Virus record (IMG/VR): IMGVR_UViG_3300046777_000618
Location: 1 to 31,594 of that record
DNA from: a virus
DNA length: 31,594 nt
Strand: one strand, 5' to 3'
Shown here: in pieces, positions 1-31,594 of the stretch
How positions within the stretch are numbered: the first letter of the stretch is position 1
Layout: each line of letters begins with the position of its first letter
Program-made: the position numbers and the translations under genes
The notes under the pieces: model-generated
What the model was told of the DNA's origin: nothing
The model's database searches: none
The model's input: only the letters and a program-made list of their open reading frames with translations

Positions 1-1743
1 ATTATCAACAGCGCTGTCACCACAGCCAAGATTGCCGACGACGCGGTCACTGTTGACAAGCTCGGCGCTGGTGCTGTCGATACCACTGCTCTGGCCGACT
101 CAGCCGTAACAACCATCAAGGTTGCCGATGACGCGGTCACCTATGCCAAGGTCCAGAACGTCAGCGCTACCGATAAATTGCTCGGCCGCGCCAGTGCTGG
201 TGCTGGCAACATCGAAGAGATCACCTGCACAAGTGCCGGCCGCGACTTGATTGCTGGCCTGAGTGCAGTGGATCAACGCACCACACTCGGCCTTGGCACC
301 CTCGCCACCCAAAGCGGTACGTTCAGTGGCACTCACTCCGGCACCACCAGCGGAACCAACACCGGCGACCAGACCATTGCGTTAACCGGTGACGTAACTG
401 GTAGCGGCACTGGTACCTTCGCGGCAACAATTGCTGCCAACGCGGTAACAACTGCCAAGATTCTCGATGCCAATGTCACCACCGGCAAATTAGCCGCCGC
501 TTCCGTAACCGGCCCCAAACTGGCAGCTGACTCCAGCACGATTGTCAGCGGCAACGCCCCTAGCGGTAGCGGTGATTTTGAAGGTCAGCAGTGGATTAAC
601 ACCAATACAGGTCTTGCCTATGTCTGGACCAGTGCCGTATGGCAACAGGTGGCCGCGCTGCAGACCATCACCTTCAGCGATACAACGCCGCTTGCGTTTT
701 CGGTCACAAAGCCAGATAACTTCAGCGCAACAATTACAACCACGCTCGATACCCAGACAGCTGGCACGGTTTTTGCCGGCCCTACAACGGGCGCAGCCAC
801 AACCCCAACATTTCGCGCACTGGTCGCAACCGACCTACCCATTGCCGTCAGTGGCACTAACGGCGCCGTCCAACCTGGCACCGGCCTGACTGTTACCGGT
901 GCTGGCGTGCTGAACCACAGCAACAGCGCTGCGACTGGCACGTTTACCAAGGTCACCATTGACGCCCAGGGACACGTCACCACTGGCACTAACCTGCTGG
1001 CCTCTGACGTCCCGAACCTTGACGCCAGCAAGATCACCACTGGCACGTTCGGCTCGGCATTCCTTGCCGAAAACAGCGTCACCGCTACCCAGCTGGCCGA
1101 CTACGGCATCGCCCAGGTCAGCGAGACTGCACCAACACCTGAGTTTGCCGGTCAGTGGTGGATCAACCCATCCGACCGCTCGGCTTACATCTGGGTTGGT
1201 ACCGTCTCGCCTGTGCCCAACGGTTACTGGCTGCTGGTCGGTTACGGCAGCCCGACTCAGCTCAACCTGCGTTTTGGCGGCACCTACAACGCAACCACCA
1301 ACACCGTCGTCACGCTGAACCAGTACGGCGTCGAAGCTGGCCTAGTCATCGGCCAAGCGCTGACTGCACCAAACCCGCAAAACAACGGCGTCTATCTGAT
1401 CGTCACGACCGCTGGCACGGGCACAACACCAGCGCCGACAGTCTCGCTAGCCGCTGGCGACTGGGTCCTCAGCCAAGGCACCGGCGCCAACTGGACCAAG
1501 ATCGCCGTCGTGTCTGGTGCTACCGGCACCTTCAACGATTACGACATCCTTTGCGACGGGACTTACTTCACGCCTGACATGGTCGGCGTGACTGATGTCC
1601 GTGATGCGCTGACGCTGCTATGGGGTCGTGCGCAGATCGCGTCTACTGTGCAAGTCGGTGTGGTGCTGGAGTCCACAGAAGTGCTGGTTGACAACACCAC
1701 CGGCGAAATGACGATCGGCGTGGTGGACGATGGCACCTACTAA
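1..1743 (+). CDS. Tail fibre protein, 3' part (5' end outside window)
   Basis: The reading frame is open from the first base and stops at TAA 1741-1743, so at least 580 residues are present and the true start lies upstream. The N-terminal visible part is built of short repeats of the pattern 'AVTTAKIADDAVT', with alternating Thr/Ala/Val/Asp-Lys, typical of phage fibre shafts. The middle has 'WINTNTGLAYVW' and 'WWINPSDRSAYIWV' motifs, seen repeatedly in cyanophage fibres, and the end is a mixed beta-rich region. No enzymatic motif is visible. It is followed directly by a small gene that overlaps its stop codon (TAATG), then by a second fibre. Role as a virion adhesion/shaft protein is inferred from repeat structure and position; the receptor is unknown. 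Confidence 0.8.
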   Translation: MINSAVTTAKIADDAVTVDKLGAGAVDTTALADSAVTTIKVADDAVTYAKVQNVSATDKLLGRASAGAGNIEEITCTSAGRDLIAGLSAVDQRTTLGLGTLATQSGTFSGTHSGTTSGTNTGDQTIALTGDVTGSGTGTFAATIAANAVTTAKILDANVTTGKLAAASVTGPKLAADSSTIVSGNAPSGSGDFEGQQWINTNTGLAYVWTSAVWQQVAALQTITFSDTTPLAFSVTKPDNFSATITTTLDTQTAGTVFAGPTTGAATTPTFRALVATDLPIAVSGTNGAVQPGTGLTVTGAGVLNHSNSAATGTFTKVTIDAQGHVTTGTNLLASDVPNLDASKITTGTFGSAFLAENSVTATQLADYGIAQVSETAPTPEFAGQWWINPSDRSAYIWVGTVSPVPNGYWLLVGYGSPTQLNLRFGGTYNATTNTVVTLNQYGVEAGLVIGQALTAPNPQNNGVYLIVTTAGTGTTPAPTVSLAAGDWVLSQGTGANWTKIAVVSGATGTFNDYDILCDGTYFTPDMVGVTDVRDALTLLWGRAQIASTVQVGVVLESTEVLVDNTTGEMTIGVVDDGTY

Positions 1744-1913
1744 TGACGCACCGTACAACCAATTTCGTCTACAGCGCCGAGAATGTCCCGATTGGCGGGC
1801 AGCCTGGTGATGTACTGCTGAAGGTGCAAAACGCCAATTACTACACAGCTTGGCGTGACTTTACCTACGTGTTCGAAACCTACGACGTAGTGCTTGACGA
1901 TGGAGAATACTAG
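1743..1913 (+). CDS. Small conserved protein between two tail fibre genes
   Basis: A 56-residue frame starting at the ATG of a TAATG junction with the upstream fibre gene and ending at TAG. It reads MTHRTTNFVYSAENVP with a later NYYTAWRDFTY stretch. It has no signal peptide or membrane segment and ends acidic (DDGEY). The C-terminus resembles the 'W-D-F/Y' repeats found in phage fibre joints. Overlap with the fibre stop suggests translational coupling. Function is unknown; it may be an accessory or capping piece of the fibre. Confidence 0.6.
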   Translation: MTHRTTNFVYSAENVPIGGQPGDVLLKVQNANYYTAWRDFTYVFETYDVVLDDGEY

Positions 1914-1950
1914 ACTGGTGCTGTAATCCCGTCCGCCAGGAGTTAAGGGA

Positions 1951-4900
1951 ATGGCTTCAACGCATAAAAGCCTCCGCAGCGGCACCGCTAACAAGCGCCC
2001 GACGACCTCGATTGCGGACGGCCAGATTGCGCTGAACACCAATACCACCAGCCCTGGCCTGTTCTTCAAGGACAGCACTGGCGCAAGCATCATCAAAGTC
2101 GGCCCGGTCCATGTCGGCACGACTGCACCTAATGCCAGCCCTGCAGCCGGCGGCAGCAGCGGCAACAGCACTGGCGAGGTGTGGCTTGACACCAGCCTGA
2201 CCCCAGTCGGCGTCAAGATCTGGAACGGTAGCGCCTGGGTCAACGCAACCCCAATCGGCAGCACCACCGTCCAGGGTCTGCTGGAGCTTGCCACTGATGC
2301 CGAAACCCAGGCCGGCAGCGACACCGCCCGCGCTGTAACACCCGCCAGCCTGCAGTCCAAAGTCAGCGACAGCACCAGCACCACCAGCTCAACGACGATC
2401 GCCAGCAGCACGGCGGTCAAGAGCGCCTACGACCTGGCCAATGCTGCGCTGCCCAAGTCCGGTGGCACCATCACCGGCAACCTGGAGATCGGCACCACCG
2501 GCAGCCTGAGCTTTGAAGGCGCAACGGCCGACGCGTTTGAGACCACGATTGCGGTCACGGATCCAACTGCTGACCGCACCATCACGCTGCCAGATGTGAC
2601 TGGCACCGTCGTCACCACCGGCGATACGGGCACCGTTACCAGCACCATGCTGCTGGATGGCACCATCGTCGATGGCGACATCAACGCATCGGCTGCCATT
2701 GCCCACAGCAAACTAGCCAACATCACCGCTGGATCGGTGCTGCTGGGCAACGCCAGCAACGTCCCTACTGCAACTGCACTGAGCGGCGACGTCACCATCA
2801 ACAGCAGCGGCGTGACGGCCATCAGCAGCGGCGTCATCGTTGATGCCGACATCAATGCCAGCGCTGCCATTGCCGACACCAAGCTGGCCACCATCGCCAC
2901 AGCCGACAAGGTGTCGCTGTCGGCGCTGAACATCGACGGTGGCACCGACATTGGCGCTGCCCTGGCTGATGCCGATCTGTTCATCGTTGACGACGGCGGC
3001 GCTGGCACCAACCGCAAAGCAGCCGCCACCCGCATCACTGACTACGCCTTTGGTAAGGTCAGCGGCGACATCACCATCGGCAGCACCGGCACTGCTGCCA
3101 TCAGCAGCGGCGTGATCGTCAACGCTGACGTTAACGCCTCAGCCGCCATCGCTGGCACCAAGATCAGCCCCGACTTCGGCAGCCAGACCGTGGCTACCAC
3201 CGGGCTTGTCAGCACTGGCACCGGCACCGCTGGCGCCCCGACCATCACCTTCACCGGCGACACCAACACCGGCATCTACAGCCCTGGTGCCGATCAAGTA
3301 GCCATCTCAACTAATGGGTCTGGCAGGCTGTTTGTGGACTCCAGTGGCCGTGTTGGGATTGGTGCCGCTCCTAGCGCTATATTTCACATTACTCAATCTG
3401 CAGCAGATGCAGTTGCACGCATTGATGGCGGGTCTTCTAATACTGCGTTTGTTGACTTTCGAATTGCTGGATCAAATAAGGCTTACGTCGGTCTAGGTGG
3501 CCTTACTGGAGGATCTAACAACGATCTAATTAACTATAACAGTAGCGCTGGGAATTGGATTGCCTACACCAATGGATCTGAGCGCATGCGCCTCACCTCC
3601 ACCGGTCTTTTAGGTCTGGGGACTAGTAGCCCTAACGTAGGGTTAACTATTTCCAGCCAGGCTGTTTCTACTGGCGCTGTAATTCCAAATGCTGATATTG
3701 CTTTCCCCTCTGCATACGCAAACGGGTTTTTCCGTGCTCTCGGTAATTACAACCAAGGCGCTGGAGTGGGCGGAACGATTCAACTCGGAGGAAAATCCTA
3801 CACGGACTCTGGTTTTGTTGGTGCATTTCTAATCAGTGCAGTGTCGGGTGGCAACGCGACAGACGCATTGACGTTCTCTACACAGACATCATTTAATAAC
3901 GTCGTGTCTGAACGGATGCGTCTTGATTCGTCAGGGCGTTTAGGGATTGGCACTACTAGCCCTAGCACAAAATTAGACGTAACAGGTGGAAGTATTGGCA
4001 TCAATAATACCAACGGCGTTACTGGAGAGATAGTTTTCAACCAATCAGGTCAAGAGGCTTGGTTTATAGGATCTCAAGCAAGTTCTCGCGATCTTACAAT
4101 TCGACAATTTAATGGTGGTCTATACAGCGAACGCGCCCGCATCGACAGCTCGGGACGCCTGTTAGTTGGCACGTCTACGAGTCAATCCCCTTTTAACACT
4201 CCACTACAGGTAATTTCTAGCGGCGCTCAAGCATTATTTGCACGCAAAGCTGATAATTCCTTTGGACCTGTTTGCTATTTTGCTAAATACAGAGGAACAG
4301 ATACTACTGTTTTGCAAAATAATGATGACTTAGGAAGTATTCAGTTTTGGGGCGCTGATAGCTCTTCGGTAACACTTGGCGCGTCTATTGGCGCTTTTGT
4401 AGACGGCACCCCCGGCGCTAACGATATGCCGGGCAGGTTAGTGTTCTCCACTACCGCCGACGGAGCGAGCAGCCCAACAGAGCGGATGAGGATTACAAAT
4501 GCAGGTGGTGTCAGGCTTCCGGATGTCTATAACGCAACAATTGCCTTAAGCGCCAACGTATTTATTGACACTGACGGCACACTTAAGCGTGCAACGTCTT
4601 CGATCAAGTACAAAACAGATGTTGAAACCCTGCAAGACTCTTACGCAGATGCAATCTTAAATTGCCGACCTGTTTGGTATCGCTCGACAAATGAAAGCGA
4701 TAACCCGACTTGGGGATGGTGGGGCTTTATTGCAGAAGAGGTTGCTGAAATTGATCCACGCTTAGTGCAGTGGAAAACAGTTGAGCAGGTTATTAACGAA
4801 GATGGAAGCCGCGACACGGTTCCCCTTGAGACACCCGAGCCGGAAAACGTCGCTTACGACCGCTTCGTGCCGCACCTCCTGAACCTGATTAAGCGACAGG

Positions 4901-4953
4901 GTGAAGCCCTCGCTGAACTTCAAACCGAAGTAGCAGCTCTCAAGGGCGCGTAA
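1951..4953 (+). CDS. Tail fibre/spike with C-terminal S74 intramolecular chaperone
   Basis: A 1000-residue protein preceded by AGGAG at 1938-1942, 8 bases before the ATG. Residues 1-100 carry a conserved adaptor-like start (KSLRSGTANKRPTT, EVWLDTS, KIWNGSAWV). Residues about 210-420 contain repeated blocks of 'SGVIVDADINASAAIADTKL' type. Residues about 450-875 contain another repeat, 'SERMRLxSxGxLGIGTxSP', typical of beta-helical fibre trunks. Residues 883-1000 form an S74-like domain with the S883-S884/K886/K888 cluster, the 'GFIAEEV' motif and a terminal coiled coil. In characterised S74 proteins this domain helps trimerisation and then cuts itself off. The coding sequence turns clearly more AT-rich after about 3300, which suggests module exchange in the receptor-binding part. 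Confidence 0.88.
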   Translation: MASTHKSLRSGTANKRPTTSIADGQIALNTNTTSPGLFFKDSTGASIIKVGPVHVGTTAPNASPAAGGSSGNSTGEVWLDTSLTPVGVKIWNGSAWVNATPIGSTTVQGLLELATDAETQAGSDTARAVTPASLQSKVSDSTSTTSSTTIASSTAVKSAYDLANAALPKSGGTITGNLEIGTTGSLSFEGATADAFETTIAVTDPTADRTITLPDVTGTVVTTGDTGTVTSTMLLDGTIVDGDINASAAIAHSKLANITAGSVLLGNASNVPTATALSGDVTINSSGVTAISSGVIVDADINASAAIADTKLATIATADKVSLSALNIDGGTDIGAALADADLFIVDDGGAGTNRKAAATRITDYAFGKVSGDITIGSTGTAAISSGVIVNADVNASAAIAGTKISPDFGSQTVATTGLVSTGTGTAGAPTITFTGDTNTGIYSPGADQVAISTNGSGRLFVDSSGRVGIGAAPSAIFHITQSAADAVARIDGGSSNTAFVDFRIAGSNKAYVGLGGLTGGSNNDLINYNSSAGNWIAYTNGSERMRLTSTGLLGLGTSSPNVGLTISSQAVSTGAVIPNADIAFPSAYANGFFRALGNYNQGAGVGGTIQLGGKSYTDSGFVGAFLISAVSGGNATDALTFSTQTSFNNVVSERMRLDSSGRLGIGTTSPSTKLDVTGGSIGINNTNGVTGEIVFNQSGQEAWFIGSQASSRDLTIRQFNGGLYSERARIDSSGRLLVGTSTSQSPFNTPLQVISSGAQALFARKADNSFGPVCYFAKYRGTDTTVLQNNDDLGSIQFWGADSSSVTLGASIGAFVDGTPGANDMPGRLVFSTTADGASSPTERMRITNAGGVRLPDVYNATIALSANVFIDTDGTLKRATSSIKYKTDVETLQDSYADAILNCRPVWYRSTNESDNPTWGWWGFIAEEVAEIDPRLVQWKTVEQVINEDGSRDTVPLETPEPENVAYDRFVPHLLNLIKRQGEALAELQTEVAALKGA

Positions 4954-5003
4954 ACCTACTTTCTACTGACCCGTCCTAGACTCCTACAATCACCCACCAA
5001 CCC

Positions 5004-5315
5004 ATGTCTGACACCACCTTCACCTGGGCTATCGCCAACCTTGAGCGCGAGACCAGCGACGGCTACGTGTTTACCGTCCACTACACGGTTAACGCTGCCG
5101 ACGGCACCTACACCAGCGGCGCCTACGGCAGCCTCGGACTGGAACGTCCCGAGGACGACATGGTGCCGTTTGCCGAGCTGACCGAAGAAATGGTCATCGG
5201 CTGGGTCAAAGACAAGTTTGGCCCCGAAAAGGTTGCCGAGATCGAGGCTGCCCTGCAGGCGCAACTCGACGAGCAGCACGCACCCACCAAGGCTAGTGGG
5301 ATGCCATGGCAGTAA
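5004..5315 (+). CDS. Conserved small phage protein (DUF7936-like)
   Basis: A 103-residue protein starting at ATG 5004 after a 50-base gap. It reads as a short beta-rich domain (FTWAIANLERETSDGYVFTV, 'HYTVNAADG', 'YGSLGLERP') followed by a helix (EEMVIGWVKDKFG) and a C-terminal 'APTKASGMPW' tail. The order of these motifs and the final 'PW' match a small protein common in cyanophages and other tailed phages, which I believe is filed as DUF7936. Its function is not known. It sits between tail fibres and the lysis genes and overlaps the next gene by 10 bases. Confidence 0.7.
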   Translation: MSDTTFTWAIANLERETSDGYVFTVHYTVNAADGTYTSGAYGSLGLERPEDDMVPFAELTEEMVIGWVKDKFGPEKVAEIEAALQAQLDEQHAPTKASGMPWQ

Positions 5316-5443
5316 AAGCTAAGACCGGCGCTGCAAGGGTTGACCATCAAGCCGGACCGCCCAAGACCACTAGCATTGGTTATGGCCAACGCAGCCGGCC
5401 ACGGCGGCGTGGCAAGAAACCTTTGCGTGGACAGGGGCGCTAA
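5306..5443 (+). CDS. Very small basic protein
   Basis: A 45-residue frame (ATG 5306, TAA 5441-5443) overlapping the end of the previous gene. It is strongly basic, with an arginine/lysine-rich C-terminal half (RSRPRRRGKKPLRGQGR) and a short 'PPKTTSIGYG' linker. No fold can be assigned. Similar tiny basic proteins with a 'PPKTTS...RPRRRG' pattern recur next to fibre or lysis genes in cyanophages. The charge suggests nucleic-acid or membrane-surface binding, but this is only inference. Confidence 0.6.
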   Translation: MAVKAKTGAARVDHQAGPPKTTSIGYGQRSRPRRRGKKPLRGQGR

Positions 5444-5452
5444 CCTGAACCC

Positions 5453-5701
5453 ATGATCGAGCTGATCGCTGCTGTTGCGGGAGCCTCTATCAGCGTGGCG
5501 GCTATGGGCGCCATGGGATTCAGTCGTCGCAATGATGAAGCCCGCGACGCAGTAATTAGGCTTACGGCTGCAGTGGAGCACATCGCTACGCAGCTGGAGG
5601 TGCTCCATACCGACATCCGCAGCGATCGCCAAGAAACATTCAAAAGATTGAATGGTGTTGAACAGCGGGTGGCTACGCTAGAGGCACGGCCACATCGCTA
5701 A
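5453..5701 (+). CDS. Small membrane protein with coiled coil, lysis cassette
   Basis: An 82-residue protein. Residues 1-22 form a hydrophobic, Ala-rich segment (MIELIAAVAGASISVAAMGA) consistent with one membrane helix. Residues 28-77 are a charged helix with heptad-like spacing (AAVEHIATQLEVLHTDI ... LNGVEQRVATLEA). One membrane anchor plus a coiled coil, directly upstream of another small membrane protein and the endolysin, fits a lysis accessory role (holin, or spanin-like inner-membrane partner). No lipobox or partner spanin was seen, so the exact role is open. Confidence 0.6.
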   Translation: MIELIAAVAGASISVAAMGAMGFSRRNDEARDAVIRLTAAVEHIATQLEVLHTDIRSDRQETFKRLNGVEQRVATLEARPHR

Positions 5702-5703
5702 CC

Positions 5704-5844
5704 ATGGACGCGCAAACCGTTGCCGTCATCGCAATCATCCTTGCTGCTGGCAGTGAGATCATCGCGCTGACACCGCTTAAGTCAAATAGCTGGGTGCAGC
5801 TGCTGCTGCAGGCATTGAAGCTGATGTTCCCCAAGCGCCGCTGA
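5704..5844 (+). CDS. Small holin-like membrane protein
   Basis: A 46-residue protein starting 2 bases after the previous stop. It has an N-terminal hydrophobic helix (AVAVIAIILAAGSEIIAL, roughly 5-22), a short loop 'TPLKSNSW' and a second amphipathic segment 'VQLLLQALKLMF' ending in the basic tail 'PKRR'. Two short hydrophobic stretches with a basic C-terminus, immediately before the endolysin, is the usual picture of a small phage holin. A near-identical layout is frequent in cyanophages. Holin activity is inferred from position and topology only. Confidence 0.6.
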   Translation: MDAQTVAVIAIILAAGSEIIALTPLKSNSWVQLLLQALKLMFPKRR

Positions 5845-5847
5845 TCT

Positions 5848-6933
5848 GTGGCCAACACCGCGCCGATCACCCTAGAAGCGCTGTTCCGTTTCTACAAAGG
5901 ATTGCCGCACCAAGCTGCAGCGATCCAGCAGCTTGAGCAGGATCTAGCCGTCAACGGCTACGCGGCCGCAATGCGCCGTGATCGGTCGTGGTTCAACACT
6001 TGGAGCCAAGACGGCAAGCAGGTGGATCTTGGCGCGGCGCTGCAGCTGATCCAGCAGTTCGAGGGTTGCCACCTTGACGCGTACCCCGATCCGCTCAGCG
6101 GCGGCGAGCCATGGACCATCGGATGGGGCACAACTAGATACAGCGACGGCCGCAAGGTCAAAAAAGGCGACCGGCTCAACCGCGTCGAAGCTGACATGCT
6201 GCTGCGGCAAGAGGTGGACCGCATCGCCGGCAAGCTGCGCGAGACGGTGCCGCATTGGCGCGAGATGGCTGATCACCAGCAGTGTGCGCTGGTGAGCTTC
6301 GCCTACAACCTCGGCTCGGGGTTTTACGGCTCAACCGGGTTTGAGACGATCAGCCGCGAGCTGCGCGAGAAGAACTGGGACGCGGTGCCCGCAGCAATGC
6401 TGCTTTACCGCAACCCTGGCACCAACGTCGAGGCTGGCCTGAAGCGTCGTCGTGAAGCTGAAGGCAGGCTATGGAGTGGCCGAGCACCGGAGCCTGCGCA
6501 GGAGTTGCCCTACAAAGTCAAGCCGACCGATCCGTTCAGCACCAAACTCTCGGCGCACTTCACGTTGGGCGAGTTTGCACTAGGTGATCCGGCGCGACGG
6601 TTTGTGGCGCAGCATCAGATCGACACTGCAGCAGAACTGGCGGCATTTCTTGAGCGGGTGCGTGTGGCGTTTGGCGGCAAACGGATCACGATCACCAGCG
6701 GCTACAGGCCAGCCGCAATCAACCGCGCCGTCGGTGGTGCATCTGGCAGTGAGCACCTGTACGACGCCCCCAACGTGGGCGCCGTGGACTTCTACGTCGA
6801 TGGCGCTGATATCAAAAAGGTGCAGGACTGGGTTGATCGTGAATGGCCATACAGCGTTGGTTACGGGGCACCCAAGGGCTTTGTGCATTTAGGCATTCGC
6901 AAGGGCCGGCCTAGGGTGCGATGGGATTATTAG
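5848..6933 (+). CDS. Two-domain endolysin: GH24 muramidase plus M15 peptidase
   Basis: A 361-residue protein with GTG start 5848, three bases after the previous stop. Residues about 60-210 are a lysozyme of the T4/lambdoid GH24 type: E72 in 'QQFEGCHLDAY', D81, and T90 in 'PWTIGWGTT' are the expected catalytic trio, with three extra residues between D81 and T90. Residues about 235-361 are a zinc D-Ala-D-Ala or L-Ala-D-Glu peptidase-like M15 domain: 'TSGYRP' precedes H303 and D314, and H347 lies in 'GFVHLGI'. The first domain would cut glycan strands and the second peptide stems of host peptidoglycan. There is no signal peptide, so export would need the holin-like proteins just upstream. Confidence 0.87.
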   Translation: MANTAPITLEALFRFYKGLPHQAAAIQQLEQDLAVNGYAAAMRRDRSWFNTWSQDGKQVDLGAALQLIQQFEGCHLDAYPDPLSGGEPWTIGWGTTRYSDGRKVKKGDRLNRVEADMLLRQEVDRIAGKLRETVPHWREMADHQQCALVSFAYNLGSGFYGSTGFETISRELREKNWDAVPAAMLLYRNPGTNVEAGLKRRREAEGRLWSGRAPEPAQELPYKVKPTDPFSTKLSAHFTLGEFALGDPARRFVAQHQIDTAAELAAFLERVRVAFGGKRITITSGYRPAAINRAVGGASGSEHLYDAPNVGAVDFYVDGADIKKVQDWVDREWPYSVGYGAPKGFVHLGIRKGRPRVRWDY

Positions 6934-7116
6934 ATGAGGCAGTACGTCCTAGAGCTTGAGTACACCATTGTGGTGGAAAGCAACAGCGACGACCCGGAAG
7001 CGGTATCAGATGATTTCATTGCGCGGCTCACTGAGTTAGCGCCGTCTAATGATCACATCCTGGGCCTATCGGTCCAGGTGCTACCCATCCCGGAACTGCG
7101 TGGATCACTCGATTGA
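6934..7116 (+). CDS. Small conserved protein of unknown function
   Basis: A 60-residue acidic protein whose ATG immediately follows the endolysin stop. It starts with a beta strand (QYVLELEYTIVVES), has an acidic loop (SDDPEAVSDDF), a helix (IARLTELAP) and a final strand (GLSVQVLPIPE). The beta-alpha-beta order suggests a small compact fold, but I do not recognise a family. Its last 17 bases overlap the proposed start of the HNH gene. Confidence 0.55.
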   Translation: MRQYVLELEYTIVVESNSDDPEAVSDDFIARLTELAPSNDHILGLSVQVLPIPELRGSLD

Positions 7117-7420
7117 TGGCTCCAACCTAGTCTCAAAACGTAGTGCAAAGCATCAATTTAGGCAGCAGATTTTTGAAGCATGGGGCCATGAGTGCGCCTA
7201 CTGCGGCGTTGATGCCGACACGTTAGACCATGTCAAGCCACGCCATAAAGGCGGTGCCACAGTTGCCAGCAACTTGGTGCCGGCGTGTCGCAACTGCAAT
7301 CGCAAAAAAGGCAGTGATGATTGGCGCGAATGGTTCAATCGTCAAGAGTCATGGACTGTTGATCGCGTGCTAAAGATTCAGGACTGGTTGATTGATTCAG
7401 CATCTGATGATAGAAAATAA
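7100..7420 (+). CDS. HNH endonuclease
   Basis: The HNH motif is complete: zinc pair C32/C35 in 'CAYCG', D43-H44 in 'LDHVKP', N58 in 'ASNLVPAC', and the second pair C63/C66 in 'CRNCN'. GTG 7100 is chosen as start (106 residues, VDHSIDGSNLVSKRSAKH) because it leaves a short overlap with the previous gene. An ATG at 7049 would add 17 residues that look like out-of-frame translation. Small HNH nucleases may assist terminase cleavage or act as free-standing homing enzymes. This one lies far from the terminase, after the lysis genes, so a homing or DNA-degradation role is possible. The last gene of the rightward late block before the strand switch. Confidence 0.8.
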   Translation: MDHSIDGSNLVSKRSAKHQFRQQIFEAWGHECAYCGVDADTLDHVKPRHKGGATVASNLVPACRNCNRKKGSDDWREWFNRQESWTVDRVLKIQDWLIDSASDDRK

Positions 7421-7474
7421 TCGCTTGCCAGTCTTGCGCGTGATCTTTGCACATACCGTTTAAGCAAACACGCC

Positions 7475-7494
7475 AGACATCACCGTGTCTTTTT
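7475..7494 (+). terminator. Possible rho-independent terminator of the + strand late block
   Basis: AGACA (7475-7479) and TGTCT (7486-7490) can pair around a 6-base loop, followed directly by a T run ending at 7494. It lies 55 bases after the HNH stop, where the + strand block converges on the - strand sigma gene, and overlaps the last codons of that gene. The stem is only 5 bp, so this is weak. Confidence 0.35.
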
Positions 7495-8382
7495 ATTGTC
7501 GGTTCCAAGGTGTGTGTCCGCCAGTGGATTGCGCATCAGCATACGGAGGCGCATGATGCCACGTTGCTGGATGCTGTGCAGTCTGGTCTTGCTGATACCA
7601 GTCATGCGCTCTAACTCTGACCATGTCATTGGCTGACAAAGCAACCTAGCTTTAAGTACTGATTGCGTTGTCTCATCAAGGTATTTGGCAAAATAATCCA
7701 TCATCGTTTGAATATCCTGCCTAGTAGAGAAATCATCTTCGTCGTAAGTAGGATCTGCAATTGTATCGGCAATGGTGTTGCTTTCCGAGTCTGCAATGTG
7801 CTGGTCAAGGCTGGTAACGCGGTAGCTTTGGCGCAGCAGCATCGATAACTCTTGAGGGTCCATGTCTAGATGTTCCGCCACTTGATTAGTGCTGGGTGCT
7901 TGGCCCAGCTCATGGCCTAGGTCTTGGATGGTGCGGTTGACCTTATACAGCATCTCGTGTACACCAATCGGCAGCCTGATAATGGCGTCGTAGCTGATCA
8001 GTGCCCTAGTGATGCCCTGCCGGATCCACCAGTAGGCGTAGGTCGAGAACTTGTAGCCGCGGGTGGGGTCGAACAGGTCCACTGCACGCGATAGGCCGAT
8101 ATTCCCCTCTTGGATCAAGTCCATGAATTCAAGCGTCTTGTTCTGGCGCTTGTCATACTTGCGGGCAATATGCACGACCAGTTGCAGGTTGGACTGAATA
8201 AACCGTTGCCGTGCACGTTCACCGCTACGCACTTCGCGTTGTTCATCTTTTGTTAATAGCCTGTTAAGTTGCTGCAGTTCCTTGAGTCTTGCGACACGCC
8301 TGCCAAGTTGTATCTCTTGCTGCGGTGTCAACAGTGGATATTTGGCGATACTGTTGAGATAGTCTTTGATTGAGTCCGACAT
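7480..8382 (-). CDS. Phage-encoded sigma-70 family factor (group 2-like)
   Basis: A 300-residue protein. Residues 4-30 resemble region 1.2 (DYLNSIAKYPLLTPQQEIQL). Residues 55-130 are a full region 2 with the core-binding 'FIQSNLQLVVHIARKY', 'MDLIQEGNIGL' and the -10 recognition helix 'YKFSTYAYWWIRQGITRAL'. Residues 135-190 are region 3. Residues 236-285 are region 4, but the recognition helix (SKTRLHSIQQRGIMRLR) departs from the standard 'TRERIRQIEAKALRKLR', so -35 preference may differ. It would bind host core RNA polymerase and redirect it to phage promoters. It is the last gene of the leftward block, 205 bases after dCTP deaminase. The pattern is closest to cyanobacterial primary/group 2 sigma factors, which points to host origin. 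Confidence 0.92.
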   Translation of the reverse strand: MSDSIKDYLNSIAKYPLLTPQQEIQLGRRVARLKELQQLNRLLTKDEQREVRSGERARQRFIQSNLQLVVHIARKYDKRQNKTLEFMDLIQEGNIGLSRAVDLFDPTRGYKFSTYAYWWIRQGITRALISYDAIIRLPIGVHEMLYKVNRTIQDLGHELGQAPSTNQVAEHLDMDPQELSMLLRQSYRVTSLDQHIADSESNTIADTIADPTYDEDDFSTRQDIQTMMDYFAKYLDETTQSVLKARLLCQPMTWSELERMTGISKTRLHSIQQRGIMRLRMLMRNPLADTHLGTDNKKTR

Positions 8383-8626
8383 GATGAATCCGTTGGTTCA
8401 CACGATAGAAGCACAATTTCACGGTGCTGCCAATGCCAGCATGTTGCGTGAGTTGCATCAGCAGCGCGATTGGAACGCACTGTTGGAATATGCGCTGTTG
8501 TTGGCAGAGCAAGAAGCCAGCCAGCGATCGCAGATCAACTGGCTGATCCGTGAGTCTATGCGCTCATGCACCGTTGAGCCATGGCATCTAGCTGCGGCTG
8601 AGGAACTGCTTAGAGGCCGCGACTAG
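8381..8626 (+). CDS. Small helical protein encoded opposite the leftward operon
   Basis: An 81-residue frame on the + strand (MMNPLVHTIEAQFHG...). Two adjacent ATGs (8381, 8384) are possible starts; a TTG at 8366 is also in frame but less likely. The ATG at 8381 overlaps the sigma start codon by two bases in the opposite direction, and the 3' end overlaps dCTP deaminase by 39 bases. The sequence is a clean pair of helices (ASMLRELHQQRDWNALLEYALLLAEQEASQ), with protein-like composition unlike a shadow frame. I do not recognise a family beyond similarity to small cyanophage helical proteins. Position suggests a link to sigma expression or activity, but this is inference. Confidence 0.6.
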   Translation: MMNPLVHTIEAQFHGAANASMLRELHQQRDWNALLEYALLLAEQEASQRSQINWLIRESMRSCTVEPWHLAAAEELLRGRD

Positions 8627-9115
8627 CTTGTCGTTGTTGTAGCTACCGGTGACGGCATAGCTAAGCGCTGGCCGTTGGCTCATACGGAAGAACACCATCT
8701 GGCCGATCTTGAGCCCGGGGTAAATTGGCAGCGGCTGCAGCTGGCGGGCATTTTTCAGCTCTAGCGTTAGCGCGCTTCCATGCCAACCTGGGTCGGCGTA
8801 GCCGGCATGCAGGTTCTCATAGCCTTCACGTGCGCGGCTGGATTTCAGAAAAAACAAGCCGGCTATATCTTCTGGCATAGCAAATGTTTCCATCGTCTGC
8901 GCCAGGATAAATTGCCCCGGCACCAGCTCATATGGGTGCTCGGCGCTGTAATTGCTGATCGACAACGGAATCATCTGGTGGGACTCCACCGACTCCAGCA
9001 TGATCAGGTTGCCAAGCCGCAGATCCAGGCTGGCAGGATTGATCAGCTCTGACTGGTGGTGCTGCACCATGCCTTGCTCGATCAGATAATGGATCTCGGT
9101 GTCAGAAAGGATCAT
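8588..9115 (-). CDS. dcd: dCTP deaminase
   Basis: A 175-residue member of the dCTP deaminase/dUTPase superfamily, close to the usual length for Dcd (about 190). Key motifs are 'INPASLDLRLG' (26-35), 'VPGQFILAQTMETFAMP' (65-81), 'KSSRAREG' (91-98) and 'GSALTLELKN', with E119 in the place of the catalytic glutamate that separates deaminases from plain dUTPases. It converts dCTP to dUTP, the source of dUMP for thymidylate synthesis, and so raises dTTP during phage replication. I cannot tell whether it is bifunctional. It overlaps the zinc-ribbon gene upstream by 14 bases. Confidence 0.87.
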   Translation of the reverse strand: MILSDTEIHYLIEQGMVQHHQSELINPASLDLRLGNLIMLESVESHQMIPLSISNYSAEHPYELVPGQFILAQTMETFAMPEDIAGLFFLKSSRAREGYENLHAGYADPGWHGSALTLELKNARQLQPLPIYPGLKIGQMVFFRMSQRPALSYAVTGSYNNDKLVAASKQFLSRS

Positions 9116-9314
9116 GTCTCAGTAGTGGTTTTTTCTTGGGTGTGATGATGTCATAGGGTGAAACTACTTGCTCATGCGTTTGGTAGGTATACCATCGATG
9201 ATCGCAAGCAGTGCATTTGCGGCGACGAATGATGTATTTAGGCGTGCTGTTGCCAGCGATCACATAAGTACGTAACGCTCCGCAATTAGGGCATTTTGTT
9301 TGAATCGCGGGCAT
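9102..9314 (-). CDS. Small zinc-ribbon protein, NrdR-like N-terminal type
   Basis: A 70-residue protein with a clear four-cysteine zinc ribbon: C8/C11 in 'CPNCG' and C34/C37 in 'CTACDHRW', separated by the basic stretch 'PKYIIRRRK'. The spacing and 'RRRKC..C..RW' resemble the zinc ribbon of NrdR transcriptional repressors, but the ATP-cone is absent. It probably binds nucleic acid or a protein partner. It is coupled to dcd by a 14-base overlap and to the next upstream gene by a 29-base overlap. Confidence 0.7.
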   Translation of the reverse strand: MPAIQTKCPNCGALRTYVIAGNSTPKYIIRRRKCTACDHRWYTYQTHEQVVSPYDIITPKKKPLLRHDPF

Positions 9315-9522
9315 TTTCTAGGTCCTGTGCCATGACTGCTGCGCTGCGCAGCATGGTGCTGAGTTTGATTGGCCGCATGTTTTTCCAGCAGGCATAGCGG
9401 ATGGCATGACGGAAGCCCATACTAATGTTCCCGTCGCCTAGCTTGCGAGCAGCTTCAATTTCTTCACGGCTCATGCGGATGTTTACCGTAAAGTTGCGGC
9501 CTTTATTTAACCGATCAGCCAT
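9286..9522 (-). CDS. Small ribbon-helix-helix-like protein
   Basis: A 78-residue protein. The ATG at 9522 (MADRLNKGRNF) is preferred over an upstream TTG at 9534. Residues 8-40 fit a ribbon-helix-helix: a strand 'RNFTVNIRMS', helix 'REEIEAARKLG', then 'SMGFRHAIRYA'. The C-terminal half is a further helix rich in Met/Ala (LSTMLRSAAVMAQDLE). Such proteins are usually dimeric DNA-binding regulators. The fold call is by eye from the pattern and is tentative. Confidence 0.55.
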   Translation of the reverse strand: MADRLNKGRNFTVNIRMSREEIEAARKLGDGNISMGFRHAIRYACWKNMRPIKLSTMLRSAAVMAQDLENARDSNKMP

Positions 9523-9710
9523 TGCATGTACCAATTTGCTTTGCGTAGTGATTCGGTTCCCTGTTTGTGCTTTTCACGCCAGACATATTTGAGCACATTA
9601 CCTTTGCAGTAACCACGGAACTCCTCCGGGCTCAGTGCTGCCTGTATGGCTTCGATGCACTCAATACCGCCTTGCGTGTAATGCGGCGGGTGGTTGACCA
9701 GGTCAGTCAT
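9507..9710 (-). CDS. DUF3310 family protein (SaV-like)
   Basis: A 67-residue protein starting MTDLVNHPPHYTQGGIECIE. The opening 'V-NHPPHY..GGIE-I' and the later 'FRGYCKGNVLKYVWREK' and 'EDLRKA-WYL'-type ending (here ESLRKANWYMQWL) define the DUF3310 family, common in phages and sometimes called nucleotide kinase-like. The biochemical role is not established. A longer in-frame upstream extension to 9905 is not used because the ATG at 9710 gives the family's canonical N-terminus. It overlaps its upstream neighbour by 8 bases. Confidence 0.85.
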   Translation of the reverse strand: MTDLVNHPPHYTQGGIECIEAIQAALSPEEFRGYCKGNVLKYVWREKHKQGTESLRKANWYMQWLIG

Positions 9711-9945
9711 TGCCACCCTCCAGCTCGGCGACGATGGCGAGCAGTTCGGCGCGTATGGATGCCGCGTGTACATCACAGCAGGAGTCATACGGAAGGCCCG
9801 GCAGCGGCACCACCTGATCCGCAGCAGCTCGCAGGGCGGCGGCAATTGCGTAACGGTCTTCGTGCTGCAGGGAGGGATCCCATGGACTCTTCCAATAGGC
9901 ATCAAGCACCGCCTGCGCTTGTGGTGAAAGGTTGAGGTCAGTCAT
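9703..9945 (-). CDS. Small conserved phage protein (AIAAALRAAADQV motif)
   Basis: An 80-residue, acidic, helical protein: MTDLNLSPQAQAVLDAYWKS, then 'YAIAAALRAAADQVVP' and a final helix 'SIRAELLAIVAELEGG'. The middle motif recurs in many small cyanophage proteins but has no assigned function that I know. The start ATG at 9945 lies in an ATGA overlap with the next upstream gene. It is one of four consecutive genes that begin with the same few bases (MTD/MTE). Confidence 0.65.
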   Translation of the reverse strand: MTDLNLSPQAQAVLDAYWKSPWDPSLQHEDRYAIAAALRAAADQVVPLPGLPYDSCCDVHAASIRAELLAIVAELEGGND

Positions 9946-10250
9946 TGATTCCCCCAGCGGGCGAGGGCGTCAACGATTAGAGCATGTACGCACTCCAGCC
10001 CTTGGTCACCACCGTCGTATACAAAGCTGTGCTCTGCGCACAGATCATCTACCTCGGCAAGCGTCGGCCCCTGCGGCTTGGGCTGGGTGTTCTGCCTGAG
10101 AAACTCCACCATCAAGCGGTGAGCTTCGCCAGCATCAGCAATGAACTGGCCCCGATAGTGGAAGCCTTCTTTGTCGAGGCGGATAACTTCCTGACCAAAC
10201 TCGTAGCGAGAGTCGTGAAATGTGATGCGGTTGGTGGGTTGTTCAGTCAT
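9942..10250 (-). CDS. Conserved hypothetical protein
   Basis: A 102-residue protein from ATG 10250 (MTEQPTNRITFHDSRYEFG). An upstream in-frame extension to 10325 is rejected because it overlaps the neighbouring gene heavily. The N-terminal half is beta-rich (ITFHDSRYEFGQEVIRLDKEG, 'FHYRGQFI'), the rest is helical with 'EAHRLMVEFLRQ' and an acidic patch 'EVDDLCAEHSF'. No motif identifies a family. It is part of the chain of short early genes between RlpA-like and DUF3310 genes. Confidence 0.6.
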   Translation of the reverse strand: MTEQPTNRITFHDSRYEFGQEVIRLDKEGFHYRGQFIADAGEAHRLMVEFLRQNTQPKPQGPTLAEVDDLCAEHSFVYDGGDQGLECVHALIVDALARWGNQ

Positions 10251-10584
10251 CGATTTGCTCCAATGCGCGGCGGACAACGTTGGCAACATCTGCTGACAAA
10301 CGATCATCCGCGACAGCGGTATCAATAGTTAATAGCGCCTGCTCCTTCAAGCTCGGCGGCTTGGGGCGGCGAGCGGCGCGGAGCCTTCTGTGCGTGTTGG
10401 ATTCGCACAGTGCTTCATCCAATAGCCACCCACAGCACGCCTCCAGCTCCATATCGGCGCCCCATTGGGCGGCGCGGTTGGCGATGTGCAATTCGTAAAG
10501 CCAATCGCGTTCGTCGTAGCATTTTTCTGAAGCCCACTGCTCTACCAGTTCGCGAGGTGGGGTGATGGAGTTCTGGTCGGTCAT
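10243..10584 (-). CDS. Conserved hypothetical protein (ELEACCGWL motif)
   Basis: A 113-residue protein starting MTDQNSITPPRELVEQW. It has a 'WGADMELEACCGWL' segment in the middle and a helical C-terminus (ADVANVVRRALEQIDD). The combination 'PP.ELV.QW ... AA.WGAD.ELEACC.WL' is familiar from small early proteins of cyanophages and other phages, without assigned function. The paired cysteines do not form a zinc-ribbon pattern. Its start overlaps the stop of the upstream RlpA-like gene by one base. Confidence 0.65.
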   Translation of the reverse strand: MTDQNSITPPRELVEQWASEKCYDERDWLYELHIANRAAQWGADMELEACCGWLLDEALCESNTHRRLRAARRPKPPSLKEQALLTIDTAVADDRLSADVANVVRRALEQIDD

Positions 10585-10913
10585 CAGTAAGCAATCTGAA
10601 CGGTGGCTACCCCATCGAGGGGAATGCGTAAGCGATAGGCCGCTCCTGCTGACAGATCGAGGCTGTTGCAGTCGCAGCGGTCAGTGACTGGCACCACCAG
10701 CGTGCGGCCTTGATGGCTGACACGCACGCGAGTGCCACAAGCGATCCAAGGATGCGCTGCTGATACGCCCCAGTGCTGATAGGTCTGGCCACAAGCTGTA
10801 GCCCGGCCGTGGTACCAACCGTCGTAGACGGTGGCGGTGACGGGTCTGTCGTGGTGCGCTAAGGCAGGGCCCTGCATAAGCAGGGCCACAGTGAGCAAAA
10901 TGCGTCGGATCAT
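10584..10913 (-). CDS. Exported RlpA-like double-psi beta-barrel protein
   Basis: A 109-residue protein with a Sec signal peptide: basic 'MIRR', hydrophobic 'ILLTVALLMQG', and likely cleavage after 'ALA' (residue 19). The mature part fits a double-psi beta-barrel as in RlpA: 'TATVYDGWYHGRATACG', 'ACGTRVRV' and 'PVTDRCDCNSLDLS', with D78 and D86 at positions like the catalytic/binding residues of that fold. Four cysteines (41, 59, 80, 82) could form disulphides outside the cytoplasm. RlpA proteins cut naked glycan strands or bind peptidoglycan. Here it sits in the leftward non-structural block, away from the lysis genes, so it may modify the host envelope during infection. Confidence 0.77.
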   Translation of the reverse strand: MIRRILLTVALLMQGPALAHHDRPVTATVYDGWYHGRATACGQTYQHWGVSAAHPWIACGTRVRVSHQGRTLVVPVTDRCDCNSLDLSAGAAYRLRIPLDGVATVQIAY

Positions 10914-11053
10914 TGTTCTTTTACCAGCTCCATCAACTTGAGGATGTACTCGGCAAAGGCGACGTGGGTCATGACGGCATGGGTGCCAGGAGGCACCCCA
11001 TAGCTGTCACGCCACCACTCCTCAAACGCGGTCTTGATTGATGTGTTGTTCAT
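10910..11053 (-). CDS. Very small conserved protein (FEEWWRDSYG)
   Basis: A 47-residue frame from ATG 11053 to TGA 10910-10912, overlapping the RlpA-like start by 4 bases. It begins MNNTSIKTAFEEWWRDSYGV and continues 'PPGTHAVMTHVAFAEYILKL', a well-formed amphipathic helix pair. The 'F..WW...YG.PPGTHAV' pattern recurs in small cyanophage proteins. Function is unknown. Confidence 0.65.
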   Translation of the reverse strand: MNNTSIKTAFEEWWRDSYGVPPGTHAVMTHVAFAEYILKLMELVKEQ

Positions 11054-11165
11054 AAAGCCCCGTGTAAAGTGCGTGCATTGGATGGTCGGGATTATCCCGG
11101 CCGTCCTCGTGGTATAGCCGCTCGAGCAGCTCTTGGCGCTGGTTGTCCTGCTTGATGTCAGTCAT
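11022..11165 (-). CDS. Very small conserved protein (RQELLERLY)
   Basis: A 47-residue frame from ATG 11165, sharing one base with the stop of ssb (TGATG), to TGA 11022-11024. It reads MTDIKQDNQRQELLERLYHE followed by 'DGRDNPDHPMHALYTGLYEQ'. The overlap with the following gene (32 bases, different frame) is long but both frames look like coding sequence. No function can be given. Confidence 0.6.
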   Translation of the reverse strand: MTDIKQDNQRQELLERLYHEDGRDNPDHPMHALYTGLYEQHINQDRV

Positions 11166-11506
11166 CAGAACGCAGCCTCTTCTGACTTGGCGCGTGGCAG
11201 GTACTCAAACCGCTGCACGTTTAGCACATGCTTGCTGCGCTTGGTGCCGCTGTCTTTGTCGTTCCAGTCCTGGCGGCGGATGGCACCAGTCACCATGATG
11301 CTGTCACCCTTTTTGCAGTTGTCGGCAATCATCTGGCCGCCTTTGCCCCAAACTTCTACATCGATGGCGTTATTGATGTAATTGCCATCTTTGTCTTTGC
11401 CCTCGCTGATGCCACCACCGAAGTTGCAAACACAAGTGCCAGAATCAAAAAACTTAATTTGCGGTTCGCTAATAATACGAACAACGCCGGAAGCATAAAG
11501 GCTCAT
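11165..11506 (-). CDS. ssb: Single-stranded DNA-binding protein
   Basis: A 113-residue OB-fold protein: '[19 protein letters not shown]', 'CNFGGGISEG', 'IDVEVWGKGGQMIADNCKKG', and 'IMVTGAIRRQDWNDKDSG' follow the SSB strand order, including the conserved W in 'EVWG'. It is shorter than bacterial SSB (about 170-180) and lacks the long disordered linker. The end 'RAKSEEAAF' keeps only a weak version of the acidic, Phe-ended tip that recruits partner proteins. It would protect ssDNA made by the RecE-like exonuclease and helicase and sits next to the annealase gene. It overlaps the next upstream gene by 4 bases. Confidence 0.87.
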   Translation of the reverse strand: MSLYASGVVRIISEPQIKFFDSGTCVCNFGGGISEGKDKDGNYINNAIDVEVWGKGGQMIADNCKKGDSIMVTGAIRRQDWNDKDSGTKRSKHVLNVQRFEYLPRAKSEEAAF

Positions 11507-11706
11507 GGATTGACAGGGGTAATGGAATGGGACTCCTCAAAGGCCAGCACATCCGCTATGGGATACCTGACCCGCGACTCACCAAGTGGTAAGCCGAACC
11601 GCGGGACCGTGTAATAAGACGGTCCTTGGCCACGCAGCCGCTGGGATTTGATAGTGCTTGGCTTCAAGCCCCAGCGTGCTGCTAGTTGTTCAGTCGTCAG
11701 ATACAA
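11503..11706 (-). CDS. Small helix-turn-helix (AlpA/MerR-type) DNA-binding protein
   Basis: A 67-residue protein with a winged helix-turn-helix: '[20 protein letters not shown]' followed by the wing '[22 protein letters not shown]' and '[10 protein letters not shown]'. This is the pattern of excisionase/AlpA-like proteins. TTG 11706 is chosen as start because a strong AGGAGG (11713-11718) lies 6 bases upstream; a TTG at 11724 would add 'RRRPT' encoded by the ribosome-binding site itself. No integrase is in the window, so a regulatory role is more likely than excision. Confidence 0.7.
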
Positions 11707-12445
11707 GGTCGGCCTCCTTCTCAAGCATCTGCTGCAAGAGCTTGTCGTGTTGCTCTTGCGTCAGGTCGCCGTCCTCCAAGCGCTTTGCCATACGCGGTTG
11801 CAGATCCTCAAGGTCCTGCAGGCTCTTGGCTTTAGCGATGGCAGCAGCACCAGCGGTGAAGAACTTGCTGGTGTCTTTGGTCTTGACCGCAGGCAATGCC
11901 GGCGCTGCCTCGGTGGTGACAGTTACAGGCTCAGTGGCTTGGTCCATCTCGTCGGTGGTGTACACACCGGACATGTCCGCAGGGAATGCCTTACGCAGTG
12001 CCAGCGCCTCAGAGCATTTAGCGATCATCGCGGCAGGCATCTTGGCCCACAGCCCTTGGCCGGCGTTGTAGTCCGCAAAGCGGGCAACACCAACGAATGG
12101 ATGCTGGCTGCCTTTGCGCCAGATGGTGGTCTTGGCTGCAGCCGGTGGCTTGGATGACAGCCATACGTCAGCCCAGCCGCCCTCTTCGCCACACCACTCG
12201 GTATGGCTGCCGTCAAGTTGCCCAGTGCGCTCGGCAATGGCACGGAGTCCATCAATGCCGGCTTGGATGGTCATCTTGCCGCCACGCTTAATGGCGTAGA
12301 TCTGCTTGCTAAACGGATCTAGTCCAGTGCGCTGGCAGGCATAGGCAAATAGCCGCAACTCATCATTGGTGCAGCCCGGTGCAATGGTGCTGCTGATCAG
12401 TTGGACTTGGTCAGGAGTCCAGGTAGTGATTGAAACGCTGGTCAT
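11690..12445 (-). CDS. bet: Phage recombination protein Bet (RecT/Redbeta family)
   Basis: A 251-residue single-strand annealing protein. The N-terminal part has the family pattern '[48 protein letters not shown]' in order (roughly 24-75), then 'GVARFADYN', '[24 protein letters not shown]', which is the conserved core end. The C-terminal 80 residues are a variable, charged tail ([20 protein letters not shown]). It would anneal complementary ssDNA generated by the RecE-like exonuclease encoded just upstream, with which it shares one base at a TAATG junction. The length is close to lambda Bet (261). Confidence 0.9.
11713..11718 (-). promoter_or_regulatory. Strong ribosome binding site deciding a TTG start
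   Basis: AGGAGG on the minus strand, 6 bases before TTG 11706. It lies inside the 3' end of the annealase gene and fixes the start of the small helix-turn-helix gene. Confidence 0.65.
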
Positions 12446-13233
12446 TAGAAGGTCTCAGTTTCGATGGGATTTGTCGCCCACTTAGGCAGGCTGATGGTCT
12501 GAATGATCGTGTCGCCGTAGCCGGGCCATACGTCAACCGCATGACAGGCAGCGATCACGTCCATGCCATTGTCCCGCATGGTCCGCCCTAATGCAAGGGC
12601 TTCGGCGTCGAGTTCATACACCGCAACAGCATGCGGGTAAGTCTTCTCGACTGCGACGAACACAAACCGCTCAGCGCCGAACAGGCCAGCCAGATAGTGC
12701 GCCGCTTGCACGTGATAGCCGAAGGTAGCCACGCTGCGCGCAAATGCTTGCGGGCTGGCGTCGGTGGTGGTCTTGACGTCCACCACAGTGCTGCCATTGA
12801 GCCAATCAGGTCGGCACTTGCAGCGCATACCGGTTGCGGCGTCAGTCCACCAGAAGGACTGCTCGGCCTTGCCTTGCTTGAGCAATGCTGCTGCGGCTGG
12901 GTGCGCCTGCACTGCAGCGCTCATGCCCATAGCAAGCGCCATGTCGCTGCTGGTGACGGCTTCCATGCCCTGGGCGGCCATCCGCTCGGCTTGCTCTTTG
13001 CCGGCCTTGGTGTTGCGCGGTGCGCACACGCCGTAGCGGTTCAGCAGCTCCTCTGGTTCAAGGATGGCGCAATGGGCAAGGCTGCCCAGCTTCATCGCAG
13101 CGGTCGGCTCAACCGGCTTGCGGTTGGGGTCAACGTACCGGCTCCAGTAGTGGTAAGGCGATTGCATTACCGCTTTCAGATGACTGGCGCTGACGGCTGG
13201 GTCAGCGTGGTACTCCTCGTTTGTGATGGTCAT
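12445..13233 (-). CDS. RecE-like PD-(D/E)XK exonuclease
   Basis: A 262-residue protein; ATG 13233 is chosen because it gives the typical start '[20 protein letters not shown]'. Motifs are '[20 protein letters not shown]' (15-34), H54 in '[12 protein letters not shown]', D143 in 'CKCRPDW', and the D152-x-K154 core in '[12 protein letters not shown]', followed by 'YHVQAAHYL'. These match the RecE C-terminal nuclease family, which resects dsDNA 5' to 3'. It pairs with the Bet annealase downstream, the usual two-component phage recombinase. An additional 15 residues upstream in the same frame are less likely. Confidence 0.87.
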
Positions 13234-13418
13234 TTCTGCCTCAGTTGACGGTGGATCATGGTCTGTGGTCCGAAGCAATGCAGCAGTTGCGGAAATGCCT
13301 GCAGGAGGATTTGACGGTTGTTGGGGTCAGCAACCAGCCCTGCATCGGCAAGGCGTGAGATAAACCCGCCGCCGTGCTGCTTGGCGGTTTGGAATGTCCA
13401 GAAGTCGTCTGATGTCAT
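13230..13418 (-). CDS. Small conserved protein (DDFWTFQ)
   Basis: A 62-residue protein starting MTSDDFWTFQTAKQHGGGFI, followed by 'LADAGLVADPNNRQILLQAFPQLL' and a basic tail. It overlaps the exonuclease start by 4 bases. Proteins with the 'DDFW.F..AK.HGG.F...LA.AG..AD..N' pattern are frequent in cyanophage early regions. The sequence suggests a short helical protein without catalytic motif; function unknown. Confidence 0.6.
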   Translation of the reverse strand: MTSDDFWTFQTAKQHGGGFISRLADAGLVADPNNRQILLQAFPQLLHCFGPQTMIHRQLRQK

Positions 13419-13442
13419 GGGTAGAATGGCTTTGGTAGGGAT

Positions 13443-13465
13443 GACGGGGGTGTGGCGCCCCCGTC
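13443..13465. terminator. Strong G+C hairpin between two small genes
   Basis: GACGGGGG (13443-13450) and CCCCCGTC (13458-13465) form a perfect 8-bp stem with a 7-base loop. On the + strand it is followed by GTTTT (13466-13470), the layout of an intrinsic terminator, but no + strand gene ends here. On the - strand it lies directly after the TAG of the membrane/HTH gene and lacks a U-tract. It may be a bidirectional attenuator or a processing hairpin; the direction is uncertain. Confidence 0.45.
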
Positions 13466-13470
13466 GTTTT

Positions 13471-13650
13471 CTATGCCAGTGCTAAGCGGACGCGGTAGCG
13501 GCTGATATGCATGTGCTCCGCAATGCGGCGCTGCGACCAGCCGTAGCCCCGCAATCGCTTGGCGCGTTGCTCAGTTGACTCCGTTGCCCACAGCAGCACC
13601 AGCAACGGCAGCAGCAACAGGGCAAGGATCAGGGTCAGTGTGGTTGTCAT
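13471..13650 (-). CDS. Membrane-anchored helix-turn-helix small protein
   Basis: A 59-residue frame (ATG 13650, TAG 13471-13473). Residues 4-22 are one hydrophobic helix (TLTLILALLLLPLLVLLWA). Residues 24-57 are charged and read as a helix-turn-helix: 'STEQRAKRLRGYGWSQRRIA' then 'EHMHISRYRVRLAL'. The order, anchor followed by a DNA-binding-like motif, is unusual, though similar short proteins occur in cyanophages. It could be a membrane-bound regulator or a protein that tethers DNA. It is preceded by one of the shared-sequence promoters at 13692-13720 and followed by a strong hairpin. Confidence 0.65.
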   Translation of the reverse strand: MTTTLTLILALLLLPLLVLLWATESTEQRAKRLRGYGWSQRRIAEHMHISRYRVRLALA

Positions 13651-13691
13651 GGGTGGGATTTGCAGTGCAGGCCGGTTGCCTGCGTGGTCAC

Positions 13692-13720
13692 ACTATACCA
13701 CCATGGTCTGCCGTGGTCAA
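13692..13720 (-). promoter_or_regulatory. Promoter, shared phage type (TTGACC-17-TATAGT)
   Basis: On the minus strand TTGACC (13715-13720) and TATAGT (13692-13697) are separated by 17 bases, with an extended -10 TGG just before the hexamer. The first 11 bases (TTGACCACGGC) are identical to those of the promoter at 22490-22518, and the spacer also shares ATG-x-TGG. It lies in the 91-base gap upstream of the membrane/HTH gene, about 40 bases before its ATG. A second copy of TGACCACG begins close to the predicted start point and could be an operator. Confidence 0.72.
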
Positions 13721-13741
13721 CCCTCCTGCAACAAAGCCCGG

Positions 13742-14146
13742 TCAGTCACGCACGGGTGTATCGGTTTTGTCGCAAACCAGAGCCCTTGCATCCTCAACTG
13801 ACCGCGCCACACCAGCGATGCCGCCTGCAGCCTGCACCGCATCAAGCCACTGCTGCTGCTCGGGGCGCAGCCTGCCGGTTGGGGTCTTGACCTCGATGGA
13901 GGTGAACACCGCCAGCCGTTGGCCGACCATGTCAGGAGTCACCGTCACCGTGCGCCAGCCGATCAGGTCAGCGCTGCCTTTGCATAGGCCGAACTGCACT
14001 GGGCGGCCGTTCTGGTCGCGCAGGGTGCCGGTGTTGTTGCGGAAGACCTTGGTGTCACCGTGGCTGATGGCTAGCCGGATCTCCTGCTGGATGCGCTGCT
14101 CGCTCAATTTTGCATTCCAGCATCTTGAGCAGCAATTCTGGTCCAT
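13742..14146 (-). CDS. VRR-NUC domain nuclease
   Basis: A 134-residue protein from ATG 14146. A further in-frame start at 14191 is rejected because its first codons lie in a transcription terminator. The VRR-NUC fold of the PD-(D/E)XK superfamily is read from 'SEQRIQQEIRLAI', 'VFRNNTG', 'GLCKGSADLIGW' (D60), 'FTSIEVKTPTGRLRPEQQQWLDAVQAAGG' (E85, K87, Q98) and 'AGVARSVEDA'. Such nucleases in phages act on branched or ssDNA-dsDNA junctions, fitting the recombination genes nearby. It lies downstream of the strong terminator at 14165-14185, so its transcription may rely on read-through. Confidence 0.85.
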   Translation of the reverse strand: MDQNCCSRCWNAKLSEQRIQQEIRLAISHGDTKVFRNNTGTLRDQNGRPVQFGLCKGSADLIGWRTVTVTPDMVGQRLAVFTSIEVKTPTGRLRPEQQQWLDAVQAAGGIAGVARSVEDARALVCDKTDTPVRD

Positions 14147-14164
14147 TGCTGCCTGGCTGACAAG

Positions 14165-14185
14165 AAAAAAGCCCCGAAGGGCTTT
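14165..14185 (-). terminator. Rho-independent terminator with UUCG loop
   Basis: On the minus strand AAAGCCC-TTCG-GGGCTTT forms a 7-bp stem with a UUCG-type tetraloop, followed by further Ts (total T run from the stem end to 14165). It begins 5 bases after the stop of the 65-residue gene at 14191. This is a textbook intrinsic terminator and would separate that gene from the VRR-NUC gene. Confidence 0.85.
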
Positions 14186-14190
14186 CATCA

Positions 14191-14388
14191 TCAGATTTGA
14201 TAGGCATTTTTGACATGATCTTTAATGATGGCAAGGCTTGTATCGATAATTGTCCCCCCGCCGCTTAGCGCGTTGGTGGTCCATCCGTAATGAAGATGGC
14301 AGCACCAACCGTCGGGCTCTTTCTCAAGTGATTGGATGCCAGGCATAGCGAGAATGGCTTGAGCTGTTTTAGGAAGTTTGCTGGTCAC
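14191..14388 (-). CDS. Small protein with its own promoter and terminator
   Basis: A 65-residue protein from GTG 14388 (VTSKLPKTAQAILAMPGIQS), with the conserved-looking 'LEKEPDGWCCHLHYGWTTNALSGGGTIID' middle and a C-terminal helix. A longer frame to ATG 14508 is open but overlaps the PP-loop gene by 49 bases and crosses the promoter at 14416-14444, so the short form is preferred; a TTG at 14415 is another possibility. The sequence suggests a small alpha/beta domain with unknown function. It is a separate transcription unit: promoter immediately upstream, terminator 5 bases after the stop. Such a stand-alone small unit inside an operon is typical of inserted 'moron'-like genes. Confidence 0.65.
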   Translation of the reverse strand: MTSKLPKTAQAILAMPGIQSLEKEPDGWCCHLHYGWTTNALSGGGTIIDTSLAIIKDHVKNAYQI

Positions 14389-14415
14389 GAGTGGAATCCG
14401 GCTGACTGTCCACAA

Positions 14416-14444
14416 ATCATAGCACCCTGTGCCGCCTTGCGCAA
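14416..14444 (-). promoter_or_regulatory. Promoter (TTGCGC-17-TATGAT)
   Basis: On the minus strand TTGCGC (14439-14444) and TATGAT (14416-14421) have a 17-base spacer. It matches the promoter at 22490-22518 at 20 of 29 positions, including GGCGGCA in the spacer. It lies between the stop of the PP-loop gene and the GTG start at 14388, with a short leader. Confidence 0.68.
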
Positions 14445-14459
14445 CCTTGTAACATTTAT

Positions 14460-15263
14460 TTACGTCATGCAGTAGCCTGATTCGCAACCATCTTGTTCGT
14501 CTATCCATTCCGGGAATAGGCCAAGCTGGTCGGGGATGGCAATGTTCAAGGGCTGACCGCTTTTTGCGCCAGCACCAGATACAAAAACCATGTCCCGACC
14601 TTGATCAATTCGTTTTTCATTCAAACGTTTTTCAAGGATTACAGCTTTATCAAACAATTCTGGTCGCTCGCGTTTCATTGTGATCCACTGATCAGTTGTT
14701 TTATAAGGACAAAACCAACAACTGGATTTAGGTGGCTGTGGTATACCGGCTTCTTTTGCAATGCGTAAACAGTCATTGCGACTATATCCAAGTTCAATTA
14801 ATGGATAAGCGCTTGTGTATCCGTCGTCTTCACGACTTGGCGTGGCGCGATGAGGTTCATCTGTGCTGATACCCTTGCCAAGAATGCAGCCAGGTGCATT
14901 GGCCTTAATCCATTTAGCGATTGGTTTGATTTTAAAATGCAATGTGCAATTTCGCAAGCCAGGAGCGCCGCTAGCCATGCGCACTGGTATGTCAATCGAG
15001 CGCAAGTGACTCATCTGCTGCAAATACAAATCAACAGGCGTGCCATCACGCCTTCTTTTTTGGACATCAACCCACTCAATACCATGTTTTGCGGCGTATG
15101 GCTTTAAAACTTGTGAAATGTAACGAATAGTATCCGGTGATTCGGCTTCATCGCCAACATTTGCAAAAACAAAAGTGCGGTAAGGAATGAAGCCCTGTGC
15201 TGCAAGCACTAGGCAGGCGGTTGATTGCACGCCACCACCGCAAGAAAAGATGTGTTTAGTCAT
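14460..15263 (-). CDS. PP-loop ATPase, PAPS reductase/adenine nucleotide hydrolase-like
   Basis: A 267-residue protein opening with a modified PP-loop, 'SCGGGVQSTA' (residues 7-16), then 'FVFANVGDEAESPDTIRYI', a substrate region with 'LRNCTLHFKIKPIAKWI', and a cysteine motif 'PKSSCWFCPYKTTDQW'. This order fits the PAPS reductase/DndC-like branch of the alpha-hydrolase superfamily, which activates a substrate by adenylation. Which substrate it uses is not readable; sulphur metabolism, nucleobase modification or DNA modification are all possible. It is more AT-rich than its neighbours, suggesting recent acquisition. It overlaps the helicase stop by 4 bases and is followed by the stand-alone small gene. 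Confidence 0.8.
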   Translation of the reverse strand: MTKHIFSCGGGVQSTACLVLAAQGFIPYRTFVFANVGDEAESPDTIRYISQVLKPYAAKHGIEWVDVQKRRRDGTPVDLYLQQMSHLRSIDIPVRMASGAPGLRNCTLHFKIKPIAKWIKANAPGCILGKGISTDEPHRATPSREDDGYTSAYPLIELGYSRNDCLRIAKEAGIPQPPKSSCWFCPYKTTDQWITMKRERPELFDKAVILEKRLNEKRIDQGRDMVFVSGAGAKSGQPLNIAIPDQLGLFPEWIDEQDGCESGYCMT

Positions 15264-16612
15264 AGTCCGTGCTTTTTGACTAACCTAGCCTGAAACACCC
15301 GCTCTGCCCAGCCGCGTTTGTAGCCGCGTTGCTGCGCCAGCTTGCGCAGATCTTCGAGGGATTGCGCACTGCCTTGCTCGCGGCGCTGCTGGCGTTGCAG
15401 CTCCTGCAGCTCACCATCAACCACTTTCAGCTCCCTGGTCTCCTGCGGGGCAAACACATGCCCGCAATCGCGGCACACCTGCGCAGCGCTCATGCTGGTG
15501 CTAAAGCACACCGGGCACACCTTGACGCTTGGGGCTTGCTCGCGGTCGCGTTTTTTGGCACCGTCCAATGTCCAGTCGCGGTCCTCCAGGTGATGGCCAA
15601 GCCTAAGGGTGTTGCCCACATGGTCCAGCACCACAGCGGTTTTGCCGTGGCTGGGTCTCAGGCAACGACCGATCATCTGCAGGTGCAAGCTGACTGACTG
15701 CGTTGGCCTTAGCAGGATGCACCCGCCGACGCTTGGCACATCCACGCCCTCACCAATCAGGCTGCAACTGGTCAGCACCTTGATGCGGCCAGTGCCGAGT
15801 GCAGTCAGCAGGTCCCTGCGCTGGTCAGTGGTCATGGTGCCGTCGATGCTGGCGGCAGGGATGCCCTGGCTCACGAACAGCGCCGCCACCGCCTCGGCAT
15901 GCGCCACGCTGCAGCAGAACGCGATCGCCGTCTGCCCTGCCAGGTGCTTGCGGTAGTGGCTGCAGCAGTCGCCCATGATGGTGCCGACGCGTTGCTCGGC
16001 CTCTTTGGTGTCAAAGTCACCCATCTTCTTACGCAGCCCAGTGCTGTCAAATCCCGGCGGTGCCAAGACACGGGCACTGGCTAGGTAGCCATTATCGGTC
16101 AGCCACGCAGCGCTGGGGCCTTGCACCATGGCCTGGTAGTGATCACCAAGCCCGCGGCCGTCACCGCGGCATGGGGTCGCTGTCACGCCCAAGACATGCG
16201 CCTGCTGGAAATGCTGCAGCACCGTGGACCACTGGCCAGCATTGGTGTGGTGCGCCTCGTCCACCACTAGAAGCTGAAAGAACCCAGCCGGCAGCTTGTG
16301 CAGCCTCCGCGCAAGGGTCTGGATTGAGGCAACTTGCACCGCATGACTCAGGTCCATGCTGCGGCTGGCTTGGATGCGGCCATGCGTCACGCTCATAGCC
16401 GTAAGGCTGCGGCTGGCTTGGTCCAGCAGCTCAGCGCGGTGGACAAGGATGCAGACGCGGTTGCCCTTGCGGGCGGCGGACTGGGCGATGTAGCTAAAGC
16501 ACACCGTCTTGCCGCCGCCGGTGGGCAGCACTGCCAGCACCGTGCGCTTGCTGAGCTGGTATTGCAGCCGGATGTCAGTGATGAGCTGCTGCTGATAAGG
16601 GCGGAGGTTCAT
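15260..16612 (-). CDS. SF2 DEAD/DEAH-box helicase with C-terminal zinc ribbon
   Basis: A 450-residue helicase of the UvsW/RAD25-like type. Walker A is 'LPTGGGKT' (29-36), motif II 'DEAHH' (118-122), motif III 'VTATP' (143-147), motif V 'LIGEGVDVP' (285-293) and motif VI 'QMIGRCLRP' (312-320). After the second RecA-like domain comes a zinc ribbon (C366/C369 and C380/C383) and a basic helical tail. It would unwind or remodel branched DNA during replication or recombination, consistent with the annealase, exonuclease, SSB and VRR-NUC genes in the same block. Its ATG overlaps the stop of the small gene at 16609-16782. Confidence 0.9.
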   Translation of the reverse strand: MNLRPYQQQLITDIRLQYQLSKRTVLAVLPTGGGKTVCFSYIAQSAARKGNRVCILVHRAELLDQASRSLTAMSVTHGRIQASRSMDLSHAVQVASIQTLARRLHKLPAGFFQLLVVDEAHHTNAGQWSTVLQHFQQAHVLGVTATPCRGDGRGLGDHYQAMVQGPSAAWLTDNGYLASARVLAPPGFDSTGLRKKMGDFDTKEAEQRVGTIMGDCCSHYRKHLAGQTAIAFCCSVAHAEAVAALFVSQGIPAASIDGTMTTDQRRDLLTALGTGRIKVLTSCSLIGEGVDVPSVGGCILLRPTQSVSLHLQMIGRCLRPSHGKTAVVLDHVGNTLRLGHHLEDRDWTLDGAKKRDREQAPSVKVCPVCFSTSMSAAQVCRDCGHVFAPQETRELKVVDGELQELQRQQRREQGSAQSLEDLRKLAQQRGYKRGWAERVFQARLVKKHGL

Positions 16613-16782
16613 GATTTATTAACTCCAGATGGCGAGCCAATAAACTTCCATTTGTAACCTGAATCTTTGCCAGTCCATACAAGCTCCCACACGTTTCCAT
16701 CATCATCAAGTGCAAATGCGAAGCTATTACCATCCGAGCAACTATTTGTAGAAATTTGAATGAGTTTTGGCTCGTAAAGCAT
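16609..16782 (-). CDS. Small first gene of the leftward block
   Basis: A 57-residue frame from ATG 16782 (MLYEPKLIQISTNSCSDGNS) to a stop overlapping the helicase ATG (4 bases). It is beta-rich: 'FAFALDDDGNVWELVWTG', 'GYKWKFI'. This looks like one blade of an RCC1/tectonin-style repeat, but too short for a propeller. A TTG at 16836 would extend it by 18 residues, but that TTG is part of the proposed -35 box, so the ATG is preferred. Function unknown; composition is AT-richer than its neighbours. Confidence 0.5.
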   Translation of the reverse strand: MLYEPKLIQISTNSCSDGNSFAFALDDDGNVWELVWTGKDSGYKWKFIGSPSGVNKS

Positions 16783-16787
16783 TTTTT

Positions 16788-16815
16788 TTGAACTGCTGGG
16801 CTTGCACAGCGTAAT
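16788..16815 (+). promoter_or_regulatory. Candidate rightward promoter (TTGAAC-16-CGTAAT)
   Basis: TTGAAC (16788-16793) and CGTAAT (16810-16815) with a 16-base spacer point right, toward ATG 16855. The element overlaps the leftward promoter, so the two could compete. Matches are imperfect and the call is tentative. Confidence 0.3.
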
Positions 16816-16836
16816 CGTCGCGGCTACAGTTGTCAA
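16808..16836 (-). promoter_or_regulatory. Candidate leftward promoter (TTGACA-17-TACGCT)
   Basis: Minus-strand TTGACA (16831-16836) is a perfect -35 hexamer; 17 bases later TACGCT (16808-16813) keeps T, A and the final T of the -10. Predicted transcription would start near 16801, about 20 bases before ATG 16782, and drive the long leftward block. The weak -10 suggests need for an activator or another sigma. Confidence 0.45.
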
Positions 16837-16854
16837 GCACCCAGCACCGAGCCC

Positions 16855-17028
16855 ATGCAGCTAGCCAGACCATTCAGCCTCCGCCTCAGCCCAGACCAGT
16901 TGCAGTGGCTTGACAGATGGCGTGCTGACCGTATGTCCCGTGGCACAGCCATTCGCCTGCTGCTGCAGCAATCCATGGAGCTACACAGCCGTGGCCTCCT
17001 GCCCGCCACTGGACGCCGTGAGTCATGA
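16855..17028 (+). CDS. Small ribbon-helix-helix protein
   Basis: A 57-residue frame (ATG 16855, TGA 17026-17028) whose stop overlaps the start of the primase-helicase gene (ATGA). It reads as ribbon-helix-helix: strand 'RPFSLRLS', helix 'PDQLQWLDRWRADRM', turn 'SRG', helix 'TAIRLLLQQSMEL'. CopG/Arc-like proteins of this size are dimeric repressors that often control their own promoter. It is the first rightward gene and faces the leftward block, so it may control the divergent promoters just upstream. Confidence 0.65.
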   Translation: MQLARPFSLRLSPDQLQWLDRWRADRMSRGTAIRLLLQQSMELHSRGLLPATGRRES

Positions 17029-19067
17029 GTAGCGACCTGTTAGCGCAGCTGATGAAGCTGCCACGCGACTGGTCCTATGTGCCAGTTGATGGCGAAAAAC
17101 GGCCATACATCAAAGATTGGCAAGATGGCCACATCACTCGCGCTCAGCTGGGCAATGAGCTGAAGTCCGGCCGTGCCAAGGCAATTGGCGTCTGCTGCGG
17201 CACCCTTAGCGGTGGCTTGCTGTTCGTTGACCACGATGGCAAATCCGCGTCCGGGCTTTTTGACGACTGGGGCATCCCGGTCAGCTCGTTGCCGCCATCC
17301 TGGACCGTAACCAGCGGCCGCGACGGGCGGTTTCAGATCATCTACCAAGTGCCCCAGCACTACTGGGCAGACATCCGCACCCGCAAATACAAGACCGGCG
17401 TCACCGATAGCGAAGGGAAGCCAGAGCAGGTTGAGCTGCGCTGGGATGGCTGCCAGTCCGTCGTTGCCGGGGCGCACCCGCTCACGTCTGGCTATAGCTG
17501 GGTGCTAGGACGCTCACCGGCAGACCTGAATATTGCGGAGGCACCTGCCGACCTGATAGCACGCATGCTGCGGCAACCCGTGCAGGCGCCATTGCCGTTG
17601 GTGACCGCTGCCGGCAGTGACGACACAGCGCGGGCGCGGTCATATCTCGAAGCACTGCAACCCAGCCGCGCTGATGAATATGACCAGTGGCTTGAAGTGG
17701 GTATGGCGCTGCACAGCGTTGATGATGCCTTACTGGCTGACTGGATCAATTGGTCAGCCCAGTCCTCCAAGTTCAAGCCCGGTGACTGCGAACACAAATG
17801 GCGCGGGTTCAAGTCCGGCGGTGGCATCACCCTTGGCACCCTTGGTCAACTGGCCAAGCAAGACGGCTGGCACGGGCGGCAGCAACTAGAGCCTGTCCGG
17901 CGTGAGCGGCCTTCAAGCAAGCAGCCGCCGTCAGCGGTGAACCCGCAATTGCAGCCCATGAACGCTGCTGAGCTGCTAAACCTGCTGCGGCACGGTGACA
18001 GCAGCTACCGCTACAACACCTTCACCCAGCGCATCGAGGTAGACGGCGCTCCCATTGAAGGCGCCGAGCGGTTTTACCTCACCCTGGCCGAGATGGGTTA
18101 CAAGGTCTCAAAAGAGGTAGCCCTGGACTGCATTGTGCAGGTAGCCAATGAGTCACCGTATGACCCTGTTGTCGAGTACCTTGACCGCGTTGCCGCCACA
18201 GTTGCTCCCGCTTACATCGAAGCCCTGGCTACCGGCTACCTGCGCCCTGGTGACACGCCCGGCACCATCTACGACGAAATGCTCAAGCGCACCCTGATTG
18301 GTGCTGTCGCCCGTGCGTATCACCCTGGCTGCAAGCACGACACAGCATGCGTAATCATGGGTGACCAGGGCGCATACAAGTCATCGTTTTGGGCGTGCCT
18401 TGGCCATGACTTTTTTAGCGATGCCTTAGGTGACATCAGCAGCAAAGACGACCTGATGGTTTTGCACAGGTCGTGGATTATGGAGTGGGCAGAGCTTGAC
18501 CATGTGACCAATCGCAAGCATGCAGGACAGGTCAAGGCGTTTCTATCGCAGGCAGTTGATATGTTTCGCGTGCCGTATGGCAAGGCCACTGAGGCATTCC
18601 CAAGGCGCGGCATTATTGTCGGCACAACTAACCGCACGACCGGCTTTTTGGTGGACGAAACCGGCAACCGCCGGTTCTGGGTCATACCCACCACCAAAAC
18701 GCAGGCGGACCAGATTGACACCGCCGCGCTATTACTGGAGCGCGATGCAATATGGTCTGCTGCTGTTGCTGCATATCGCGCTGGTGAGACAAGTAGGCTG
18801 CCAATGCAGTACGAGGTGAAACTATCCGAGGAGAATGAATCCTATGTGGTTGATAACCCTTGGCAGGCTGAAATTGAGGACTGGTTGCGTAGGCATGGCG
18901 AGATTGATTTGACCACTGAGAAGTTGCTTACTGAGGCCATTAAGAAGCCCGTAGAACGGCAGACCAAGGCGGACCAGATGCAGGTTGCGGACGTGCTTAA
19001 GCGGCTCGGGTACAAGCGGTACCGCAGCGGCAAAGGGTCAAGCAGGGCATACGTCTACCGAAAGTAG
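17025..19067 (+). CDS. Primase-helicase: prim-pol-like N-terminus plus VapE-type ATPase
   Basis: A 680-residue multidomain replication protein. Residues 1-185 resemble the bifunctional primase-polymerase domain: 'WSYVPVDGEKRPYIKDWQDG', 'AIGVCCGTLSGGLLFVDHDG' with D69/D71 as the likely metal ligands, 'TSGRDGRFQIIY'. Residues about 200-282 form a PriCT-like linker ('DEYDQWLEVGMALH'). Residues about 390-600 form a VapE-type helicase ATPase with Walker A 'GDQGAYKSS' (446-454), Walker B-like 'SWIMEWAELD' and 'IIVGTTNRTTGFLVDETGNRRFW'. The C-terminus is a winged-helix-like region. It would prime and unwind at the phage origin. The repeat-rich non-coding segment starts right at its stop codon, as expected for an initiator next to its origin. 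Confidence 0.83.
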   Translation: MSSDLLAQLMKLPRDWSYVPVDGEKRPYIKDWQDGHITRAQLGNELKSGRAKAIGVCCGTLSGGLLFVDHDGKSASGLFDDWGIPVSSLPPSWTVTSGRDGRFQIIYQVPQHYWADIRTRKYKTGVTDSEGKPEQVELRWDGCQSVVAGAHPLTSGYSWVLGRSPADLNIAEAPADLIARMLRQPVQAPLPLVTAAGSDDTARARSYLEALQPSRADEYDQWLEVGMALHSVDDALLADWINWSAQSSKFKPGDCEHKWRGFKSGGGITLGTLGQLAKQDGWHGRQQLEPVRRERPSSKQPPSAVNPQLQPMNAAELLNLLRHGDSSYRYNTFTQRIEVDGAPIEGAERFYLTLAEMGYKVSKEVALDCIVQVANESPYDPVVEYLDRVAATVAPAYIEALATGYLRPGDTPGTIYDEMLKRTLIGAVARAYHPGCKHDTACVIMGDQGAYKSSFWACLGHDFFSDALGDISSKDDLMVLHRSWIMEWAELDHVTNRKHAGQVKAFLSQAVDMFRVPYGKATEAFPRRGIIVGTTNRTTGFLVDETGNRRFWVIPTTKTQADQIDTAALLLERDAIWSAAVAAYRAGETSRLPMQYEVKLSEENESYVVDNPWQAEIEDWLRRHGEIDLTTEKLLTEAIKKPVERQTKADQMQVADVLKRLGYKRYRSGKGSSRAYVYRK

Positions 19068-19322
19068 TACCCCACCTAGGTGGGACGGGTACCCCACCTA
19101 TTGATCGCTGAGATGCGCTGCGCCGCAGGCGATGTTGGCGAGGTACCCTACCTGGTTCGCGTCCCACCTCGGTCTGAAACTTCCCTACGCTCCCCTTCGC
19201 GTCCTTCTATTCCTTTATTTGTTTTGATATAGGTAGGGTTAGGTAGGGTACGTGGGGAACACCCGCTCTGTGACTGGGTTTTGGCGGTACCCCACCCCGT
19301 CCCACCTTGCCCTTAGGTGGGG
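19067..19322. repeat. Iteron-like repeat region, candidate replication origin or operator array
   Basis: This non-coding segment (between stop 19067 and ATG 19343) contains about nine copies of a GTACCCCACCT-like motif in both orientations. Top strand: 19067-19078, 19089-19100 (start-to-start 22 bp), 19143-19153 (GTACCCTACCT), 19161-19169 (GTCCCACCT), 19287-19296, 19299-19307. Opposite orientation: 19231-19239 and 19241-19251 (AGGTAGGGT, 10 bp apart) and 19315-19322 (AGGTGGGG). Between the two clusters lies the only AT-rich stretch (about 19206-19232). Clustered iterons flanking an AT-rich element, between a primase-helicase and a ribbon-helix-helix gene, fit an origin or a cooperative operator. 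Which one cannot be decided from sequence. Confidence 0.7.
19071..19084. repeat. Perfect 14-bp palindrome CCCACCTAGGTGGG
   Basis: CCCACCTAGGTGGG is identical on both strands and combines two inverted copies of the repeat core. It begins 4 bases after the primase-helicase stop. It is suited to binding a dimeric regulator or initiator. Confidence 0.75.
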
Positions 19323-19342
19323 AACTGCCTTACGGTCACTGG

Positions 19343-19615
19343 ATGAAAGAAATCAAAGTCCGTTTTGAGCCTGCAGACCTGGTGGCACTGGACCAGCAGG
19401 CAGCAATGGCAGGCGTCAGCCGCAGCGAGTTGATCCGCAGTCGGGCGCTTGTGTCGAATTGCGACAGCGGCCTTACCGTGGCGCGTTACCACCGGCTAGT
19501 GTCCGACGCGCTAGCCAATGTGCGCGGGGACATCCCACGGCGCATGGTTGAGCAACTTGTTGCTTATGTCATTACATGGATCTCATCAACATCTCAGCCA
19601 AGCAGCAACCCGTGA
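19343..19615 (+). CDS. Ribbon-helix-helix protein next to the repeat region
   Basis: A 90-residue protein. ATG 19343 (MKEIKVRFEPADLVALDQQA) is chosen; an in-frame TTG at 19307 would add residues encoded by the repeat array. The N-terminal 40 residues are a clear ribbon-helix-helix: strand 'KEIKVRFEP', helix 'ADLVALDQQAAMAG', turn 'VSR', helix 'SELIRSRAL'. The C-terminal half is helical ('ARYHRLVSDALANVRG', 'RRMVEQLVAYVITWI'), probably for oligomerisation. It is the best candidate to bind the adjacent repeats and so control either replication or its own operon. Confidence 0.7.
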   Translation: MKEIKVRFEPADLVALDQQAAMAGVSRSELIRSRALVSNCDSGLTVARYHRLVSDALANVRGDIPRRMVEQLVAYVITWISSTSQPSSNP

Positions 19616-19776
19616 TCAACCGGCTCCATGACGCCATGGAGTGCGCGCTTGCATATGCGGCTGCCATCCGCGATAATGCGCAAGATGACCAGCAGCCAAT
19701 CCCGGCTGAACTGGTTGCCTCGTTTGAAGCCGATTACCACCGGCTGGTTTCCATCCTTACCGAAGCCACTCAATGA
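19576..19776 (+). CDS. Small conserved helical protein
   Basis: A 66-residue protein overlapping the ribbon-helix-helix gene by 40 bases and the clamp start by 4 (ATGA). It reads MDLINISAKQQPVINRLHDA followed by 'MECALAYAAAIRDNAQDDQQ' and 'IPAELVASFEADYHRLVSIL'. The phrase 'YHRLVS' also occurs in the preceding protein, perhaps showing a shared interaction helix. No catalytic motif is seen; function unknown. Confidence 0.55.
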   Translation: MDLINISAKQQPVINRLHDAMECALAYAAAIRDNAQDDQQPIPAELVASFEADYHRLVSILTEATQ

Positions 19777-20813
19777 AACTCATCACCACACAGGCTGATC
19801 TCACCCACGCGCTACGCACCATTGCGCCAGCCATTGGCACTGGCAACAGCCATCCGATCCTGAGCTGTTGCTTGATTGCCGCTGATGCTGGTGTCATGAC
19901 CGTCACCGGCTTCAACTTGGACCTTGGCATCACGGTGTCCGTACCCGCAGCAGTGGACACACCAGGCACCGTGGCGCTGCCGTATCGGCTGCTGGCGGGT
20001 CTTGTCAGCCGCATGGATGATGGCGAGCCTGTGACGCTGTCAGACGGTGCTGTGAGCGCCTCCAGCGGCTCTTATGGGCTTGCTGTGTGTGATGCAGCCG
20101 ATTACCCGGCAATGCCCGTTGTAGAGGCTCCTAGCGCTGAGTTGGACCTGACCGCTGGTGTGCGTGCCTGCATGGCTGCTGTCAGCACCGACGCCAGCAA
20201 GCAGATCCTGCAGGGCATCCACATGGCGGCCGGCTTCATGGAGGCCACCGACGGCCACCGGCTCATGCGTGTGCCTGTAGCGCTGCCCGATGGCATTGAC
20301 CTGGTGCTACCAGCCAGCACGATGAAGCTGCTGCAGGACCGGACGGTGACAGTGGCAGCAGCAGCCGGCCAGGCGGTCATCGATGCCGGTGATGGCATCA
20401 CCATCTACAGCCGCATCCTTGACGGCAAGTACCCCGACGTGGCAGCGCTGGTGCCAACCAGCTTTGAGCACACCATCACCCTGGACCGGCACCGATTTAC
20501 CCGATGCCTTGAGCGCGTTGCCCTGATCGCAGAGGCGCATAACTCTGTGGTTAAAATCGCCGCCGTTGCTGGCAAGCTCGCCATCACCGCCGAAGCTGAT
20601 GCCAACAATGGCCGCGAGACGCTTGCCGTCGATAGTGACGCCATTGGCACTTGGGCGTTCAATGTGCATTACCTGCTTGATGGCCTGAAAGCCATGCGGC
20701 AAGCAGAGACTGTTACACTGTCGGCCAATAGTGCAACAACGCCGGTCGTGCTAAGGCCGACTAGCATGACGGAGCAGACTTATCTCATCATGCCGATTCA
20801 AATCCGGGAGTAA
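19773..20813 (+). CDS. dnaN: DnaN-like DNA polymerase sliding clamp
   Basis: A 346-residue protein, slightly shorter than bacterial beta clamps (about 366-390), starting MKLITTQADLTHALRTIAPA. It follows the three-domain clamp layout: 'IGTGNSHPILSCCLIAAD' and 'TGFNLDLGITVSV' in domain 1; 'DLTAGVRACMAAVSTDASKQ', 'GIHMAAGFMEATDGHRLMRV' in domain 2; 'IYSRILDGKYPDVAALVPTS', 'DRHRFTRCLERVALIAEAHN' in domain 3, and the C-terminal 'TYLIMPIQIRE'. It would hold a polymerase on phage DNA. With no phage polymerase visible in the window, it may load host Pol III or an unseen phage enzyme. Confidence 0.87.
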   Translation: MKLITTQADLTHALRTIAPAIGTGNSHPILSCCLIAADAGVMTVTGFNLDLGITVSVPAAVDTPGTVALPYRLLAGLVSRMDDGEPVTLSDGAVSASSGSYGLAVCDAADYPAMPVVEAPSAELDLTAGVRACMAAVSTDASKQILQGIHMAAGFMEATDGHRLMRVPVALPDGIDLVLPASTMKLLQDRTVTVAAAAGQAVIDAGDGITIYSRILDGKYPDVAALVPTSFEHTITLDRHRFTRCLERVALIAEAHNSVVKIAAVAGKLAITAEADANNGRETLAVDSDAIGTWAFNVHYLLDGLKAMRQAETVTLSANSATTPVVLRPTSMTEQTYLIMPIQIRE

Positions 20814-20817
20814 TACA

Positions 20818-21141
20818 ATGGCGCGCAAAAGCACTAATACCGAAATAGATCAAAGAATAAATGTCGTTTACGACATGCTTTTGCGCGCTTATAATAGAAC
20901 CCAAATTGTTCGCTATGCTTCGGAAGAGTGGCAAGTTAGTGAACGCCAAGCGGAAACATATATAGCCAGGGCTAGAGATCTGCAAAGGCTTGATGCTGAA
21001 TTAGAGCGGCCGCAGTGGCTGGTTGCTGCTATTGCTCGGTTGCAGGAGTATGAACGTGAAGCACACAGCAAGGGCAATCTTGGTATTGCTATCAAGGCGT
21101 TAGAGGATCAGGCAAAGCTCTTGCGGTTTGAGATGTCGTGA
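20818..21141 (+). CDS. Terminase small subunit
   Basis: A 107-residue protein 4 bases after the clamp stop, with GGGAG (20806-20810) before its ATG. Residues 8-60 are helical with a likely helix-turn-helix for recognising the packaging site ('RINVVYDMLLRAYNRTQIVRY', 'WQVSERQAETYIARARDL'); residues 64-105 are a long charged helix. Its GTGA junction with the large terminase makes the assignment firm. The first half of the gene is AT-rich while the rest matches the genome, suggesting exchange of the DNA-recognition part. Confidence 0.75.
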   Translation: MARKSTNTEIDQRINVVYDMLLRAYNRTQIVRYASEEWQVSERQAETYIARARDLQRLDAELERPQWLVAAIARLQEYEREAHSKGNLGIAIKALEDQAKLLRFEMS

Positions 21142-22487
21142 GCCTGCTGGCTGGCATTTGCGAAGACGCACCACTGCTGTCATTTATGCAGCAGCAGACG
21201 CCTGAAGATACCGACGACCTGATCACCCGCATCCGCACTGACCTGCACCCTGGCCAGCTTGCGTTTGTGGATGACACCGCAACGCAGATCCTTGGCATCA
21301 GCGCGGGCTATGGCGCCGGCAAGACCAGGGCATTGTGCGCCAAAGCCGTCATGCTGGCAGCGGTTAACCAAGGCTTTATCGGCTGCGTCATGGAGCCGAC
21401 TGGGCCACTGATCCGGGATATTTGGCAAACTGACTTTGAGTCATTCCTTGAGGCGTACGACATCCCGTACACGTTCAGGGCGTCGCCTCTGCCGGAGTAC
21501 ATGCTGCACTTGCCGGGCGGTGACACCAAAATCCTGTGCCGCAGCTTTGAGAACTGGTCACGCATTATCGGCTTAAACCTTGCATGGGTGCTAGCTGACG
21601 AGATTGACACTGTGACGCCAAGCATTGCCAATAAGGCATTCCCGAAGATCCTTGGCCGACTCCGCAGCGGCAATGTCCGGCAGTTTGCAGCAGCGTCCAC
21701 ACCAGAAGGGTTCCGGTGGATGTGGAACACCTTTGGCAGCGATGAAGCCAAGCAACGCAATGATCGGCATCTGATCAAGATGCGCACGGCAGACAACCCG
21801 CACCTGCCGCCGGACTTCATCGAGCGGCTTGAGGCCAACTACGACCCGAGCCTGCTGCGGGCATACCTTGACGGCGAGTTTGTCAACCTGACCACCGGGC
21901 AGGTGTATGACCGGTTTGACCGGGCGAAGCATGTCATCGTCACAGTGCCGGACATCACCCGCGAGCCGATCCGCATTGGGGTTGACTTCAACGTCGGCAA
22001 CATGTCTGCGGTGATCGCCGTGCGGCTTGGCAACGGCCTGCTGGTGATCGACGAGATCGCTGGTGCGCATGACACTGACGCACTGGCGCAAGAGATCCGC
22101 CGCCGGCACCCACAGCAGCAGATTTACGTTTACCCCGACGCCAGCGGTGGCAGCCGCAGCACCAATGCCAGCCAGACCGATATCCAGATCTTGGAGTCCT
22201 ACGGCATGTCGAACCAGTCACCACGCAGCAATCCGCCAGTGCGTGACCGTGTAGCGGCTGTGCAGGCACTGCTAGAGAACGGCAAAGGGCAGGTGCGGCT
22301 GCAGATGGCGCAGGGTTGCAAGCGCGTGATCGAGTGCTTGGAGCTGCAGTGCTACAGCGACAAGGGCGAACCCGACAAGGATGCAGGGTTTGACCACATG
22401 AATGACGCGCTTGGCTACCTGGTGTGGCGCGAGTTCAACCCGCTGCATGCTGGCGCCGGCCGCGGCACTGGGGTCAGGCTCTACTAG
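21138..22487 (+). CDS. terL: Terminase large subunit
   Basis: A 449-residue packaging motor with GTG start 21138 overlapping the small subunit stop. The ATPase has Walker A 'GYGAGKT' (57-63) and Walker B 'VLADEID' (151-157), and 'AAASTPEGFRWMW' as the coupling region. The C-terminal nuclease (RNase H-like) shows 'RIGVDFNVGNMSAVIAV', 'LLVIDEIAG', 'YVYPDASGGSRST' and 'FDHMNDALGYLVW', giving the expected acidic triad. It packages DNA into proheads and cuts concatemers. The length is typical of the PBSX/phage Terminase_6-like large subunits. Confidence 0.9.
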   Translation: MSLLAGICEDAPLLSFMQQQTPEDTDDLITRIRTDLHPGQLAFVDDTATQILGISAGYGAGKTRALCAKAVMLAAVNQGFIGCVMEPTGPLIRDIWQTDFESFLEAYDIPYTFRASPLPEYMLHLPGGDTKILCRSFENWSRIIGLNLAWVLADEIDTVTPSIANKAFPKILGRLRSGNVRQFAAASTPEGFRWMWNTFGSDEAKQRNDRHLIKMRTADNPHLPPDFIERLEANYDPSLLRAYLDGEFVNLTTGQVYDRFDRAKHVIVTVPDITREPIRIGVDFNVGNMSAVIAVRLGNGLLVIDEIAGAHDTDALAQEIRRRHPQQQIYVYPDASGGSRSTNASQTDIQILESYGMSNQSPRSNPPVRDRVAAVQALLENGKGQVRLQMAQGCKRVIECLELQCYSDKGEPDKDAGFDHMNDALGYLVWREFNPLHAGAGRGTGVRLY

Positions 22488-22489
22488 GG

Positions 22490-22518
22490 TTGACCACGGC
22501 GGCAGATGCTGGTATCTT
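22490..22518 (+). promoter_or_regulatory. Promoter, shared phage type (TTGACC-17-TATCTT)
   Basis: TTGACC (22490-22495) and TATCTT (22513-22518) are spaced by 17 bases, with extended TGG before the -10. The first 11 bases are the same as at 13692-13720 on the other strand. It lies right after the large terminase stop and ahead of the small membrane protein and portal, so it probably drives the head genes. Confidence 0.72.
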
Positions 22519-22558
22519 TCGCTCACGGCCAACCGGCCGTCCTCTTACCATCCCAACC

Positions 22559-22690
22559 ATGACCACCAACCCCTGGATCAACCGCTTTGCAGCCCTCGCG
22601 CTGCTGTTCATGATGTATGGCGTCGGCGTCAGCGTCGGTCGTGATCATGCGTACAGTCACCCCGCATGCCATCAAGGACTGAAGCCGTAA
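22559..22690 (+). CDS. Very small membrane protein
   Basis: A 43-residue frame (ATG 22559, TAA 22688-22690): MTTNPWINRFAALALLFMMY, then 'GVGVSVGRDHAYSHPACHQG'. One membrane helix (about 9-27) with a short polar tail. It is the first gene after the promoter at 22490-22518. Function unknown; similar tiny membrane proteins often sit between terminase and portal in cyanophages. Confidence 0.5.
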   Translation: MTTNPWINRFAALALLFMMYGVGVSVGRDHAYSHPACHQGLKP

Positions 22691-22719
22691 ACTAACAACA
22701 TTGTCAGCAGCTAGCGGTC

Positions 22720-24165
22720 GTGTATAGCGGATATTCGTTTTACGACCGGCCGCTAGCGCAGCGCACCGTTTCTAGGGTCAATGACCCCAACACCGCTTGG
22801 CACGCGCAAGAGCCGCATTGGGTCCTGATTGAGGACCTGTTGCAGGGCACCTACGGCATGCGCAAAAAGCATCGCCGTTACCTGCCGCAAGAGCCACGCG
22901 AGCTAGACGAGTCCTATGACAACCGCCTAGCTCGTAGCGTCTGCCCGCCGTACTACATGCGCCTCGAACGCATGCTGGCTGGCATGCTCACGCGTAAACC
23001 AGTCAGGCTGGATGACACCGCCGATGCCATCCGTGAACAACTGTTTGATGTAGACCTGCAAGGTAATGACCTCAACGTCTGGACCTATGAAACAACCCGC
23101 AAAATGGTTCGTTATGGCCATGTTGGTACATTGGTGGATGCACCAGCTAATGGGGGTCGACCCTATTGGGTGACCTACACGCCTAGGCAGATCCTTGGCT
23201 GGCGCACTGAGACCCAGGAAGGCCGGCAGGTGCTGACGCAGTTGCGGCTAGCGGAAGTGGTCACGGTGCCAGACGGTGAGTTTGGCGAAAAGGCCGTCGA
23301 GCAGATCCGGGTGCTGACGCCTGGCGAGTACCGCATCCATCGCAAGCAGGACAGCGGTGAGTTCACCGTCGTCGATGAAGGCCGCACTAGCCTCAGCGAG
23401 ATCCCGTTCACCATTGCCTACGCGCAACGGCATGGCTTCATGGAATCACGCCCGCCGCTGGAGGACATCGCAGAGCTGAACCTAAAGACTTATCAAGTGC
23501 AGTCGGACCTTGACAACCAACTGCACATTTCAGCAGTGCCGATGCTAGCGTTTTATGGGTTCCCGTCAGCAGCCGAAGAGGTATCAGCTGGACCTGGTGA
23601 AGCGATTGCATTTCCTACCGAGGGTCGTGCCGAGTACATCGAACCAGCAGGTCGCAGCTTCGAGGCGCAGTTTCGCCGGCTTGAGCAGCTTGCGTTGCAG
23701 ATCAACGAGCTAGGCCTATCGGCAGTGCTAGGCCAGAAGCTGAGCGCTGAGACCGCTGAGGCAAAGCGCATTGACCGCAGCCAAGGCGACAGCACCATGA
23801 TGGTGATCGCCCAAAACATGCAGGACATGATCGACAACTGCCTGCAATGGCACGCCACCTATCTGGGCAATGCCACCGCTGCCGGTAGCGCTTACGTCAA
23901 CCGCGACTTCCTTGGTGCACGCCTTGAGCCGCAGGACATCCAAGCACTGCTAGCGTTGTACACCGCCGGCACCATCAGCCAAGAGACGCTGTTGCGTGAG
24001 CTTGCCGAAGGCGATGTGCTGGGCGATAACTTTGATGTAGACGAAGAGCTGGAGGCCACATCCAATGCGGGGCTTGATCTACCGTCTGCTGGACAAACTG
24101 ACAGACTGGTTAGTGGATCTGATGATCTGGATGGAGCCGAAGAAACCCAGACAGCAGGAACTTGA
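22720..24165 (+). CDS. Portal protein, DUF4055-type
   Basis: A 481-residue protein with GTG start 22720. The segments 'PHWVLIEDLLQGTYGMRKK', 'RLARSVCPPYYMRLERMLAG', 'TRKMVRYGHVGTLVDAPANG', 'IPFTIAYAQRHGFMESRPPL', 'DLDNQLHISAVPMLAFYG' and 'SAETAEAKRIDRSQGDSTMM' in order follow the DUF4055 family, which I take to be the portal of this group of phages. It would form the ring at the head vertex through which DNA is packed. Position after terminase and before MuF supports this. Its last 101 bases overlap the next gene in another frame; the overlapping end is a low-complexity acidic tail. Confidence 0.82.
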   Translation: MYSGYSFYDRPLAQRTVSRVNDPNTAWHAQEPHWVLIEDLLQGTYGMRKKHRRYLPQEPRELDESYDNRLARSVCPPYYMRLERMLAGMLTRKPVRLDDTADAIREQLFDVDLQGNDLNVWTYETTRKMVRYGHVGTLVDAPANGGRPYWVTYTPRQILGWRTETQEGRQVLTQLRLAEVVTVPDGEFGEKAVEQIRVLTPGEYRIHRKQDSGEFTVVDEGRTSLSEIPFTIAYAQRHGFMESRPPLEDIAELNLKTYQVQSDLDNQLHISAVPMLAFYGFPSAAEEVSAGPGEAIAFPTEGRAEYIEPAGRSFEAQFRRLEQLALQINELGLSAVLGQKLSAETAEAKRIDRSQGDSTMMVIAQNMQDMIDNCLQWHATYLGNATAAGSAYVNRDFLGARLEPQDIQALLALYTAGTISQETLLRELAEGDVLGDNFDVDEELEATSNAGLDLPSAGQTDRLVSGSDDLDGAEETQTAGT

Positions 24166-24382
24166 TTACACCGTTTGCGAGCTGCCTATGGAAGTCCTAG
24201 CCGTGATCCGCCTCACTTGGTACAAAGACGGCAAAGCTGACGAGGTAGACGAGTTGCGGATCATGGAAGACGGCCAGAACGGCTATGACGCCTTTGCCGC
24301 AGCAGTGCAAGGTGCATTGACACGTGGCGCCAATGTAAGCATTAGATCTCAGTACAAGCCAGATCAGCTCGGGATCATCTGA
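24065..24382 (+). CDS. Small protein overlapping the portal gene
   Basis: A 105-residue frame. The N-terminal part (MRGLIYRLLDKLTDWLVDLM) is a strongly amphipathic helix, followed by a charged linker 'EPKKPRQQELDY' and a compact domain 'EVLAVIRLTWYKDGKADEVD'. Starts at 24122 or 24131 (Met 20 or 23) would shorten the overlap with the portal gene, but the amphipathic helix looks real. It shares its stop base with the MuF start (TGATG). No family recognised. Confidence 0.6.
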   Translation: MRGLIYRLLDKLTDWLVDLMIWMEPKKPRQQELDYTVCELPMEVLAVIRLTWYKDGKADEVDELRIMEDGQNGYDAFAAAVQGALTRGANVSIRSQYKPDQLGII

Positions 24383-25578
24383 TGGCCACACCAGAGTCCT
24401 TGTACCGTAATGCAATTGACCTGAACCGCTACAGCAATAGCGTTGCTAGGCGCATCATCAATGCTTACAACGACATCATCATTGATGCAGTAAATCAACT
24501 GCGCACCATTGATGAGTTAGCCGCACCGGTCAAGGCTGCCAGGTTACGTGGCATCTTGGCGCAGTTGAAGGACTCGTTAGCGACATGGGCAGGCGATGCA
24601 ACAGAGCTTACGGCAACAGAGCTGCAGGGCATCGCGCAGTTGCAATCCGAGTTTGTCACCGAGCAACTACGGCGTGCATTACCTGCTGGCGCCCGTGATG
24701 CGGTGCGTACTGTTGAGATCAGCCCGCAGTTTGCGCAATCGGTGGTCGCGACCGACCCAACCCAGATCAACGTGGTAGCGCTCAGCGATGACCTGTTTGC
24801 AGCAGTGCAAGGCGCACCGGCGACGTTCAGCCTGACCGCTGCTCAAGGTGCAACCATCACGCTGCCCAATGGTGAGGTGATCAGCAAAGCGTTTCGTGGC
24901 ATTGCCGTGGATCAAGCCGAACGGTTCTCACAAGTGGTACGGCAAGGGCTGCTGACAGGCGAGCCGACGCCAGCTATTGCCAAACGGCTGATCGGCAGCC
25001 TGCAGTTTGGCGAACGCGCCAAGACCGTTAAGCAACTCGTCGCGGCAGGTGGCCAAGCGACAGCCGTTGCCGACAACCAAGTCATCACGTTGGTGCGCAC
25101 CAGTATCAACCAAGTGGCCAACGCCGCTAGCCAGCAGGTGTATGAGGCTAATCAAGACATCACGCCGCGTTATCGGTACGTTGCCACGCTTGACACCCGC
25201 ACTAGCGCAATTTGCCGGGCACTTGATGGGCAAGAGTTTTCATACGGCAAGGGACCGACACCGCCACAGCACTTCAACTGTCGCAGCACCACCGTCCCGG
25301 TCATTGATTACAAAGCCTTAGGCTTCACACCACCGCCAGCAGGCACCCGCGCTAGCGCCGATGGCCAGGTGCCGGCTAATGAGTCATACGGCCAGTGGCT
25401 GGCTAAGCAGCCGCTACCAGTCAAGGCAAAAGCATTAGGCGCCAACAAGGTTGCATATTTCGACAAGCTGTCGGCCAAGTACGGCCCAAAGGATGCCATC
25501 GCCAAGTTGGTACGCGATGACGGGTCAGAGCTAACCTTAGATCAACTCAAGGCGCGATATGGACCTGCCCAGTCTTAG
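24382..25578 (+). CDS. Phage head morphogenesis protein, MuF/SPP1 gp7-like
   Basis: A 398-residue protein. Residues 1-180 are mostly helical; residues about 190-312 contain the MuF-like domain: 'TNQ'-type 'RTSINQVANAASQQVYEANQ', 'RYRYVATLDTRTSAICRALD', then 'PPQHFNCRSTTVPV' with C278, H297 and C300 as possible metal ligands. Minor head proteins of this family are packed in few copies and sometimes injected with DNA. The C-terminus (GQWLAKQPLPVKAKAL) is a short extra helix region. Location directly after the portal is the normal place. The stop overlaps the next gene by 20 bases. Confidence 0.8.
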   Translation: MATPESLYRNAIDLNRYSNSVARRIINAYNDIIIDAVNQLRTIDELAAPVKAARLRGILAQLKDSLATWAGDATELTATELQGIAQLQSEFVTEQLRRALPAGARDAVRTVEISPQFAQSVVATDPTQINVVALSDDLFAAVQGAPATFSLTAAQGATITLPNGEVISKAFRGIAVDQAERFSQVVRQGLLTGEPTPAIAKRLIGSLQFGERAKTVKQLVAAGGQATAVADNQVITLVRTSINQVANAASQQVYEANQDITPRYRYVATLDTRTSAICRALDGQEFSYGKGPTPPQHFNCRSTTVPVIDYKALGFTPPPAGTRASADGQVPANESYGQWLAKQPLPVKAKALGANKVAYFDKLSAKYGPKDAIAKLVRDDGSELTLDQLKARYGPAQS

Positions 25579-25849
25579 ACACTTCAAAAATGGTCAGATC
25601 TTTTCAGATCCGGTTGAGGTGCTAGTAGGTGAAGCGTGGGTTAACGCCGTGCTTTGCTACGCGGACAATGGCGACCAGTATTGGGCAACGCTTGACATGG
25701 CTAAACTAAGCCCAGTGACCGAATGGCGTTATGGCAGCGGACAAGAAAATCGGCAAGGTGATGGGCGAGTAAAAACGGGGAACGCTTCAAAGCGGCAAAG
25801 GGCCAAAGGTCAAAAGCCGCAAGCAGGCAATAGCAATTGCGCTATCTGA
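25559..25849 (+). CDS. Small protein following the MuF-like gene
   Basis: A 96-residue frame from ATG 25559 (MDLPSLRHFKNGQIFSDPVE). Residues 1-60 look like a compact beta-rich domain ('VLVGEAWVNAVLCYADNGDQ', 'YWATLDMAKLSPVTEW'). The last third is basic and low-complexity ('GNASKRQRAKGQKPQAG') and coincides with another coding frame of a recognisable family, so it may be an accidental extension after loss of an earlier stop. Function unknown. Confidence 0.5.
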   Translation: MDLPSLRHFKNGQIFSDPVEVLVGEAWVNAVLCYADNGDQYWATLDMAKLSPVTEWRYGSGQENRQGDGRVKTGNASKRQRAKGQKPQAGNSNCAI

Positions 25850-25886
25850 AGCTGGCAAAGCCCGTAAACCTAAAGGTAAAAAGTGA
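25731..25886 (+). pseudogene. DUF6496-like small basic gene interrupted by an in-frame TAA
   Basis: The frame starts ATG 25731 (MAADKKIGKVMGE), meets TAA at 25770-25772, and goes on in the same frame with 'KRGTLQSGKGPKVKSRKQAI' and 'AIALSEAGKARKPKGKK' to TGA 25884-25886. The two halves together match a very conserved small phage protein (pattern 'K..KVM.E[F/Y]K.GTL.SG.G.KV.SRKQAIAIALSEA'), where the TAA stands at the Phe/Tyr position. A single base change from TAC/TAT explains it. TAA, TAG and TGA are all used as normal stops elsewhere, so a changed code is unlikely. It could be a mutated gene, a sequencing error or a read-through site. Confidence 0.65.
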
Positions 25887-26044
25887 TGGCTAAAAAACCT
25901 GGACTTTATGCCAACATCCACGCTAAACGCAAGCGCATCGAAGCTGGCAGCAAAGAGCGAATGGCGCGCAAGGGGGAAGCCGGCAGACCTACTGCTGCTG
26001 CATTTAAGGCTGCAGCCAAGACCGCTAAGAAACCTAAAAAATGA
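25886..26044 (+). CDS. Small basic conserved protein (KKPGLYANIHAK)
   Basis: A 52-residue, very basic protein (ATG 25886 in a TGATG junction with the previous frame; TGA 26042-26044). It reads MAKKPGLYANIHAKRKRIEA, 'GSKERMARKGEAGRPTAAAF', 'KAAAKTAKKPKK'. The 'PGL[YW]ANIHAKR.RI..GS.E.MR..G..G.PT..AF..AA.TA' pattern is common in phages and is usually next to a DUF6496 gene. Role unknown; high charge suggests binding to DNA within or near the capsid. Confidence 0.75.
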   Translation: MAKKPGLYANIHAKRKRIEAGSKERMARKGEAGRPTAAAFKAAAKTAKKPKK

Positions 26045-26316
26045 TCACCTATCGCGGCGAGCAGTTTGAGGGTTACAACAAACCCAAGCGCACGCCAAAT
26101 CATCCCAAGAAATCTCATGCGGTGCTTGCCAAAGACGGCAACACCGTGAAACTTATTCGTTTCGGTCAACAGGGCGTATCAGGCTCACCGCCACAAAAAG
26201 GAGAATCAGCAGCAGACAAAGCCAGAAGGGCATCGTTCAAAGCGCGTCACGCTGACAATATCGCTAAAAGTAAGTTAAGTGCAGCCTTCTGGGCGGATAA
26301 GGCCAAGTGGAGCTAG
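26041..26316 (+). CDS. Conserved small basic protein
   Basis: A 91-residue protein overlapping the preceding stop by 4 bases. It reads MITYRGEQFEGYNKPKRTPN, 'HPKKSHAVLAKDGNTVKLIR', 'FGQQGVSGSPPQKGESAADK', and ends with 'LSAAFWADKAKW'. The 'FxGYNKPKRTP.HP.KSH.VLAK.G..VK.IRFGQQGV.GSP' sequence is highly conserved in phage head regions, though without known function. It groups with the two small basic genes before it. No transmembrane segment. Confidence 0.75.
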   Translation: MITYRGEQFEGYNKPKRTPNHPKKSHAVLAKDGNTVKLIRFGQQGVSGSPPQKGESAADKARRASFKARHADNIAKSKLSAAFWADKAKWS

Positions 26317-26342
26317 AATAAAATGGTAACCGCTTTGCTTTT

Positions 26343-26795
26343 GTGGCTGCCCACCATAGCTATGTAGACGTCTCCTGCCCTTGCTGCAGTCAAGTACGCA
26401 CCACTCGAAAAGATTTGTTTGTCAAAAAACAAAAAGCAGGGGAAGATCTGCTATGTCGCAGCTGTGCTATGCAGACGCGACCAGTTACTTGGAAAAAAGA
26501 CGAAGCTGAGCTTCGCCGCAATCAAGGCGCTTATAAATCTTTCTGCAAAGCAAAACGACGTGTAAAAACAAATCACAAGAACGCTTACGGCTTGGTTGAG
26601 TTCCGCTTTGAGTCTTACGAGCAATTTTTAGCTGAACTTGGGCCAAGACCCGAAGGAATGACTTTGGACAGAATTGACCCCATGGGCCATTACGAGCCAG
26701 GTAATGTCAGATGGGCAACAATTGAACAGCAAGCTAAAAATAGAAACCCAAGATTTACTTGGACGCCAAGGGCTCAGTCTGAGGTAAAGTGGTGA
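26343..26795 (+). CDS. Zinc-finger HNH-type (homing-like) endonuclease
   Basis: A 150-residue protein with GTG start 26343. Residues 12-41 carry a cysteine cluster (C12, C14/C15, C38, C41) likely to bind zinc. Residues 85-133 show the typical core of a free-standing HNH family: 'FESYEQFLAELGPRPEGM', 'TLDRIDPMGHYEPGNVRW' and 'ATIEQQAKNR', in which the D-R-I-D, H, N and R-W residues are in the usual order. The gene is AT-rich compared with the capsid genes and sits as an insertion between the small basic genes and the scaffold. This fits a homing-type mobile gene, with no sign of an intron. Confidence 0.75.
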   Translation: MAAHHSYVDVSCPCCSQVRTTRKDLFVKKQKAGEDLLCRSCAMQTRPVTWKKDEAELRRNQGAYKSFCKAKRRVKTNHKNAYGLVEFRFESYEQFLAELGPRPEGMTLDRIDPMGHYEPGNVRWATIEQQAKNRNPRFTWTPRAQSEVKW

Positions 26796-26819
26796 CGCAC
26801 TTAACCCTGCGGGTTATTC

Positions 26820-27500
26820 ATGTCTGATGAAACACAAACCCAGGAGCCTGCGGCTACCGGGGGTGACAATAGCGACGCACTGCAGCGCAGTGTCGAGGCA
26901 CTTGAGCGCAAAAACAAAGAACTGATTGCTGAATTGCGTGCTGCTAAAAAAGCACCAGCACTACCTGATGGGGTAGATGTCAATGAGCTATTGGAGTTCA
27001 AGCGCAACTACGAGCAGCAGCAGCTTGAGTCTCAAGGCAAATACCAAGAGGCAAGACAAGCTCTGGAGCAGCAGTTCCGTGAGGCGACGGCGGAAAAGGA
27101 CCAGCGCATTGCCGCACTTGAAGCCCGCGTGCGTGAGCTGGAACTGGTCACGCCAGCAGTGACCGCATTGGCGGACATCGTGCACGATCCAGACCTGGTG
27201 CTGAAAACCAAGCTGAGCGCTGATCAGATCGAACGTGATGCCGATGGCACTGTGGTGGTAGTTGATGGCTACCAGCGCACACCCGTCAGCGAATGGGCCA
27301 AGACGCTGCCGGCATGGATGCAGAAGCAACCCAAACCGCAGGGCAGCGGTGCACCATCAGCCGGTGCCAGCACTGGCGGCATTCCTGCTGGCATGAGCAA
27401 CCCGTTCAGTCGCGAGTCGTTCAATCTGACTGAACAGGCTAGGCTGTTCCGCACTGATCGTGATCTATACGATCGGATGAAAGCAGCAGCTAACCGTTAA
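26820..27500 (+). CDS. Capsid scaffolding protein
   Basis: A 226-residue protein from ATG 26820 (MSDETQTQEPAATGGDNSDA). Residues 20-110 are a long coiled coil ('LQRSVEALERKNKELIAELR', 'EFKRNYEQQQLESQGKYQEA', 'REATAEKDQRIAALEARVRE'). Residues 110-160 form a short folded part and the C-terminus is Gly/Ser-rich with 'NPFSRESFNLTEQARLFRTD'. This coiled-coil layout, acidic start and its place directly before the major capsid gene match phage scaffolds. A protease domain is not seen. Confidence 0.8.
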   Translation: MSDETQTQEPAATGGDNSDALQRSVEALERKNKELIAELRAAKKAPALPDGVDVNELLEFKRNYEQQQLESQGKYQEARQALEQQFREATAEKDQRIAALEARVRELELVTPAVTALADIVHDPDLVLKTKLSADQIERDADGTVVVVDGYQRTPVSEWAKTLPAWMQKQPKPQGSGAPSAGASTGGIPAGMSNPFSRESFNLTEQARLFRTDRDLYDRMKAAANR

Positions 27501-27570
27501 GCTATTGCCAACCGGCTGCGCTGGTGCTTTGGGCTGCGCCCACACCGTAAACCAATCCCCGAGATGAATC

Positions 27571-28602
27571 ATGGCGACTCTTCGCTCTGACATCATCATC
27601 CCAGAGGTTTTTACGCCTTACGTCATTGAGCAAACCACGCAGCGTGATGCCTTCCTGGCTAGCGGTGTGGTTCAGCCCATGGCGGAGCTGAATGCTACTG
27701 AGGGTGGTGACTTTATCAACGTCCCCTTCTGGAAAGCCAACCTGTCTGGCGATTTTGAAGTGCTGACTGACAGCACTTCGCTGACGCCCGGCAAAATCAC
27801 TGCTGACAAGCAAGTCGGCGTGATCCTGCACCGCGGCCGCGCCTTTGAGGCACGGGATCTCGCAGCCCTTGCGGCTGGCGCTGACCCCATGGCTGCCATC
27901 GGTGCCAAGATCGCTGACTACGTTGCCAACCAGCGCCAAAAGGACCTGCTGTCCTGCCTCGGCGGTGTGTTCGGCAGCTTGGGCTCCACCTCCAGCTCTG
28001 CTGCTTTCTTTGGCCTGACCATCGACGGCGAGTCTGGTGACACCCCCACCACGCTGAGCCCCCGTCACGTTGCCGAAGCCCGCAGCCTGCTGGGCGATCA
28101 AGGCGACAAGCTGGCCGCTGTTGCCATGCACTCCAAGGTCTATTACGACCTGGTTGAGCGCAAGGCAATTGACTATGTGACCGAGACAGACGCACGTCTG
28201 ACCTCCAGCGTCACTGACTTCGTCGGCGGCAGCATTGCTGGCGCTTACGGTCCCGTGAGCGTGCCGACCTACATGGGTCTGCGTGTGATCGTGTCGGACG
28301 ATGTCCAAACTGAAGGCAGCGGCAGCTCGACTGAGTACGCCACTTACTTCTTCACCCAAGGCGCTGTTGCCTCCGGCGAGCAGCTGGCAATGCAGACCGA
28401 GACCGATCGTGACATCCTCGCCAAGAGCGATGCCATGTCGATCGACCTGCACTATTGCTACCACCCCGTTGGTGCCAAGTGGGGCGTGACTACTGTCAAC
28501 CCGACCCGCGCTCAGCTCGAGACGGTTGGCAACTGGTCGAAGGTGTACGAGCTGAAGAACCTCGGCATCGTGCGCGCCACCAACACCTCTAACTTTGATT
28601 GA
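27571..28602 (+). CDS. Major capsid protein
   Basis: A 343-residue protein from ATG 27571 (MATLRSDIIIPEVFTPYVIE). It has an N-terminal arm with 'QTTQRDAFLASGVVQPMAEL', 'GGDFINVPFWKANLSGDFEV', an alpha/beta core with 'ADKQVGVILHRGRAFEARDL', 'ARSLLGDQGDKLAAVAMHSK', and C-terminal 'YKNLGIVRATN'-like end. The 'FxNVPFW..LSGD.EVL.DST.LT..KI' pattern is familiar from HK97-fold major capsid proteins of the gp13-like type. It follows the scaffold and precedes a beta-rich virion protein. Codons are highly biased toward C-ending, consistent with strong expression. Confidence 0.85.
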   Translation: MATLRSDIIIPEVFTPYVIEQTTQRDAFLASGVVQPMAELNATEGGDFINVPFWKANLSGDFEVLTDSTSLTPGKITADKQVGVILHRGRAFEARDLAALAAGADPMAAIGAKIADYVANQRQKDLLSCLGGVFGSLGSTSSSAAFFGLTIDGESGDTPTTLSPRHVAEARSLLGDQGDKLAAVAMHSKVYYDLVERKAIDYVTETDARLTSSVTDFVGGSIAGAYGPVSVPTYMGLRVIVSDDVQTEGSGSSTEYATYFFTQGAVASGEQLAMQTETDRDILAKSDAMSIDLHYCYHPVGAKWGVTTVNPTRAQLETVGNWSKVYELKNLGIVRATNTSNFD

Positions 28603-28613
28603 GGTAACTAACC

Positions 28614-29015
28614 ATGGCACAACCTTCCCAGTTTGAACTGTCCACAGAGCAGTATCTGGTTGCTACCCACTACATCGCCTCTTCGGTGGCCGATGTGCAG
28701 TTCTACACCGCTCCGGTGAAGTGCGAAGTGGTTGCAATCCGTGAGGTGCACGCCACCGCCGGCAACGATGCAGGTGATGTGACCGGCACCATCCGTCGTT
28801 GCCAAGGCACAGAGGCCGCCACCGCTGGTGACGACCTGCTTGGCACCACCAAGATCAACCTCAAGGGCACTGCTCTGACCGAGCAGGCTCCTGCCCTGAC
28901 CAGCACCACCGCCAACCTGACGCTGGATGCAGGCGACCGCCTGTCGCTGGACGTCACCGGCACCACCACCACCCTGGCTGGTGTGATCATCACCGTGCTG
29001 CTTAAGCGCGTCTGA
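28614..29015 (+). CDS. Beta-rich virion protein after the major capsid
   Basis: A 133-residue protein with GAGGT 8 bases before the ATG. It has mostly beta-strand character, Thr/Ala-rich: 'VQFYTAPVKCEVVAIREVHA', 'GTIRRCQGTEAATAGDDLLG', 'TSTTANLTLDAGDRLSLDVT', 'GVIITVLLKRV'. Such a jelly-roll-like small protein straight after the capsid gene suggests a decoration or head fibre-like protein. The name is inferred from position; no family recognised. Confidence 0.6.
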   Translation: MAQPSQFELSTEQYLVATHYIASSVADVQFYTAPVKCEVVAIREVHATAGNDAGDVTGTIRRCQGTEAATAGDDLLGTTKINLKGTALTEQAPALTSTTANLTLDAGDRLSLDVTGTTTTLAGVIITVLLKRV

Positions 29016-29209
29016 TGGGGCTGTTCGCTTTCAGGCGACTGCGTGAAAAGGAGGCTGCCTCTACGGAGGTGGCCTCTCTTTCTATGGCGGAGCCCACACC
29101 TACACTGACCCCAGAGGTGCAGACCAATGGCAGTAGTGATCGTGGCCACAGTAGGGGCCGCAAACGCAAACTCGTACCTGACGCTGGCGGAAGCGCAAGC
29201 GATCATTGA
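29015..29209 (+). CDS. Small basic/low-complexity protein
   Basis: A 64-residue frame in a TGATG junction with the previous gene. It starts MGLFAFRRLREKEAASTEVA, then is Pro/Thr/Ser-rich and ends basic ('GHSRGRKRKLVPDAGG'). It overlaps the next gene by 83 bases, so one of the two ends may be shorter in reality. Small proteins with this start are seen in related cyanophages. No function known. Confidence 0.5.
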   Translation: MGLFAFRRLREKEAASTEVASLSMAEPTPTLTPEVQTNGSSDRGHSRGRKRKLVPDAGGSASDH

Positions 29210-29690
29210 TGGCTTTGTCGAGGATGCTGACGTTCAGCACTGGAACAGCGGCAACACTGACAGCCGCAACCGTGCGCTGTTCACCGCAACGCAACGGCTA
29301 GACCGCGAGCGGTTCCTTGGCGCACGGGCGACCGATACGCAGGCGCTGCAGTGGCCGCGCACCGGCGTGCGTAAGCCGGATACATACATCAACACCTACG
29401 CCGTTGGGTTCCCGTTCCGCATCACGACGGACTACTTCACTGATACCGAGATCCCAACGCAGATCAAGTACGCGCAAACCGTGCTCGCGGTGTTTTTGCA
29501 CAACAACACCAGCGCACTTGGCCTGAGCGGACTGGAAGATTACAAGAATGTAAAAATCGGCAGCCTTGACGTGACGCCTAACAATGACTACGGAGCCGTT
29601 GGCGCTGACAAAGTGCCGCCGTTAATGGAGCGATACCTTACGGGGCTTAGAATCAGTGGACCAGGCAACGTTTCTATCAGGCGATCATGA
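29127..29690 (+). CDS. Head completion/connector protein, DnaT-like fold type
   Basis: A 187-residue protein from ATG 29127 (MAVVIVATVGAANANSYLTL). 'NSYLTLAEAQAIIDGF' and 'RALFTATQRLDRERFLGARA' followed by 'TQALQWPRTGVRKPD', 'FPFRITTDYFTDTEIPTQIK', 'YAQTVLAVFLHNN' match a phage family that Pfam describes as DnaT-like but that is encoded at the head-tail connector position. Its role as an adaptor between portal and tail is inferred from the place in the gene order. It overlaps the next start by 4 bases (ATGA). Confidence 0.72.
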   Translation: MAVVIVATVGAANANSYLTLAEAQAIIDGFVEDADVQHWNSGNTDSRNRALFTATQRLDRERFLGARATDTQALQWPRTGVRKPDTYINTYAVGFPFRITTDYFTDTEIPTQIKYAQTVLAVFLHNNTSALGLSGLEDYKNVKIGSLDVTPNNDYGAVGADKVPPLMERYLTGLRISGPGNVSIRRS

Positions 29691-30271
29691 GCCCACTTAT
29701 CTCACCTGCAGGCAATGATTCGGTAGCACGTCGCAGGAGCGATGGCAGCTATTCGATGGGTGTTGCCGGCACTGCATTCCGCAGCGTCGTCACCATCACT
29801 CGTCCCAGTAACACCACCGCTTACACCGCAGGTGATGTGATCGGCGTTGCTGATGGCACCACGCCCGCCAATGCAGGTAGCGCAATTATCACGCTGAGCA
29901 ATGTTGGCCCGAGCGGTGGTTTTGTGCTGCTGCAGAGTGTGCGGTTGATGATCGGCAATAGCAGCGTGCCTGCGGGCATGGGCGCCTTCCGGCTTCACTT
30001 GTACATGGAATCACCCACCGCAATCCTCGACAACGCAGCGCTTGACTTGGTGAGCGGTGATGTCGGCAAGTATGCGGGCTATATTGACTTGCCCACTCCG
30101 CAGGATTTTGGCAGCATCTTGATGACGCAAGCCGATTACCCTGGCACGCTGGTGAAGCTGGCCGCCGGCAGCACGTCGCTCTTTGCTGAGCTGGAGACCC
30201 GTGGTACATACACCCCAGCTAGCGGCACGCTGTATGACCTGCGGGTGCTGACGCTGGAGGCAGGGCTCTGA
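29687..30271 (+). CDS. Structural protein of unknown role, tail/neck region
   Basis: A 194-residue protein from ATG 29687 (MSPLISPAGNDSVARRRSDG). Residues 20-190 are beta-rich with 'VVTITRPSNTTAYTAGDVIG', 'SAIITLSNVGPSGGFVLLQS', 'GAFRLHLYMESPTAILDNAA', 'YDLRVLTLEAGL', like a jelly-roll. It resembles proteins found just before the fibre/adhesin in cyanophages. It shares the base of a TGATG junction with the next gene. No enzymatic motif. Confidence 0.6.
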   Translation: MSPLISPAGNDSVARRRSDGSYSMGVAGTAFRSVVTITRPSNTTAYTAGDVIGVADGTTPANAGSAIITLSNVGPSGGFVLLQSVRLMIGNSSVPAGMGAFRLHLYMESPTAILDNAALDLVSGDVGKYAGYIDLPTPQDFGSILMTQADYPGTLVKLAAGSTSLFAELETRGTYTPASGTLYDLRVLTLEAGL

Positions 30272-31578
30272 TGCGAGGCTCTGCAGCATTCCGGGCAGCA
30301 GTAGCACCTGGTGGCGTGCTGGCTGGCCCGTGGGTAAGAAATGAATTGTGGCGTCGTGCTCGTGCGGTGCCCAGCCTGGATCTGCGCTTTGCAGAGAACA
30401 AGTCATTAGTGGATGCCACTACTGGCCAGAACCTTGTCACCTTCACCCGCGCCAGCAGCGGCACGTTTGTGGGCAGCGACGGGCTGATCAAGACGGCAAC
30501 TACGAACGAAGCGCGCTTCGACCACAACCCCACGACCGGCGAAAGCCTGGGGCTGCTGGTGGAGGAGTCGAGGACGAACCTGCTGCTGCGGAGTGAAGAG
30601 CTTGGAGACGCTGCCTGGACGACTGCGGCGGCAACTGTTACATCCAATACAGGAGTAGCACCCGATGGTTCATCAACGGCTGATACCATTACGTCAAGTG
30701 GAACAGCTGTTATTTCTCAAGCTGTAACAAAAGCAGCCTCGGCAATCACTTATACTGGCAGTCTTTTTGTTAAAGGAACCATAACAGCTCTTTCGTTCTC
30801 TATTGACGACGGCGCAACTAACAACCGTGGCCGCGTAGTTTTTAACCTTTCTACCGGCGCAACAAGTAGCACCAGTAATGACGGCACTTTCACTGGCACA
30901 TCGGGGACGATTACATCATTTCTAAATGGCTGGTATAGGTTAGCAATTACTACGACTACAAACAGTACGACATCCGTAAGACTTCGCACTTTTTGGACTG
31001 GCTCTGGCACAAGCATTGATGCTTGGGGCGCCCAGCTAGAAGCCGGAGCCTTCCCCACCAGCTACATCCCTACCACCACCGCCACGGTTACCCGCAGTGC
31101 TGACGTGGCCAGCATCACGGGGACGAACTTCTCTAGCTGGTATCGGCAGGATGAGGGGACGGTGTTTGCAAGCGCTAGAACCAATGCGACGCACGGGGGC
31201 GTTAATAGTTTCCCGCGAATCCATGCAATTAGTGATGGAACAAACGATAATGTTATTCAAAATTATTATCGTGTTTTATCTGGTTACACAGACGCGGGGT
31301 ATGGCGTTACTACGTTAACTGTTGCCCAAGCTAGTTTTGATACAAATAATGAACGCAATGGTCAAAGTCTAAGCACGGCTTATGCAAACAACGATTTTGC
31401 TTTTGCGATTAACGGATCATTAGTGAGTACCGACAACACGGGAACAGTGCCGACAGTATCTCAGTTACGTCTTGGGGCAAGAGGGACAGGTTTAGGTCCG
31501 TTGAATGGCACCATCCGCCGCCTCACCTACTGGACCCGCCGTCTTTCTGACAGCACCCTGCAGGAGGTGACTCGATGA
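30271..31578 (+). CDS. Adhesin-like virion protein with phage 'TRAS' head and lectin-like end
   Basis: A 435-residue protein. After a short start comes 'LDLRFAENKSLVDATTGQNL', 'VTFTRASSGTFVGSDGLIKT', 'ARFDHNPTTGESLGLLVEES', 'RTNLLLRSEELGDAAW': a well known repeated module in phage fibre/spike proteins. Residues 120-270 form a beta-sandwich with 'WGAQLEAGAFPTSYIPTTTA' closing motif, as in carbohydrate-binding modules. Residues 280-435 look LamG-like with 'NGTIRRLTYWTRRLSDSTLQ'. Middle (about 30640-31000) and late (about 31190-31460) parts are much more AT-rich than the flanks, a mosaic sign. A role in host-surface binding is inferred. Confidence 0.72.
   Translation: MRGSAAFRAAVAPGGVLAGPWVRNELWRRARAVPSLDLRFAENKSLVDATTGQNLVTFTRASSGTFVGSDGLIKTATTNEARFDHNPTTGESLGLLVEESRTNLLLRSEELGDAAWTTAAATVTSNTGVAPDGSSTADTITSSGTAVISQAVTKAASAITYTGSLFVKGTITALSFSIDDGATNNRGRVVFNLSTGATSSTSNDGTFTGTSGTITSFLNGWYRLAITTTTNSTTSVRLRTFWTGSGTSIDAWGAQLEAGAFPTSYIPTTTATVTRSADVASITGTNFSSWYRQDEGTVFASARTNATHGGVNSFPRIHAISDGTNDNVIQNYYRVLSGYTDAGYGVTTLTVAQASFDTNNERNGQSLSTAYANNDFAFAINGSLVSTDNTGTVPTVSQLRLGARGTGLGPLNGTIRRLTYWTRRLSDSTLQEVTR
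31562..31570 (+). promoter_or_regulatory. Near-perfect ribosome binding site
   Basis: AGGAGGTGA, matching the full anti-Shine-Dalgarno complement, 4 bases before ATG 31575. It is one of the strongest in the window and supports the reality of the last, truncated gene. Confidence 0.7.
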
Positions 31579-31594
31579 CCCACTACCTCCGCTT
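31575..31594 (+). CDS. Start of a gene cut by the window edge
   Basis: ATG 31575 overlaps the preceding stop (ATGA) and reads MTHYLR before the window ends. The strong ribosome binding site supports it. No function can be given from six residues; a small cyanophage structural protein is possible. Confidence 0.5.

What the first reader, a model, noticed from the sequence alone, without database searches (positions are those of the whole stretch)
13692..13720. Phage-specific promoter family: three sites sharing long sequence beyond -35/-10
The sites at 13692-13720 (-), 22490-22518 (+) and 14416-14444 (-) all have TTG-hexamer, 17-bp spacer and TAT-hexamer. The first two share TTGACCACGGC exactly, plus ATG-x-TGG before the -10. 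The third matches the second at 20 of 29 bases, including GGCGGCA. Conservation across the spacer is not expected from ordinary host promoters and suggests a dedicated recogniser, possibly the phage sigma factor or a regulator.
Basis: partly seen in the sequence, partly recalled or inferred. Interest (0 to 1): 0.65.

Follow-up and report, generated by a model that had tools for sequence, protein, structure and literature searches.

The report
Phage promoter heading swappable small genes
A group of viruses of cyanobacteria carries one and the same sharply bounded promoter-and-operator sequence at two fixed places in the genome, each time in front of a different small gene, which looks like a standard switch for interchangeable accessory genes.

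Summary
The three sites exist as described, and they are the only strong members of their family in the window. The family is a phage-specific promoter core: TTGACC, a conserved spacer, an extended -10 (TG), at spacing 16 or 17. It recurs in 21 of 22 related IMG/VR contigs, always in one of two regions: I, upstream of the ExoVIII/RecT operon; II, upstream of the portal gene. Between regions I and II of one genome the 22-nt core is 78% identical, the flanks 27-31%. The core is a tandem 10-bp direct repeat, not enriched in host genomes. ORFs directly downstream fall into 37 sequence clusters, three of them found in both regions. Most leaders start with a short RNA hairpin; site 3's does not. Best reading: a host-type sigma-70 promoter fused to an operator for an unknown regulator, heading swappable small accessory (perhaps anti-defence) genes. 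The phage sigma factor is the less likely reader: its -35 helix varies among phages sharing the motif, and a phage without any sigma gene has a similar cassette. The known analogue is the shared early promoter of archaeal-virus anti-defence genes. No transcript start or binding protein has been shown.

The parts
13692..13720 (-). Site 1: promoter core TTGACC-N17-TATAGT with extended -10; 10-bp direct-repeat halves 13711-13720 and 13701-13710
   Evidence: (42.5 bits)
13667..13683 (-). Predicted 5' leader hairpin GCAGGC(AACCG)GCCTGC of site 1
   Evidence: -11.5 kcal/mol, z -2.37; related leaders
13471..13650 (-). 59-aa ORF directly downstream of site 1: hydrophobic N-terminus plus a weak helix-turn-helix match (TM-HTH)
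   Evidence: Sigma70_r4/HTH_23, E about 0.004, below cut-off; homologues in 17 of 22 relatives
14416..14444 (-). Site 3: promoter core TTGCGC-N17-TATGAT, halves 14435-14444 and 14425-14434
   Evidence: 29.2 bits, not in training set
14191..14388 (-). 65-aa ORF (GTG start) directly downstream of site 3; the longer ORF to 14508 would run through the promoter
   Evidence: no family match
14167..14186 (-). Intrinsic-terminator-like hairpin just after the site 3 ORF
   Evidence: z -3.46
22490..22518 (+). Site 2: promoter core TTGACC-N17-TATCTT, halves 22490-22499 and 22500-22509; between the terminase stop (22487) and portal
   Evidence: (35.6 bits)
22525..22540 (+). Predicted 5' leader hairpin ACGGCC(AACC)GGCCGT of site 2
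   Evidence: -10.6 kcal/mol, z -3.95
22559..22690 (+). 43-aa ORF with a hydrophobic segment, directly downstream of site 2
   Evidence: homologues at the same region
12445..13278 (-). Exonuclease VIII gene, conserved operon downstream of region I
13742..14191 (-). VRR-NUC nuclease gene, upstream landmark of region I
22720..24165 (+). Portal gene, downstream landmark of region II
7480..8382 (-).

Best explanation
The three sites are copies of a phage-specific regulatory header: a sigma-70-type promoter (TTGACC, 16/17 nt, extended -10) whose -35 and spacer together form a tandem 10-bp direct repeat (tTGACCAyGG x2), usually followed by a hairpin at the 5' end of the leader. The header sits in two fixed genome regions (between the helicase/VRR-NUC genes and the ExoVIII-RecT operon; between terminase and portal) and drives whichever small accessory ORF lies next to it, reading on into the conserved operon unless a terminator intervenes. 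Inferred steps: RNA polymerase with a host-type sigma factor starts transcription; a regulator encoded or recruited by the phage binds the direct repeat and tunes or shuts it; the hairpin protects the mRNA; the small ORFs are host-takeover or anti-defence genes. Shown by sequence: the family, its sharp bounds, the repeat, the two regions, the ORF turnover, and an excess of leader hairpins over the set.
For: 52 matrix hits v 0 control, 37 of 52 in gaps v 10.1% background. 20 of 28 records hold exact TTGACCACGGC, 29 hits, 0 in the reversed control. A 22-mer pattern without any -10 found 115 stretches among 2.9 million viral contigs; of 115 sites examined, 114 have a -10-like hexamer at 16/17 and 0 lie inside homologues of window proteins. 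Within-genome comparison of the two regions in 18 genomes: core 0.78 identical, flanks 0.27-0.31. Profile self-similarity 17.3 at offset 10, next best 5.4. All 45 hits >=20 lie in the two regions: region I in 21 of 22 relatives, region II in 17 of 22, plus the window in both. 98 ORFs in 37 clusters, 3 clusters in both regions. Leaders: mean fold z -1.46 over 30 nonredundant, control -0.22 over 167; 22 of 30 with a >=5-bp hairpin v 8.9 +/- 2.4 in shuffles; swapped arms pair in 22 of 448. Host genomes: no excess.
Against: No transcript data. TTGACC with a good -10 is an acceptable sigma-70 promoter, so a regulator is inferred only from the repeat. No protein that binds it is identified; the TM-HTH protein is missing from 4 motif-bearing relatives (G003, G015, G020, G022). 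The site 3 leader in the window has no stable hairpin (z +0.70), and 8 of 30 leaders lack one. Terminators were found behind few cassettes. None of the ORFs tested has an anti-defence or other clear match. The related phages share descent, so counts are not independent events.
Confidence: 0.6

Rival explanations
1. The phage-encoded sigma factor (7480-8382) is the dedicated recogniser; the long conserved stretch is its promoter.
For: A sigma gene was found in all 22 relatives searched and in the window; in the motif-bearing ones it is 57-89% identical to the window's. G007 (sigma 39% identical) has no motif, and KBS-S-2A, S-CBS1 and S-CBS3 (about 40%) have no exact one. Its region 2 is conserved, so it could use the -10.
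Against: Region 4.2, expected to read the -35, differs between motif-bearing phages (SKTRLHSIQ, SKSKLQDLE, SKTALYDIY, SRARMCEIQ, KRATMSDIQ) while TTGACC is constant (17 motif-bearing relatives plus the window aligned). S-H1 has no sigma-70 gene but has TTGCAC-AGGGCTGAGCCTGGTT-CATACT, a hairpin and an annotated start. A conserved spacer is not how a sigma factor usually reads DNA (recalled).
Confidence: 0.2
2. A host transcription factor binding 10-bp direct repeats (for example an OmpR-type regulator such as RpaB, site HLR1) is the reader.
For: [quoted passage not shown]
Against: The half-site sequence differs (TTGACCAyGG v GTTACAWW). In 251 genomes drawn from the family of a Cyanobium genome, 3 have a match (all with 2 mismatches) and 2 have one in the reversed control. 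Exact TTGACCACGGC in 8 host-type genomes: 56 hits v 43 control. Host operators may be too varied for these patterns.
Confidence: 0.12
3. Ordinary host promoters that look alike only because one promoter was recently duplicated within the phage.
For: Same clade, few copies per genome; some leaders share sequence.
Against: Flanks show near-chance identity while the core keeps 78% across regions in 18 genomes; the spacer is kept even where the -35 is degraded to CGCACC (G013, G014, G016).
Confidence: 0.05
4. The conserved core is mainly a recombination linker that lets small genes be exchanged, its promoter likeness being secondary.
For: 37 ORF clusters behind one core, 3 in both regions; variable terminase-portal junction, 2 to 2460 nt in 70 distinct junctions.
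Against: A 22-nt core is short for homologous recombination (recalled); 114 of 115 sites keep a correctly spaced -10, which a linker would not need.
Confidence: 0.05

Closest known systems
Conserved early-promoter regulatory sequences of anti-defence genes in archaeal viruses (Bhoobalan-Chitty et al. 2024, PMC11065993; abstract and passages read)
   Same: One highly conserved promoter sequence in front of many small, mutually unrelated, uncharacterised genes in one virus group; conservation extends beyond the core promoter; a small HTH regulator gene is itself headed by it.
   Different: Archaeal TATA/BRE promoter there, bacterial sigma-70 type here; scattered single genes there, two fixed regions here; direct repeat and leader hairpin here; anti-defence function proved for some genes there, untested here.
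Start-associated sequences (SAS/ESAS) of cluster K mycobacteriophages (PMC3203893, passages read)
   Same: Repeated phage-specific DNA elements just upstream of start codons of many genes; function unknown; operator or promoter proposed.
   Different: SAS lies next to the start codon and ESAS is a 17-bp inverted repeat; here a promoter core with a 10-bp direct repeat lies tens of nt upstream, in 1-3 copies per genome.
acr-aca operons (variable acr genes plus a small HTH repressor under one promoter; recalled, listings seen)
   Same: Variable small ORF followed by a small HTH gene under a conserved promoter (region I).
   Different: Known Aca operators are inverted repeats (recalled); here the HTH protein has a hydrophobic N-terminus and is missing from 4 of 21 motif-bearing relatives; no Acr match.
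Phage morons (single accessory genes with own promoter and terminator; recalled)
   Same: Promoter plus small ORF, in the window also a terminator for site 3.
   Different: Promoter shared between unrelated ORFs; terminators mostly not found; members may read into conserved operons.
Lambda CII and T4 MotA type promoters (recalled)
   Same: Activator box around -35/-30; CII sites are direct repeats with a 10-bp period.
   Different: Here the repeat overlaps the -35 and the spacer; no CII or MotA homologue was identified among the window genes scanned.

Membership tests
sigma-70-type promoter | -35 and -10 hexamers at 16-18 nt | tested here: met
   114 of 115 sites found without a -10 in the query have one at 16/17
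sigma-70-type promoter | transcript start downstream | not testable with these tools
   no RNA data
phage-sigma-specific promoter | -35-reading helix conserved along with the -35 | tested here: not met
phage-sigma-specific promoter | absent where the sigma gene is absent | tested here: inconclusive
   S-H1 lacks sigma but has a diverged unit scoring 9.6 bits; P-HS2 and MED4-117 lack both
RpaB/HLR1 sites | two (G/T)TTACA(T/A)(T/A) repeats 2 nt apart | tested here: not met
   half-sites are TTGACCAyGG; definition
conserved regulatory header of viral accessory genes (archaeal ADG type) | same promoter sequence before unrelated small genes | tested here: met
conserved regulatory header of viral accessory genes (archaeal ADG type) | early expression and anti-defence activity | not testable with these tools
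   no expression data; no clear family matches
acr-aca operon | HTH regulator gene in the same operon | tested here: inconclusive
   TM-HTH in 17 of 22 relatives, absent from 4 with the motif
acr-aca operon | inverted-repeat operator | tested here: not met
   direct repeat
moron | own promoter and terminator | tested here: inconclusive
   terminator at site 3; few elsewhere
cluster K SAS/ESAS | element at the start codon, or 17-bp inverted repeat beside it | tested here: not met
   different position and symmetry

The most novel reading that the evidence does not exclude
A header-based exchange platform in cyanophages: a fixed promoter-operator-hairpin header in two genome regions lets almost any small ORF be captured and at once placed in one regulon, probably an early anti-defence or takeover regulon, read by a phage regulator of the 10-bp direct repeat, possibly together with a phage sigma factor whose own -35-reading part has degenerated and which therefore depends on that regulator.
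Probability: 0.25. Interest if true: 0.8.

Novelty: new variant of a known kind. Interest (0 to 1): 0.6.

Why it matters
If right, a 22-nt sequence is a bait for finding accessory and possibly anti-defence genes in a large, nearly uncultured group of cyanophages: the ORFs behind it fall into 37 sequence clusters, and representatives scanned here had no clear family match. It would be a bacterial-virus counterpart of the promoter-based discovery of archaeal anti-defence genes, and it makes the question of what regulates cyanosiphovirus transcription directly testable.

Tried and rejected
Exact whole-motif search in IMG/VR returned one contig, because spacing and -10 vary; homology-based collection was needed. 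Exact search of 84,980 bacterial and archaeal genomes for the 16-nt-spacer form found nothing. The TM-HTH protein as sole reader was rejected because 4 motif-bearing relatives lack it. The phage sigma as sole reader was disfavoured. Short terminase-portal junctions (L035, L037, L038, L046) were first taken as empty pre-insertion sites; on reading they look like deletion remnants of the small ORF's tail, so they do not prove insertion. A 'TTGACAGGGGTAATGGAATTGG' family matched my pattern in 16 loci; by position I took it as coding sequence and dropped it before the leader and ORF counts (72 of 80 records kept). Matrix hits between 12 and 20 bits (7 of 52) are all coding and are treated as chance. 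L433 is one probable chance hit among 115. Sigma proteins of G006, G014 and G019 were not put into the alignment and G020 failed at a piece boundary. The Rfam gathering scan found nothing. The terminator search was my own simple rule. Gene calls in relatives come from a simple codon-usage script of mine, not from a standard gene caller. Family scans took 10 representatives each, not all 98 ORFs. Paper searches listed no paper whose title or listed abstract start describes this motif; the library holds open-licence papers only.

Full report
What the window is. G000 is an IMG/VR virus record of 31,594 bases. Its portal protein is 77-80% identical to those of the Synechococcus siphoviruses KBS-S-2A and S-H1 and 60% to Prochlorococcus phages. 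A leftward arm carries helicase, a PAPS-reductase-like gene, VRR-NUC, exonuclease VIII, RecT, SSB, DUF3310, dCTP deaminase and a sigma-70 factor; a rightward arm carries a VapE-type primase, beta clamp, terminase, portal and head genes. The nearest isolates infect Synechococcus and Prochlorococcus, so a picocyanobacterial host is likely (inference).

The observation. Site 1 and site 2 match at 22 of 29 bases, sites 2 and 3 at 20, sites 1 and 3 at 19; the best other 29-mers in the window match site 1 at 18 and site 2 at 19. A two-block matrix built from 35 nonredundant instances, to which site 3 did not contribute, gives 42.5, 35.6 and 29.2 bits for the three and at most 14.5 elsewhere in the window; across 29 records there are 52 hits at 12 bits or more against none in reversed sequence.

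It is a family, and phage-specific. Exact TTGACCACGGC occurs in 20 of 28 records (29 hits, reversed control 0); the 8 without it are two relatives (G005, G007) and all six isolate phages. With the matrix at >=20 bits, 21 of 22 relatives have at least one site; only G007 has none. In a collection-wide scan a degenerate 22-mer without any -10 element gave 115 stretches in 2.9 million viral contigs. I examined 115 sites in the 114 loci numbered L334-L447, which also include the loci of a narrower scan and leave out stretches that coincide with earlier loci: 114 of 115 carry [T/C]AnnnT at 16 or 17 nt and none lies inside a homologue of a window protein. In host-type genomes the same 11-mer is at chance level (56 v 43 control in 8 genomes), and the long form with up to 2 mismatches appears in 3 of 251 genomes against 2 with a control match. 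No exact hit of the 16-spacer form was found in 84,980 species genomes.

The core is sharply bounded. In 18 genomes (17 relatives and the window) with a site in both regions, the two cores are on average 78% identical over 22 nt, while upstream flanks are 27-31% and downstream sequence 29% identical. So the spacer is conserved by function, not by recent copying. In G013, G014 and G016 the -35 hexamer has become CGCACC while spacer and -10 stay.

The core is a direct repeat. Comparing the motif with itself at every offset from 4 to 14, offset 10 stands out (profile score 17.3, next 5.4; identity 0.53, next 0.35; 21 reduced instances). The unit is roughly tTGACCAyGG; perfect tandem copies occur in some relatives. 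Two half-sites one helical turn apart over the -35 and the spacer are what a tandem-binding regulator would need. This step is inference.

Two regions, many genes. All 45 hits at >=20 bits lie either between helicase/VRR-NUC and the ExoVIII operon (region I; 21 of 22 relatives, and sites 1 and 3 of the window) or in front of portal, normally after terminase (region II; 17 of 22 relatives, and site 2). Relatives lacking a region II hit are G007, G008, G009, G021 and G022, of which G007, G021 and G022 are short contigs. The ORF directly behind the core differs: 98 distinct ORFs form 37 BLAST clusters, three of which occur in both regions (6 and 6, 1 and 4, 2 and 2 occurrences). Some of the 37 may be wrong starts. 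The commonest is the TM-HTH protein. Ten representatives had no PADLOC match better than E 0.034; the only NCBIfam matches, weak and below cut-off, were to the TM-HTH protein; PHROGs gave one match to an unknown family at 3e-6 plus weak ones; Pfam gave only sub-threshold matches.

Leaders. After the -10 most units have a short hairpin close to the expected transcript start, then a start codon without an obvious Shine-Dalgarno sequence. Of 119 leaders, 30 nonredundant ones were folded: mean z -1.46, combined -8.0; 167 control upstream regions had mean z -0.22. A hairpin of 5 or more pairs is present in 22 of 30, shuffles 8.9 +/- 2.4, maximum 16; there are 16 distinct arm pairs, and swapping arms between leaders keeps pairing in 22 of 448. 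In the window, leaders 1 and 2 fold well (z -2.37 and -3.95), leader 3 does not (z +0.70). mRNA protection at the 5' end is my inference.

Who reads it. The phage sigma factor has a host-like region 2, but its region 4.2 is far from the canonical form kept in KBS-S-2A and S-CBS1, and the recognition helix differs between motif-bearing phages although TTGACC does not (which residues touch DNA is recalled from E. coli). S-H1 has no sigma-70 region 2 by a search that rings in a Synechococcus control, yet carries TTGCAC-16-CATACT, a hairpin and an annotated start at 3486. It scores only 9.6 bits, a level near which one control hit also occurs, so it is supporting and not decisive. S-CBS3 has a similar unit (6.5 bits) and does carry a sigma gene. 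For these reasons I favour a host-type sigma factor plus a separate regulator. The TM-HTH protein is a natural candidate regulator but is absent from four motif-bearing relatives. RpaB's HLR1 has the same period but another sequence.

Comparison. Archaeal viruses have conserved regulatory sequences with a strong promoter in front of unrelated small early genes, several proved to be anti-defence genes (PMC11065993, abstract and passages). The present case resembles this in logic, differs in machinery, and lacks functional proof. SAS/ESAS elements of cluster K phages (PMC3203893, passages) are another relative in kind. The genome note of KBS2A (PMC3751600, whole text) and the S-LBS1 paper (PMC6157547, passages) do not mention this motif in what I saw.

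Verdict. What is shown is a phage-specific, sharply bounded promoter core with an internal direct repeat heading exchangeable small ORFs in two regions.

Noticed in passing
window 22703-22765 (+): A very stable inverted repeat (-29.9 kcal/mol, z -3.81) spans the predicted portal start codon (GTG 22720); a similar repeat is seen in relatives such as G005 near 35889. It could gate portal translation or read-through from site 2.
   Followed up: partly
window 7480-8382 (-): Phage sigma factor with conserved region 2 but degenerate, variable region 4.2, unlike KBS-S-2A.
   Followed up: partly
L228 (G018 17,900-18,250) and L202 (G004 17,150-17,450): Two family promoters about 200 nt apart; the upstream one is a near-perfect or perfect tandem repeat and has no convincing ORF before the second, possibly a small RNA.
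   Followed up: no
L212/L213/L250 (G010) against L196/L197 (G001): G010 (58,956 nt) carries the motif and sigma sites of G001 (41,137 nt) shifted by 10,170, so it may be longer than one genome length.
   Followed up: no
window 10584-10913 (-): A DPBB/lytic-transglycolase-like gene that in other relatives sits in region I next to the header, another sign of gene movement.
   Followed up: no
window 14460-15263 (-): PAPS-reductase-like gene (phrog_424) between helicase and site 3; part of a similar gene appears in the terminase-portal junction of L044.
   Followed up: no
L169 (S-CBS3) 26142 (-): The annotated CDS 25863-26129 would start inside the promoter-like core; an in-frame ATG about 54 nt downstream fits the cassette layout better.
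   Followed up: no

Follow-up and report, generated by a model that had tools for sequence, protein, structure and literature searches.

Positions 19067-19325 of the window, by which we mean the whole 31,594-base virus record analysed here, very likely form a phage replication origin, which would be read by the C-terminal winged helix of the primase-helicase encoded upstream (17025-19067). The evidence lies in the sequence and comprises the repeat sites, their conservation around an invariant AT core, a predicted winged helix, covariation of iteron and winged helix, and exchange of the array together with the initiator gene. The preliminary description had proposed a candidate origin here, with the RHH protein at 19343 and the primase-helicase as possible binders. 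Since the iteron tracks primase residues 611-680 and not the RHH protein, and since the array is swapped with the initiator, the origin idea is supported, while the RHH partner is not.

The window carries genes for the terminase large subunit, portal, head morphogenesis and tail proteins, and a dCTP deaminase gene. By primase, the nearest named phage is Synechococcus phage S-LBS1 (51.5% identical), and a scan of genome contigs returned a single relative, on a Cyanobium bin contig (L159; primase 48% identical). From these two nearest primases, we infer that the host is a freshwater picocyanobacterium. No match at the DNA level was found among named phages. A phage-borne cyanobacterial-type sigma-70 factor is encoded at 7480-8382 (-), with its top NCBIfam match, Sig70-cyanoRpoD, under the cut-off; a sigma factor gene is present in S-LBS1 too. 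A 267-aa protein encoded at 14460-15263 (-) has a PADLOC SspD match (E 9e-18) and a weak PAPS reductase match, and its gene adjoins that of a superfamily II helicase (15260-16612). Downstream of the RHH gene, 19773-20813 (+) encodes a phage-borne homologue of DNA polymerase III beta (sliding clamp), for which no counterpart was detected in S-LBS1.

The repeat array and its conservation

The initiator gene, the array and the neighbouring gene are laid out as follows.

17025-19067 (+): primase-helicase initiator, with PriCT_2 (residues 204-277), a VapE-like helicase (402-607) and a C-terminal winged helix
17029-19342 (+): exchangeable cassette of initiator gene and array; homology to relatives L082 and L083 ends at 17028-17029 and resumes at 19343
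18852-19064 (+): codons of the C-terminal winged helix (residues about 610-680), which is proposed to read the iterons; from AlphaFold2, PDB matches and iteron covariation
19067-19099: left site cluster, 19067-19077 (+), 19078-19088 (-) and 19089-19099 (+), containing a 14-bp palindrome at 19071-19084; 0.95-1.0 conserved in 26 arrays
19143-19153 and 19160-19169 (+): two sites, from sequence and conservation
19171-19205: pyrimidine-rich tract, preceding the AT-rich core
19206-19230: AT-rich core, proposed melting element; conservation 1.00 in 26 arrays
19231-19260 (-): three tandem sites at 10-bp pitch (starts 19231, 19241 and 19251), abutting the AT core; 0.95-1.0 conserved
19287-19325: right site cluster, 19287-19297 (+), 19298-19307 (+) and 19315-19325 (-), from sequence and conservation
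19343-19615 (+): RHH (NikA/CopG-like) protein, neighbour of the array; Pfam NikA-like, E 4.7e-6

By eye, the array holds 11 GTACCCCACCT-like sites with the starts and strands listed above, seven of which match GTACCCCACCT at two or fewer mismatches, the other four being looser (GTCCCACCT-like or AGGTAGGGTT). The repeats and their two orientations thus agree with the preliminary description, and its count of about nine does not. Other details that it gave hold exactly or nearly so: spacings near 10 or 22 bp (we find 22, 10/10 and 11 bp), the perfect 14-bp palindrome, the inverse pair (GTACCCTACCT at 19143 reverse-complements exactly to AGGTAGGGTAC at 19241), and the AT-rich block between site clusters, matched in AT content by just 19 of the 31,568 27-mers in the window. 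The stop codon of the primase gene (19065-19067) runs into the first site, and the non-coding gap from there to the RHH start is 275 bp; this had been taken for the longest non-coding stretch, and the window has other ORF gaps as long or longer, depending on gene calls.

The motif is short and the genome GC-rich, which would favour an origin of the repeats by chance, base composition or neutral expansion, and the window as a whole contains 13 matches to GTACCCCACCT (two or fewer mismatches) against 6.0 expected. Seven of them fall within the densest 260 bp, a density reached in none of 500 dinucleotide shuffles of the window, which never exceed 3. In addition, every exact copy of GTACCCYACCT in six relatives of 36-42 kb lies within the one array. 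Since the motif was derived from this same region, conservation provides the independent check. The array is present in close relatives, where the preliminary description had advised looking for it, and in the resulting 26 arrays of the same iteron type (the window's included) mean conservation is 0.97 in sites versus 0.89 in spacers, the AT core being invariant. The layout also persists when the iteron sequence changes, and this conservation already refutes the chance or neutral explanation, to which we assign a negligible probability.

Specifically, the array runs from plus-strand sites through a spacer, further plus-strand sites, the pyrimidine tract and the AT core to three minus-strand sites at 9-10 bp pitch, a second spacer, plus-strand sites and a minus-strand site. 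This order is largely retained in relatives with different iterons (GTCCTACCT, CTGCCCTACCT and CCTAACC types), and the tandem triple at 9-10 bp pitch occupies the same place in other clades. An architecture that stays fixed while the site sequence varies is expected of an array that co-evolves with its binding protein. GC skew, proposed earlier as a check, gave no support: neither the window nor any of three 40-kb relatives (G003, G004 and G005) has an extremum or turning point at the array, and in a phage with strand-biased genes such skew is weak evidence either way.

The array could instead be a regulatory region, to which the initiator would bind chiefly as a repressor or activator of the operon that follows (RHH, clamp-like gene and terminase). 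Its sites reach as far as the start of RHH, an RHH promoter would be expected where the last site sits with its inverted counterpart (19301-19321), and a search for a separate promoter fitting the sigma-70 consensus found none. A single terminator-like site lies at 19251-19272, against 0.5 expected by chance. Tandem sites around a melting-type AT core nevertheless exceed the needs of an operator, and arrays are retained with different downstream genes in S-LBS1 and L159. We therefore regard a mainly regulatory role as unlikely; some control of downstream transcription by the initiator, alongside origin function, is possible.

Covariation of the iterons with the flanking proteins

The initiator matches PriCT_2 (E 1.7e-23) and VapE-like (E 2.4e-62) in Pfam, and its VapE-like helicase matches the PriRep1 structure 7pds by sequence (E 1.3e-26). 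For the last 76 residues, AlphaFold2 run with 19 sequences predicts a winged helix (pLDDT 86, pTM 0.75, H-H-H-E-E) with wing tip RSGKGSSR and recognition helix KADQMQVADVLKRLG. Comparison of this model with PDB structures returned many winged helices, the best at Z 6.2 and PriRep1 7pds at Z 5.7, values that are ordinary for winged helices; the matches indicate fold class only. The full-length AlphaFold2 model is poor (pLDDT 54), and only the C-terminal model was used; assembly of a helicase ring is therefore drawn from homology only. In two relatives (L030 and L031), about 260 extra bases between array and RHH gene encode the primase C-terminal winged helix a second time (ELNLPIHRSSEMQVAEILRGMGYTRHR...YVFYPA); this copy may bind the origin as a protein in its own right or serve as a decoy.

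We compared repeat-k-mer distance with protein distance across 58 distinct arrays, using partial correlations that control for the other primase segments and for the other flanking protein. Primase residues 611-680 track the iteron with a partial r of 0.64 in the 58 arrays and 0.78 among 30 close relatives, values reached in 0 of 500 permutations in either case. The RHH protein gives 0.00 and 0.01, respectively. The independent events behind these values are few, so the count of switches matters more than the size of the correlation.

The clearest switch is that of clade B (L020, L037, L046 and L036), in which primase residues 1-607 are about 90-99% identical to the window's, but the last 73 residues are only 73-78% identical. 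These viruses carry a different iteron, GTCCTACCT, in an array with about 51-66% DNA identity to the window's, and their RHH protein remains 81-90% identical. Their DNA identity to the window drops at about 18725 and recovers inside the RHH gene, and the 3′ end of their primase gene is more like that of clade C. In the L035/L047 type, which has YRCCCTACCT iterons, one wing residue is changed from lysine to alanine. Together these comparisons support a model in which the C-terminal winged helix of the initiator, residues 611-680, sets iteron specificity. The winged-helix coding sequence adjoins the array, and linkage alone could move both together; it is less able to explain the pattern because the RHH gene is equally near, 17 bp past the last site, yet does not co-move.

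RHH proteins can bind iteron arrays as repressors and as partition proteins, and this closeness of the RHH gene would suit an operator of that gene or a centromere-like (parC-type) iteron array. The distribution of the two argues otherwise. Nearly identical RHH proteins (94-99% to the window's) accompany three unrelated arrays, those of the window, L082 and L083, and the RHH protein shows no partial correlation with the iteron, so that array specificity does not go with the RHH protein as it would for a parC/ParR or CopG-type system. Conversely, L050, L051 and L053 retain primase and array, yet the 1.4-2.7 kb downstream yielded no RHH gene. S-LBS1 likewise combines an array with no detected RHH homologue, and L159 has tandem repeats 3′ of its primase gene, an unrelated next gene and no detected RHH neighbour; these absences come from tblastn, which a protein of about 90 residues can escape, and are not proof. 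No partition ATPase gene was recognised beside the array. Binding of the array by the RHH protein, as the preliminary description had entertained, is contradicted by these observations, and we consider it decidedly improbable. The same description had held that repeats missing from close relatives with the same genes would refute an origin; this holds of relatives that share the RHH gene and does not hold of those that share the primase gene.

Exchange of the initiator gene together with its array

RHH genes 94-99% identical to the window's stand beside two unrelated arrays, each following its own unrelated initiator gene. In L082 and its kin (9 distinct upstream regions), TTGCGTCCGCC iterons of opposed orientation flank an AT-rich stretch and follow a gene for a D5_N/DUF5906 protein; in L083 and its kin (14 distinct upstream regions), CGTTAGG-type iterons follow a Zn-ribbon/Toprim primase gene. 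Neither group has a window-type primase gene in its available stretch. The alignment of the window to L082 and L083 breaks at the start codon of the initiator gene and restarts at that of the RHH gene, which indicates that the array belongs with the upstream gene. Judged from these alignments, related viruses exchange the initiator gene and its matching repeats as one unit. We think it somewhat more probable than the contrary that one freshwater cyanosiphovirus lineage keeps a single replication locus at which three or more unrelated cassettes of initiator and origin (PriCT_2/VapE, D5_N/DUF5906 and Zn-ribbon/Toprim primase) replace one another, with start codons as the borders of the exchange, and that the iteron specificity also changes within one cassette type. 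In the open-access literature, we found no description of a self-loading initiator helicase with a 3′ iteron origin in cyanosiphoviruses, nor of such an exchange involving two unrelated initiator types.

The same exchange bears on packaging. With the small-terminase-like and large-terminase genes about 1.5 kb downstream, the array lies where a pac or cos site read by the small terminase might be sought. From the RHH gene through the small-terminase-like gene into terL, however, the window and L082/L083 share about 85-86% DNA identity, yet their arrays are unrelated. In S-LBS1, the termini are predicted at 25,643 (PMC6157547), far from its array at 34237-34641. Since the terminase genes stay while the arrays change, a packaging site is very improbable here.

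Upstream of the cassette, a 57-aa ORF (16855-17028, +) overlaps the initiator start codon (ATGA). It has no Pfam match and by eye looks like a second RHH regulator (RPFSLRLSPDQLQWLDRW...SRGTAIRLLL), and the DNA corresponding to it is similar upstream of all three cassette types.

Comparison with known origins and a possible mechanism

A self-loading initiator helicase with an iteron origin 3′ of its gene is of a known kind. PICI origins directly follow the rep gene on its 3′ side, always have two iteron sets around an AT-rich region, and are backed by plasmid maintenance tests (PMC6092414). SaPI Rep reads its origin with its C-terminal domain, and the isolated C-terminal domain of Cch2 shows specific binding to a conserved iteron site that lies shortly after the Cch2 gene (PMC7581432). 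The window shares with PICIs and SaPIs (SaPIbov1, SaPI5 PriRep1 and EcCICFT073) a primase-helicase initiator whose VapE/D5-type helicase is related to PriRep1, an origin directly 3′ of it with iterons in two groups around an AT-rich region, and a C-terminal DNA-binding domain, here predicted, whose part in iteron specificity is drawn by comparison alone, from the winged-helix model and the covariation at 611-680. The differences are that the iterons are others, that plus- and minus-strand sites occur together and include, in the middle, a tandem triple at 10-bp pitch, and that the carrier is a tailed phage equipped with its own genes for head and tail rather than a satellite island; the genes for portal, head morphogenesis, terminase large subunit and tail proteins exclude that the window is itself a PICI.

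Part for part and in order, the window matches a PICI origin, which suggests a course of initiation. The initiator would dock on GTACCC(C/T)ACCT iterons through its C-terminal winged helix, and helicase rings would assemble on the site clusters flanking the AT-rich core. These rings would then melt the core beside the three 10-bp-pitch sites, and the primase part of the initiator would begin synthesis. Binding, ring assembly, melting and the start of replication at the array are all inferred by this analogy.

Lambda O recruits the host helicase, whereas the initiator here carries its own. Both are phage initiators that read, here presumably, iterons beside an AT-rich tract, and the lambda iterons lie inside the O gene (PMC7466680), in contrast to the position of the present array 3′ of the initiator gene. 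SCCmec Cch2 likewise has a helicase gene with a putative origin just downstream, and differs in having only three iterons, a separate polymerase-type primase and another host group. The Sulfolobus plasmid pRN1 (orf56/orf904) shares a small upstream regulator gene, resembling the order of the 57-aa ORF and the initiator gene here, as well as a winged-helix primase-helicase and an origin region on the 3′ side of that protein's gene (PMC4234260). This origin of pRN1 is a stem-loop of 100 nt, whereas the left spacer here (19100-19139, 25 arrays) folds no better on average than dinucleotide shuffles (mean z -0.5); hairpins in this spacer, considered for their perfect stems in L028 and L148, are thus not claimed. 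The array has no match in Rfam. For phage P4 alpha/crr, in which a C-terminal winged helix of the initiator binds iterons, the domain predicted here would be of the same kind; the P4 origin-binding domain structure is not among the PDB matches listed, an absence that carries no weight.

In S-LBS1, an iteron array that includes an AT-rich block stands after the homologous primase gene. The iteron of S-LBS1 is TGCCTAACCT, its core lies in the opposite orientation and no RHH gene was detected. An iteron array different from the window's thus follows the primase gene in both S-LBS1 (51% relative) and L159 (48% relative). The S-LBS1 record (L158, MG271909.1) breaks off inside a unit of about 115 bases that recurs in its own array, likely an assembly break at the origin repeats. 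The S-LBS1 paper reports no origin, and we found none described for this phage group.

Our analysis extends the PICI-type rep-ori layout to cyanobacterial phages, in which it moves as a clean cassette. The dozens of relatives form a natural set of variants, with the iteron co-varying with a 70-residue winged helix and the rest of the initiator nearly constant, so that the specificity code of a self-loading initiator helicase becomes testable by binding and domain-swap experiments. As the gene and its matching repeats are swapped as a unit, which protein reads which repeats can be tested as well. If true, cassette swapping may free co-infecting or co-resident phages from each other's replication control.
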